This document shows positions 1 through 45,482 of a DNA stretch of 45,482 nucleotides, in pieces. Position 1 is the stretch's first letter. Each line of letters starts with the position of its first letter. Made by a program: the position numbers and the translations under genes. The notes beneath the pieces were generated by a model. The model did not search any database, was not told where the DNA came from, and saw nothing but the letters and a program-made list of their open reading frames with translations. This DNA comes from an uncultured Candidatus Saccharimonas sp. Lineage in GTDB: Bacteria > Patescibacteriota > Saccharimonadia > Saccharimonadales > OMJO01. Where the stretch lies: contig CALRAM010000001.1 of assembly GCA_943353165.1 (NCBI GenBank), positions 1 to 45,482 of the forward strand, given 5' to 3'.

Positions 1-548
1 CTAAAGCCCAGAGTTACGATTTTAAAATAACCACTACTCCAAAATTAGCATCAACTGTCACGCAGGCGCCTCTAGGATCTATTGGCATAATGATTTCCGG
101 CTCAGTTCTATTTAATCCCTACGAAGGTGACGGTAAAACAGTCGCTATGTCTAGTAATTTTTATCTTACAGACAAAAACGGTAATAAAGTTTGGTTTGTA
201 GATTCATGTAGCGGACACCCGACTCCAAATCAAGGAGAGTATCATTACCATGCACTATCTAATTGCGTTACGTCTGAAGTAGACGCAGATAAGGGCCCGT
301 CACATATCACAGGTATAGCAATGGATGGATTTCCAATTTATGGAAACAGGGACATTAACGGTAATGTAATAGGCATATCAATGCTCGACGAGTGTAATGG
401 GATTAATAGCCCGACTCCAGAATTTCCTGCAGGAATCTATCATTATGTACTTCCAGGCACAAACGACGCCACGTCCTCAATCAGATGCTTTAAGGGCATA
501 GTCGATATGAAGCAGCTTATTACGATGCCATCAATGAACCGCCAATAA
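1..548 (+). CDS. YHYH domain protein, 5'-truncated
   Basis: The frame is open from base 3 with no start codon that fits, so the gene begins before the window; about 182 C-terminal residues are visible. They contain YHYHALSNC, DGFPIYG and a second IYHYVLPG, the signature of the YHYH domain family, which is usually exported and of unknown biochemical role. Several cysteines (CSGHP, SNCV, DECNG, IRCF) would suit disulfides outside the cytoplasm, but the signal peptide would lie in the missing part. An internal ATG at 90 falls inside the domain and is not the likely start. A strong hairpin terminator follows the stop codon directly. The family call is good; the function is unknown. Confidence 0.75.
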   Translation, partial: KAQSYDFKITTTPKLASTVTQAPLGSIGIMISGSVLFNPYEGDGKTVAMSSNFYLTDKNGNKVWFVDSCSGHPTPNQGEYHYHALSNCVTSEVDADKGPSHITGIAMDGFPIYGNRDINGNVIGISMLDECNGINSPTPEFPAGIYHYVLPGTNDATSSIRCFKGIVDMKQLITMPSMNRQ

Positions 549-582
549 AAATAGCCGACTAACGTCGACTATTTTTATTGGC
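541..582. terminator. Bidirectional intrinsic terminator
   Basis: A 19-bp stem with one mismatch (arms 541-559 and 564-582, loop TAAC) overlaps the stop codon of the YHYH gene. Its outer half is A-rich on one arm and T-rich on the other, so it can terminate transcription on both strands. That fits the convergent layout with the minus-strand gene ending at 597. Confidence 0.85.
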
Positions 583-596
583 TAAACGCTTAGCTA

Positions 597-788
597 CTAG
601 TAAGCTTTTGTTGCGCCGTCTTTTATTGCTTTTTCAGCGTTGTCTTTAGACATCATTGCGCAAACAGTTGTTCCGCATTTCTGGTGCTTTCCTTTGGCCA
701 TGAAACCACCTCTTTTAGTCTGATGAATTTCTGGTGCTGATAATTCAACGCCTTTTTCTTTGCATTTAACGCAGTATCCTGTAACCAT
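597..788 (-). CDS. Small zinc-ribbon protein, DUF5679-like
   Basis: This 63-residue protein starts MVTGYCVKCKEKG and later has KCGTTVC, giving a CxxC plus CxxxxC arrangement typical of a zinc ribbon. The N-terminal VTGYCVKCK stretch matches what I know of DUF5679, a small family common in Saccharibacteria and Actinobacteria. The middle (TKRGGFMAKGKHQKCG) fits the family, in which a basic loop precedes the second cysteine knuckle. A GGGG-containing Shine-Dalgarno lies about 10 nt upstream of the ATG. It is transcribed divergently from the SOUL gene. The function is unknown; nucleic-acid binding is only a guess. Confidence 0.65.
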   Translation of the reverse strand: MVTGYCVKCKEKGVELSAPEIHQTKRGGFMAKGKHQKCGTTVCAMMSKDNAEKAIKDGATKAY

Positions 789-908
789 TTCTTTTTACCC
801 CTTCATATTAGTTGATATAACACTAAGCATTATACCGCTTTTTAGTGTATTCATAAAATAAAAGTAAATATTACAAAGATGATTATCATTCGTAAAGTCT
901 TTGCAGGG

Positions 909-914
909 TATAAT
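909..914 (+). promoter_or_regulatory. -10 box for the SOUL gene
   Basis: A perfect TATAAT lies 8 nt before the ATG at 923, with no Shine-Dalgarno between them. This predicts a transcript starting at or next to the start codon. The -35 region is weak. Confidence 0.6.
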
Positions 915-922
915 ATTAGTAC

Positions 923-1489
923 ATGGCAATTGAAACACCGAAGTATAAAGTTTTAGATAAAGAAGGGCATATAGAGCTGAGGAAATACGACGGCTACATA
1001 ACAGCAAATATAGAAATTAAAGCCGATACCTATAAATCTGCCGGCAGTAGGGCATTTGGTGTTTTAGCCGATTATATCTTTGGGAATAATACGAAAAATT
1101 CAAAGATAGCGATGACTGCTCCAGTTATTAGTCAAAAGCCTGCTACTTCTGAAAAGATAGCAATGACAGCCCCTGTAACTACAGCTAAACTTGACAATCA
1201 AAAGTACGTAATTTCATTTACAATGCCAGCTAGTTATTCATTGGAAGATTTACCTAAACCAAATAACGAAGATGTAATTATCAAAACTACGCCTTCGCAC
1301 AAAGTAGTTGCTATTAGATTTTCGGGGTATACATCGGAAGGTGATATTGAAAAGAAGTCTGCTGAACTCAGAGAGTGGGCTAATAAAAAAGAAATAAAGC
1401 TAGGCATTCAGCCGTCTGTATTGAGATATGATCCACCTTGGAAGCCAGGGATTATGCGAAGGAATGAAGTTTGTTATAGTGTTGTTTAG
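923..1489 (+). CDS. SOUL family haem-binding protein
   Basis: The 188-residue protein has the layout of the SOUL/HBP family: IELRKY at 17-22, AFGVLADYIFGNN at 44-56, the KIAMTAPV motif twice (61-68 and 78-85), RFSG near 132, and the C-terminal YDPPWKPGIMRRNEV at about 169-183. There is no signal peptide or membrane segment, so it should be cytoplasmic. Family members bind haem or porphyrin hydrophobically, but the ligand cannot be told from sequence. The start is fixed by a -10 box 8 nt upstream. The gene is a single unit and lies next to the tRNA-associated island that begins at 1566. Confidence 0.85.
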   Translation: MAIETPKYKVLDKEGHIELRKYDGYITANIEIKADTYKSAGSRAFGVLADYIFGNNTKNSKIAMTAPVISQKPATSEKIAMTAPVTTAKLDNQKYVISFTMPASYSLEDLPKPNNEDVIIKTTPSHKVVAIRFSGYTSEGDIEKKSAELREWANKKEIKLGIQPSVLRYDPPWKPGIMRRNEVCYSVV

Positions 1490-1565
1490 AATGTCTATAA
1501 TCTCCCTTGCTAATAATAAAAGTGGTGTTGACATTAAGCTTTAGTCACTTGGATTGTAATATAAA

Positions 1566-1591
1566 TGGCTGGGGATGTCGGTTCAGAACCC
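1566..1591 (-). other. Decayed tRNA 3' end (attachment-site-like)
   Basis: TGGCTGGGGATG (1566-1577) is identical to the CCA end plus acceptor strand of the intact tRNA-Gln at 3939-4012. The next 14 bases match its T-arm at about 9 positions. No other tRNA parts follow. A tRNA 3' end standing alone beside a compositionally different gene pair is typical of an integration boundary. Confidence 0.55.
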
Positions 1592-1616
1592 TTCGGACTC
1601 ACTAAACAATGAGGTG

Positions 1617-2570
1617 TTAGGCTGGTCGAAAGCTGTCCAACAAGTCGGAAACCAGCCCACCCAGATCGGCAATGTTATATCCACCTTCCTGAATGATAAG
1701 TGTCGGTAAATTCATGTCCCGTATATGGCGCCCGATTCGGCGATATGCCCCTTTCGTTAGGTGTAAGCCACCTATAGGGTCATTAACATAAGTATCAAAT
1801 CCGGCAGACAGCACCAAAAAGCGAGGCTGGAAATTCTCGATTTCCTTGATCGCTCCACGTAGCACAGTACTGTAGCTTTCGGTGTCGGTGGTTTTGGGCA
1901 ACGGTATGTTGATATTGTAGCCTTTACCCGAGCCTCGGCCATTTTCGTCAGCAAAACCAGTAGTGTAGGGGTAATTCGTGTTTGGGTCAGCATGCAGCGA
2001 CACATACAAAACATCGGCACGCTCATAGAAAGCCTCCTGTGTTCCGTTGCCGTGATGATAGTCTATATCCAAAATCGCGACTGACCCGTAGTGGCTCAAA
2101 TAATGGGCGGCGATGGCCGCATTATTAAAGTAACAGTAGCCGCCCATACTATGATGCGCGGCGTGGTGCCCCGGAGGGCGGCAAAGACTATACACAACAG
2201 GTTCACCAGCAGCAATTTGTTTTGCTCCGGTTAGCGCGGTGTTAACCGCGGCAACCGACGCCTGAAATGTGCCTTTTGTTACTGGCGCATAGCTGTCGGT
2301 TATGAAGTCTGAGGGATATATCTGTTGATCTTCCGGGACTGCTGCTGACTTTTTCTTGAGAAAATCCACATAATTTTTATTATGTATCGCCAAAATATGG
2401 CTTATCGAGAAAACTTCGGGTTCCTGTAGTGGTTCAAAATCGTGCGCTTGAAGAGCCTGTACTATTGAGTCAACTCGAGCAGCCGTTTCGGCATAAGGAA
2501 CGTCCTTTCCGTCATAGCGTTCAAATTGTGGTTGATGCAAATTATGCGCATCAGAGTAAATAATGTTCAT
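1617..2570 (-). CDS. Histone deacetylase / acetylpolyamine amidohydrolase family protein
   Basis: The 317-residue protein carries the zinc-dependent deacetylase signature: RPPGHHAAHH with GGYCYFNN at about 131-150, DIDYHHGNGTQ (metal ligands Asp and His), LSAGFD (third metal ligand) and a C-terminal EGGYN. Family members remove acetyl groups from polyamines or protein lysines; bacterial ones of this length are often acetylpolyamine amidohydrolases, but the substrate is not settled here. Its start overlaps the stop of the upstream gene (ATGA, 2567-2570), so the two are co-translated. Base composition is visibly GC-richer than the SOUL gene or the later core genes, and a tRNA 3'-end fragment lies just past its stop codon. 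Horizontal acquisition is likely. Confidence 0.88.
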   Translation of the reverse strand: MNIIYSDAHNLHQPQFERYDGKDVPYAETAARVDSIVQALQAHDFEPLQEPEVFSISHILAIHNKNYVDFLKKKSAAVPEDQQIYPSDFITDSYAPVTKGTFQASVAAVNTALTGAKQIAAGEPVVYSLCRPPGHHAAHHSMGGYCYFNNAAIAAHYLSHYGSVAILDIDYHHGNGTQEAFYERADVLYVSLHADPNTNYPYTTGFADENGRGSGKGYNINIPLPKTTDTESYSTVLRGAIKEIENFQPRFLVLSAGFDTYVNDPIGGLHLTKGAYRRIGRHIRDMNLPTLIIQEGGYNIADLGGLVSDLLDSFRPA

Positions 2571-3514
2571 CGCAAATCCTCCAAAATGTGGACAGGTAGA
2601 TACATAAAGGTAAAATCACGTAAACCTTTCTCTAAAATATTGTCTCCGACGGCCACGTTCTGCACGAGGATTTGAGCGGCATAGTCACGCGACGGTATGC
2701 GAAACCCCGACCTATAACCAGCCCGATCAGAACGGCTGGTAAAGTTGCACTCCGCATAGACCAGTGGCGGCTGACTATAGTCGGCTGTATCGGTAGCTAT
2801 TTGCTGATTTAAATAGCGAAGCGTTGTTGGCATCAGTCCTTTATCTTCGAGTGATCGCCACTCCGTACTTTCAATCAGCGTCAAGTTGCCAGAGAATCCA
2901 GGCAAGTCGAGGCGTTCTGCCATCGCCGCCGATGTCAAAACTCCATTATTGAGCACAAGACCACTGAACCACAATGATCTTTTATCTGTGCCTTGAGTCT
3001 CCATTTTTTCACGTAATGCGGTGACCTCCTCAAGACTCCAGCCAAATGTTTCTGACCACAGGATGTGTAGCTGTGGCAATATTGCGTTGTCGATAGCAGA
3101 CCGGTAGTCCACAACTTCATTAGCTGCGGCTCTGGGTTCTGGCACACTTGAAGTAGCACTAATCATCTCAGGAATTGCCTTGAGAGGATTGCTACGCCGA
3201 CCATTGTTACAAGCCAAATAGATTAACCAGCCGTCTTGCCCGTATTCCGCAAGCGGCATGGCGACTTCAAGTTGTATTCCAAGCTCGCTTTCACGAATAT
3301 CTTGAAAGGCGCTATCACTCACGATTCCGCGAAAAACGATTCTGCTTATATCTTTCTGTAAGTCCGCTTCTTTGCTGAGATCCTGATAAACTTCAGCAAC
3401 ATCCGCCGCTTTTTCGTAAGCGGTTTCAGCGTTATGATATAGTCTCTCGTCTTGCCGCCTGCTCGTGCCAAGATCTCCCGTGCTTGTAAATATTTGTGAT
3501 TCATTAGTATTCAT
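2567..3514 (-). CDS. Unidentified protein, possibly a GNAT-type acyltransferase
   Basis: I do not recognise this 315-residue protein with certainty. The C-terminal half shows an order seen in GNAT acyltransferases: WFSGLVLNNGVLTSAAMAERL, then NLTLIESTEWRS followed by KGLMPTTLRYLNQQI (motif-A-like strand and helix), then CNFTSRSDRAGYRSGFRIP, which resembles the motif-B end with its GF. The N-terminal third looks polar and unstructured. ATG at 3514 is preferred over 3529 because an AAAGGA Shine-Dalgarno lies six bases before it. Translational coupling to the deacetylase suggests a paired acylation and deacylation function; this is inference. Composition matches the deacetylase, not the core genes. 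Confidence 0.5.
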   Translation of the reverse strand: MNTNESQIFTSTGDLGTSRRQDERLYHNAETAYEKAADVAEVYQDLSKEADLQKDISRIVFRGIVSDSAFQDIRESELGIQLEVAMPLAEYGQDGWLIYLACNNGRRSNPLKAIPEMISATSSVPEPRAAANEVVDYRSAIDNAILPQLHILWSETFGWSLEEVTALREKMETQGTDKRSLWFSGLVLNNGVLTSAAMAERLDLPGFSGNLTLIESTEWRSLEDKGLMPTTLRYLNQQIATDTADYSQPPLVYAECNFTSRSDRAGYRSGFRIPSRDYAAQILVQNVAVGDNILEKGLRDFTFMYLPVHILEDLR

Positions 3515-3535
3515 AGTTTGTCCTTTCATGCCATT

Positions 3536-3561
3536 AAAAAAGCCCCTCTGTCGAGGGGCTT
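3536..3561 (-). terminator. Intrinsic terminator in the leader of the deacetylase operon
   Basis: On the minus strand a 9-bp GC-rich stem (AAGCCCCTC / GAGGGGCTT, loop GACA) is followed by six T. It lies about 20 nt upstream of the ATG at 3514 and downstream of a TATAAT. It may be an attenuator for the operon, or the end of a lost upstream gene. Confidence 0.75.
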
Positions 3562-3583
3562 AAGTTTTGGCGATTGTTATTTA

Positions 3584-3629
3584 ATTATACAAAAGCAAAG
3601 CTAAACCCCTTGGTGGTTTTCTTTGCTTT
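3584..3629 (-). promoter_or_regulatory. Minus-strand promoter with adjoining long palindrome
   Basis: On the minus strand TATAAT occupies 3589-3584. Directly upstream, 3592-3629 forms a near-perfect inverted repeat: outer arms AAAGCAAAG / CTTTGCTTT and inner arms AAACC / GGTTT. The palindrome covers the expected -35 region, so it could be an operator. It could equally be an old terminator. Confidence 0.45.
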
Positions 3630-3700
3630 AGAATTGTTCACTGTAATATGCGCTTGCATAGCAATGATAATAGCAGAATTTGTATTAATAGTCAAAATAT

Positions 3701-3899
3701 TGGCTGGGGATGAGGCCCGGCCTGTCTGGCTGAGCCCCCTGTCGTTCCGACAGGAAGGCCAGGCAAGACGGACAGGGATTCGACCTACCTTTGGCGGAGG
3801 CCCGCCCGGCCTCCCTCGGGGAAGCCGGGCCTTGCGATCCGCCAGCCGGCGGATCTCGCCTCGATCTTTTTTCGGGTGTTCAAATCCTTCATACTAAAA
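3701..3899. repeat. GC-rich nested palindromic element in tRNA-like sequence
   Basis: The stretch begins with TGGCTGGGGATGAG, the tRNA-Gln 3' end. From 3715 to about 3865 it becomes far GC-richer than anything else in the window and is built of nested inverted repeats: CCTGTCG-TTC-CGACAGG, GCCCGGC...GCCGGGC, and GATCCGCC-agcc-GGCGGATC. The tRNA-like GGGATTCGACC resumes at 3776, as if a hairpin unit of about 60 bp had been dropped into a T-arm. A 107-codon TTG-started frame across 3574-3897 has no plausible protein character and is not called. Confidence 0.6.
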
Positions 3900-3940
3900 C
3901 AGGGTTGGCATAACACCGTAAAGGTGTCATAACAACCCTG
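3896..3940 (-). terminator. Terminator of tRNA-Gln
   Basis: On the minus strand an 8-bp outer stem (CAGGGTTG / CAACCCTG), with an inner ACACC/GGTGT stem, starts at the tRNA's CCA end and is followed by TTTT. It should end the tRNA transcript. Confidence 0.7.
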
Positions 3941-4012
3941 GCTGGGGATGAGGGATTCGAACCCCCGATCGTGGAACCAGAATCCACTGCCTTACCACTT
4001 GGCCAATCCCCA
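3939..4012 (-). tRNA. tRNA-Gln(CUG), CCA encoded
   Basis: The minus strand folds as a 74-nt tRNA. The acceptor stem TGGGGAT pairs with ATCCCCA, followed by discriminator G and an encoded CCA. The anticodon stem GTGGA/TCCAC closes the loop TTCTGGT with anticodon CTG, and the T-arm contains GGTTCGAATCC. Anticodon CUG reads the glutamine codon CAG. The window also encodes gatCAB, so this tRNA may be charged through Glu-tRNA(Gln). Pieces of this gene recur at 1566, 3701, 4191 and 6896, marking it as an insertion hotspot. Confidence 0.93.
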
Positions 4013-4059
4013 ATAGCTAGGTATATTTTACCTTATAATTAACTATAAATTGTAAAAGT
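4007..4059. repeat. 53-bp repeat, copy 1: tRNA-Gln 5' end and promoter region
   Basis: This 53-bp stretch is identical to 4191-4243. It holds the first bases of tRNA-Gln and the AT-rich region upstream of it (on the minus strand TTTACA and TAAAAT/TATACC elements), so the tRNA promoter itself has been duplicated. Confidence 0.9.
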
Positions 4060-4081
4060 ACTATACATAAAGTGGTAAGGT

Positions 4082-4186
4082 CTGCCTTGGCAAGCTTTGC
4101 CTGCCCACAGAATTTTGTGACTACAAACAAGTGTGTAATCAGAAAAGTTCTCTTGCAACCCGCCACAGGCGGCTTTCACACTTGGC
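4082..4186. repeat. 105-bp direct repeat, copy A
   Basis: Identical to 6920-7024 except at 4175 (T here, C there). It contains three short hairpins: GGCAAGCTTTGCC, an arm pair TGACTACA/TGTAATCA, and CCGCCACAGGCGG. Its right flank runs straight into the duplicated tRNA-Gln 5' end at 4191. Confidence 0.95.
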
Positions 4187-4190
4187 TTAG

Positions 4191-4243
4191 TCCCCAATAG
4201 CTAGGTATATTTTACCTTATAATTAACTATAAATTGTAAAAGT
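4191..4243. repeat. 53-bp repeat, copy 2
   Basis: Exact copy of 4007-4059, joined to the 105-bp repeat by a degenerate CACTTGGC (tRNA D-arm). It gives the impression of a tRNA-Gln gene interrupted in the D-loop by the 105-bp sequence. Confidence 0.9.
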
Positions 4244-4423
4244 TATATTTGTACTCGGTCTTGCTTGCGGCATAATTAGTTTGCTGCAAGCATTTCGCGA
4301 GTCGTTAATAGCAAATAAGTCACACTTTACGGAGCTGGACATGACAGTGTCTGCTGACGACCCTTACTATAATACATTGGCGTCCTAATCCTTAAGGGTA
4401 ATCTAACTGATTAACTACCGTGG
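4244..4423. other. Intergenic stretch without a gene
   Basis: I see no coding sequence here. A hairpin GCTTGCGGC...GCTGCAAGC lies near 4263-4290, and TATAAT occurs near 4369. No RNA family is recognised. With 3530-4081 this completes a gap of almost 900 bp between proteins. Confidence 0.5.
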
Positions 4424-4936
4424 TTAGAAGGTGGTTTCGTATTTGCCTATTTGCCCTTGTGCAGGTTCATCCCGTTTCCGTGCCAAGCCAGAATCGACAA
4501 GCCACGTCCATATACGCTCACCATCTTCAGAAAGCATAGAATGCGAAACTAGGCCATAGTTTGCGGGAAGAGCCTTCAGTCCCTCTAGGTATAGGCGTTT
4601 ACCGAACCCCTTACCTCTATATTCGGGGAGGGCACTTACGTCAGTCGAAATGAGCTTTCCTGGAAGCGATGCGTCTTGGCCGTAGACCATAAATGCAACC
4701 GCATTATGGCTTTCAGGTTTGCGTAAGTATAATGATCCACTATTTCCGCTAAAAGGTGGATTAGACGGTAAGTTTCTCTCACACCGCTGCATATTACCAT
4801 CTAGTAAAACCACCTCGGCAACAGGTAATGAGCCGTCTGAGTTAAGCGTCTGATCTAGCCAAACGTTACGTTCGACTATTAACTGTTCCTCACTTAGTTC
4901 TTGTGATTGATCGGGGGCTGTTTCGTTTAAAACCAT
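4424..4936 (-). CDS. GNAT family N-acetyltransferase
   Basis: The GNAT acetyl-CoA-binding motif A is clear: ISTDVSALPEYRGKGFGKRLYLEGL, with the RGKGFG pyrophosphate loop, followed by a motif-B-like region ending in DSGLARK. The N-terminal half is divergent, so the substrate cannot be guessed. ATG at 4936 is chosen because a TACACT -10 lies 10 nt upstream; a TTG at 4975 in the same frame would add 13 residues but has neither Shine-Dalgarno nor promoter support. It is divergent from the HAD gene and lies inside the island bounded by the 105-bp repeats. Confidence 0.75.
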   Translation of the reverse strand: MVLNETAPDQSQELSEEQLIVERNVWLDQTLNSDGSLPVAEVVLLDGNMQRCERNLPSNPPFSGNSGSLYLRKPESHNAVAFMVYGQDASLPGKLISTDVSALPEYRGKGFGKRLYLEGLKALPANYGLVSHSMLSEDGERIWTWLVDSGLARKRDEPAQGQIGKYETTF

Positions 4937-4992
4937 ATCAGCTATTAGTGTATTACCAATAGAACAAGATGACAACGTAGAAAGCGAGCCCT

Positions 4993-5628
4993 ATGACAAA
5001 TCAAAAGTACAAATTGCTTATCCTAGATTACGGTGGAGTTTATTCGTTTGACTATACTTCAGCGTACTTCAGCAAGATTCTATCGGATGCATTTGGTAAA
5101 TCTCCAAATGAAGAAGAGAGAAGAAAGATTATCGAAAAGTCACATACATTCGGAGAGGGTAAATTAACCACAAGTCAGTACATCTCATCAGTAACCAAAT
5201 TGCTAGAAGTTCCTGATTTTCCGACAGTAGAAAAGTTTGAAGGTATAACCATATCTGTGACTAATCCGCCATCTGATACAATGAAAAAGCTTGTCAAAAA
5301 CGTGCGGAAGGCGGGAATTAAAGTTTCCCTACTGTCAGATATGTATATGTTTGAGATTAAGAAGACAAGGCCAACGGGAAGATACAAAGGCTTTGATTAT
5401 ACTGCTTTCTCTGCTGAGTCGGGAATGACAAATCGTAACTCTGATTTTTTCAAACAAACGCTAGGGTACTTTAATATTGCTGCTGAAGATGCGTTATTTG
5501 TTGATGACGGCAAGGCTAATATTGAAGTTGCCCAATCTATTGGCTTGAATACGCTTTACGTCGACAAGCAGATATTCAATAGCGCAGAGCAGTTGGCACA
5601 AAGAATACGTGAGATTTTGCAGGGCTAA
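4993..5628 (+). CDS. HAD superfamily hydrolase, divergent
   Basis: The 211-residue protein has HAD motif I as LDYGGV (nucleophile Asp12), a helical cap at about 20-90, motif II in LLSDM (about 116) and motif IV as FVDDG near 175. The usual DxDGT is DYGGV, as in YihX-like HAD proteins. The motif III lysine is not obvious: the region reads MTNRNSDFFKQTLGYF where KPDPEIF is typical. It may be a phosphatase with altered chemistry or an inactive relative. No Shine-Dalgarno is visible; a TAGAAA 9 nt before the ATG may be the -10. It is part of the repeat-bounded island. Confidence 0.78.
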   Translation: MTNQKYKLLILDYGGVYSFDYTSAYFSKILSDAFGKSPNEEERRKIIEKSHTFGEGKLTTSQYISSVTKLLEVPDFPTVEKFEGITISVTNPPSDTMKKLVKNVRKAGIKVSLLSDMYMFEIKKTRPTGRYKGFDYTAFSAESGMTNRNSDFFKQTLGYFNIAAEDALFVDDGKANIEVAQSIGLNTLYVDKQIFNSAEQLAQRIREILQG

Positions 5629-5706
5629 CTGCGCTTAGAAAACCACGATTCAAAGTATTCTTTCAGTTTTTGGCATTCCAATTACATGAGAGCTCTATGA
5701 ATAGTG

Positions 5707-5712
5707 TATAAT
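5707..5712 (+). promoter_or_regulatory. -10 box for the DUF2721 gene
   Basis: TATAAT lies 7 nt before the ATG at 5720, with no Shine-Dalgarno. It is one of the leaderless-type starts. Confidence 0.6.
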
Positions 5713-5719
5713 CCAACTT

Positions 5720-6124
5720 ATGGAAGTTACGCTTACTACTCCAGCATTGTTGTTTCCCGCTATCGCAATTCTTATGCTTGGTTGGGTAAATAGATATTTA
5801 GGAACGGCAAATGTCATAAGAACGTTCAAAAAAGACTATGATACAGGGTACGCTCGTACAGAAATTGTGTCACAGCTCAACGTACTCAAGAAAAGAATTG
5901 AGCTTTCACGCTACATGATGACTTTCGGTGTAATAGCACTCATTCTTGCATGTATGTCCATGTTCTTGATTTTTGCTAATTTACAGCAAGCTGGAAAAAT
6001 TACCTTTGGTTTATCAATACTCGGAATGATAGTCAGCATGTTTTTATCACTATACGAGACATCTCTGTCTAACAAGGCATTAATACTTGAAATAGACGAT
6101 GTAATTGATAAAGAAATGAAATAG
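5720..6124 (+). CDS. DUF2721 family membrane protein
   Basis: The 134-residue protein has three predicted membrane segments (about 8-24, 69-88 and 95-112). The order matches DUF2721: a first helix PALLFPAIAILMLGWVNRY, a basic amphipathic middle with the repeated LKKRIELSRYM, then two closing helices and LYETSLSNKALILEI. The function of the family is unknown. It lies between the HAD and histidine-phosphatase genes, all on the plus strand. Confidence 0.7.
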   Translation: MEVTLTTPALLFPAIAILMLGWVNRYLGTANVIRTFKKDYDTGYARTEIVSQLNVLKKRIELSRYMMTFGVIALILACMSMFLIFANLQQAGKITFGLSILGMIVSMFLSLYETSLSNKALILEIDDVIDKEMK

Positions 6125-6142
6125 CGACCCAGTAACAATTGA

Positions 6143-6703
6143 ATGAATATTTGTCTAGTACGCCATGGCCAAGACGAAGATAACGCCGCAGATATCCTAA
6201 ATGGGAGAAGAAATACTCCACTCACAAAACTCGGTGTTAGGCAGGCTAAGGCGGTCGCATCTCAAATTGATCGGGAGATTAGCGATGTAGCTGCAATCTA
6301 CACGTCCCCACTTCTGAGAGCACAACAGACGGCCAAAATAATTGCTGACAAGATCGGAGTTAATGCTGTCATCAACGAAGATGACCTGATCGAAAGAGAT
6401 TATGGGGTACTGTCTGGAAAATCAAGATCAGATATTCCGAAATACTCTTCAGATAACCTTGAAGTCGACGGGGTATTGTATTTTCTAAATGCAGAAAACG
6501 CCGAGACCTTCCCTGCAACCTACGAAAGAGCCAAAAGAATACTAAAGAAAATACAAGATTCGTATAACAGCACGGTCGTAATGGTTGCCCATAGAGACAT
6601 TTGTGTAATGATTCAAGCTGCTTACAACAACTGGGGCTGGGAAGAAGGCTTGCAGAGAGCTCATATGGACAATGCGACAATACTGCTGCTGAAACAGCAC
6701 TAG
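6143..6703 (+). CDS. Histidine phosphatase superfamily (phosphoglycerate mutase-like) protein
   Basis: The 186-residue protein has the branch-1 histidine phosphatase features: LVRHG with Arg7-His8 (phospho-acceptor), TSPLLRAQQTA with Arg59, LIERDYG with the proton donor candidate Glu84, and VMVAHRD with the second His150. The family includes cofactor-dependent phosphoglycerate mutases and many small-molecule phosphatases. At this length a phosphatase role is more likely than dPGM. It is the last intact cargo gene before the recombinase remnant and the right-hand 105-bp repeat. Confidence 0.85.
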   Translation: MNICLVRHGQDEDNAADILNGRRNTPLTKLGVRQAKAVASQIDREISDVAAIYTSPLLRAQQTAKIIADKIGVNAVINEDDLIERDYGVLSGKSRSDIPKYSSDNLEVDGVLYFLNAENAETFPATYERAKRILKKIQDSYNSTVVMVAHRDICVMIQAAYNNWGWEEGLQRAHMDNATILLLKQH

Positions 6704-6755
6704 CTTTCAACGCTTTTCCTAGACTTCCACCCCCGTTGCGGTAACTTGTCCTTAT

Positions 6756-6863
6756 ATGGAAAAGCGACCAATAAAATACTGTCTTTATGCCCGCAAATCG
6801 ACGGAAAGTGACGAACGGCAGGTTAAAGAGGACGCTCCTCCAGCTCCTGGTTTTGAAGAGTAG
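6756..6863 (+). pseudogene. Serine recombinase remnant (N-terminal catalytic motif only)
   Basis: A 35-codon frame reads MEKRPIKYCLYARKSTESDE followed by RQVKED. KYCLYARKS with ESDERQ is the N-terminus of large serine recombinases, including the catalytic serine of the YxRxS motif. After about 25 residues the similarity stops, where a SIxSQ-type helix is expected, and the frame ends at TAG 6863. Nothing that looks like the rest of the catalytic domain or the DNA-binding domains follows. It is best read as the stub of an integrase that once mobilised this segment; the right-hand 105-bp repeat starts 57 bp downstream. Confidence 0.65.
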
Positions 6864-6895
6864 GTTTCCTTGCATATTGCCACAGGCAATCTTCA

Positions 6896-7034
6896 CCCCG
6901 ATCGTGGAACCATAATCCACTGCCTTGGCAAGCTTTGCCTGCCCACAGAATTTTGTGACTACAAACAAGTGTGTAATCAGAAAAGTTCTCTTGCAACCCG
7001 CCACAGGCGGCTCTCACACTTGGCCACACCCAAT
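6896..7034 (-). other. Interrupted tRNA-Gln-like sequence
   Basis: Bases 6896-6926 repeat the T-arm edge, anticodon arm and D-stem of tRNA-Gln (one change in the anticodon loop, CCATAATCC for CCAGAATCC). Bases 7018-7034 resemble its 5' end (ACTTGGCC plus CACCC). The 105-bp repeat separates the two halves in the D-loop, and the true 3' end is missing. It cannot fold as a functional tRNA. Confidence 0.6.
6920..7024. repeat. 105-bp direct repeat, copy B
   Basis: Second copy of 4082-4186, with one mismatch at 7013. The two copies bracket 2.7 kb with a GNAT, a HAD, a DUF2721, a histidine phosphatase and the recombinase stub, in the arrangement of left and right attachment sites. Confidence 0.95.
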
Positions 7035-7059
7035 TGACAGGGGTAATTGTATCAAGTTT

Positions 7060-7086
7060 TTGACAAAATACCTAGCATGATACAAT
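7060..7086 (+). promoter_or_regulatory. Promoter of the metK leader
   Basis: TTGACA (7060-7065) and TACAAT (7081-7086) are separated by 15 bp. Transcription from about 7094 would give a leader of about 240 nt before metK. A GTTAA-tacg-TTAAC palindrome (7087-7100) lies at the start point. Confidence 0.65.
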
Positions 7087-7104
7087 GTTAATACGTTAAC
7101 AATT

Positions 7105-7290
7105 TAAAAAATATATAGAGTGCAGCGAGAGATCTAGCTCCGTGACCTGCCAGCAACCTGCCGTATTGGAATATGGAAGGTGGAATATAGAAAATGGTCT
7201 AATAGCCCAAATTCAAACTTCTATCTACTAACTTCTAAGCCGTAAGGTGCTCCGTCTAGACCGCTAATTGGCGGAAAGATATGACATATT
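7105..7290 (+). promoter_or_regulatory. Probable SAM-clan riboswitch upstream of metK
   Basis: The metK leader contains GAGTGCAG, then CCTGCCAGCAACC, then a CCGTATT/AATATGG stem and AAGGTGG, with a further AAGGTGCTCC near 7244. GCAG...CTGC followed by a (C)AGCAACC core and a G-rich GGTG strand is the arrangement of SAM-I/SAM-IV aptamers, which typically control metK. The exact class is uncertain, and the second AAGGTGC suggests an extended or duplicated P3 region. The position, between a strong promoter and a terminator fused to the start codon, supports regulation by SAM. Confidence 0.55.
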
Positions 7291-7296
7291 ATATGT

Positions 7297-7333
7297 ATCC
7301 TTTCTGTCGATATGGCAAAGAAAGGATTTTTTT
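7297..7333 (+). terminator. metK leader terminator masking the Shine-Dalgarno
   Basis: ATCCTTTCT (7297-7305) pairs perfectly with AGAAAGGAT (7319-7327), and seven T run up to the ATG at 7334. The right arm contains the AAAGGA Shine-Dalgarno, so the same hairpin could end transcription or, if read through, hide the ribosome-binding site. It is the natural expression platform for the upstream aptamer. Confidence 0.8.
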
Positions 7334-8443
7334 ATGTCAAAAACTTTATTTACCAGCGAGTCAGTCTGTGCTGGGCATCCCGACAAAATTTGCGATGCAA
7401 TCAGCGATGCCTTGCTAGACGAAATACTAAGGCAGGACCCAAATGGACGTGGTGGGATCGAGGCTGTTGCTGGCGCAAACCAAGTTAGTTTATTTGGCGA
7501 GGTCAATACAACGGCAAAGCTGGACTATAAAAAAATTGTGTTTGGCCTGATAAAGAAATTTGGCTACACAAACCCAGATTGGGGTTTTTCGGCAGAGTCT
7601 GTATTTAGCAATTTTATCCACGAACAGTCACCAGAAATTTCCCAAGGTGTAGATGAAGATGGCGCTGGTGATCAAGGCATGATGTTTGGTTACGCTTGTA
7701 ACGATACGCCAGAACTAATGCCTATGCCGATAACTCTGGCACACTCGTTGACAAAGCGAATAGATGAAGCAAGGAAGAGTGGTGAATTGAAATGGTTGCG
7801 ACCTGACGGCAAAGCTCAGGTTACAATAGAGTACGAAGACGGCAAACCTACCAGCGTGGTCAAGGTGGTGGCCGCTGTAGCCCACAGCGAAGATACTAGT
7901 GCAGAGGATGTCAGAACAGGGATAATCCATAAAGTCATACAACCGATATTGGAAAAGTATAATTTTAAACTACCCGCAGATAAAGATATTGTCATAAATG
8001 GTACGGGGGCGTGGTACATCCCAGGTCCAGAAAGTGATGCTGGGCTGACCGGACGCAAGATAGTGGTTGATGGTTATGGTGGCTATGCCCGGGTGGGTGG
8101 TGGCGCATTTAGCGGCAAAGACCCTAGTAAAGTAGACCGTTCTGGCGCGTATGCTGCCCGATATATTGCCAAAAATATTGTAGCAGCGGGCTTGGCCGAC
8201 AGGTGCGAAGTAGGTCTGGCATATGTGATAGGTCAGCCAGAGCCCCTAATGCAGACAATTGAAACTTTTGGTACGGCTACCGTGTCCGAAACAGAGCTCT
8301 ACGCTTTCAAAGATAAATTGATAGACACATCCGTGAAAGGCATCATAAAAAAGCTAGACCTGCGACGACCAATTTATAGCCAAACCAGTGCATATGGGCA
8401 TTTTGGCAAGGCCGAGTTGCCTTGGGAAAAAGTAGTGGCATAG
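7334..8443 (+). CDS. metK: S-adenosylmethionine synthetase
   Basis: The 369-residue enzyme makes S-adenosylmethionine from methionine and ATP. Visible family motifs are SESVCAGHPDKICD at the N-terminus, GAGDQGMMFGYA in the first third, and GGGAFSGKDPSKVDRSG later. Length is slightly below E. coli MetK (384). The ATG at 7334 has the Shine-Dalgarno AGAAAGGA 8 nt upstream; the open frame from 7268 runs through the leader hairpin and is not used. Regulation is probably by the SAM-responsive leader. A strongly structured intergenic region follows the stop codon. Confidence 0.97.
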   Translation: MSKTLFTSESVCAGHPDKICDAISDALLDEILRQDPNGRGGIEAVAGANQVSLFGEVNTTAKLDYKKIVFGLIKKFGYTNPDWGFSAESVFSNFIHEQSPEISQGVDEDGAGDQGMMFGYACNDTPELMPMPITLAHSLTKRIDEARKSGELKWLRPDGKAQVTIEYEDGKPTSVVKVVAAVAHSEDTSAEDVRTGIIHKVIQPILEKYNFKLPADKDIVINGTGAWYIPGPESDAGLTGRKIVVDGYGGYARVGGGAFSGKDPSKVDRSGAYAARYIAKNIVAAGLADRCEVGLAYVIGQPEPLMQTIETFGTATVSETELYAFKDKLIDTSVKGIIKKLDLRRPIYSQTSAYGHFGKAELPWEKVVA

Positions 8444-8620
8444 TTCTTTGCAAAAGAACCAAACTATTGTTCCATTTTGCTTTTCCAAAACGGAACCCAA
8501 AAAGGACACAGGCGATGAAAAACACGAAAGTCGTTCGCGATACTACTATTCGGATACTGCGGGACTCCTTTCAGTCGGTCTAAAGACTGGTCCTCGTATC
8601 ACGAAATAGTATTCTTCACT
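8443..8620 (+). other. Highly structured intergenic region after metK
   Basis: Three hairpins follow the stop: GTTCTTT-gca-AAAGAAC (8443-8459), an 11-bp stem GTTCC(A)TTTTG / CAAAA(C)GGAAC (8469-8496), and a long imperfect hairpin at about 8540-8612. The last has nested arms ATACTA/TAGTAT, GATAC/GTATC, GGAC/GTCC and CAGTC/GACTG. None ends in a long T run, so this is not a plain terminator. It may be a 3' UTR structure or a small RNA. No gene is seen. Confidence 0.4.
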
Positions 8621-8657
8621 CACTTCTTCGGTTTTTCAGAGCCTGAAAACAAGATAC

Positions 8658-8688
8658 TTGACAATATCACTTTACTTTGATAAAGTAA
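8658..8688 (+). promoter_or_regulatory. yerC promoter with overlapping palindromic operator
   Basis: TTGACA (8658-8663), 17 bp, then TAAAGT (8681-8686), 9 nt before the ATG. A perfect 17-bp palindrome, TTACTTT-gat-AAAGTAA (8672-8688), covers the -10 box. Its size and place suit a TrpR-like dimer repressing its own gene; that link is inference. Confidence 0.7.
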
Positions 8689-8695
8689 TTCCATT

Positions 8696-9025
8696 ATGAA
8701 AGAAAATATTGCCACAATTTGGGAATCTAAAACCGCCCAGCAGTTATCTAAGACTTTGGTTGGTATTGATGATGCCCAAACTATGGAGAAGTTCCTTAGA
8801 GACGTTATGACTGAAAAAGAAATAATTGAGGTTAGTTCCCGTCTGGAAGCAGCTCGCATGCTCAAGGCAGGTATCAAATACAGCGACATAATTGAAAAGA
8901 CAAAACTTAGTAGTCGAACAGTTGCCCGTATTAGTGATTGGATGCAAAACGGTAGCGGTGGCTACGAAGCAGTTCTGGGTCAAATTAGTGACCATAGCCA
9001 TATATCGCCAGCCAGTGCTGACTAA
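8696..9025 (+). CDS. yerC: YerC/YecD family TrpR-like regulator
   Basis: The 109-residue all-helical protein matches the TrpR-related YerC/YecD family: FLRDVMTEKEI at 33-43, EVSSRLEAARMLKAG at 45-59, and a helix-turn-helix from YSDIIEKTKLSSRTVARISDW at about 62-82. In Firmicutes, YerC-type proteins have been linked to control of histidine genes. Here the gene is followed by hisI and a hisG-like gene, which supports the same link. Its promoter carries a perfect palindrome over the -10, suggesting autorepression. A strong terminator separates it from hisI. Transcription probably begins at the start codon. Confidence 0.88.
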   Translation: MKENIATIWESKTAQQLSKTLVGIDDAQTMEKFLRDVMTEKEIIEVSSRLEAARMLKAGIKYSDIIEKTKLSSRTVARISDWMQNGSGGYEAVLGQISDHSHISPASAD

Positions 9026-9051
9026 CTAGTTATTCGTTTGAAATAGCAGAT

Positions 9052-9077
9052 CGCCAGCACATCGCTGGCGTTTTTTT
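9052..9077 (+). terminator. Intrinsic terminator between yerC and hisI
   Basis: Stem CGCCAGC/GCTGGCG with loop ACATC, followed by seven T. It would stop most transcripts from the yerC promoter 30 nt before hisI, so hisI needs read-through, attenuation or its own weak promoter (TATTAAT near 9084). Confidence 0.9.
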
Positions 9078-9107
9078 GCGCGATATTAATTTGAAAGGAG
9101 AAATACG

Positions 9108-9476
9108 ATGAATATTAGAAAATTTGAATTTGAAGCTGTAGATTTTACAAAACTACTGTCGGCCACGGGAGAACAATTAGTTCCAGCCGTGGTAGTTGAT
9201 AGTGCTGAAATGGCAACTGATGGCCTGGCCTCAGTTCTAATGGTTGGTTTTATGAACCGACTAGCCCTAGAAGCTACTATCGACAGCGGTAATGTCACTT
9301 TTTACTCCCGCACCAGCCAAGCGCTGTGGGAAAAGGGAACAACTAGTGGCAACTATCTAAAAGTGAGAAATATTTTTACAGATTGTGATAATGACAGTCT
9401 ATTAATCGATGCGGAACCCTTGGGACCGACGTGTTGCCAAGGTACGCAGTCATGCTTTGAGGAGGAAATACAATGA
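9108..9476 (+). CDS. hisI: Phosphoribosyl-AMP cyclohydrolase (HisI-like)
   Basis: The 122-residue protein has the HisI core: [38 protein letters not shown], then DCDNDS and CCQGTQSCF. The zinc cysteines fall at 93, 109 and 116 and the magnesium-site aspartates at 92, 94 and 96. Two usual residues are changed: TSGH is TSGN (82), and the CH pair is CC (109-110). HisI normally opens the adenine ring of phosphoribosyl-AMP, the third step of histidine synthesis. No hisE, hisA, hisH or hisF is in the window. It has a good AAAGGAG Shine-Dalgarno and overlaps the next gene by 4 nt. Confidence 0.85.
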
Positions 9477-10144
9477 GTAATTTCGAAAAGGTATTGTTGG
9501 AGTCGGCCGATACAATTTATTTGCCGAACAGATACCTAGAACCCTTTATGGATGCGGTTGGCAATATAACAAATATTGAGATACCTGACCTGAAAGAGAG
9601 AAAACTTAGCGTTAAATCCAATGGTCAGACATTTCGCTGGGTACGTGGACGAGATGTGGCTAAGATTGTTGCTAGTGTCCAAGCAGCTCAACCAGAGAAA
9701 AGAGTCGTTGGCCTAAGCGGTAGCGAATGGTGCGATGAATACATGTTGGGCGAGTTGACTGGTCGGGTAACTGCAGATCGAAGGATAGAGTACTACAACA
9801 TACCGAGCGCCAAACTTATGGGGCGAGTTGCCATCATCGCTCCACCTAGCCTAGACGCTGATCAAATGCGAGACAAGATTAGGCCTGGGCGGGAACAGCT
9901 TGTTCCTGTGGTTACTGTCTATCCAAACCTGGCTACAGCATCCAAATCCAACCTTTCTATAACAACTAGCCTGGAGTTTACTCTTAATGGCAGTGTGGAA
10001 ACGGTATCAGATGATCTAGGTATGTTAGCTTTAGATTTAGTCTGCACAGGTGGTACCGTTATACAAAATAACTTTACCATACTAGCAGAATTGCAAGAGG
10101 TATATCCGGCTATTGTAGTGGCGGCTGGCACTAATACTGTTTAG
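9473..10144 (+). CDS. Divergent ATP phosphoribosyltransferase-like protein (HisG-like)
   Basis: The C-terminal two thirds of this 223-residue protein follow His[15 protein letters not shown], then [15 protein letters not shown], then [20 protein letters not shown], which corresponds to the PRPP loop D-x-V-xx-G-x-T-L. The N-terminal part lacks the usual IPKGRL start and shows [15 protein letters not shown] where HisG has its VGITGKD-like segment. Spacing between the conserved Glu and the Asp of the PRPP loop is altered. HisG condenses ATP with PRPP; together with HisI this would act on a purine ribonucleotide. It is coupled to hisI through an ATGA overlap and ends convergently into sodC. Confidence 0.7.
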
Positions 10145-10662
10145 GATTTTTGGATTTTGCCGCAGGCTAGGCGGGGGCCACCGCTGTGGCCAGAACCAGT
10201 TTCGCCCGGTGTGTGTGGATCTTCGTTAGCATGCACCATGATTGAAGTGCCTTCTGCTGGCTGTAAAATGGAAACTGGACCGTCAGACAGTGTTATGCGA
10301 GTGGAAATGGTTTCTAGTTCGCCGTGTCCTTTTGCGTCTATGACTATGTTTGGCAAATCGCCAGCGTGGTAGCCGTGGTTGGCATCTGGGTCGGTATTGC
10401 CGCTAGGGCCTGGGTCAAAGTGCCCGCCAGCACATTTGAAGCCTTCGCATTCGCAGTCTCCCTTTTCGTGTATATGAACAGCGTGTCGTCCTGGAATCAG
10501 AGTGGCGGGGTCGCCTTTTAGGGTCAATCGCAAGTGTACATATTTCCAGCCATCAACATCGTATTCTGTAAAAATGGCCAGTCCAGACACATTTGGGCCA
10601 GAAACTTCCGCCCTAGCTAGATTGGTGACTTTTTTGCTATCTGCATTTAGGCTAACTTTCAT
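10141..10662 (-). CDS. Cu/Zn superoxide dismutase family protein
   Basis: The 173-residue protein has the Cu/Zn SOD ligand order: HAVHIHEKGDC (two copper histidines and the first disulfide Cys), GGHFDP (bridging His), HGYHAGDLPN (zinc His and Asp), IMVHANEDPH (fourth copper His), and a C-terminal SGGPRLACG (second Cys, with the active-site Arg before it). There is no signal peptide; the protein starts MKVSLNADSKK, so it appears cytoplasmic, while most bacterial SodC are exported. An AAGGA Shine-Dalgarno supports the ATG. Its stop overlaps the stop of the hisG-like gene by 4 nt. Confidence 0.9.
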   Translation of the reverse strand: MKVSLNADSKKVTNLARAEVSGPNVSGLAIFTEYDVDGWKYVHLRLTLKGDPATLIPGRHAVHIHEKGDCECEGFKCAGGHFDPGPSGNTDPDANHGYHAGDLPNIVIDAKGHGELETISTRITLSDGPVSILQPAEGTSIMVHANEDPHTPGETGSGHSGGPRLACGKIQKS

Positions 10663-10708
10663 ATTTTTTCCTTTTTATGAGTTTATTGTAACACGGATGC
10701 TCTTATGT

Positions 10709-10744
10709 TATAATTGCTGGGAAGGAAGCGCTAAAAACGCGCTT
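10709..10744 (+). promoter_or_regulatory. typA promoter and leader hairpin
   Basis: TATAAT (10709-10714) gives a leader of about 36 nt. In it AAGCGC (10726-10731) pairs with GCGCTT (10739-10744), followed by TTATTTTATTATT up to the ATG. The GGAAGGAA Shine-Dalgarno-like run lies before the hairpin. It could act as a weak attenuator or thermosensitive leader. Confidence 0.5.
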
Positions 10745-10756
10745 TATTTTATTATT

Positions 10757-12583
10757 ATGACCAAACTACAAGACCCGACCAAAATTCGGAACATAGCCAT
10801 TATCGCTCATGTTGACCATGGCAAGACCACCTTAGTTGATGGTCTGTTAAAGCAGTCCCAAACTTTCAGAGACAATCAAGCAGAGATGACCCAAGACCTT
10901 ATCATGGATAGCGGCGACCAAGAGCGCGAACGCGGCATAACAATTACCGCCAAAGTTACTGCAGTACAGCACAATGATTACCGCGTAAATATCATAGACA
11001 CACCAGGTCATGCCGATTTTAGCGGTGAAGTAGAGCGAACGCTGAATATGGCCGATGGTTGTTTGCTAATTGTTGACGCCCAGGAAGGACCGATGCCGCA
11101 GACAAAATTTGTGCTCGGGAAAGCACTGGCTGCCGAATTGAAGCCCATAGTTATTATCAACAAAATAGACAAACAGGGCAGTCGCCTAGCCGAAGTAGAA
11201 GACGAATTAGCTGATTTATTCTTAGAATTAGCCGTACATGAAGACCAGCTGCATTATCCAATATATTACGCCGTTGGTAGAGCCGGAAAAGCATGGCTTA
11301 AACCGCCAGCTGATCCAGATGCCGAAGGCGACCTAGAGGTTATATTTGACGCAATTATAAAAGACATACCAGCACCAAAGATAGAACTGGACAAACCTTT
11401 TCAGATGCTTGTTACTGCTTTGTCGTGGGATAGTTTCAAGGGCAAATACGCCATCGGCCGTATAACTCGGGGTAAAATCGGCGCCGGCAACCCTGTAGCT
11501 GTCTGCAAAAAAGATGGAACTATTACCAAGGCAAAAGTAGACTTGGTGTTCATGAGTCATGGAGTTAGCCGTTTTGAGGTTCCAGGTGGCGTAGCAGGCG
11601 ACATCGTCCAATTAACCGGAATTTCTGACGTTCAAATAGGCGAGACCTTGGCAGACGCCGATAAGCCAGAAGCTTTGCCGGTATTAGAGATAGAGGCACC
11701 AACCCTAAAAATTTATCTGGGCCCAAACACCAGCCCAGTCAAAGGTTTGGAAGGCGAATTTACCACCAGCCGCCAAATTGGAGACAGGCTCCAAAAAGAG
11801 CTTGAAACAAATGTTGGCCTGAGAGTAGAAGATGATGGAATAGGTTTTTTGGTTTCTGGTCGCGGCGAACTACATCTGAGCGTATTGATAGAAACTATTC
11901 GTCGTGAAGGATACGAGTTTGAGGTAGGTCGCCCGCAAGTTGTAACCCGCGAAAAAGACGGCAAAACAGAAGAACCAATAGAAGAGCTACTGATTGAAAT
12001 CCCTGCCGAGCATGTTGGAGCGGTTCAGATGGAATTGGGGCAACGTCGAGCAACATTGATTGAACAGTTTGCTAGCCCAAAAGGAGTAACAAAGTTAGTT
12101 TATAAACTGCCAACCAGAGCATTGCTAGGGCTGCGCAATATTATGATGACAAACACCAAAGGCACCATAATAATGAACAGCTTGATGATTGGCTACGAGC
12201 CTATGGGCACCGTCCTGCAACAACTACGCAACGGGGTTTTGATAGCATACGAAGCAGGCGTGACTACTCCGTATTCATTGCAGAACGCTGAAGCCAGAGG
12301 AACGACTTTTGTCGGTCCAGCAGAAAAGGTTTATGCCGGTCAAATAGTCGGTTTGAATAGTCGTAGCGAAGATATGGAGATAAATGTCTGCAAAGCAAAA
12401 CACTTGACCAATATGCGTAGTTCTAGCAGTGATGGTGTTGTCCAGCTAACCCCACCCACAATATTCAGCCTAGAAGAGTGTTTGGACTTTATAGAAAATG
12501 ACGAATTTCTAGAAGTTACCCCAAAGAGCCTGAGATTACGCAAAAAAGAATTAGACCCAAACAAAAGAAAAAGAAATAAATAA
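10757..12583 (+). CDS. typA: Ribosome-associated GTPase TypA/BipA
   Basis: The 608-residue translational GTPase has G1 AHVDHGKTTLVDGLL, G2 in RERGITITAK, G3 DTPGHADF and G4 NKIDKQ, followed by EF-G-like domains and the BipA-specific C-terminus ending in a basic KKELDPNKRKRNK tail. BipA binds the 70S ribosome and assists 50S assembly and stress or cold growth. The start at 10757 (MTKLQDPTKIRN) follows a promoter and short leader; the longer open frame from 10502 runs antisense through sodC and is spurious. Length equals that of known TypA proteins. Confidence 0.96.
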   Translation: MTKLQDPTKIRNIAIIAHVDHGKTTLVDGLLKQSQTFRDNQAEMTQDLIMDSGDQERERGITITAKVTAVQHNDYRVNIIDTPGHADFSGEVERTLNMADGCLLIVDAQEGPMPQTKFVLGKALAAELKPIVIINKIDKQGSRLAEVEDELADLFLELAVHEDQLHYPIYYAVGRAGKAWLKPPADPDAEGDLEVIFDAIIKDIPAPKIELDKPFQMLVTALSWDSFKGKYAIGRITRGKIGAGNPVAVCKKDGTITKAKVDLVFMSHGVSRFEVPGGVAGDIVQLTGISDVQIGETLADADKPEALPVLEIEAPTLKIYLGPNTSPVKGLEGEFTTSRQIGDRLQKELETNVGLRVEDDGIGFLVSGRGELHLSVLIETIRREGYEFEVGRPQVVTREKDGKTEEPIEELLIEIPAEHVGAVQMELGQRRATLIEQFASPKGVTKLVYKLPTRALLGLRNIMMTNTKGTIIMNSLMIGYEPMGTVLQQLRNGVLIAYEAGVTTPYSLQNAEARGTTFVGPAEKVYAGQIVGLNSRSEDMEINVCKAKHLTNMRSSSSDGVVQLTPPTIFSLEECLDFIENDEFLEVTPKSLRLRKKELDPNKRKRNK

Positions 12584-12589
12584 AAAAGC

Positions 12590-12618
12590 TTGACACGCCG
12601 ATACTACAGGCGTACATT
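12590..12618 (+). promoter_or_regulatory. Promoter of a short transcript after typA
   Basis: TTGACA (12590-12595), 17 bp, TACATT (12613-12618). The spacer itself is an inverted repeat, CGCC...GGCG, which may bind a regulator. Confidence 0.65.
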
Positions 12619-12624
12619 TGTATT

Positions 12625-12712
12625 TAGTCACTGTGAGGTGATTAGCAATTACTCTAGCAATAGAATAAGAGCGAACAAAAAAGAAGCCCTCAAAAGCTTC
12701 TTTTTTGTTTTA
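12625..12712 (+). ncRNA. Candidate small RNA of about 90 nt
   Basis: A consensus-spaced promoter begins transcription near 12625, and a perfect 13-bp terminator ends it near 12712. No convincing coding frame lies between; the longest is a 25-codon GTG frame that runs through the terminator. This is the layout of an independent small RNA. No known family is recognised. Confidence 0.45.
12675..12712 (+). terminator. Intrinsic terminator
   Basis: ACAAAAAAGAAGC (12675-12687) pairs perfectly with GCTTCTTTTTTGT (12696-12708), loop CCTCAAAA, in a T-rich tail. It ends the short transcript and any read-through from typA. Confidence 0.9.
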
Positions 12713-12825
12713 TAAAGCATAATTATCTGACCGATCACAAGGTAGCTAGATGTATGTATTGCAATTATATTGAAATAACATTACTATGGTTTTGTAATAA
12801 ACAATATATAAAAGGAGAATGAATT

Positions 12826-13071
12826 ATGGATCCAAATACAACAACCCCAACAGACCCAGTAGCACCAGCTTATCCTGCTGCAGACCCAGTAGCACCAGCT
12901 TATCCTGCTGCAGACCCAGTAGCACCTGCTGCAGACCCAACGGTAGCACCAGCCTATCCTGCAGTTGACCCAGTAGCACCAGCTACTGATCCAGCAGATG
13001 CTCCTGCACCAGAAGAAGCACCAGCGCCTGAAGTAGCACCAGCTACCGACCCAGCTGAACCAGCAATGTAA
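12826..13071 (+). CDS. Small Pro/Ala/Asp repeat protein
   Basis: The 81-residue protein is almost wholly built from DPVAPAYPAA-type decamers, then PADAPAPEEAPAPEVAPATDP. It has no signal peptide, membrane segment, cysteine or lysine, is strongly acidic and should be intrinsically disordered. It is a real gene: AAAGGAG is well placed before the ATG, and a separate strong terminator follows. Decamer number could vary because two 30-bp units are identical. I recognise no family. A role as a spacer, surface or osmotic protein would be guesswork. Confidence 0.7.
   Translation: MDPNTTTPTDPVAPAYPAADPVAPAYPAADPVAPAADPTVAPAYPAVDPVAPATDPADAPAPEEAPAPEVAPATDPAEPAM
12853..12912. repeat. Two identical 30-bp tandem units
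   Basis: 12853-12882 and 12883-12912 are identical and in frame, and a shortened third unit starts at 12913. Slippage here would change the protein by ten residues. Confidence 0.95.
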
Positions 13072-13095
13072 TATATTTTGTTGGACGGAGTACAG

Positions 13096-13126
13096 AAGGT
13101 CAGCCTATCGTGGCTGACCTTTTTTG
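13096..13126 (+). terminator. Intrinsic terminator
   Basis: AGGTCAGCC (13097-13105) pairs with GGCTGACCT (13112-13120), followed by T5. It ends the Pro/Ala repeat gene. Confidence 0.9.
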
Positions 13127-13149
13127 TTTTATAGGTAAAGCGTTTATGT

Positions 13150-13155
13150 TATTAT
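13150..13155 (+). promoter_or_regulatory. -10 box for the heliorhodopsin gene
   Basis: TATTAT lies 6 nt before the ATG at 13162, with no Shine-Dalgarno, another leaderless-type start. Confidence 0.5.
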
Positions 13156-13161
13156 CAGCGT

Positions 13162-13929
13162 ATGACTAAATCTATAAAACTATCAAAACTACGCAAATTC
13201 AATCTAAAAATGGCTGCCTTGCATGCAGTTCAGGGGGCAGCGGTTCTAATTTTGGCAAACAATTTTAGTCTACCGATAACTACTAACTATCTATCTTTTG
13301 ATAAAGCGACAGAAAAGCTTACTTCCGCCCAGCAAAACCTGTTTACTATTAGGTTTGCCTGGCTCATAGCTGCATTCCTATTTGTTTCTGCCATTGCTCA
13401 CCTGACTATAGCAACTGTCTACAATAAAAATTACAACAGCAATTTGGAAAAAGGCCTAAACAAAGCCAGGTGGTTTGAGTATTCTATTTCTGCATCTATC
13501 ATGATGGTGGCCATCGCAATGTTGTCTGGTATTTATGACATTTCAAGTTTATTGATGATATTTGGTCTAGTAGCTATCATGAATTTGATGGGTCTAGTCA
13601 TGGAAGTACACAATCAGATCACCACCAAAACAAGCTGGCTTAGCTACTATATAGGTTGTTTAGCTGGAATTATTCCATGGGTTGCTATAGGAATCTATTT
13701 TTGGGCTGGAGTAAATAATGGTTCTGCTCCGCCGACTTTTGTCTACGGCATATTTTTTACGCTATTTTTGATGTTCAACAGTTTTGCTATAAATATGATT
13801 CTACAGTACAAAAAAGTTGGAAAGTGGAAGGATTATCTTTACGGAGAGAGAGTTTATATTATTTTGAGTTTGGTTGCAAAGTCATTGTTAGCATGGCAAG
13901 TATTCGGTGGCACTTTACGCCCAAATTGA
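13162..13929 (+). CDS. Heliorhodopsin
   Basis: The 255-residue protein has seven predicted membrane segments and the heliorhodopsin signatures: ARWFEYSISAS in helix 3, with counterion candidate Glu106, and YGERVYIILSLVAKSLLAWQVFGGTL in helix 7, with the retinal-binding Lys240. His21 and His80 sit where the reference heliorhodopsin has conserved histidines (His23, His80), and Glu106/Lys240 are one off from its Glu107/Lys241. Heliorhodopsins are light-sensing retinal proteins with an inverted membrane orientation; they are not classical ion pumps, and their partner is often unknown. No retinal-forming oxygenase is in the window. The next gene, a PAP2 phosphatase, starts 7 nt after its stop and is likely co-transcribed. 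Confidence 0.92.
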   Translation: MTKSIKLSKLRKFNLKMAALHAVQGAAVLILANNFSLPITTNYLSFDKATEKLTSAQQNLFTIRFAWLIAAFLFVSAIAHLTIATVYNKNYNSNLEKGLNKARWFEYSISASIMMVAIAMLSGIYDISSLLMIFGLVAIMNLMGLVMEVHNQITTKTSWLSYYIGCLAGIIPWVAIGIYFWAGVNNGSAPPTFVYGIFFTLFLMFNSFAINMILQYKKVGKWKDYLYGERVYIILSLVAKSLLAWQVFGGTLRPN

Positions 13930-13936
13930 ACCAAGT

Positions 13937-14530
13937 ATGAAAAAGATAAGGCAGCAAAAAATATTATTAGCTGTATTGATCTGCGTTGTTTTAATTTTAT
14001 CTTTCTACGTTCATTTTGCTAAATATACGAGCTGGGAATCTAATTTCTTTCAACGTTTCTATGACATGCCCTTGGCCTGGAAAAGTATCATGCAGGTCAT
14101 CACTATGAGTGGCAGCATTTTGATGGTTATGTTGGTCGTAGCAGGCTTATATACAAGACAAAAAATCAAATTAGCGCGATTTGTAACAGTATTAGCTTTG
14201 GCTACTTTTGGCATTACGGAATTGCTAAAGATTCTAGTTGCTAGGCCTAGACCTTTCAATGGTTTAAATGATGTAATTTCTCGCGAAGGAATAGTTGCTG
14301 GAATGGGATATCCTTCGGGGCACACAGCGATAGTAACTGCAATAGGTTTGTCTCTGTCATTTTTATTGCCTAAAAATATTAGGTGGCTAGTATTTGTCTG
14401 GATAGGTTTGGTCGGTATTTCTCGTATGTATCTGGGAGTACATGCTCCATTGGATATTGTTGGCGGTATTTTACTGGGCACAATAGTGTTTCTAATTGCC
14501 AAAATAACTAGGCCTAAATACTTTGCCTAA
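13937..14530 (+). CDS. PAP2 family membrane phosphatase
   Basis: The 197-residue protein has an N-terminal membrane helix and the three PAP2 motifs: KILVARPRPFNG, GYPSGHTA, and SRMYLGVHAPLDIVGG. The catalytic His and Asp of the last motif are present. Family members dephosphorylate phosphatidic acid or isoprenoid diphosphates such as undecaprenyl pyrophosphate. ATG 13937 is chosen because it follows the heliorhodopsin stop; a start at 13907 would overlap that gene's C-terminus. The pairing with heliorhodopsin may be operonic convenience or may reflect a lipid-signalling output. A terminator follows at 14607. Confidence 0.88.
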   Translation: MKKIRQQKILLAVLICVVLILSFYVHFAKYTSWESNFFQRFYDMPLAWKSIMQVITMSGSILMVMLVVAGLYTRQKIKLARFVTVLALATFGITELLKILVARPRPFNGLNDVISREGIVAGMGYPSGHTAIVTAIGLSLSFLLPKNIRWLVFVWIGLVGISRMYLGVHAPLDIVGGILLGTIVFLIAKITRPKYFA

Positions 14531-14606
14531 ATAAAGTCTGTTTAAAAAAAACTTGATAACTGCAAATAATAGGCTTATGATTAAATCGGAAGCGAGAGAC
14601 TTCCAT

Positions 14607-14640
14607 AAACCCCGAGTATTTCTCGGGGTTTAAAGTTTTC
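14607..14640 (+). terminator. Intrinsic terminator
   Basis: AAACCCCGAG (14607-14616) pairs with CTCGGGGTTT (14622-14631), loop TATTT, then AAAGTTTT. It ends the heliorhodopsin-PAP2 unit. Confidence 0.85.
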
Positions 14641-14705
14641 AGCACAAACAAATACATTGCCCGGGAGTATATGACTAGTGTAGAATAGTATAAAGGAACA
14701 AAAAA

Positions 14706-15470
14706 ATGGCAAATTACGGGCATATAATATTTTATTCATTAGTAGGTGGAATTTTGTCGCTAGCAGGCGCAATCATTTTTTTGGTGTTGATGAGAAAAAA
14801 AAACTTTGCCGATAAAATAATTATATATGCTACTCCTTTTGCTGCTGGGGCACTGCTGGCAGCTGTTTTTTTGGATTTGCTAAAAGAAGGACTAGCAGAA
14901 TCAAGCGCTGACAGCGTTTTTGCAGCTGTGCTAGTTGGTATCATAGTGTTCTTTTTTGCAGAGAAGTTTTTGAGGTGGTTTCATCATCACCATCAACATG
15001 GCGATGATAAACCGGCAATTTCGCTCATAATTGCTGGCGATACCATTCATAATGCTATGGACGGTATAGCGATAGCATCTGCTTTTTTGATAAATGTACC
15101 AACTGGGATCGTTACTGCACTGGCAGTGGCAGCTCACGAAATACCACAAGAGATTGGAGATTTTGGCTTGTTACTATCGCGTGGTATGAGCAAAGCAAAG
15201 GTATTATGGGTAAACATTACGAGTGCTCTGGCTACTACGCTGTTGGCGGTTATTACTTTTGCATTGGGAAGTTCAAATAAATTGCCTGTTGGACCGTTAT
15301 TGGGGCTGAGTGCAGGGTTTTTGTTGTATATAGCCATGAGCGATATTATCCCTGAAATACACGAGCGTAGCCCAAAAAAGAAACTATTTGATATTCAACC
15401 ATTATTGCTTTTGACAGGAGTTGCAGTTGTCGCAGTTTCTATTCAATTGGTACATCACTTTGTAGGCTAG
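14706..15470 (+). CDS. ZIP family metal transporter
   Basis: The 254-residue protein has about eight membrane segments and the ZIP binuclear metal motifs GDTIHNAMDGIAIASAF (helix 4) and VAAHEIPQEIGDFG (helix 5). A histidine-rich HHHHQHGDD loop lies between helices 3 and 4, as in zinc and iron ZIP carriers. It should import divalent metal, zinc most likely. Unlike many first genes in this window it has an A/G-rich AAAGGA Shine-Dalgarno, and a TAGAAT -10 lies about 20 nt further up. Confidence 0.92.
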   Translation: MANYGHIIFYSLVGGILSLAGAIIFLVLMRKKNFADKIIIYATPFAAGALLAAVFLDLLKEGLAESSADSVFAAVLVGIIVFFFAEKFLRWFHHHHQHGDDKPAISLIIAGDTIHNAMDGIAIASAFLINVPTGIVTALAVAAHEIPQEIGDFGLLLSRGMSKAKVLWVNITSALATTLLAVITFALGSSNKLPVGPLLGLSAGFLLYIAMSDIIPEIHERSPKKKLFDIQPLLLLTGVAVVAVSIQLVHHFVG

Positions 15471-15481
15471 CCGCAAACAGT

Positions 15482-15487
15482 TACAAT
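15482..15487 (+). promoter_or_regulatory. -10 box for rmuC
   Basis: TACAAT lies 6 nt before the ATG at 15494, with no Shine-Dalgarno. Confidence 0.55.
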
Positions 15488-15493
15488 GTATAT

Positions 15494-16558
15494 ATGATAG
15501 TGATAATTATAATTTTGGGAGTTGTAAACGCACTCTTGGTATTTTATTTTCTACGCAAACAAACCCCAACTGCCGATACTGGCAGTGCATTGCTACTAAA
15601 ACAAGATATAACTACGCTTAGTCAAAACGTATCAGATCTAAAAGACGGACTAAAAAACCATCTAACAGAACGCCTAGACAAAAGTAATGCTCAGATGCTA
15701 AAACAGTTCGAAACTAGCACCAACATCATAAAGGATGTTACTCAAAAGCTAACTCAACTAGAAAAAACTAATCAACAAGTTGGGGATATAGCAAATGAGC
15801 TAAAAAGCCTGCAAAACGTATTGGCAAATCCAAAACAGCGTGGTGTGCTGGGGGAGTTTTATTTAGAGCAGATCTTGCAAAACCTGTTGCCAGCTGGAAC
15901 TTATGAGTTGCAGTATCGGATGGGTGATGGGCTGATTGTTGATGCTGTGATATTTTTGGACGACAAGATATTGCCTATAGATAGCAAGTTTAGCCTAGAG
16001 AATTACAATAGATTAGTCGAAGCCAAAACAGCGGAAAAGCCGGCATTTGCAAAAGCGTTCAAAGAAGACCTAAAAAAACGCATAGACGAAACGGCCAAGT
16101 ATATTTTGCCAAAAAAGGGAACATTGGAGCAAGCATTGATGTTTATTCCTAGCGAAGCAATTTATTATGACCTGCTAGCAAACAAGGTTGGTGAAACTGG
16201 GATTAGTGGGAGAGATTTGATGCAGTACGCCGCCGTGGATAAACGCGTGACAGTAGTTGGCCCCAGCACGCTGAGCGCAATGTTACAGATTGTATCGCAA
16301 GGTTTAAAGAGCCTAGAAATTCAAAAAGATACAGAAGTTATTCGCAAAAATGTCGAGCAGTTGGGTAAACACCTAAATAATGTCGATGGATACTTTAAGC
16401 GGCTTGGCAACAGCCTGGGTGCCACAGTTGGGCACTTTAACAATACGCAAAAAGAGCTGGCTAGGGTAGACAAGGATATCGTCAAAATCGCTAATACCAA
16501 CCCTAGTGTAGAAGCTTTATTAATAGACAAACCGCAAAATGGAGATGACGACGAATAA
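15494..16558 (+). CDS. rmuC: DNA recombination protein RmuC
   Basis: The 354-residue protein has an N-terminal membrane helix (about 2-20), a coiled coil (about 35-110) and the RmuC nuclease-like domain: RGVLGEFYLEQIL, VDAVIFLDDKILPIDSKFSLENY, then LMFIPSEAIYYDLL and KRVTVVGPSTLSAMLQIV. RmuC limits recombination between inverted repeats in E. coli, probably as a PD-(D/E)XK-type nuclease. It is shorter than E. coli RmuC (475). It converges with the GH63-like gene; the two stops are 10 nt apart. Confidence 0.92.
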   Translation: MIVIIIILGVVNALLVFYFLRKQTPTADTGSALLLKQDITTLSQNVSDLKDGLKNHLTERLDKSNAQMLKQFETSTNIIKDVTQKLTQLEKTNQQVGDIANELKSLQNVLANPKQRGVLGEFYLEQILQNLLPAGTYELQYRMGDGLIVDAVIFLDDKILPIDSKFSLENYNRLVEAKTAEKPAFAKAFKEDLKKRIDETAKYILPKKGTLEQALMFIPSEAIYYDLLANKVGETGISGRDLMQYAAVDKRVTVVGPSTLSAMLQIVSQGLKSLEIQKDTEVIRKNVEQLGKHLNNVDGYFKRLGNSLGATVGHFNNTQKELARVDKDIVKIANTNPSVEALLIDKPQNGDDDE

Positions 16559-16568
16559 AAAAAGACGA

Positions 16569-17897
16569 CTAGGTTTTTAACAAATCAATCACTAGGGCTG
16601 CGGTCCAGCTGAAATTTTTTGCACCTGCTGCTTCGCCTGTTAAGGGATTGAAATATTCGCTAAAACCAGAACGCTTTACCATTTCTATGGTCGATTCCTT
16701 TAGTGCATTTGCATGATCATGAAATCCATTTCTTTCTAGTCCGTCGATGATTAGCCAGTTCATATTTACCCATGTTGGCCCCTGCCAGTAAAGCGTTGGT
16801 TTGAACCAGCTAGAGTTTACGGGTACTGACGGAATAGGATAACTGGGTCCAAAAAAATGTTCATTTTCTAACATTTTTACTAATTTTTTTGCTCGTTCTT
16901 TGCTGATGGAACCTGCATATAGAGGCATAAGTGTTGCTATACTGGATTCTTTTAGGAGCCTGTGAGTTACGAAATTACGTGAATAATACTGGTTGGTGTA
17001 TGGGTCCCAAAGCTCTTCCAGAGTTGACTGTGTTTTTTTGATATTGTTCAGCAGCTCGTCGGAGAGCTTTGTGTTTATAAAGCTAGCTATATCTATGAGA
17101 TGTTGGTTTGCGCGGATAAATATGGCATTAAAGCTCAAATCTTCTACAGCAAATAGAGAGTGAGCTAAAATATTGTCTATGTCGTAATTCTTTCTGCGCA
17201 AACGTCGCTGGGTGCTGTACAAAACTAACGCATCTATGGCATCTAGGCGTTCAGCAGATGGTATTCTCAGGGTGTCCCTACGAAATATATTAATAAGTGG
17301 CGACATGTGGGCTTTTTCTAGTAGGCTAATCCATAGGGGCAGCGAATGCTCGCGAATTTCATTCATCCAAGGAGGCGTATTGTCTAATCCTGTTTCCCAG
17401 GGGTGAATTTGCAGCACTAGGCCTTCGTTGTGCGGGTCGCGTTCGCGGTAGAGCCATTCGTGGTAAGCCAATAATGCAGGGAACACTGTTTGATACCAAC
17501 TACGACGTTCGGTTTTATTCATGCGGTCGCCTAATTTGACAATAGCTTCGGCTAGTAGAGGCGGTTGCGTGATACCGCTGGTCACCAATTCGTCAGGCGA
17601 GTTTGGGTTTAGCCAACTTTTCCATATACGGTAAGCAGGGCTACGGCGATTTAGGAAAGTATTATCGCCTAGAATCATATTTGGTAACATCCCGTTCGCC
17701 CATTGTCCACGCAATAGGCTGAGTATCTCTGTCTGGGCTCTGTCTAGGTCTGTGTGACGAAGTCCAATAGCTATGAAACAACTATCCCAAAGCCACTGGT
17801 GCGGGTATAGGCCTTCTGCTGGTATGGTAAAGTTTTCTCTGTCATTTTCTTTTAGAACTTTTTGGGCTGCGTCTGCTAAATCGGTAGTTTCTTCCAT
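16569..17897 (-). CDS. GH63-like glycoside hydrolase (mannosylglycerate/glucosylglycerate hydrolase type)
   Basis: The 442-residue protein looks like an (alpha/alpha)6-barrel of the GH63/MGH1-like group. QWLWDSCFIAIGLRH lies near the N-terminus, HPWETGLDNTPPW in the middle (catalytic Asp candidate), and YWQGPTWVNMNWLIIDGL with GFSEYFNPLTGE near the end (second catalytic residue candidate). Relatives hydrolyse mannosylglycerate, glucosylglycerate or trim alpha-glucosides. There is no signal peptide, so an intracellular substrate such as a compatible solute or glycogen-like sugar is likely. Its promoter TATAAT lies 7 nt from the start codon. Confidence 0.78.
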   Translation of the reverse strand: MEETTDLADAAQKVLKENDRENFTIPAEGLYPHQWLWDSCFIAIGLRHTDLDRAQTEILSLLRGQWANGMLPNMILGDNTFLNRRSPAYRIWKSWLNPNSPDELVTSGITQPPLLAEAIVKLGDRMNKTERRSWYQTVFPALLAYHEWLYRERDPHNEGLVLQIHPWETGLDNTPPWMNEIREHSLPLWISLLEKAHMSPLINIFRRDTLRIPSAERLDAIDALVLYSTQRRLRRKNYDIDNILAHSLFAVEDLSFNAIFIRANQHLIDIASFINTKLSDELLNNIKKTQSTLEELWDPYTNQYYSRNFVTHRLLKESSIATLMPLYAGSISKERAKKLVKMLENEHFFGPSYPIPSVPVNSSWFKPTLYWQGPTWVNMNWLIIDGLERNGFHDHANALKESTIEMVKRSGFSEYFNPLTGEAAGAKNFSWTAALVIDLLKT

Positions 17898-17904
17898 AGT
17901 GTGT

Positions 17905-17910
17905 ATTATA
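17905..17910 (-). promoter_or_regulatory. -10 box for the GH63-like gene
   Basis: On the minus strand TATAAT ends 7 nt before the ATG at 17897, and the spacer has no Shine-Dalgarno. Confidence 0.6.
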
Positions 17911-17915
17911 TCCCG

Positions 17916-18413
17916 TTAACGGTAGTTGGTAAAACTTACAGGAAAGTCAAAATCATTGGAATTTAATAGTTGCATGACTGCTTGAAGATCATTTTTGCTG
18001 GTGCTGCTGACTCTTATTTCATCGCCTTGGATTTGGGTTTTGACTTTGGGGGCAGAGTCGCGGATTAGGCTAGTTATTTTCTTTGCCTTTTCCTGGTCTA
18101 AGCCTTTTTTGAAGAGTACATCTTTTGTTGTTTTCAGGTTACTCGTGACCGATTCTTTGCTGGTGTCTAAAAGTTTTTGGCTCTGACCTCTAGTAGCCAG
18201 TTTTTTGCGGACAATGTCTAATATAGCGTCAATCTGCCAGTCACCGTTGCCAGTTATTTTTAGGCCGTTTTTGTCGGAGTCCAACCACTCTATTAGGGCT
18301 GGTGTACCCTTGAAGTCATAACGGTTGTCTATCTCGCGTTGGGCTTGGTCAAATACATTATTCATCTCGGCCTTGTCAAAGTCGCTGACTATATCAAATG
18401 AAAAGTTTGCCAT
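17916..18413 (-). CDS. yajQ: YajQ family nucleotide-binding protein
   Basis: The 165-residue protein starts MANFSFDIVSDFDKAEMNNV and continues with DNRYDFKGTPALIEW, ITGNGDWQIDAILDIV, and KVKTQIQGDEIRVSSTSKNDLQAVM, the full YajQ pattern. YajQ proteins bind nucleotides, and some act as cyclic di-GMP effectors, but c-di-GMP use in this organism is not shown. The ATG at 18413 is chosen over 18452 because TATAAT lies 7 nt before it and the resulting length is that of the family. Confidence 0.92.
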   Translation of the reverse strand: MANFSFDIVSDFDKAEMNNVFDQAQREIDNRYDFKGTPALIEWLDSDKNGLKITGNGDWQIDAILDIVRKKLATRGQSQKLLDTSKESVTSNLKTTKDVLFKKGLDQEKAKKITSLIRDSAPKVKTQIQGDEIRVSSTSKNDLQAVMQLLNSNDFDFPVSFTNYR

Positions 18414-18420
18414 ATGTATT

Positions 18421-18426
18421 ATTATA
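18421..18426 (-). promoter_or_regulatory. -10 box for yajQ
   Basis: On the minus strand TATAAT ends 7 nt before the ATG at 18413. It lies inside the longer open frame, which argues against the upstream start. Confidence 0.6.
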
Positions 18427-18498
18427 CCTCGTACAAAGTTTTTTGTTGGCATATATCGTAACCGTTACCTATACTGCGTTCATAGTAAAAGAGTTTGC

Positions 18499-18504
18499 TA
18501 TAAT
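18499..18504 (+). promoter_or_regulatory. -10 box for pheS
   Basis: TATAAT lies 6 nt before the GTG at 18511, with no Shine-Dalgarno. It is a leaderless-type start on a GTG codon. Confidence 0.6.
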
Positions 18505-18510
18505 TGGTAG

Positions 18511-19551
18511 GTGACTAATTACAAAAATAAAAGAGTAAATGAAGTTGCGGTTATACTGCTCGATCGTTTGGCCTCTTTGGAGGACAAACCTAGCATTCTT
18601 CGGGCTGTTGAATTAAAGGCACTGTATGCCGAAATACCTCTATTGCCAGATTCTGAAAAAGGTTTGTTTGGCAAAGAAATCAATGCCTTAAAAATGCATC
18701 TAGCCGAATTAGTCGCCGCCCATAAAGACGATACCGAAAAACTGCCAGCCATTGATGTTACAGCGCCGATTGACATAAATGTTCAGACGGATAAAACACC
18801 CAGATTGTTATCTAGCCAATTTGGCAGCCAGCATCCACTGGTGAGCGAGATTCAATATGTGTGCGAGATTTTTTACAGTATGGGCTTTAATGTTGAAATG
18901 TCGCGTCAAATAGACGATGACTATCATATGTTCGACAGCTTGAACTTTCCAAAAGATCATCCGGCTCGTGACGATTATGATACTTTTATGACAACAGAAG
19001 GTTTTGTTGCGCCGGCCCACACCAGTACGATGCAAAACCGAATGTTAAAAAAGTACAAAGATAATTTAAGCCTAAAAAAACCTATTGCAGTAATGATTGT
19101 TGACAGAGTGTTTAGGAACGAAGACTTGGACGCGCGGCACGAGCACACCTTTTACCAGGCAGAAGGCGTTTATGTTGATAAGGGCGTGAACGTAGGGAAC
19201 TTATTGGCGACATTAAAAACATTTCTGGGCAGGTATTACCATCAGGATATAGAAATAAAAACACAACCAAGTTATTTCCCTTTTACGGAACCTAGTTTTG
19301 AGATTGCCCTGAGCTGTCCTTTTTGCAAAAAAGAGGGCTGCAATATATGTAGTTATAGCGGCTGGATAGAGTTAATGGGCTGCGGCTTGATACACCCAAA
19401 TGTTCTAAAAATGGCTGGGATTGATCCAGTTGAATACACTGGATTTGCTTGGGGCGGTGGAATCGAAAGGTTAGTGATGATGAAATATGATATAGAAGAT
19501 ATTCGATATTTTGAAGCAGGAAAGCTAGAATTTTTGAGGCAATTTAAATGA
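18511..19551 (+). CDS. pheS: Phenylalanyl-tRNA synthetase alpha subunit
   Basis: The 346-residue alpha subunit of the (alpha-beta)2 enzyme has an N-terminal coiled coil (about 1-80) and a class II catalytic core. It shows GFVAPAHTSTMQNRML, motif 2 RVFRNEDLDARHEHTFYQAEG, CPFCKKEGCNIC, and motif 3 GFAWGGGIERLVMMKY. It begins with GTG. HTSTMQNRM stands where HTSPVQIRTM-like sequence is common. It overlaps pheT by 4 nt (ATGA), so both subunits are made together. Confidence 0.96.
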   Translation: MTNYKNKRVNEVAVILLDRLASLEDKPSILRAVELKALYAEIPLLPDSEKGLFGKEINALKMHLAELVAAHKDDTEKLPAIDVTAPIDINVQTDKTPRLLSSQFGSQHPLVSEIQYVCEIFYSMGFNVEMSRQIDDDYHMFDSLNFPKDHPARDDYDTFMTTEGFVAPAHTSTMQNRMLKKYKDNLSLKKPIAVMIVDRVFRNEDLDARHEHTFYQAEGVYVDKGVNVGNLLATLKTFLGRYYHQDIEIKTQPSYFPFTEPSFEIALSCPFCKKEGCNICSYSGWIELMGCGLIHPNVLKMAGIDPVEYTGFAWGGGIERLVMMKYDIEDIRYFEAGKLEFLRQFK

Positions 19552-22100
19552 AAGTAAGTTTAAACTGGGTAAAAGAATATGCAAATATCAAGGGTTCTGC
19601 TGATGATATTGCCAAAAAGATAGGCTCTCAGCTAGGAGAAGTAGAATCAGTTCAAAATTTAGGTTCAAAATATGACGGAATCGTGGTTGTCCGGGTCGTT
19701 AGTTGTCAAAAACATCCAAATGCCGACAAGCTGAGTTTGTGTATGGTAGATGACAACAAGGTTGTCAAGGGTATTTCTCGTGACAGCAGTGGTTATGTTC
19801 AGGTTGTATGTGGCGCACCAAATGTTCGCGACGGTATGTTCGCTGCGTGGATACCGCCTGGAGTTACAGTACCTAGCACAGTAGACAAAGACCCTTTTGT
19901 ATTAGAACAAAGAGAATTACGAGGCCAAGTCAGTAACGGTATGCTAGCAAGCCTACGAGAGCTGGCCATTAGCGACGAGCACGAAGGAATATTGGATATA
20001 AACCCAGAAGAAGTTGGCAAGGATTTGTCACGACCCGGAACACCTCTAAAAAAATTGTACGGGCTGGACGACGACATCATAGACATAGAAAATAAAATGT
20101 TCACTCATAGACCGGATTGTTTTGGACAACTAGGCATCGCCAGAGAAATTGCTGGAATTACACACAAACAATTCAAATCTCCAGAATGGTACCTAAAAAA
20201 CATAGCAGAAAAAACAGAAAATAAAACCTCAAAATCCTTGTCAGTAGACAACAGAATACCTGACGTCTGTAAACGCTACATGGCAGTAGAAATCAGTGGT
20301 GTCATCATAAAACCCAGCCCCGTGTGGATGCAGTCCGCGTTGTCCAGGATAGGAATAAGGCCCATAAACAACATAGTTGATATAACAAATTATATGATGA
20401 TGTTAACCGGTCAGCCCTTGCATGCCTTTGATTTTGACAAAGTTGCCCATAACGGAACGGCCAAGATTGTCATCAGAAAACCAAAAAAAGATGAAAAAAT
20501 GACACTGTTAGATGGTGGCGAAACAAGTCCTCGTGCCGACGCTGTGCTAATTTGTAACCAAGATGTTCCTATAGCACTCGGTGGTGTTATGGGGGGCAAT
20601 AATTCAGAAATAGATAGCACTACAAAAAACATCATAGTCGAATGTGCAAATTTTGATATGTACAATATTAGGCGCACAGCTATGGAACATGGATTGTTCA
20701 CCGATTCCGTAACTAGGTTCAACAAAGGTCAGTCTGCCGATCAATGTTCGCCGGTTTTGGACAAAACCATCTCTCTAATTATTCAACAGTGCAACGGAGC
20801 CAAAATATCTGGCAATGTTATAGATTGTTATCCTGGAAAAAAACAAAACAATAGCGTGGCAATTAGCGCAGAATTTGTTAATACACGGCTGGGTAGCAAG
20901 TTGGGTCTAAAAGATATATCCAGACTGCTAGAAAACGTAGAATTCCAGATAAAATCAGTACCAGCTGACAAAAATAGATTACATGTAAAAGCCCCTTTTT
21001 GGAGAACAGATATAGAAATACCAGAAGACTTAGTAGAAGAAATTGGGCGACTTTATGGTTACGATAATTTGCCAGCTGAACTGCCCAGTAGGAGCATATC
21101 TCCAGTCGAGCGCAACAATTTGATGGATTTGAAGAACAAGATACGGAATGTTTTAGCAAAGTCAGGGGCAAATGAACTATTAACCTATACTTTTGTCCAT
21201 GGAAATTTGCTAGAAAAAGTAGGCCAAGACAAAAACGAAGCTTTTCAGTTGAGTAATGCGCTCAGCCCAGACCTTCAGTACTATAGACTTAGTTTGTTGC
21301 CCAGTTTGCTAGAAAAAGTACACACTAACCTAAAGAGTGATCGTATCCGTGGCGACGATAACGAATTTGCGTTGTTTGAAATAAACCCTGTACACTCAAA
21401 GGAATTTGTCGACGAAGATGGACTCCCCATCGAAGATCTACGACTGGCTTTCGTGTTTGCTGCTGACGTTAAAACAGCTCTTAGGAAATATCAAGGTGCT
21501 GCTTATTTTGCAGCAGTAAAATACGTGAATGAGTTATTAGAAGAATTAGGTATTAGTGCGGTGTTCACCTCTGCAAAAGGCCACAAGCCAGAGGCTACTA
21601 TCAGCAAAGCGGCAATCGCGCCTTTTGATGCCGATAGATATGCCCTCCTAAAAACTACTGATGGCAAATTTTTGGGAGAAATTGGAGAATTTAGTCCTAG
21701 CACTCGGCGCAACCTCAAGCTACCTGACTTTGTAGCTGGATTTGAGCTAGATGTTACCCAACTATTGAAATCACTCGACACGAATAACCAATACATACCG
21801 CTGCCTCGCTATCCAAAAGTTATGCAAGACATTACTCTGAAAGTTCCAATTCATCTAGCCTATAACGAACTAAAGGACTTTTTGGATAAACACATAATAG
21901 AGCACAAACCAGATAATTCGTTTTTTCAACTAGGAATGCCACGTATTTACCAGTCAGAGGATGATGCAAAGCACAAAAACATAACCCTACGGCTATGGAT
22001 TAGCCACTATGACAGAACTCTAAAGACCGATGAAGTAAATAAACTGCTAGACGATATCTCTGTCAGCGCTAACCAGATTTATGGAGCAGAAAGGGGCTAG
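19548..22100 (+). CDS. pheT: Phenylalanyl-tRNA synthetase beta subunit
   Basis: The 850-residue beta subunit has the EMAP-type tRNA-binding domain at the N-terminus (VVRVVSCQKHPNADKLSLC near 48-66), then B1 and B3/B4 editing domains, the B5 region (about 440-520), the catalytic-like core EEIGRLYGYDNLP, and a C-terminal anticodon-binding FDX-ACB domain (PLPRYPKVMQDITLKVP to the end). Length is slightly above E. coli PheT (795). It is translationally coupled to pheS. Confidence 0.96.
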   Translation: MKVSLNWVKEYANIKGSADDIAKKIGSQLGEVESVQNLGSKYDGIVVVRVVSCQKHPNADKLSLCMVDDNKVVKGISRDSSGYVQVVCGAPNVRDGMFAAWIPPGVTVPSTVDKDPFVLEQRELRGQVSNGMLASLRELAISDEHEGILDINPEEVGKDLSRPGTPLKKLYGLDDDIIDIENKMFTHRPDCFGQLGIAREIAGITHKQFKSPEWYLKNIAEKTENKTSKSLSVDNRIPDVCKRYMAVEISGVIIKPSPVWMQSALSRIGIRPINNIVDITNYMMMLTGQPLHAFDFDKVAHNGTAKIVIRKPKKDEKMTLLDGGETSPRADAVLICNQDVPIALGGVMGGNNSEIDSTTKNIIVECANFDMYNIRRTAMEHGLFTDSVTRFNKGQSADQCSPVLDKTISLIIQQCNGAKISGNVIDCYPGKKQNNSVAISAEFVNTRLGSKLGLKDISRLLENVEFQIKSVPADKNRLHVKAPFWRTDIEIPEDLVEEIGRLYGYDNLPAELPSRSISPVERNNLMDLKNKIRNVLAKSGANELLTYTFVHGNLLEKVGQDKNEAFQLSNALSPDLQYYRLSLLPSLLEKVHTNLKSDRIRGDDNEFALFEINPVHSKEFVDEDGLPIEDLRLAFVFAADVKTALRKYQGAAYFAAVKYVNELLEELGISAVFTSAKGHKPEATISKAAIAPFDADRYALLKTTDGKFLGEIGEFSPSTRRNLKLPDFVAGFELDVTQLLKSLDTNNQYIPLPRYPKVMQDITLKVPIHLAYNELKDFLDKHIIEHKPDNSFFQLGMPRIYQSEDDAKHKNITLRLWISHYDRTLKTDEVNKLLDDISVSANQIYGAERG

Positions 22101-22122
22101 GCCGTAAACATAAAAACGAGTC

Positions 22123-22128
22123 TAGAAT
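22123..22128 (+). promoter_or_regulatory. -10 box for the ABC exporter
   Basis: TAGAAT lies 7 nt before the ATG at 22136, with no Shine-Dalgarno. Confidence 0.5.
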
Positions 22129-22135
22129 AATTATT

Positions 22136-23905
22136 ATGAAAAATATATTTAGAATATTGGGTTCTGCTAAACAACTTTGGAGATACTATGTTGTCATTAG
22201 TATTTTTACTATATTGGTCAGTATTACGGGACTTTTATATCCACTTTTGTCTGGATGGGCAATAGATGAAATTCGCAAAGGGAGTGGGGCCAGTATCATG
22301 TACGTTTCCGTAATAGCGGGCGCAATCTTTGCGCTAGATTTACTGGGTAATATTTTTAGTAATATTGGAGGATATCTAGGCGACCAGATGACAACCAAGT
22401 TAAACAAAATTTTGTCGCTAAGGTATTACGAACATTTGATGATTTTGCCTCAAAGGTATTTTGATACTGAGCTTTCTGGGAAAATTATAAATCGACTAAA
22501 CCGATCAATTACTCAGATTACAAATTTTATGCAGATGATGAGCAATAATTTCCTACAGTTTATTTTTAGCACTATATTTGCATTAATTATAGTTGCTTTT
22601 TACAGCGTGCCTATCGCACTGCTTTTGCTAAGCATATACCCAGTGTATATATGGATGACTTTTCGTAGTAGTAGTAAATGGCAAAAGTATCAGAAAAAAA
22701 AGAATTTACACATAGACATTGCCAGCGGTAGATTTGCCGAAGCTATTAGCCAGGTCAAAGTTGTAAAGAGCTTTATCCAAGAAAAAAGAGAATTGAAGTT
22801 TTTTGATCAACAGATGACTACTGTAGTTGATACGAACAAACCGCAATCTAGTTTCTGGCACCGTAGAGATGCAGAGCGTAGAGTGGTACTGAGTTTGATA
22901 TTTTTGGCCGTGTATATGTATATTTTTATACTTGGGGCAAATGGGAGCTTGTCCCCAGGACAAGTTGTAGCATTGATTTTATATGCTATGCAGATCAGGA
23001 TACCTATATTTACCATTAGTTTCATGGTCGAAAACACTCAGAGAGCTATAGCCGATAGTAATGACTATTTTGAAATTATGTCATTAGAACCACAGATAGA
23101 GGACGTTGATAATGCAACAGATTTGGTCGTCAGCAAGGGAGATATACAGTTCAAAGATGTCAGCTTTGCGTACGATAAAAATAGTGTGCTATCTGGAATT
23201 AATCTAACAATTGCACCAAATACAAAAATCGCACTAGTCGGAGAGAGCGGCGAGGGTAAAACAACTATTACTAATTTGCTTATGCGTCTGTATGAGCCAC
23301 AAGAAGGTCAGATATTTATAGACGATCAACCGATTGATTCCGTCACCCAGAACTCGCTTCGCAAAAATATAGCAGTTGTGTTTCAGGACCCAGCTTTATT
23401 TAGCGGGACAATTTATGAAAACATAACTTACTCTAATCCAAATTCATCACAGGAAAATGTTGAAAGGGTTGCCAAAGCGGCTAACGCACACGAATTTATC
23501 AGTAAATTAGAAAAAGGCTATATGACAGAAATAGGCGAGCATGGTTTAAAACTTTCTGGAGGTCAAAAACAGCGTATAGCTATAGCTAGGGCTTTGCTAA
23601 AGGATGCTCCGATTCTAATATTGGACGAGGCTACTAGTAGTTTGGACAGCAAGAGCGAAGCTATGGTTCAGGACGCCCTGAAGCGCCTAATGAAAGGCAG
23701 GACTACTATAATTATTGCCCATAGACTTAGTACTATTCAACATGTAGACCAAATCATAACTATCGCCAACGGCAAAGTTGGCGAGGTTGGTAGCCCAGAA
23801 GAGCTGGCTATCAGCGGGGGTATTTATGAACAACTATTAAATCTACAAATGGGAGACCCTGATACTAGGAAAAAACGTCTAAGAGAATATGAAATAGCTG
23901 GCTAA
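22136..23905 (+). CDS. ABC exporter, fused permease and ATPase
   Basis: The 589-residue half-transporter has six membrane helices (about 15-320) and a C-terminal ATPase. The ATPase has Walker A GESGEGKTT near 368, Q-loop VVFQDPALF, signature LSGGQKQR near 475, Walker B ILILDEATSSLD near 498, and the H-loop IIAHRLST. This is the MsbA/MdlB/BmrA-like exporter type and should work as a homodimer or with another half. The substrate could be lipid, peptide or drug and cannot be told. The Walker A serine/threonine rule is kept (GKTT). Confidence 0.93.
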   Translation: MKNIFRILGSAKQLWRYYVVISIFTILVSITGLLYPLLSGWAIDEIRKGSGASIMYVSVIAGAIFALDLLGNIFSNIGGYLGDQMTTKLNKILSLRYYEHLMILPQRYFDTELSGKIINRLNRSITQITNFMQMMSNNFLQFIFSTIFALIIVAFYSVPIALLLLSIYPVYIWMTFRSSSKWQKYQKKKNLHIDIASGRFAEAISQVKVVKSFIQEKRELKFFDQQMTTVVDTNKPQSSFWHRRDAERRVVLSLIFLAVYMYIFILGANGSLSPGQVVALILYAMQIRIPIFTISFMVENTQRAIADSNDYFEIMSLEPQIEDVDNATDLVVSKGDIQFKDVSFAYDKNSVLSGINLTIAPNTKIALVGESGEGKTTITNLLMRLYEPQEGQIFIDDQPIDSVTQNSLRKNIAVVFQDPALFSGTIYENITYSNPNSSQENVERVAKAANAHEFISKLEKGYMTEIGEHGLKLSGGQKQRIAIARALLKDAPILILDEATSSLDSKSEAMVQDALKRLMKGRTTIIIAHRLSTIQHVDQIITIANGKVGEVGSPEELAISGGIYEQLLNLQMGDPDTRKKRLREYEIAG

Positions 23906-23959
23906 AGATCCTACAGTTGGTTATAATTAAGATTAATAAAAAGAGGAGACAACTGAGAA

Positions 23960-24508
23960 ATGACAAAAATACACCAAAGAGTGTTTGCTACTATTGCTGC
24001 TGTAACGTTTTTGGGCACATCGTTGGCCGGAAGTGGTTTCGTAATATGGCAGCTAGTACAGGACAACAAATCAAAGAAGAATAGCGAAAAAGCTCAAAAT
24101 GATACAAAATCAACCAATAAAGAAAAGGGGACGAACATGTTAGAAGGCACAAAATTAGCGGGATTTACACCAGTTGATACGGTAGGCAAACTAGAAATAC
24201 AAGACCTAAAAGTAGGCACAGGCGAAGAGGCTTCAGCAGGTAGCACAGTAACTGCGCACTACACTGGAGCATTGGCAAAGGATGGGACTATTTTTCAGAG
24301 CTCGCTTGATAACGGTGGACAACCTTTCACTTCGCCACTTTCTGGCCTAATCGCTGGTTGGCAAACAGGAATACCTGGCATGAAAGTAGGCGGAGTTCGT
24401 AGACTGCTAATTCCTGCTGCAGAAGCTTATGGTGCTAATGCCCAAAATGGTATCCCTGCCAACTCAAATTTGGTGTTTGATATAGAGCTTTTGGCCTTGA
24501 AACAATAA
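23960..24508 (+). CDS. FKBP-type peptidyl-prolyl isomerase, membrane-anchored
   Basis: The 182-residue protein has an N-terminal hydrophobic segment (about 10-32) that would anchor it outside the membrane, a Lys/Asn-rich linker, and a C-terminal FKBP domain from about 76. The domain shows GSTVTAHYTGALAKDGTIFQSS, GWQTGIPGMKVGGVRRLLIP, AYGANAQNGIPANSNLVFDIELL. FKBPs catalyse proline isomerisation in protein folding. A second ATG at 24137 (Met60) has its own AAAAGGGG Shine-Dalgarno six bases upstream, which would yield a soluble form without the anchor. TATAAT at 23921 and AGAGGAG serve the first start. Confidence 0.9.
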   Translation: MTKIHQRVFATIAAVTFLGTSLAGSGFVIWQLVQDNKSKKNSEKAQNDTKSTNKEKGTNMLEGTKLAGFTPVDTVGKLEIQDLKVGTGEEASAGSTVTAHYTGALAKDGTIFQSSLDNGGQPFTSPLSGLIAGWQTGIPGMKVGGVRRLLIPAAEAYGANAQNGIPANSNLVFDIELLALKQ

Positions 24509-24592
24509 ATAACACAACATATAGCGTATTGTAAAAGTAGATACCACCATATACTATAAATACTGATAAGAAAAAATATTAAAAGGAAATAA

Positions 24593-24841
24593 ATGGTCAA
24601 AAACATAACTATATTTACCACAAACACTTGCGCCTACTGTGTTATGGTAAAAAAATATTTAGGCTCTAAAAATATGACATATGAAGAGGTAAATTTAGAC
24701 GATCAGCCAGAACGACAAGCCGAGGCATTCAAATTAAGCGGTGCACTGACAGTTCCAGTGACTCTAATAACTAAAGACGACGACACCCAAGACGTAGTTG
24801 TAGGCTACAACCTTTCCAAACTAGCCAGTGCTATAGCTTAG
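24593..24841 (+). CDS. Glutaredoxin/NrdH-like redox protein
   Basis: The 82-residue thioredoxin-fold protein has TNTCAYCVMVKKYL with the CxxC active site at about 13-16 and the cis-proline loop LTVPVT at about 52-57. NrdH and short glutaredoxins reduce ribonucleotide reductase or other disulfides. It lies just upstream of the thioredoxin reductase, which would be its natural electron donor. An AAAAGGAAAT Shine-Dalgarno supports the start. Confidence 0.88.
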   Translation: MVKNITIFTTNTCAYCVMVKKYLGSKNMTYEEVNLDDQPERQAEAFKLSGALTVPVTLITKDDDTQDVVVGYNLSKLASAIA

Positions 24842-24922
24842 TTTTTTGATAGTTATATAATTTGTGCCTTAACTTTACGGATAAATTTTTCATCAAAACA
24901 AAACATTACATATAATTTGAGG

Positions 24923-24928
24923 TATAAT
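24923..24928 (+). promoter_or_regulatory. -10 box for trxB
   Basis: TATAAT lies 10 nt before the ATG at 24939, with no Shine-Dalgarno. Confidence 0.55.
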
Positions 24929-24938
24929 ATAAATAAAT

Positions 24939-25892
24939 ATGGGTACAAAAAAAGAAATTCATGATGTAGTTATGATCGGAGCAGGGCCTGCCGCTCTCTC
25001 TGCGGCTATCTACACAACTAGGGAAGACATAGACACTGTATTGTTTGAAAAAGGTGTAATTGGTGGCTTAGCGGCCGTAACTGCCTGGGTTGATAATTAT
25101 CCAGGATTTATAAAAGGCGTTGCAGGTTTAGAATTATCGGATAGTCTACAGAAGCAAGCTGAAAGATTTGGCGCTGATATACGATTAGGCGAAGTTACAA
25201 AGATAGAAATTGATGGCAAGCTGAAAAAATTGACGACAAGCGAAGGGGATATTTATGCAAAAGCTGTTCTGATTGCAACAGGAAGCGACTACAGAAAACT
25301 TGGAATTCCAGGCGAAGAAACTTTTTATGGCAAGGGCGTACACTATTGTGCTACCTGCGACGGTGCATTTTATAGAGAAAAAAAACTAGTTGTAGTTGGC
25401 GGTGGAAATTCTGCTGTACAGGAATCTATTTTTTTGACAAAATTTGCTACACACATTGATCTGTTGGTTAGAGGAGACAGTATGAGAGCTTCAGAAATAC
25501 TTCAGCACGAGCTAGCTAAACACAAAGATAAGATAACAGTTCATATGAACACAGTAACAAACGAAATTGTCGGAGAAAACGGAAAGGTCGTCAAAGTTTT
25601 AGCCAAAAATGTCAAAACCGGAAAAATAATATCATACAAAACAGACGGAGTTTTTGTTTTTATAGGTTTGATACCAAATACTCAATTTTTAAAAGATTCC
25701 AAAATCGAACTAGATAACATAGGTATGATAAAGACAAAAAGCAACATGGAAACAAGTATGGACGGGGTTTTTGCTGCAGGAGACGTTAGAAGCGGTGCCA
25801 CAATGCAGATTGCTAGTGCCACCGGCGAAGGGGCTACCGCAGCACTTATGATCCGTAAATATATGGACCCACATGCCAGCACGGGTTATTAA
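24939..25892 (+). CDS. trxB: Thioredoxin reductase
   Basis: The 317-residue flavoenzyme has the FAD motif MIGAGPAALSAA (12-23), active-site CATC (Cys137, Cys140), the dinucleotide motif VVGGGNSAV (152-160) and the C-terminal FAD motif FAAGDVRSGATMQIASATGEG. The HRRxxxR stretch that holds the NADPH 2'-phosphate in E. coli TrxB is replaced by LVRGDSMRA (176-184), so the electron donor may not be NADPH. It should reduce thioredoxin or the glutaredoxin-like protein next door. Its last 20 nt overlap the MarR frame. Confidence 0.93.
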   Translation: MGTKKEIHDVVMIGAGPAALSAAIYTTREDIDTVLFEKGVIGGLAAVTAWVDNYPGFIKGVAGLELSDSLQKQAERFGADIRLGEVTKIEIDGKLKKLTTSEGDIYAKAVLIATGSDYRKLGIPGEETFYGKGVHYCATCDGAFYREKKLVVVGGGNSAVQESIFLTKFATHIDLLVRGDSMRASEILQHELAKHKDKITVHMNTVTNEIVGENGKVVKVLAKNVKTGKIISYKTDGVFVFIGLIPNTQFLKDSKIELDNIGMIKTKSNMETSMDGVFAAGDVRSGATMQIASATGEGATAALMIRKYMDPHASTGY

Positions 25893-26352
25893 TGTAGTAG
25901 TAGGCGGCAAAGAGCCTCCCCTAATCGGTATATCTAAAAAACGTTCACCCTTTGAAAGCTGTTTATCGCTAACGCGGTCTGATAGAGCGTTTAGACTCTG
26001 TGTTTCTGGGGCACTCAAGCCGTTAAAATTAAGTGTGATGCATTGGCTATTATTGGGTTGTGTTAACCAGGGCGCTGACGATGGAGCTAGCCATTCTATA
26101 TTGGCCAAAAAATTAGGAGTTTCTGCGCCTCAGATTACAGTTCTTGTAACATTTCTGATAAAAAATCGGCTAATAAAACAAAAAACATCTAGATTGGATC
26201 AAAGACAACGGCGTGTATATCTGACTATAAAAGGCCAGACAATAGTAGAGGATGCCGATTCTTTTGTGGCCACAGCATTGACTGAATTTTGGCGGACCGT
26301 ACCAGAAAGCTATCTATCTTTTTACGAACGTGTTTCGTTTCATTTAGGCTAG
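25873..26352 (+). CDS. MarR family transcriptional regulator
   Basis: The 159-residue protein carries the MarR winged helix: LSVMHWLLLGCV, HSILAKKLGVSAPQITVLVTFLIKNRLI, then SRLDQRQRRVYLTIKGQTIVED, matching the DxRxRR wing. It contains cysteines at about 29, 43 and 56, ahead of the helix-turn-helix, as redox-responsive MarR proteins often do. The start inside trxB is the only suitable ATG, so the first 20 or so residues are uncertain. Tight linkage to trxB and glutaredoxin suggests a role in thiol stress; this is inference. Confidence 0.82.
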   Translation: MPARVINVVVGGKEPPLIGISKKRSPFESCLSLTRSDRAFRLCVSGALKPLKLSVMHWLLLGCVNQGADDGASHSILAKKLGVSAPQITVLVTFLIKNRLIKQKTSRLDQRQRRVYLTIKGQTIVEDADSFVATALTEFWRTVPESYLSFYERVSFHLG

Positions 26353-26396
26353 ATCGTAGTGGCAGTGATATATTAATAGTATAAAAGGTAAAAATC

Positions 26397-26789
26397 ATGA
26401 AAAAATTAAGCATTTTAATTATAATAATTCTAATAATTTTTGGTAGTTTTTTAGTCTTGAAACCCAAGGCTAAAAAGACAGAGATACCAGCACAAACAAA
26501 AGTTATTAATTCTAGCGTAGAAAAATCAACTTTAAAAGAAGTATCAATTTCCAATTATTCATATAGCCCGTCCAAGCTGACAATAAAAAAAGGTCAGTCC
26601 GTTAAATGGACTAACTACGACTCTGTGAAACACGATGTTATGCCAGATAACCAAACCAGTGTTTTTGCGGCAAGCGAACTACTGGCAAAAAACGAATCGT
26701 ACACCACTACATTTGACACTGTAGGATTATTCTCTTATCACTGCACGCCTCACCCTGATATGAAGGGTACTATTGAAGTTACAGAATAA
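26397..26789 (+). CDS. Membrane-anchored cupredoxin (plastocyanin/amicyanin-like)
   Basis: The 130-residue protein has an N-terminal hydrophobic anchor (about 4-22) and a cupredoxin fold with all type 1 copper ligands visible: His79 in VKHDV, and Cys116, His119 and Met122 in FSYHCTPHPDMKG. The domain faces outside. Such proteins carry electrons or protect against copper. No oxidase is in the window. Its stop is 1 nt from the stop of the FNR-type reductase on the other strand. Confidence 0.9.
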   Translation: MKKLSILIIIILIIFGSFLVLKPKAKKTEIPAQTKVINSSVEKSTLKEVSISNYSYSPSKLTIKKGQSVKWTNYDSVKHDVMPDNQTSVFAASELLAKNESYTTTFDTVGLFSYHCTPHPDMKGTIEVTE

Positions 26790-26790
26790 T

Positions 26791-27462
26791 TTAGATTTTT
26801 GAATATCCAGAAAAATAGTCGGTAACTAACTGATCTTCAGATATTGAAGTTTGTTTGAATTGCTCAACTATTGACTGAACGACAGGTTCTGGTCCAGAAA
26901 TATAAATTCTATGGCTATGGTTTGGCGAGGTTAGGTCTATTATGGTTTTGGCACTGAGTGGCTGGGCAATAAGTTTTATAATTTTTGTTCCATACGTTGA
27001 AAAAATATCCAGAAAAGCAAGCTCAGCTGAATCTTTTGCAGCGTATAGCAGGGTGATATCTCGAGGTATTTTAGAATCTAGCAAACTTTTGATCATACTC
27101 CTATACGGCGTTACGCCAATCCCGCCAGCTACAAATACGAGCGGTATGGTTGTGTCTTTAGGCAATACGAAATCCCCCATTGGATCAGATATGTTAATTT
27201 CTTGGTTAGGTTCTAGTTTTAGTAGTGTATTTTTAAAAGTACTGCAAGGTACAGAAAATTTAGTAGTTATGGAAATCAAATCTTCGGTGGGCGACGATGA
27301 CAATGTGAACCAGCGTTTTGTTCCTAGTTTATCAGGATTTGAATGGGGTAGGTTTATTTCTATAAATTGTCCTGGTAAATATTTTAGATTTTGGGGCGTT
27401 TTAAATAGAAAGGTAATGATATTTTTTGCAGTTTTTTCGGATCTAGTGTAGGTTATTTTCAT
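26791..27462 (-). CDS. FAD/NAD(P)-binding oxidoreductase, FNR type
   Basis: The 223-residue protein has the ferredoxin-reductase FAD motif RWFTLSSSP (50-58), a second flavin segment TKFSVPCSTFKNTLL, and the NAD(P) motif FVAGGIGVTPYRSMI (110-123), ending with a YISGPEPVV and DYFSGY tail. No [2Fe-2S] domain is attached, so it is a stand-alone reductase. The electron acceptor is unknown. It overlaps the phosphodiesterase gene by 4 nt (ATGA) and is therefore its downstream operon partner. Confidence 0.88.
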   Translation of the reverse strand: MKITYTRSEKTAKNIITFLFKTPQNLKYLPGQFIEINLPHSNPDKLGTKRWFTLSSSPTEDLISITTKFSVPCSTFKNTLLKLEPNQEINISDPMGDFVLPKDTTIPLVFVAGGIGVTPYRSMIKSLLDSKIPRDITLLYAAKDSAELAFLDIFSTYGTKIIKLIAQPLSAKTIIDLTSPNHSHRIYISGPEPVVQSIVEQFKQTSISEDQLVTDYFSGYSKI

Positions 27463-28166
27463 TTTTTATCCTGTGCATTCTTTTGATTATTTGTTCTCAA
27501 GAATTGCATCTTGTCGGGTCTGTCTGTCGTGATTGAAGCGTGGGGATACAAAATGCTGATTATTCTAGCTATCCAAGGTTTGTTCACTGTGTATAAAATA
27601 ACATCTAGCTTCCTCCGCTGGCACAACCAATAGAATACAGGATTTAGTGTCCAGAAGTTTATGTCTACACCATCAAAATTAAATATCCTGGCATTGTTAA
27701 GAGCATCCATAGGATTATGGTTTTCTAGAATCATACATTTTGTTCCTTGGCTGAGACTATGAAAACTTTGCAACTCACCCAGATTAAATGAGATGACAGT
27801 AGCAAATTGTCTGGCAGGATGGTTTTGAAGTAGTTTAGACAGGGGCTTTGCCCAGCCGCCGCCTTTGCCCTCTATGAAGGTGGGGGTTGTGTTGGTTATG
27901 CCCAGAGCTTCTTTTAGGGTACATATAGAAAGTCCTTGGAGATCAAGTAGTTTATTTATGTGGTTAAGAGTTAATTTTGAAATTTTTTTGTCCAGAGAAT
28001 GAGTTCTCTTCAAATTATCATCGTGCAATAGAACCAATTGTCCATCCAGAGTCGTTCTGATATCAAACTCTACACCGTCTACGCCTATATCGATGGCTGT
28101 TTTTATGCTTTTGGCTGTATTTTCTGGTGCTAGCCCTGCCGCACCCCTATGTCCGATAACATTCAT
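27459..28166 (-). CDS. Glycerophosphodiester phosphodiesterase
   Basis: The 235-residue TIM-barrel enzyme starts MNVIGHRGAAGLAPENT, with the catalytic His-Arg and Glu, followed by VEFDIRTTLDGQLVLLHDDNL, with the metal-binding Glu/Asp and second His. It cleaves glycerophosphodiesters to glycerol 3-phosphate and an alcohol. The start at 28166 is chosen because the family begins exactly here and a TACACT -10 lies 9 nt upstream; the longer frame to 28223 reads through the divergent ppa promoter. Confidence 0.9.
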   Translation of the reverse strand: MNVIGHRGAAGLAPENTAKSIKTAIDIGVDGVEFDIRTTLDGQLVLLHDDNLKRTHSLDKKISKLTLNHINKLLDLQGLSICTLKEALGITNTTPTFIEGKGGGWAKPLSKLLQNHPARQFATVISFNLGELQSFHSLSQGTKCMILENHNPMDALNNARIFNFDGVDINFWTLNPVFYWLCQRRKLDVILYTVNKPWIARIISILYPHASITTDRPDKMQFLRTNNQKNAQDKK

Positions 28167-28221
28167 ATATAATGTAGTGTACAATAAATACATAAATATT
28201 AGTCTAAAATATGGAGAAAAC
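28167..28221. promoter_or_regulatory. Divergent promoters of the phosphodiesterase and pyrophosphatase
   Basis: On the minus strand TACACT (28181-28176) serves the phosphodiesterase, 9 nt from its ATG. On the plus strand TACAAT (28180-28185), or TATAAT at 28168, serves the pyrophosphatase, which has a leader and a GGAG Shine-Dalgarno. The two promoters overlap and would compete. Confidence 0.55.
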
Positions 28222-28752
28222 ATGGGTTACCCCTTTAATAAAATTGAGTACGGCAAAGACGGAGAATTCGTAAACACTGTCATAGAAATCCCCAAAGGGT
28301 CTATGCATAAAATAGAGTGGCGCAGGAATGAAGAGTACTTTGCTCTAGATAGAGTCGAACCTTCTATCTTTGCAAAACCAACAAATTATGGGTTTATTCC
28401 CCAAACACTAGACGAAGATGGCGACGAATTAGATACCTTGGTAGTAACAGCCGAACCGCTGCCGATGGGTGCTGTAGTAGAAGGACGAGTTATAGGAATG
28501 CTAGATTTTGAAGACGATGGCGAAAATGATCACAAGATCATCATAGTACCTATGGACGACCGACATTATGGAAAAATTACTGATTACAAGGAATTAGGTG
28601 AACAAGCTAAAAAACAGATAGAACACCATTTTGCGCATTACAAAGATCTAAAAAGTGGCGGTACTATAGTCAGAGGTTTTGCAGATGCTGAACAGGCTTG
28701 GAAAATTATCCGTGAGTGTTCTGAACGCGCTCAATCCAAAAAATGGTGGTAG
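28222..28752 (+). CDS. ppa: Inorganic pyrophosphatase, family I
   Basis: The 176-residue enzyme hydrolyses pyrophosphate to phosphate. The signature DGDELDTL (metal-binding Asp triad) lies at about 71-78, with YGFIPQT before it, DDRHYGKI further on, and KDLKSGG late in the chain. The ATG at 28222 has a GGAG Shine-Dalgarno; the open frame from 28093 lies over the phosphodiesterase and is spurious. Confidence 0.95.
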   Translation: MGYPFNKIEYGKDGEFVNTVIEIPKGSMHKIEWRRNEEYFALDRVEPSIFAKPTNYGFIPQTLDEDGDELDTLVVTAEPLPMGAVVEGRVIGMLDFEDDGENDHKIIIVPMDDRHYGKITDYKELGEQAKKQIEHHFAHYKDLKSGGTIVRGFADAEQAWKIIRECSERAQSKKWW

Positions 28753-28847
28753 CATTTTTTTCGCCCAACAAGTTGCGAATATTTAACTAAAACCGTACAA
28801 TAAGTATCAGAAATGCTTATGTTAACGACTAAAGGGTGGGTATTATC

Positions 28848-29873
28848 ATGAAAATACGAGTAGCTATAAATGGTTTTGGCAGGATAGGACGTAATGCTTT
28901 TAAAATAGCTAACGACCGTAGTGATATAGAGGTTGTTGCCATAAATGACCTGACAGAAACTAAAACTTTGGCATATCTACTAAAGCACGACAGCAATTAT
29001 GGCAATTATGACAAGCCAGTTAGTTTTGACGAAAAACATTTGATAGTTGACGGTCACAAAATCATTGTAACAGCAGAAAAAGACCCAACATTGTTGCCGT
29101 GGAAAGAATTAAACGTAGACGTGGTCATTGAATCCACGGGTCGATTTACTAAAAAAGAAGACGCCGCTATGCACATAAAGGCAGGGGCCAAAAAAGTAGT
29201 TATATCAGCTCCTACAAAAAGTGCGGATGTTGAAACATTGGTAATAGGCGCAAATGAGGACAAGCTAGAGCATTCTGGCGACATTGTTAGTAATGCTAGT
29301 TGTACTACTAATTCTGTGGCTGCCGTCATGGCTATAATGGATGAATCTTTTGGTGTAGAGAAAGCAATGTTGACCACCATACACAGCTACACTGCCAGCC
29401 AAGTACTCCAAGACGGACCAGCAAAGGACCTCAGAGAAGCACGCGCTGCAGCCGAGAATATAGTGCCTACGACCACTGGTGCCGCCATAGCAGTTACGCT
29501 AGCATTGCCGCAGCTAAAGGATAAATTTGACGGACTTAGCATCAGAGTTCCAAGCCCAGTAGTCAGTCTGAGCGACATAACGTTATTGTTAAAAAAGAAC
29601 ACAACAAAAGAAGACATAAATGAGGTGTTTAAAAAAGCCGTCAAAGAACCGTATTATCAAGGTATCTTAGACGTAAGCGACGAACCTCTGGTTAGCAAAG
29701 ATTATGTAGGTAATAGCCATTCTGGTATCGTGGATTTGTTGTTGACAAATGTTGTATCTGGAAATCTAGCAAAAGTCGTGGCTTGGTACGACAACGAGTG
29801 GGGATACAGCAATCGATTGGTTGAGTTGGTGGCAGATATTGGCAAACTAGCCCATTCGGAGCCAAAAGTTTAG
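28848..29873 (+). CDS. gap: Glyceraldehyde-3-phosphate dehydrogenase
   Basis: The 341-residue enzyme oxidises glyceraldehyde 3-phosphate to 1,3-bisphosphoglycerate. Visible are GFGRIGRNAF (NAD-binding, near 8), ASCTTNSVAAV with the catalytic Cys, TTIHSYTASQ with the catalytic His, and a C-terminal WYDNEWGYSNR. The ATG at 28848 gives the family's usual N-terminus; a GTG at 28836 is in frame but less likely. TATTAT lies just before the ATG, and GGGTGGG may act as Shine-Dalgarno. It begins the carbon-metabolism block. Confidence 0.97.
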   Translation: MKIRVAINGFGRIGRNAFKIANDRSDIEVVAINDLTETKTLAYLLKHDSNYGNYDKPVSFDEKHLIVDGHKIIVTAEKDPTLLPWKELNVDVVIESTGRFTKKEDAAMHIKAGAKKVVISAPTKSADVETLVIGANEDKLEHSGDIVSNASCTTNSVAAVMAIMDESFGVEKAMLTTIHSYTASQVLQDGPAKDLREARAAAENIVPTTTGAAIAVTLALPQLKDKFDGLSIRVPSPVVSLSDITLLLKKNTTKEDINEVFKKAVKEPYYQGILDVSDEPLVSKDYVGNSHSGIVDLLLTNVVSGNLAKVVAWYDNEWGYSNRLVELVADIGKLAHSEPKV

Positions 29874-29883
29874 TGCCCATAAT

Positions 29884-30330
29884 ATGAAAATTTATATTGG
29901 CGCCGACCATAACGGATATCAATTGAAGTCATCGCTCATTAAATATTTGAGTAATGCAGGCTATGATGTGGTTGATGAAGGCGATAAACGCAACAATCCA
30001 GAAGACGATTTTCCTATGTTTACTGCCAAAGTTATAAAAGATATGATGAATAGCAAAGATAGTGAACCGCGTGGGATATTAATATGTGGTAGTGGTCAGG
30101 GTATGTGTATGGCAGCCAACAGATATAAAGGTATAAGAGCTAGTTTGGGTTACGACAGGATATCGGCACAAGAATCTAGGAATGATGATGACAGCAACGT
30201 CTTGTGCTTGCCTGCAAGCGTACTAAAAAAAGACCAGGCGAACCAAATAGTTGAAATATGGTTGGAGACTCCGTTTGCAGCTGCACCCAGATTCGTCAGA
30301 AGAATAAAAGAAATAGACGATTTAATCTAA
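29884..30330 (+). CDS. rpiB: Ribose-5-phosphate isomerase B
   Basis: The 148-residue RpiB/LacAB-type enzyme interconverts ribose 5-phosphate and ribulose 5-phosphate. It shows IGADHNGYQLKSSL at the N-terminus (substrate Asp/His) and CGSGQGMCMAANRYKGIRA with the catalytic Cys region. It starts 10 nt after gap, and its TAA shares a base with the ATG of the next gene (TAATG), so it is coupled to rpe. Confidence 0.94.
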   Translation: MKIYIGADHNGYQLKSSLIKYLSNAGYDVVDEGDKRNNPEDDFPMFTAKVIKDMMNSKDSEPRGILICGSGQGMCMAANRYKGIRASLGYDRISAQESRNDDDSNVLCLPASVLKKDQANQIVEIWLETPFAAAPRFVRRIKEIDDLI

Positions 30331-30962
30331 TGTCTATAGTTTGCCCAACAGTTACGCCTATAGACGCTCACGAATTTCGTGAACAATTAGAGCGCGTAGC
30401 AATCTTTGCTAAAAGAATACATCTTGATTATATGGATGGAGAGCTAGCTCCTGTAAATTCCCCTCCAGTTGAAAGTGCGTGGTGGCCAAAAAATGTTCTG
30501 GCTGATCTGCACATTATGTACAAAAGACCTCAAGAACACCTAGCAAAGATAATTAGGCTAAAACCCAACCTGGTCATAGTTCATGCCGAAGCAGAAGGTC
30601 ACTTTGTAGGTATAGCCAAGGCTCTGCATGACGCAGGCATAAAAGCCGGAGTTGCACTTTTACCTGATACCGATGTTCAGATGATAGCTCCAAGCATTGA
30701 GTACATAGACCATGTGCTAATTTTTTCAGGGGATTTGGGGCATTTTGGTGGAGTTGCGGACACAAAGCTTCTTAGCAAAGTAGTCGAGGTCAAAAAACTA
30801 AAAAAAAGTATCGAGATTGGTTGGGACGGTGGCATCAACGATAGTAACGCCGTATTGCTGTCAAAATCTGGAGTCGATGTCTTAAACGTTGGAGGCTATA
30901 TACAAAACGCCAAGAATCCAGCGCATGCCTATGCTAAACTTAAAACATTAGTGGAAAAATAA
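30330..30962 (+). CDS. rpe: Ribulose-phosphate 3-epimerase-like protein
   Basis: The 210-residue TIM-barrel protein keeps HLDYMDG (metal His, Asp), DLHIMY (second His), VHAEA (His) and an IGWDGGIN strand (Asp) of Rpe. The phosphate region LIFSGDLGHFGG differs from the usual MSVNPGFGGQ, and the usual N-terminal SIL(S)AD is SIVCPTVTP. It should interconvert ribulose and xylulose 5-phosphate, which the neighbours rpiB and transketolase need. Some altered specificity is possible. Confidence 0.82.
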   Translation: MSIVCPTVTPIDAHEFREQLERVAIFAKRIHLDYMDGELAPVNSPPVESAWWPKNVLADLHIMYKRPQEHLAKIIRLKPNLVIVHAEAEGHFVGIAKALHDAGIKAGVALLPDTDVQMIAPSIEYIDHVLIFSGDLGHFGGVADTKLLSKVVEVKKLKKSIEIGWDGGINDSNAVLLSKSGVDVLNVGGYIQNAKNPAHAYAKLKTLVEK

Positions 30963-30964
30963 AT

Positions 30965-31822
30965 ATGGAAACAAACTTTACAACTGAAGAGCTAGAATTA
31001 AAAGCAAACCAGATCAGACAAGACATAATAAAGATGCTAGTACATGCCGGTTCTGGGCATAGTGCAGGGCCATTGGGGCTGGCCGATATATTTACAGCTC
31101 TATATTTTAAAATACTAAAACACGATCCCAAAAAACCAAACTGGAGTCAGCGAGACATACTGTTGTTGAGTAATGGGCATTGCGTTCCAGTCAGGTACGC
31201 CGCCATGGCTAGAGCAGGATATTTTGAGGTGGACGAACTGTCTACTCTACGAAAAATCGGTAGCCGTCTGCAAGGGCACCCAGAAAGAAAAAGGCTCCCG
31301 GGCTTGGAGCACACAAGTGGGCCATTGGGTTGTGGTCTAAGCCAAGCTTGCGGCATGGCTCTGGCTATGAGGATGAACAAGGATTTTCATCGCTGGGTTT
31401 ATGTTGTTTTGGGGGATGGAGAATTAGACGAGGGTAATATTTGGGAAGCAGCAATGTTGGCAAAAAAGTACAAACTTAACAACGTTATAGCGATTATAGA
31501 CCGAAATAATATTCAGATAGACGGGCCTACAGAAATAGTTATGCCGCTAGAAGATTTAAAAGCCAAATGGGAAGCTTTTGGTTGGCACGTAATAGAAATA
31601 GACGGCAATAATGTAGAGGCAGTTATAGATGCCTGCTCTATGGGACGTGCAATTGTAGAAAAACCTGTCGTTATAATTGCACATACTATTCCTGGCAAGG
31701 GGGTAGATTTCATGGAGTATGATTTTCATTGGCACGGTTCGCCTCCTGATCACGATCAAGCCCAAAAAGCGCTGCGTCAACTCAGAACTCTAGGTGGAAA
31801 GATAAGGAGCGAACATGAATGA
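30965..31822 (+). CDS. tktA: Transketolase, N-terminal (thiamine-binding) subunit
   Basis: The 285-residue protein is the pyrophosphate-binding half of a split transketolase. It shows HAGSGHSAGPLGLADIFTAL, EHTSGPLGCGLSQACGMALA, and the thiamine diphosphate motif GDGELDEGNIWEAAMLAKKY followed by RNNIQIDG. It needs the next gene product to form an active site. The two genes overlap by 8 nt. Split transketolases are common in archaea and CPR bacteria. Confidence 0.94.
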   Translation: METNFTTEELELKANQIRQDIIKMLVHAGSGHSAGPLGLADIFTALYFKILKHDPKKPNWSQRDILLLSNGHCVPVRYAAMARAGYFEVDELSTLRKIGSRLQGHPERKRLPGLEHTSGPLGCGLSQACGMALAMRMNKDFHRWVYVVLGDGELDEGNIWEAAMLAKKYKLNNVIAIIDRNNIQIDGPTEIVMPLEDLKAKWEAFGWHVIEIDGNNVEAVIDACSMGRAIVEKPVVIIAHTIPGKGVDFMEYDFHWHGSPPDHDQAQKALRQLRTLGGKIRSEHE

Positions 31823-32789
31823 TTTACATCTAGTTCCCGACGTAATGTCTGATAAGTTGGTAGTGGAACCAATTCGCAAAGGCTTTGGCAAAGGTTTGGT
31901 AACAGCAGGAAAACTAAACGAACAGATAGTCGCCGCATGTGCAGACCTGACGGAATCTACCCAAATGCATTTATTTAGGGATGCATTTCCTGACAGGTAT
32001 ATAGAGATTGGCGTGGCTGAGCAAAATCTCGTAACAGTAGCCTCAGGCTTGGCTGCAATGGGAAAAATCCCTTTCGTGTCTAGTTATGCAGCCTTTAGCC
32101 CGGGCAGAAACTGGGAGCAAATCAGAACAACAATTTGCCTAAACGACCGACCTGTAAAAATTATCGGTTCACATGCAGGTATTTCAGTTGGACCAGATGG
32201 CGCAACGCACCAGATGCTAGAAGACATAGCACTGATGAGAGTCCTGCCAAATATGGTAGTATTGGCACCTTGTGATAGCTTAGAAGCCGAAAAGTTAACT
32301 ATACTGATGGCATCGGACAGTAGGCCCAATTATATGAGAGTTGCCAGAGAAGGTACGCCTATTATTACCACTACTAGTACGCCTATAGAATTAGGCAAGG
32401 CCTACACCTTTGTTTCTGGAGACGATATAACTATCATAGCAACGGGTACAATGACATATCAGGCCATGGTTGCTGCAAAGCTACTAGCAAAAGAAGGTAT
32501 ATCTGCTGAAGTTTTGCATGTACCAACTATAAAACCGTTGGATTCAGTGACGATCCTAAGTAGCGTGCACAAAACAAAAAGAGTTATAACTGTAGAGGAA
32601 GCTCAAATAAATGGCGGGCTAGGCGGAGCTATTTGCGAATTACTATCAGAAGAATATCCAGTCCCTGTAAAAAGAATTGGTATGAGAGATCATTTTGGAG
32701 AATCAGGAACAACCAACGAGCTTCTAGAAAAGTTTGGTTTAACGAGCAGGCATATTGCCATTGAAGCAGAAAAACTTATCAAAGAGTAA
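31815..32789 (+). CDS. tktB: Transketolase, C-terminal subunit
   Basis: The 324-residue partner supplies the pyrimidine-binding domain (IEIGVAEQNLVTVASGLA, with the catalytic Glu; FVSSYAAFSPGR) and the C-terminal domain (VEEAQINGGLGGAICELL, MRDHFGESGTTNELLEKFGL). With the upstream subunit it moves two-carbon units between sugar phosphates. Its ATG has a GGAGCG Shine-Dalgarno inside the end of the first gene. Confidence 0.94.
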   Translation: MNDLHLVPDVMSDKLVVEPIRKGFGKGLVTAGKLNEQIVAACADLTESTQMHLFRDAFPDRYIEIGVAEQNLVTVASGLAAMGKIPFVSSYAAFSPGRNWEQIRTTICLNDRPVKIIGSHAGISVGPDGATHQMLEDIALMRVLPNMVVLAPCDSLEAEKLTILMASDSRPNYMRVAREGTPIITTTSTPIELGKAYTFVSGDDITIIATGTMTYQAMVAAKLLAKEGISAEVLHVPTIKPLDSVTILSSVHKTKRVITVEEAQINGGLGGAICELLSEEYPVPVKRIGMRDHFGESGTTNELLEKFGLTSRHIAIEAEKLIKE

Positions 32790-32798
32790 ATAACTGCA

Positions 32799-33431
32799 TT
32801 ATCCGAATATGCGTTTACGTAGGGTCAAAGATCGTAGCAATACTACTGCCGTATGAAGAGCAAGTATTTCTAGGATAATCCCTAAAAAACCGTAATATAA
32901 AGAAGCTATATTAGGCCATCTGGTTATGCTGGTTCTGAATGCTTCGCCAACGTAGGGCAGCAAAGCTCCTATCAAGATATTTATGTATAGGAAAAAAAGA
33001 CATAGAGCGACGAACTGGAAACTAATTCGAGACAACATATTCAATAGTGGAGAATGTGTGTCGATATTTTTCGGGTGGATATATTTGGTTACTGCTAAAT
33101 CGTTACCTAACTCTTCGGAAAAATTTATAGCTAGCCATATCAGCACATAAACTCCAGCACCTACTAATGCCCAAAAAAATGATACCACTCCAAAACGGGA
33201 CGCGTCTTCACCAAATATTTTTACCAATAAATTATTTATAGAGTTCAAAGTTGCAGTAGTTAACTGAAAATCTTTTGGAAGGTATAGTACGCTTTTTAGA
33301 AATGGAGCATTACTAAGTGTCAATGTTATAAAACTAAGTCCTGTAAACATAACTAGCTCTGTACCCGACGGTAAAATCCAGTACAATAGATTCATAAATT
33401 GTTTTTTATAATCGCGAGTTTTTGGGGGCAT
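32799..33431 (-). CDS. Unknown four-helix membrane protein
   Basis: The 210-residue protein is not recognised. It has four predicted membrane segments (about 20-38, 83-102, 133-155 and 180-198) and a positively charged C-terminus (RSLTLRKRIFG). The first loop (about 40-80) is likely outside or in the cytoplasm and carries no known motif. The ATG at 33431 is preferred to 33437 because TATAAT then lies at an 8-nt distance. It is on the opposite strand to the carbon genes around it and ends 9 nt from tktB. Confidence 0.7.
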   Translation of the reverse strand: MPPKTRDYKKQFMNLLYWILPSGTELVMFTGLSFITLTLSNAPFLKSVLYLPKDFQLTTATLNSINNLLVKIFGEDASRFGVVSFFWALVGAGVYVLIWLAINFSEELGNDLAVTKYIHPKNIDTHSPLLNMLSRISFQFVALCLFFLYINILIGALLPYVGEAFRTSITRWPNIASLYYGFLGIILEILALHTAVVLLRSLTLRKRIFG

Positions 33432-33439
33432 ATGCATAT

Positions 33440-33445
33440 ATTATA
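33440..33445 (-). promoter_or_regulatory. -10 box for the unknown membrane protein
   Basis: On the minus strand TATAAT ends 8 nt before the ATG at 33431, with no Shine-Dalgarno between. Confidence 0.55.
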
Positions 33446-33481
33446 TGCTATGATTGTAACCATAAGCAACGGTAAAAAATT

Positions 33482-34393
33482 ATGGCTCAAACACTACGTC
33501 AAATTCGACAAAACTGCACTTTAGCACGCGAGGCGATGGCCCGTGCAAGATCTGAAGGTTTTGCTCTGGGCGCATTTAATCTAGACAATCAGGACGTATT
33601 AAAAGCAGTGGCACAGGCGGCTGTCAAAAAAAATGCTCCAGTGCTAGTAGAGGTTAGTCAGGGTGAGGTAGATTCATTGGGGCTAGACAACATACGCGAC
33701 ATGGTTGATAACTACAAAGCGTATTATAAAATTGAAATGTATATCAATTTGGATCATTCACCATCTGTTGATTCTGCCATAGCAGGCATAGAGGCTGGCT
33801 ATGAATTTATCCATATAGACGTTTCGCAAGCAAATCATGACGCAACAGAACAAGACATAATAAACCAGACCAGCCAAGTAGTGGCTTATGCTCGTTTAAC
33901 GGGCGCTTTGGTGGAGAGCGAACCGCATTATTTTGGTGGAGGATCAAACGTTTTTACAACAGCTATTGACTACGAAGAAATTAAGAAAACATTCAGCACG
34001 CCAGAAGCTTCAAAGTCTTTTGTGGATGCTACGGGAATAGACACATACGCTGCGGCAATCGGAAATTTGCACGGACAATATCCGGTTCCAAAAATGTTAG
34101 ATTTAGAATTATTGAAACAAATTAGGGATTCTATTACATGCAATATCAGCCTTCACGGGGGTAGTGGTACCCCAGGGCATTATTTTGTTGATGCAGTAGA
34201 GATTGGTGTCAGCAAGGTTAATATCAATACAGATATGAGGGTTGCCTACCGCAAAACACTAGAAAAAGTGTTGGCTGAAAACCCGACAGAGTTTGCTGTC
34301 ATAAAGCTTATGGACAAAGTTACAGCTGCTGTTCAAGCCGTAGTCGAGGAAAAGCTAGATATGTTCAATTCAGCCGGAAAGGCCAAGGTTTAG
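33482..34393 (+). CDS. fba: Class II fructose-bisphosphate aldolase
   Basis: The 303-residue zinc enzyme splits fructose 1,6-bisphosphate to two triose phosphates. It has INLDHSPSVD (zinc His), the late ISLHGGSGTPGHYF (zinc His and phosphate loop), and KVNINTDMRVAYRKTL. GNLHGQYP gives another metal-site His. It starts the second part of the carbon block, 45 nt after the promoter region of the divergent membrane gene. No strong Shine-Dalgarno is seen. Confidence 0.93.
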   Translation: MAQTLRQIRQNCTLAREAMARARSEGFALGAFNLDNQDVLKAVAQAAVKKNAPVLVEVSQGEVDSLGLDNIRDMVDNYKAYYKIEMYINLDHSPSVDSAIAGIEAGYEFIHIDVSQANHDATEQDIINQTSQVVAYARLTGALVESEPHYFGGGSNVFTTAIDYEEIKKTFSTPEASKSFVDATGIDTYAAAIGNLHGQYPVPKMLDLELLKQIRDSITCNISLHGGSGTPGHYFVDAVEIGVSKVNINTDMRVAYRKTLEKVLAENPTEFAVIKLMDKVTAAVQAVVEEKLDMFNSAGKAKV

Positions 34394-34458
34394 TAATTTA
34401 GGTGTTTTTGTACTATTTGTGCCACAATAAACTATAGCGGTATTAAGAAAGAGGTGGG

Positions 34459-35469
34459 ATGAGTCAAGATCAGGAAAAATTTGATGTAATCAGTGTAGGT
34501 GACATAGTAACTGACGCATTTATAAAACTATTGGATGATCAGGCACATGTTTCCAAGAACGAAGACGGCAAGTGGTTATCAATGCCTTTTGGACAAAAGA
34601 TACCATTCGATCATGCAGTTATCATAGAAGCAGTAGGCAATGCTCCAAATGCAGCAGTCAGTTTTGCTAGATTAGGCTTAAATAGCGGATTAATAGCTAA
34701 TGTTGGCGGCGATATGCACGGTCGGGATATGATAACTGCTTTGCACGGCAACAAGGTTGATAGCCGTTATGTCCACATAAATCCAAAACAAAATAGCAAT
34801 TATCATTACGTTCTTTGGTACAAGGAAGAACGTACCATTCTGATAAAACATGAAGAATATGATTATCATTGGCCGCATTTAAGACCAAAGGAAATACCCA
34901 AATGGATATACTTTAGTTCTATAAGCAAAAACGCCCTCGAAATGCATGACGATATAGCCGAATGGCTACTAAAAAACCCAGAAGTTAATTTGGCTTTTCA
35001 GCCAGGAACTTTTCAGATAGAAGCAGGAACTGAAAGATTAAAAAAACTTTATGAGGTTACGAAAGTTTTGATACTTAACCGCGAAGAAGCTGTAAAACTA
35101 TCTAAAGGCAGCTACGATAATATAAATGAATTGTTCGACAAACTTCATCGCCTAGGTCCAAAAGTTGTAGTCATAACAGACGGACCAGATGGTGCTTATG
35201 CTAGTGATGGGCAGGATAGATTCAAGATGCCTCCATATCCTGACCCAAAACCCCCTCTGGAGCGTACTGGAGCGGGAGACGCCTTCTCTGCGGCTTTTGT
35301 AGCAGCATTGATAAAAGGTAGCAATATAGAAGGTGCCCTGCAATGGGCCCCAATAAACTCTATGAGCGTAGTTCAAAAAGTTGGTGCACAGGAAGGACTT
35401 CTCAGCGAGTCACAGCTGAGTGCCTATCTAGAGAGGGCACCTAAATGGTACAAACCAGAAAAATTTTGA
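34459..35469 (+). CDS. PfkB family sugar kinase
   Basis: The 336-residue ribokinase-fold enzyme shows GNAPNAAVSFARLGLNSGLIANVGGD (substrate region) and the catalytic motif RTGAGDAFSAAFVAAL near 272-287, with Asp as base. Family members phosphorylate sugars, nucleosides or fructose 6-phosphate. Its place next to fba and in a block otherwise lacking a phosphofructokinase makes a 6-phosphofructokinase role attractive, but other sugars fit too. The start has a strong GAGGTGGG Shine-Dalgarno. Confidence 0.88.
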   Translation: MSQDQEKFDVISVGDIVTDAFIKLLDDQAHVSKNEDGKWLSMPFGQKIPFDHAVIIEAVGNAPNAAVSFARLGLNSGLIANVGGDMHGRDMITALHGNKVDSRYVHINPKQNSNYHYVLWYKEERTILIKHEEYDYHWPHLRPKEIPKWIYFSSISKNALEMHDDIAEWLLKNPEVNLAFQPGTFQIEAGTERLKKLYEVTKVLILNREEAVKLSKGSYDNINELFDKLHRLGPKVVVITDGPDGAYASDGQDRFKMPPYPDPKPPLERTGAGDAFSAAFVAALIKGSNIEGALQWAPINSMSVVQKVGAQEGLLSESQLSAYLERAPKWYKPEKF

Positions 35470-35544
35470 GCTTAATAAAAGGTTGCAACAAAAAGCATTA
35501 GCAGGTACATTTATGGCCTACAAAGTGCTATGCTTATAAGGAAT

Positions 35545-36798
35545 ATGTCCAAAATAATATCTGAACTTTTAGGAGAAGCCAAGGCAGACTATGCTGCCAA
35601 AATATTAAAAATGGAGAATATAATCGGGAAAGACAGCTTAGATATCAGGCTAGGTGCCGATATAATAGGTAAAATTAACATTAAAATACGAGCTCTGGGA
35701 CTAAATAGTACAGATTCTAGCGGCCCAGAAATTTACTTTTCGCTAATGTCGACTGTCCGAATGCATGACGATTTTCTGATGAGACATTTAGGCGAAAACA
35801 GCAACACCGATACTAGCACACTGTTGTCCAAAATTGTGATCTTGGTTAAAAAAATTCGAATGCCTCGAAATGTTTGGGTCATAAAACATAGCGCAGCCAA
35901 AAAATTATTAAAAAACCAGCCACCAAAACATTTGATGAAGTTATTGGGCTACAGGTCATTAGAATCGTTACTAAAAAGGGAATCTATGGGACTGGTTTTT
36001 GCTGGCATACAGTTCGCCGAGTCTGCTGCTTGGCATAAGAAATTTAAACAAAGCTATAGTTTATTGCAGCCATCTGATTTTGAATCCAGAAAAATAGATA
36101 TTAGCTATGCAGGTAATGCTAGGTGGCAAAAAGCAACTGCCGAATTTGTAAAATCTACCCGAAATAATATTATCAGCTCCAAGGAAATGGGTTCAATTGT
36201 TGTGCTACCTTTGCCTGCTACTAAGCTTCGGGGGTTGACTATATACACTCTTACTCTTTTAATCCAAACTGTCACCGAACTCCGAACTTTTAGTTCTTTT
36301 ATAAAACTACGACAAGTCCAGCCAAATTTTGGCGATATTGTCAAAAGTGCAGTTTTGTCTGATGAATTAGGCGGGTTATCAAATGGCGGCTCAGAATTGC
36401 ATTGGCGGATAATTCAGCGACATTTCGGAGCTATTTCTAATTTGGCACACCCTGATGTTTTTGAGCCCCACTTGCAACCAGAAGATTTACAGTGGCGTAA
36501 GGCTGAAAATATATTGATAAACATTGAGCCTGCCCTACAATTTTGGGAAAATATGGATTATGTAGGTTTAATTAAAGACGGGCAGACAGTTAGTTTTAAT
36601 ATTTTAGATGCCGCTACAAACTATATAAACGACAGGACTTATGGCAACCAGGTTTATGGTCATATGCAGGCGTCTTTGCGAAACGAACTTTATTCTCAGT
36701 ATTATAGTCATCCAATTCTAGAGTCTAGAATGTTATTAAGTTTAGAAAACGAGATGTCGGGTGATAATAATAATTTTTATAGATTGGTCACTGCATGA
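35545..36798 (+). CDS. Unknown conserved-looking protein, 417 residues
   Basis: I recognise no family. The protein looks mostly helical and soluble, with a basic middle (PRNVWVIKHSAAKKLLKNQ) and many aromatic residues toward the end (ALQFWENMDYVGLI, YGNQVYGHMQ, ELYSQYYSHP). There is no signal peptide, obvious catalytic motif or cysteine cluster. ATG 35545 is preferred over 35530 because TATGCT lies 10 nt upstream of it. It overlaps the following LOG-like gene by 4 nt (ATGA), so both act from one mRNA. Confidence 0.7.
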   Translation: MSKIISELLGEAKADYAAKILKMENIIGKDSLDIRLGADIIGKINIKIRALGLNSTDSSGPEIYFSLMSTVRMHDDFLMRHLGENSNTDTSTLLSKIVILVKKIRMPRNVWVIKHSAAKKLLKNQPPKHLMKLLGYRSLESLLKRESMGLVFAGIQFAESAAWHKKFKQSYSLLQPSDFESRKIDISYAGNARWQKATAEFVKSTRNNIISSKEMGSIVVLPLPATKLRGLTIYTLTLLIQTVTELRTFSSFIKLRQVQPNFGDIVKSAVLSDELGGLSNGGSELHWRIIQRHFGAISNLAHPDVFEPHLQPEDLQWRKAENILINIEPALQFWENMDYVGLIKDGQTVSFNILDAATNYINDRTYGNQVYGHMQASLRNELYSQYYSHPILESRMLLSLENEMSGDNNNFYRLVTA

Positions 36799-37460
36799 GC
36801 TATTTATTTAAACAGAAAGTAAATGAAAAAGAAGAAAACGAAGAAAACGAACTTCGTTTTACTATCTGCGTTTCTGGTGCTGCTGGCGGAGACACAGTAG
36901 AGGAATCTGATGATTTGGCAGAAGAACTGGGAAAAGCTATCGCAGAAAGTGGCCACATTCTGACGACTGGCGCAACTGTAGGGTTGCCATTGTACGCTGC
37001 TAAAGGCGCTACTTTGGCTGGCGGCATGAGCATAGGTTTTTCGCCAGCTGGTAGTCTGAGGGAACATCTTCGAAAGTACAGATTACCTTATGAAAATTTT
37101 GATTTCATAAATTTTACTGGGTTAAACTATGTTGGTCGTGATCTGTATTTAGTGCAGTCAAGTGATGCCGTCATTACTGTAGGAGGTCGTTTTGGAAGTT
37201 TGCATGAGTTTACTTCTGCACTAGAATCGCACAAACCTTGCGGTGTTCTGTTAGGGTCAGGAGGAACTGCCGATATCATACCAATGCTTATAGAAACTTT
37301 AGATCCGTCGTTCCAAAAATACGTTGTTTATAGTACCGATCCGACTGAGCTAGTCGAAAAGGTTTGTAAAATATTAGACGAAGAATACCAGGACATAAAA
37401 AAGCAATATAAAACTGGAGACAACTTTTGGTTTTCAGAAAGGGGCAAAAAAAGAGGCTAA
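36795..37460 (+). CDS. LOG/SLOG family Rossmann protein
   Basis: The 221-residue protein has a Rossmann-like fold of the LOG/TIGR00725 group: ICVSGAAGGDT near 24, LTTGATVGLPLYAAKGA, and VITVGGRFGSLHEFTSALE, where LOG enzymes have PGGxGTxxE. Classical LOG proteins release cytokinin bases from nucleotides; SLOG relatives bind or hydrolyse nucleotides, some in stress or defence pathways. The altered motif (GGRFGSLHE keeps the Glu) leaves activity open. It is co-translated with the unknown 417-residue protein, the best hint to that protein's role. Confidence 0.8.
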   Translation: MSYLFKQKVNEKEENEENELRFTICVSGAAGGDTVEESDDLAEELGKAIAESGHILTTGATVGLPLYAAKGATLAGGMSIGFSPAGSLREHLRKYRLPYENFDFINFTGLNYVGRDLYLVQSSDAVITVGGRFGSLHEFTSALESHKPCGVLLGSGGTADIIPMLIETLDPSFQKYVVYSTDPTELVEKVCKILDEEYQDIKKQYKTGDNFWFSERGKKRG

Positions 37461-37510
37461 TACATCTATAAATATAGTACAATGGTTATGTTATTTAAAG
37501 AAAGAAGTAA

Positions 37511-38188
37511 ATGAAAATTATAAAAGACGAAGAAGGTTTCAGTGTTATAGAGACAGTAATTGTGGTCGTTGTAGTTGCAGCACTTATATTTGCTGGTTGG
37601 TATGTTTACAATTCAAATAAAGTATCTAAAAACAAAGATACTCCTATGAAAGTCCAAAATTTAAAGAAACCTGCTGACAAAACAGAGGCTAAATCTACAG
37701 ATCTAGCTAGTAGCTGGTTATTATACAAACCGCCAGGTAGCGAATACGAGATTAGAATTCCTGACGGATGGAAACTAGAAAGATATCAATCCAGTTCGTC
37801 GGTATATTCTCTAGACAGTAGCGACATAAGCTATATCAAGGGAACTACTGCGACTGTAACTGAAGTTCAAGGTGGCAAAGATTTTAGTACAGTCTCCTTT
37901 TCACTTAGTATAGATAAAAACACTGAGCTACCCAATACAGATGCTATTTCCAAAGGAGTAAAACAGACTAGTCTGACTACCACGCAAGGCCTAGTTTTAG
38001 ACAAGTATTATTTTCTGACTACCACAGAGCCAGATATTATGGGACCACCAAAAGGCACAAAGCTTTATACTTATAGGGTAACCAAGGGTAATTACTCGAT
38101 TACTGTAAATCATGATGTTTTAGATATGCAAACGGATGATCTGACCTACCTAGAAAAGTCGATACAAACTATCAAATTCCTTAACTAG
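37511..38188 (+). CDS. Type IV pilin-like (pseudopilin) protein
   Basis: The 225-residue protein begins with a short charged leader and GFSVIETVIVVVVVAALIFAGWYVYN, which has the prepilin cleavage Gly, the Glu at +5 of the mature form and the long hydrophobic helix of type IV pilins. The rest (about 60-225) is an extracytoplasmic domain with beta-strand character and no known motif. Saccharibacteria use type IV pili for host contact, but no pilus assembly genes are nearby. It may be a minor pilin or a simply membrane-anchored protein. Confidence 0.72.
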   Translation: MKIIKDEEGFSVIETVIVVVVVAALIFAGWYVYNSNKVSKNKDTPMKVQNLKKPADKTEAKSTDLASSWLLYKPPGSEYEIRIPDGWKLERYQSSSSVYSLDSSDISYIKGTTATVTEVQGGKDFSTVSFSLSIDKNTELPNTDAISKGVKQTSLTTTQGLVLDKYYFLTTTEPDIMGPPKGTKLYTYRVTKGNYSITVNHDVLDMQTDDLTYLEKSIQTIKFLN

Positions 38189-38263
38189 ACAAATGTCTAA
38201 CAAATGTTTCTAAGTTTATTGCGTATTTATTAATTTAAATACAGTTAATTAGCGTTGCGTTGT

Positions 38264-38269
38264 TACAAT
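38264..38269 (+). promoter_or_regulatory. -10 box for uvrB
   Basis: TACAAT lies 6 nt before the ATG at 38276. It falls inside the longer TTG-started frame from 38255, which argues for the downstream start. Confidence 0.55.
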
Positions 38270-38275
38270 AGGAAT

Positions 38276-40243
38276 ATGAATAAGTTTCAGATAAAAAGTA
38301 TTTTTGATCCAACTGGTGACCAACCAGAAGCTATAGAGAAAATTACAAAAAATTTGTTGGCAGGTGTTAAGGAACAAACGCTATTGGGAGTTACTGGTTC
38401 TGGAAAAACATTTACTATGGCGAATGTTATAGAAAAGGTTCAAAAACCAACATTAATTCTTAGCCATAACAAGACATTAGCTGCCCAGCTATATAATGAA
38501 TTCAAGCATTTCTTTCCAAATAATGCGGTTCACTATTTTGTGAGTTATTTTGATTATTATCAACCCGAAGCTTACATCGCTAGGAGTGATACATTTATAG
38601 AAAAAGATAGCCAGATAAACGAGGAAATAGATAGGATGAGGCATGCTGCTACGGATGCTTTATTGACTCGAAAAGATGTAATCATAATTGCTAGTGTTAG
38701 TTGCATATACGGTATAGGCTCAGTAGAAGACTATGGAAACCTAGCACTCAAAGTTAAAAAAGGCGAGAGGAGGGTTCGCGACAAGCTTCTAAGGCAATTA
38801 ACCGACATACAGTACCAGCGAAACGATATAGATTTTCATCGTGGAGTATTTAGGGTAAGAGGCGATGTTGTAGATATATTTCCTGCTAGCGAAGAAGTGT
38901 CTTATCGTTTAGAGTTTTTTGGAGACGAAATAGAGCGTATCACAAAGCTAGACCCTTTGACTGGAGAGGTGCTGGATAATATGGAAACATTGACAGTCTT
39001 TCCGAGTAGTCATTATGTTACGCCGGAAAACAAGCTCAAACAAGCACTTGGAAACATTCAAACTGAAGTAGATATTCGTGTAAAACAATTTAAAAAATCA
39101 AACAAATTAATCGAAGCTCAACGAATACTGCAAAGAACAAACTTTGATATGGAAATGATGCAAGAAACCGGGTTCGTAAAAGGTATAGAAAACTATAGCC
39201 GTTATTTAACAAACCGAGAAATTGGGGAACAGCCAGCAACATTACTGGATTACTTTCCAGATGACTTTCTGATGTTTATAGACGAGTCCCATATGACTCT
39301 GCCACAAGTTAGAGGTATGTATAACGGCGACCGAGCAAGAAAAGAAGTATTGGTAGAGCATGGGTTTAGGTTGCCTAGCGCTTTAGATAATCGTCCTTTA
39401 ACATTTATGGAGTTTCAAAAGCACATAAATAAAGTAGTTTATGTTAGCGCCACTCCGGCAGATTATGAACTGACTCGTAGTAAAGAAATTGTCTCTCAGG
39501 TTATTAGGCCTACTGGGCTAGTTGATCCTGTTATTGAAATAAGACCTGTAGATGGCCAAGTTGATGATTTGATATCGGAGATTAGGACTACAGTTTTAAA
39601 AAAACAACGTGTTTTAGTAACTACTCTGACCAAACGAATGTCTGAAGATCTGACAGATTACCTTAAAGAACTTGGCATAAAGGTTACTTATTTGCATAGC
39701 GATGTAGACACGTTGGACAGAACAGATATACTGCGAGATTTGAGATTAGGCGTCTACGATGTCGTAGTTGGAATAAATTTACTAAGGGAAGGCTTGGATT
39801 TGCCAGAAGTAAGTTTAGTAGCGATACTGGACGCTGATAAAGAGGGTTTTTTGCGTAGCCAACAAGCGCTGACTCAGACAGTAGGCAGGGCTGCCCGACA
39901 TATAGAAGGCAGGGTTATAATGTATGCCAACACTGTCACAGGCAGTATGAAGCGTACTATTGAAGAAACAGACCGTCGAAGATCCATACAGAAAACGCAC
40001 AATAAGAAACACGGCATAATCCCGACAGGTATTAGTAAGTCAGTCCAAAAAGGCATGAAACCAGAATTGCCGTATGAAGCAAAGAACGCCAGGCTGAACT
40101 TGAATAAAATACCAAAAGACGAGTATGGTCATTTGATAAAAGACCTAACAGGCCAGATGGAGTTAGCTTCAGCCAATCTACAATATGAAAATGCTGCTGA
40201 ACTTAGAGATATTATAGAAGATATAAAAAAGAAACTAACCTAG
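38276..40243 (+). CDS. uvrB: Excinuclease ABC subunit B
   Basis: The 655-residue nucleotide-excision-repair helicase has Walker [15 protein letters not shown], the beta-hairpin region [25 protein letters not shown], helicase motif [22 protein letters not shown], the motif [39 protein letters not shown], and a C-terminal UVR motif ([17 protein letters not shown]). It loads onto damage with UvrA and hands over to UvrC. Its last 9 nt overlap the convergent hydrolase gene. Confidence 0.97.
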
Positions 40244-41230
40244 GTGTACTGTGGTGAAGTCTATATCGCTAGACTTCGTTCCTGCTTCTAGTTGATCTCG
40301 CAAAGCTGCCATCCTGCCCAGCTGTCTATTTCTAGTGTCTGGCCGGAGTAGCGACAAATGCCCTCCCGACTGTTCCTCTATAACTATTCCTCGTTTGTTT
40401 TCCAACAGTTGTCTGTATTTGTTTCTGTGATTGGCTATACTGCTTTTAAAAAATCTGATATGCATCATAGTATCGTCGGGCATGCCAGACGCTAATGCCC
40501 CAGCCTCTCCGCTTAGTAGTGGCAGTCCTGTTCGAGTCAGCTGTAATACTCCGTTTATACTAAGATCCAATGTTTTAGTATAAGTTGCAAATTCTGCACC
40601 GCTCAGGAGTATGTGACCCATTTGTTTGGTTGCGCAAACTATCTCATTTGGTAGCCCTAATACGGAATCAAGCACAGCCTTGGGGCTAGTAAAATTTATT
40701 TTTTCTGCATAGCAAGGATCGGTAATATCATAATAAACTCCGTGCCTATTATGTCGGTAATTGGATTGGCTGATACCAAAAGCAGTCATAGCGCCGCGAG
40801 ATTCACCTGTTATTATTACTTTTCTAGGTTCATGGTCTCCTTTTTCATCAAGTTTATTTAAAATAGTTTGAAAATTATGAACTGTATGAGACAAAGGTAA
40901 AGATGTACCAATTTCTGGACCAATTACGGCTACCCTGTAACCCAGTTCCATCAGTTTAGACGCTTCTAGTTTTGGCCTACCTTTTACTTGGGCGGCTAAA
41001 GGCGTGTTGTTTGCAGCTAGTATATCTACAGATAACTTTTTTGGATGCCCAATCATTACGTCATACTCGGTGCCATCATCCATGCGCCATCGGTCCAGCC
41101 ATAAAGTTCCACTATCAATGTGGTCGATTTCTGTCGGACGAACATGTGTATTTTCCACCATAGTAAAATACTCTGGTATTTGTGGTATCTGTTCAGAGTA
41201 TTCTTTGTTGTATGAATCTACTTCGTTCAT
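40235..41230 (-). CDS. Alpha/beta hydrolase-like protein
   Basis: The 331-residue protein has a nucleophile elbow [15 protein letters not shown] (Ser144) and a late SGGHLSLL that could hold the catalytic His, both typical of alpha/beta hydrolases; a candidate Asp lies in [14 protein letters not shown]. The N-terminal 60 residues are unusual. It lacks a signal peptide, so it is intracellular. Substrate unknown. Its start follows a weak GATAAG/AAGG region rather than the short spacing seen elsewhere. It converges on uvrB with a 9-nt overlap. Confidence 0.72.
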
Positions 41231-41309
41231 GATGTTTTGCCTTATCGTGCTTATACCTATCCTGCTCCAAGTTTGATTTATTGTAAAGACAATAGCTAGT
41301 GGTATCTGT

Positions 41310-41315
41310 TATAAT
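41310..41315 (+). promoter_or_regulatory. -10 box of the gatCAB operon
   Basis: TATAAT lies 8 nt before the ATG at 41324, with no Shine-Dalgarno. Confidence 0.6.
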
Positions 41316-41323
41316 TTGATGAA

Positions 41324-41617
41324 ATGGCAAAAATAACTAAAGAAGATGTATTAAGGCTGGCTCGCTTGTCTCGTTTGCATTTAACAGACGAAGAAGTCTC
41401 TAAATATAAAGTAGAGATTGAAGCCATGCTAGGTTATGTTGAACAGCTTAAAAGCGTAGACTTGGGTGATTTAGAGCCAACTAGTCAAGTGACTGGGCTC
41501 AAAAACGTAATGCGTCAAGATACAGAAAAGTCCTACGGAGCTAGCCCAGAACAATTATTAAAAAATTCGACCAGTATCGTAGAAGGACAAATAAAAGTTC
41601 GTAGGATGCTCCAATGA
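41324..41617 (+). CDS. gatC: Aspartyl/glutamyl-tRNA amidotransferase subunit C
   Basis: The 97-residue subunit shows the GatC pattern ITKEDVLRLARLSRLHLTDEEVSKYKVEIEAMLGYVEQLKSVD and the C-terminal EGQIKVRRML. It holds GatA and GatB together. It ends in TGA overlapping the ATG of gatA (4 nt). First gene of the operon. Confidence 0.95.
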   Translation: MAKITKEDVLRLARLSRLHLTDEEVSKYKVEIEAMLGYVEQLKSVDLGDLEPTSQVTGLKNVMRQDTEKSYGASPEQLLKNSTSIVEGQIKVRRMLQ

Positions 41618-43053
41618 GCAGCGTCTTATCAAAAAGCCAATGGCCTAGCATTGCTTCTATCTCTACGGATGTACAAAATGGCAAAAGTAAGGCACTTGAT
41701 TTGGTTGAATTGGCATATAAAACCCTGGAAAACTCCAACGAATTTAACTCTGTCATTTCTACCACAAAAAAACGAGCCATAGGAATTGCCAAGGATATAG
41801 ATAGCAGAGTAAAAAAAGGTCAAAAAATAGGCAAACTCGCTGGAGTACCTTTTATAGCCAAAGATAATTTTTTGACCTTTGGAGGCGAAACAACAGCCGC
41901 CAGCAATATATTGAAGGGCTTTAACGCTCCATACCAGGCTACAGCTATAGAAAGACTAGAGGCTGAAGGTGCTATTTGTGTAGCAAAAGCAAATTTGGAT
42001 GCTTTTGGGCACGGTGCTAGTACAGAGAACAGTGATTTTTATACTACAAAAAACCCACATGACCAAAAACGTGTACCCGGCGGTTCTTCTGGCGGGTCAG
42101 CTGCTGCTGTTATATTGGATATAGTTCCATTTGCATTAGGCACTGACACGGGCGGTTCTATAAGATTACCGGCATCTTTTTGTGGGGCTGTAGGTTACAA
42201 ACCAACCTATGGCCTAGTATCCCGAAGCGGAGTTATAGCAATGGCTAGTAGTACAGACACTATTGGTCCACTGACTAGAAACATTGCCGATGCGGCACTA
42301 ATTTTGGATATTATTTCAGGCAAGGATGAATTAGACGGAACTACCATAGAAAAAGATAAGCTAGGCTACACCAACCTGCCGACCCACATAAAAGGTAAAA
42401 AAATAGGTATTGTCGCTGAATTTATGGGTAAGGGTGTAGACCCTGGCGTGCGCTCACGTATAGAGGACACCTTGAAAGAATTAAAAAATGCTGGAGCCGA
42501 ACTAGTAGAAGTAAGCATTCCTTCTATAAGTTTGGCCTTGGCTTGTTACTACATAATTTGTCCAGCAGAAGTCAGCAGTAATCTGTCGCGTTATGATGGA
42601 CAACGCTACGGGCATACTTCTAATATGTCTGGGAATATAGAGGATAGTTACAATTGGTCCAGAAGTGAAGGTTTTGGTTCAGAAGCTAAACGACGAATAT
42701 TAATAGGTACATATGTTCTGAGCAGCGGCTACTATGATGCGTACTATAAAAAAGCTCAAACTCTAAGGACAAAACTAATAAAAGAATTCAATGAAATATT
42801 TAACAAGGTAGATTTTTTGGCCGGTCCGGTTTCTCCTGTCACTGCATTCAAGATTGGCCAAAACATCAAAGACCCGTTACAAATGTGGTTAGTAGATATT
42901 TTAACTGTAGCTCCAAGCCTGACAGGTTCCCCGGCTGTTTCTGTACCTGCTGGGTATAGCGATGGAATGCCCGTAGGTATTCAGTTGATCGCTCCGACGG
43001 GAAAAGATCGTGACTTGCTGGCGCTAGCCAGCGTAACAGAGAAAGTTATCTAA
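41614..43053 (+). CDS. gatA: Glutamyl-tRNA(Gln) amidotransferase subunit A
   Basis: The 479-residue amidase has the Ser-cisSer-Lys triad at Lys83 (FIAKDNF), Ser158 (VPGGSSGGSAAAV) and Ser182 (GTDTGGSIRLPAS). It releases ammonia from glutamine for transfer to misacylated Glu-tRNA(Gln) and, in some bacteria, Asp-tRNA(Asn). Its stop shares a base with the start of the next small gene (TAATG). Confidence 0.97.
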   Translation: MSSVLSKSQWPSIASISTDVQNGKSKALDLVELAYKTLENSNEFNSVISTTKKRAIGIAKDIDSRVKKGQKIGKLAGVPFIAKDNFLTFGGETTAASNILKGFNAPYQATAIERLEAEGAICVAKANLDAFGHGASTENSDFYTTKNPHDQKRVPGGSSGGSAAAVILDIVPFALGTDTGGSIRLPASFCGAVGYKPTYGLVSRSGVIAMASSTDTIGPLTRNIADAALILDIISGKDELDGTTIEKDKLGYTNLPTHIKGKKIGIVAEFMGKGVDPGVRSRIEDTLKELKNAGAELVEVSIPSISLALACYYIICPAEVSSNLSRYDGQRYGHTSNMSGNIEDSYNWSRSEGFGSEAKRRILIGTYVLSSGYYDAYYKKAQTLRTKLIKEFNEIFNKVDFLAGPVSPVTAFKIGQNIKDPLQMWLVDILTVAPSLTGSPAVSVPAGYSDGMPVGIQLIAPTGKDRDLLALASVTEKVI

Positions 43054-43487
43054 TGGGTACAAATTTAGTAGTCATATACATCGGGGCATTGCTAATTACA
43101 ATTATATTTTTGTTTTATTTGCGATGGAAGCTACCATACCGATTAAAAATAAAACACTTCCTAGGAGACTGGAAAGATCTCCAAGAATTATGCAGAGACA
43201 AGTCCACCTGGAGATTGGCAATAGTAGATGCAGACAAGCTAGTTGAAAAAGCTCTAAAAAAAAGAAAACACAAGGGCAAAAGTATGGGCGAACGAATGGT
43301 TGATGCACAGAGAATTTTTACTGACAATCCAGGACTTTGGGAAGCCCATAATTTATGTAAAAAAATCGTTTCTAATCCAAAAAGAGTTCTCAGCGAATCG
43401 GTTGTAAAAAAGGCACTCATATCTTATCGTCAAGCACTTAAAGATTTAGGAGCATTACCAAATGCACATACTAAAAAAAGAAAATAA
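43053..43487 (+). CDS. Unknown small membrane-anchored protein in the gatCAB operon
   Basis: The 144-residue protein has one N-terminal membrane helix (about 5-24) and a basic cytoplasmic domain with DWKDLQELCRDKSTWRLAIVDADKLVEKALK and GERMVDAQRIFTDNPGLWEAHNLCKKIV. I know no named family, though the DADKLVEKALKKRK pattern looks conserved. It overlaps gatB by 26 nt, so it is firmly part of the operon. Whether it touches the amidotransferase or is only co-transcribed is open. Confidence 0.75.
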   Translation: MGTNLVVIYIGALLITIIFLFYLRWKLPYRLKIKHFLGDWKDLQELCRDKSTWRLAIVDADKLVEKALKKRKHKGKSMGERMVDAQRIFTDNPGLWEAHNLCKKIVSNPKRVLSESVVKKALISYRQALKDLGALPNAHTKKRK

Positions 43488-44931
43488 TTATACAATCACA
43501 GTTGGCATAGAGTGTCATATACAGCTAAAGACCAAAACCAAATTGTTTGCAGCAGTCAGTAATGATGCTAGGAATGCAGAGCCAAACACCCTAATCAGTC
43601 ACATTTGCTTGGGAATGCCAGGAGCGCTACCCGTATTGAACGAAGAAGCTATACATTTAGCAGCCAAGGCAGCTTTTGCTTTGGGGACGGTTCCCCAAAA
43701 AAACAGCAAATTTGACAGAAAACATTATTTTTATCCTGATTTACCAAAAGGCTATCAAATAACGCAGTTCGATCAACCTATAATTTTGGGTGGCCACGTA
43801 AAGATAGCTAGCAATGGAGTAGCCAAAAATATAAATATAACTAGGGCTCATCTAGAAGAAGACGCAGGAAAGAGTACTCATCCTGCAGGCCAGGATTATA
43901 GCCTTGTAGATTTGAACAGAGCAGGGACACCTTTACTAGAAATTGTTTCGGAGCCTGAAATTCACAGTTCGGCAGAAGCAAAAGCCTATGCTAAAGAATT
44001 ATACTTACTCATGAGATATGCAGATGTCAGTGATGCAAACCTATTTTATGGCAATATGCGTTTTGATGTAAATGTCAGTGTCAGCAAAACTAATAAATTA
44101 GGCATTAGATCGGAAACAAAAAACCTAAACAGTTTTAAAAGCGTAGAAAAGGCGGTGGACTATGAGGCAAAGAGGCAAATAGATCTACTAGAAAAGGGCG
44201 ATAAAGTACTCCAAGAAACCAGAGGCTGGGACGATGCTAAACAAAAAACTTTTTCTCAAAGATCAAAGGAAGACTCACATGATTATCGTTATTTTCCAGA
44301 TCCAGATATTCCACCAGTTGAATTGAGCGATAAATACATCAAAAACATCCAAAAAGATTTGCCTACTATGCCAGAAGAGTGGCGCAAAATTCTTAATAGT
44401 TTAGAGCTGAACGACTCCCAGATAGATACGCTACTTATATCCGAAGTAGACTCTGACATTAAATATTTAAAAAATATAAATAAGCATTTGAACGATAAAC
44501 CAATGGCAAAGTTTTTGGCGGATTGGTATATCAACATAACTATTCCACAGGTTAACGACAATAATTTTGTATTAGAAAACTCCTTGCACCATAGCCTAGA
44601 ACTAGAAATTTACAGATTAATAAAAAGTAATAAATTAAGCTCTACGAACGCAAAAGCTTTGTACACAGAAATAACTAGAGGCACCAAGTTGCCTGCAAGT
44701 ATAGAAGACTATGCTAGAACCAAGGGTTATATACAGGTATCAGATGAAAAAGTTATATCAGAAATAGTAAAAAACGTATTGGCTCAGAATCCTAAGGCTG
44801 CCACAGATGTTGCCGGCGGAGAAATAAAGGCCATAGGTTATCTTGTGGGACAGATAATGGCCCAGTCTAAGGGTCAGGCAGATCCTGCTCTAGCCCAAAA
44901 ACTAATTAAAAAACAACTACATATAGAGTAG
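43462..44931 (+). CDS. gatB: Aspartyl/glutamyl-tRNA amidotransferase subunit B
   Basis: The 489-residue kinase-like subunit phosphorylates the glutamyl (or aspartyl) group and amidates it. It has VGIECHIQLKTKTKLF (near 14), RKHYFYPDLPKGYQITQFD, EEDAGKSTH, LVDLNRAGTPLLEIVSEPE, and the C-terminal tail domain that measures the tRNA (SEIVKNVLAQNPKAATDVAGGEIKAIGYLVGQIM). Length is normal. With the tRNA-Gln in this window it closes the indirect route to Gln-tRNA. Confidence 0.97.
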   Translation: MHILKKENNYTITVGIECHIQLKTKTKLFAAVSNDARNAEPNTLISHICLGMPGALPVLNEEAIHLAAKAAFALGTVPQKNSKFDRKHYFYPDLPKGYQITQFDQPIILGGHVKIASNGVAKNINITRAHLEEDAGKSTHPAGQDYSLVDLNRAGTPLLEIVSEPEIHSSAEAKAYAKELYLLMRYADVSDANLFYGNMRFDVNVSVSKTNKLGIRSETKNLNSFKSVEKAVDYEAKRQIDLLEKGDKVLQETRGWDDAKQKTFSQRSKEDSHDYRYFPDPDIPPVELSDKYIKNIQKDLPTMPEEWRKILNSLELNDSQIDTLLISEVDSDIKYLKNINKHLNDKPMAKFLADWYINITIPQVNDNNFVLENSLHHSLELEIYRLIKSNKLSSTNAKALYTEITRGTKLPASIEDYARTKGYIQVSDEKVISEIVKNVLAQNPKAATDVAGGEIKAIGYLVGQIMAQSKGQADPALAQKLIKKQLHIE

Positions 44932-44960
44932 GTTTTATTATCTGTAAAAGCATAGGATGC

Positions 44961-44966
44961 TACAAT
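44961..44966 (+). promoter_or_regulatory. -10 box for galU
   Basis: TACAAT lies 6 nt before the ATG at 44973, with no Shine-Dalgarno. Confidence 0.55.
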
Positions 44967-44972
44967 AACAAT

Positions 44973-45482
44973 ATGAATAAAAAACCTGTAACCAAAGCGG
45001 TAATTGCTGCTGCAGGGTTTGGAACTCGTTTTTTGCCTCAAACAAAAGCTATGCCAAAGGAAATGCTGCCGTTAGTAGACAAACCTATCATCCAATATAT
45101 TGTCGAAGAATTAGTTGGAGCAGGGATTGAGGACATAGTTATTGTTACTGGTTACCATAAAAGAGCCATAGAAGATCATTTTGATTATATTAGTACAGAT
45201 TTAAGATTAAGCCTTAAAAATAGTGGGAAAATAGAACTTTTAGAGGCTACAAAACGTATTTCTGATCTAGCTAATTTTGCATATATTCGTCAGAAAGGTC
45301 CGTACGGAAACGCTACTCCTATACTAAATGCCGAGCACCTGATTGGTGATGAACCATTTATTTTTGCTTTTGCAGATGATTTCGTAGATGCCACTCCAAC
45401 ACGTTTCAAACAACTGGTATCAGCCTACGAACAACACGGAGGTATGATTTTGACCTGTGTAAGGGCAAATAACGACGCCGAT
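44973..45482 (+). CDS. galU: UTP-glucose-1-phosphate uridylyltransferase, 3'-truncated by the window
   Basis: The first 170 residues are present, and the frame is open to the last base. They show AVIAAAGFGTRFLPQTKAMPKEMLPLVDKPIIQYIVEE (nucleotide-binding loop), KGPYGNATPILNAEHLIGDEPFIFAFADD and a following Rossmann-like strand, the GalU pattern. The enzyme makes UDP-glucose for glycan and envelope synthesis. A leaderless-type promoter lies 6 nt upstream. Confidence 0.93.
   Translation, partial: MNKKPVTKAVIAAAGFGTRFLPQTKAMPKEMLPLVDKPIIQYIVEELVGAGIEDIVIVTGYHKRAIEDHFDYISTDLRLSLKNSGKIELLEATKRISDLANFAYIRQKGPYGNATPILNAEHLIGDEPFIFAFADDFVDATPTRFKQLVSAYEQHGGMILTCVRANNDAD

Follow-up and report, generated by a model that had tools for sequence, protein, structure and literature searches.

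A HisR-type regulator and a hisI-hisG pair in a reduced Saccharibacteria genome: a putative remnant of a histidine operon

A small histidine-type module, yerC-hisI-hisG, was identified in a Saccharibacteria genome of 639 kb (~0.64 Mb; 96.5% complete, five contigs), within a 45,482-nt stretch of DNA that is referred to here as the window. The genes of the window appear unable to make histidine. With moderate confidence, we regard the module as what remains, in reduced form, of a his operon under HisR control, still expressible but a leftover and not a functioning pathway; that it both descends from such an operon and continues to be controlled by HisR is, taken jointly, highly probable. Our literature search turned up no earlier work on incomplete his modules of this kind in Saccharibacteria.

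yerC (8696-9025), hisI (9108-9476) and hisG (9473-10144) are consecutive, intact open reading frames on the plus strand, and their products all have domain matches, which bears out the gene succession proposed in the initial annotation. The module is flanked by metK (7334-8443), which precedes yerC, and by a Cu/Zn superoxide dismutase gene (10141-10662), which is convergent with hisG and overlaps it by four bases. hisG starts within hisI, with an overlap of 4 nt (ATGA), and ribosome-binding sites are predicted from the sequence both for hisI (AAAGGAG, 9094-9100, plus strand) and, inside hisI, for hisG (AGGAGG, 9460-9465, plus strand). None of 2000 shuffled versions of the hisI-hisG stretch stayed open, and its GC content by codon position is that of the neighbouring genes.

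YerC (109 aa) matches PF01371 with 51 bits and TIGR02531 with 53.9 bits, above the cut-off of 42.2, and its relatives in the PDB are the TrpR-like proteins 3g1c and 3frw. It is an orthologue of HisR, a histidine repressor of the TrpR family whose gene in Bacillus subtilis is yerC, and histidine-stimulated DNA binding has been measured for HisR of Ruminococcus gnavus (PMC9413887). A sigma-70-like promoter of yerC (TTGACA, 17 nt, TAAAGT; 8658-8686, plus strand), the best promoter-like match of the region (10/12), puts the predicted transcription start a few bases 5′ of the yerC ATG, giving a nearly leaderless mRNA, and the same promoter geometry precedes yerC at most other loci. The promoter spacer and the -10 element are covered by a predicted HisR operator, CACTTTACTTTGATAAAGTA (8668-8687, plus strand), which has 13 of the 14 specified bases of the HisR consensus cacTTTAnnnnnnTAAAgtg and one mismatch (PMC9413887). 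Only 0.03 operator-grade matches are expected by chance in the window, and the 12-base palindrome core has its sole perfect copy genome-wide at yerC. Since a HisR-type YerC has an operator over its own promoter, with the only perfect core in the genome, the module is probably histidine-regulated, HisR repressing it when histidine is plentiful. A TrpR-box-like palindrome, TAACTAGTTA (9023-9032), was rejected because the other yerC loci do not conserve it. The HisR regulons of Firmicutes and other Gram-positives share with the module a TrpR-family repressor, the operator consensus, autoregulation and his genes as targets, and the published account of such regulons, which makes no mention of Saccharibacteria, covers Firmicutes, Actinobacteria, Proteobacteria and a small number of further phyla (PMC9413887). 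Unlike in those known regulons (PMC9413887), the target in the window is a pathway-less fragment, and a conserved hairpin lies between hisR and its target.

This hairpin, CGCCAGC-ACATC-GCTGGCG followed by T7 (9052-9077, stem-loop 9052-9070, plus strand; terminator scan), ends 16 nt before the ribosome-binding site of hisI. A stem of the form CGCCAGC-n5-GCTGGCG with trailing T's lies 16-26 nt past the yerC stop in 19 of the 22 aligned yerC loci; its conservation spans at least six families, is independent of the next gene and includes covariation of the outer pairs. The stem (GCCAGC/GCTGGC) is nearly invariant in the window and at L066, L079, L080, L082, L098-L102, L105, L108, L111-L113, L116-L118, L120 and L180. 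In the ~716 kb of sequence that was examined, T-trailed stems of this kind occur only after yerC, as do all five stem matches in the Saccharibacteria-type genomes of the genome collection, four of which are named Saccharibacteria, and no known RNA family was found in Rfam for the hairpin at 9052-9077. Uniqueness of the stem to the yerC system was ruled out, as ordinary terminator-like copies occur in many gammaproteobacteria. The hairpin may be a terminator or attenuator-like, and the ratio of regulator to target is perhaps set there. The initial annotation had overlooked both this hairpin and the promoter with its HisR operator.

Histidine biosynthesis requires roughly ten genes. As claimed in the initial annotation, no other his gene was found in the window, where HisB, HisC and HisH were among those looked for. 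Profile searches for HisD, HisA and HisF gave no match genome-wide, while the same models had matches in 13-14 of 14 control genomes, so a full his operon elsewhere in this genome was not encountered either. A dedicated HisE was not found in the genome, and the two PF01503 (PRA-PH-like) matches were rejected as HisE because the MazG family fits them better.

The product of the hisI-like gene (122 aa) covers the full PF01502 PRA-CH profile (1-74 of 74, 95 bits), reaches 105.7 bits against the NCBIfam equivalog, below its cut-off of 126, and is 62% identical in its core (78 residues) to Shigella HisIE (6j2l). The alignment confirms that all the Zn and Mg ligands (D92, C93, D94, D96, C109 and C116) are kept, as had been claimed. 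On the other hand, the proposed change of TSGH to TSGN had to be abandoned as an active-site change: Asn is the usual residue there, Shigella HisIE having TSGN, Medicago TSNN and all 11 HisI proteins of the order Asn. The change of CH to CC stands, Cys110 (codon TGC, 9435-9437, plus strand) being aligned with the catalytic His of cyclohydrolases, and this codon is at least two base changes away from any His codon. The replacement matters, since PR-AMP cyclohydrolase uses His110 as its general base; in Medicago HISN2, this role has been proposed for the corresponding His143, and no activity was detectable in the H143E variant (PMC8102479). Among the 11 HisI proteins of the order, this position is Cys in the window, Ser in G225, which is HisR-linked and has no HisA/F, and His in the other nine, including both HisA/F-bearing genomes. 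The window HisI belongs to the common fold family of Shigella HisIE, Medicago HISN2 and the enzyme of M. thermoautotrophicus (1zps), with the same Zn/Mg ligands and WxKGxTSGN substrate loop, but differs from these enzymes in having Cys for the general-base His, an N-terminal insertion and no HisE domain. The insertion is common to the HisI of the window, G010, G040, G046, G080 and G083, all of them genomes that lack HisA/F.

hisG encodes a divergent short-form protein of 223 aa whose Pfam match is marginal (PF01634, 27.0 bits, cut-off 25.5) and which stays below the cut-off of TIGR00070 (27.1 against 75.75 bits). A profile built from its relatives matched solved HisG structures with an E value of 7e-30, and the first 50 PDB fold matches of a predicted model were all ATP-PRT, short forms first (best E 1e-9); this model, from a three-sequence alignment with a pLDDT of 60, is adequate for the fold and inadequate for the active site. 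The PRPP loop DLVCTGGTV is kept, as had been noted before (D-x-V-x-[ST]-G-x-T; residues 188-195, DLVCTGGT), and so are the YPN motif and R58, the equivalent of Arg56 in a profile alignment of approximate mapping. The N-terminus is indeed unusual, with PNRY for PKG, but it is shared with three other families: throughout the clade of the window (G000), G010, G046 and G083, PNRY is accompanied by Gly at the equivalent of Cys115, and in G083 the Asp of the PRPP loop is lost too. The protein is recognisable as HisG, yet not an ordinary one, its usual N-terminal Lys-Gly being missing. The short forms of P. arcticus, A. baumannii and L. lactis resemble it in fold, PRPP loop, YPN motif and length, but at only ~16-20% identity and with the Lys-Gly and Cys115 that it has replaced. 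In the HisG tree, the window clade (support 100/99) is joined by HisG of G139, G029, G039, G030 and G225 (95/94). This link to the HisG of a complete operon, that of G139, suggests that the unusual HisG most likely descended from an ordinary histidine operon of the order.

We surveyed 393 genomes of the order, counting true HisI only, and found HisI in 11, HisG in 27, HisD in nine and HisA/F in two. HisG, HisI or HisD occurred in 29 of them, and only two of these 29 also had HisA/F. HisI and HisG were found together in nine of the 11 HisI genomes, against 0.76 expected (P = 4e-10, a value that ignores relatedness), and all nine HisD genomes also had HisG. The initial annotation had asked whether this pair travels alone; it does not strictly do so, but is often accompanied by HisD and hisS. 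G139 (Candidatus Saccharibacteria palsa_1325, PKXF01000002) has the HisR operator, yerC and hairpin as in the window and a related HisG, but, unlike the window, a complete operon, in which a hisG-hisE fusion, hisD, hisC, hisB, hisH and hisAF precede hisI. The arrangement hisG-hisD-hisI-hisS (G046, G083) reads like a G139-type operon minus its middle, and further arrangements are hisG-hisI-hisS (G010), hisI-hisS (G040, G080), yerC-hisG-hisD (G030, G151), yerC-hisIE-hisG-hisD-hisS (G225), yerC-hisG-SLOG (G296) and hisI plus hisG-hisE (G218, G296). This looks like repeated partial loss from a G139-type operon across the order. A decayed hisG 5′ of the lone hisI in G040 was looked for and not found. 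Between the window and G010, the third codon positions of hisI/hisG differ by 0.61-0.65 and the first and second by 0.35-0.49, an excess at third positions which indicates that purifying selection acted over most of the divergence of these genes and says little on the recent past.

Other loci of the order showed further combinations. G031 (97% complete) carries hisG-hisH-hisA-hisF-hisI-hisE immediately before a trigger-factor-like gene, without HisD (L017, 6079-9463), a set that would be expected to yield no more than AICAR and imidazole glycerol phosphate. At L067, L069, L070, L071, L075 and L077, orphan HisG-HisE-like fusions combine a degraded HisG N-terminus with a kept PRPP loop, and mostly precede hisS-tig-clpP. 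At L098, L099, L100, L116, L117, L118 and L120, the HisR operator, yerC and the hairpin are followed by genes for a ~220 aa protein and an AstE/aspartoacylase-like protein (PF24827), and such loci are likely to form a histidine-scavenging regulon in histidine auxotrophs. At L111, L114 and L180, the genes after yerC encode VanX/VanY-like peptidases, a DapF-like protein (GGEFCGNAARSA) or both, and a ~277 aa protein is encoded at the yerC loci L101 and L102, the latter adding an S66-like peptidase; a histidine racemase or dipeptide use is possible at such loci. SLOG cluster4 proteins (PF18306) adjoin HisG and/or yerC at L016, L064, L065, L079, L105 and L112, and the SLOG cluster4 gene of the window (36795-37457) lies 26 kb from the module, without a HisR site.

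The favoured leftover reading could be summarised as follows. The ancestor would have been a fuller yerC-hisGE-hisD-hisC-hisB-hisH-hisAF-hisI operon, of a type that one relative or more has retained, and its remnant would be undergoing stepwise, ongoing loss, which is why we see in it a leftover and no longer a functioning pathway. Judging from the HisR literature, HisR with histidine bound would shut the yerC promoter; under histidine scarcity, transcription would proceed, and those transcripts that read through the hairpin would allow HisI and HisG to be made. HisG probably still binds PRPP, and HisI probably still binds metals and a nucleotide, although ring opening would be poor or nil without the general base; with HisE, HisA, HisF and HisD missing, there would be no histidine output. 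With the catalytic residue of HisI lost, the two genes give the impression of an inherited piece, worn out in part, from which no histidine can be made. Of the two readings offered in the initial annotation, the relic is better supported because the regulator and operator are of the histidine type, the HisG clade adjoins the HisG of a complete operon and the HisI catalytic residue is lost; action on another purine nucleotide is possible but less likely. Against a leftover count the intactness of the operator, of the two reading frames and of their ribosome-binding sites, the 62% identity of the HisI core to a proteobacterial enzyme and the codon-position pattern, as well as PNRY and G-x-x-G-x-E-W, which are conserved across families in HisG. 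A mere relic in a 0.64-Mb genome should decay quickly, and random loss is not an obvious source of the recurrent keeping of HisG, HisI and HisD over HisA/F.

These observations could also fit a new role, which we consider possible but unlikely: HisG and HisI would form a histidine-responsive unit of two enzymes, or of an enzyme and a binder, that makes or senses a non-histidine nucleotide derived from PRPP/ATP, the Cys110 HisI binding or converting another nucleotide. Such a unit would be in keeping with the recurrence of the pair in four families with common conserved HisG variant motifs, its non-random co-occurrence and purifying codon pattern, the conserved PRPP loop in most orphan HisG, and the occurrence of SLOG (nucleotide-ligand) genes next to HisG in G296, G129 and G051. 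However, its substrate is hypothetical, gene order and partners differ among the window, G010 and G046/G083, HisR control points to histidine, and the HisI of G010, G046 and G083 keep the His, so altered chemistry is not common to the pairs. That the PNRY/GxxGxEW HisG subfamily and HisI are a selected, histidine-controlled unit in several pathway-less Saccharibacteria families, making a product or signal other than histidine from PRPP and ATP (or a different nucleotide), seems rather unlikely as well.

It is improbable that the front half of the pathway is in use, with HisG, a borrowed MazG pyrophosphatase and HisI leading to ProFAR/AICAR-side products and the rest coming from the host or another route. 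Larger front halves do exist elsewhere (HisG-HisE-HisI in G218 and G296, and the HisD-less set of G031), and the window's genome encodes two MazG-family proteins, but MazG is not HisE, and phosphorylated intermediates are not known to be exchanged from cell to cell. His110 is moreover lost in the window, and H143E abolished the activity of the Medicago enzyme (PMC8102479). We find it very improbable that HisG is kept as a histidine-status sensor, rather than as a catalyst, in partnership with histidyl-tRNA synthetase or a HisZ-like protein. The usual partner of short-form HisG is HisZ, a paralogue of HisRS, and hisG or hisI lies immediately 5′ of hisS in many of the genomes that carry these genes; hisS is, however, non-adjacent in the window, and the rsmD-...-hisS-tig-clpP synteny is perhaps just an old operon site. 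Least probable of all is that the rest of the pathway is present but was missed through an assembly gap or unrecognised enzymes: the genome is 96.5% complete in five contigs and HisB, HisC and HisH were looked for in the window, but HisA, HisF and HisD are all absent although his genes usually cluster, and relatives have like absences. Judged from the sequences, a leftover, with its broken pathway and lost general base, is moderately favoured over a new role, for which the intact frames and conserved variant motifs speak.

In these tiny episymbionts, histidine repressor control is kept together with its operator and gene order, while nearly all carriers of his genes are without a complete pathway, and one HisR switch precedes very different target genes among relatives. 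HisR therefore offers a handle on how these auxotrophs get histidine, and the module is a case in which to ask if the incomplete pathways of reduced genomes are in decay or still at work. A repurposed pair, should it prove to be one, would put steps one and three of a textbook pathway to a new use.
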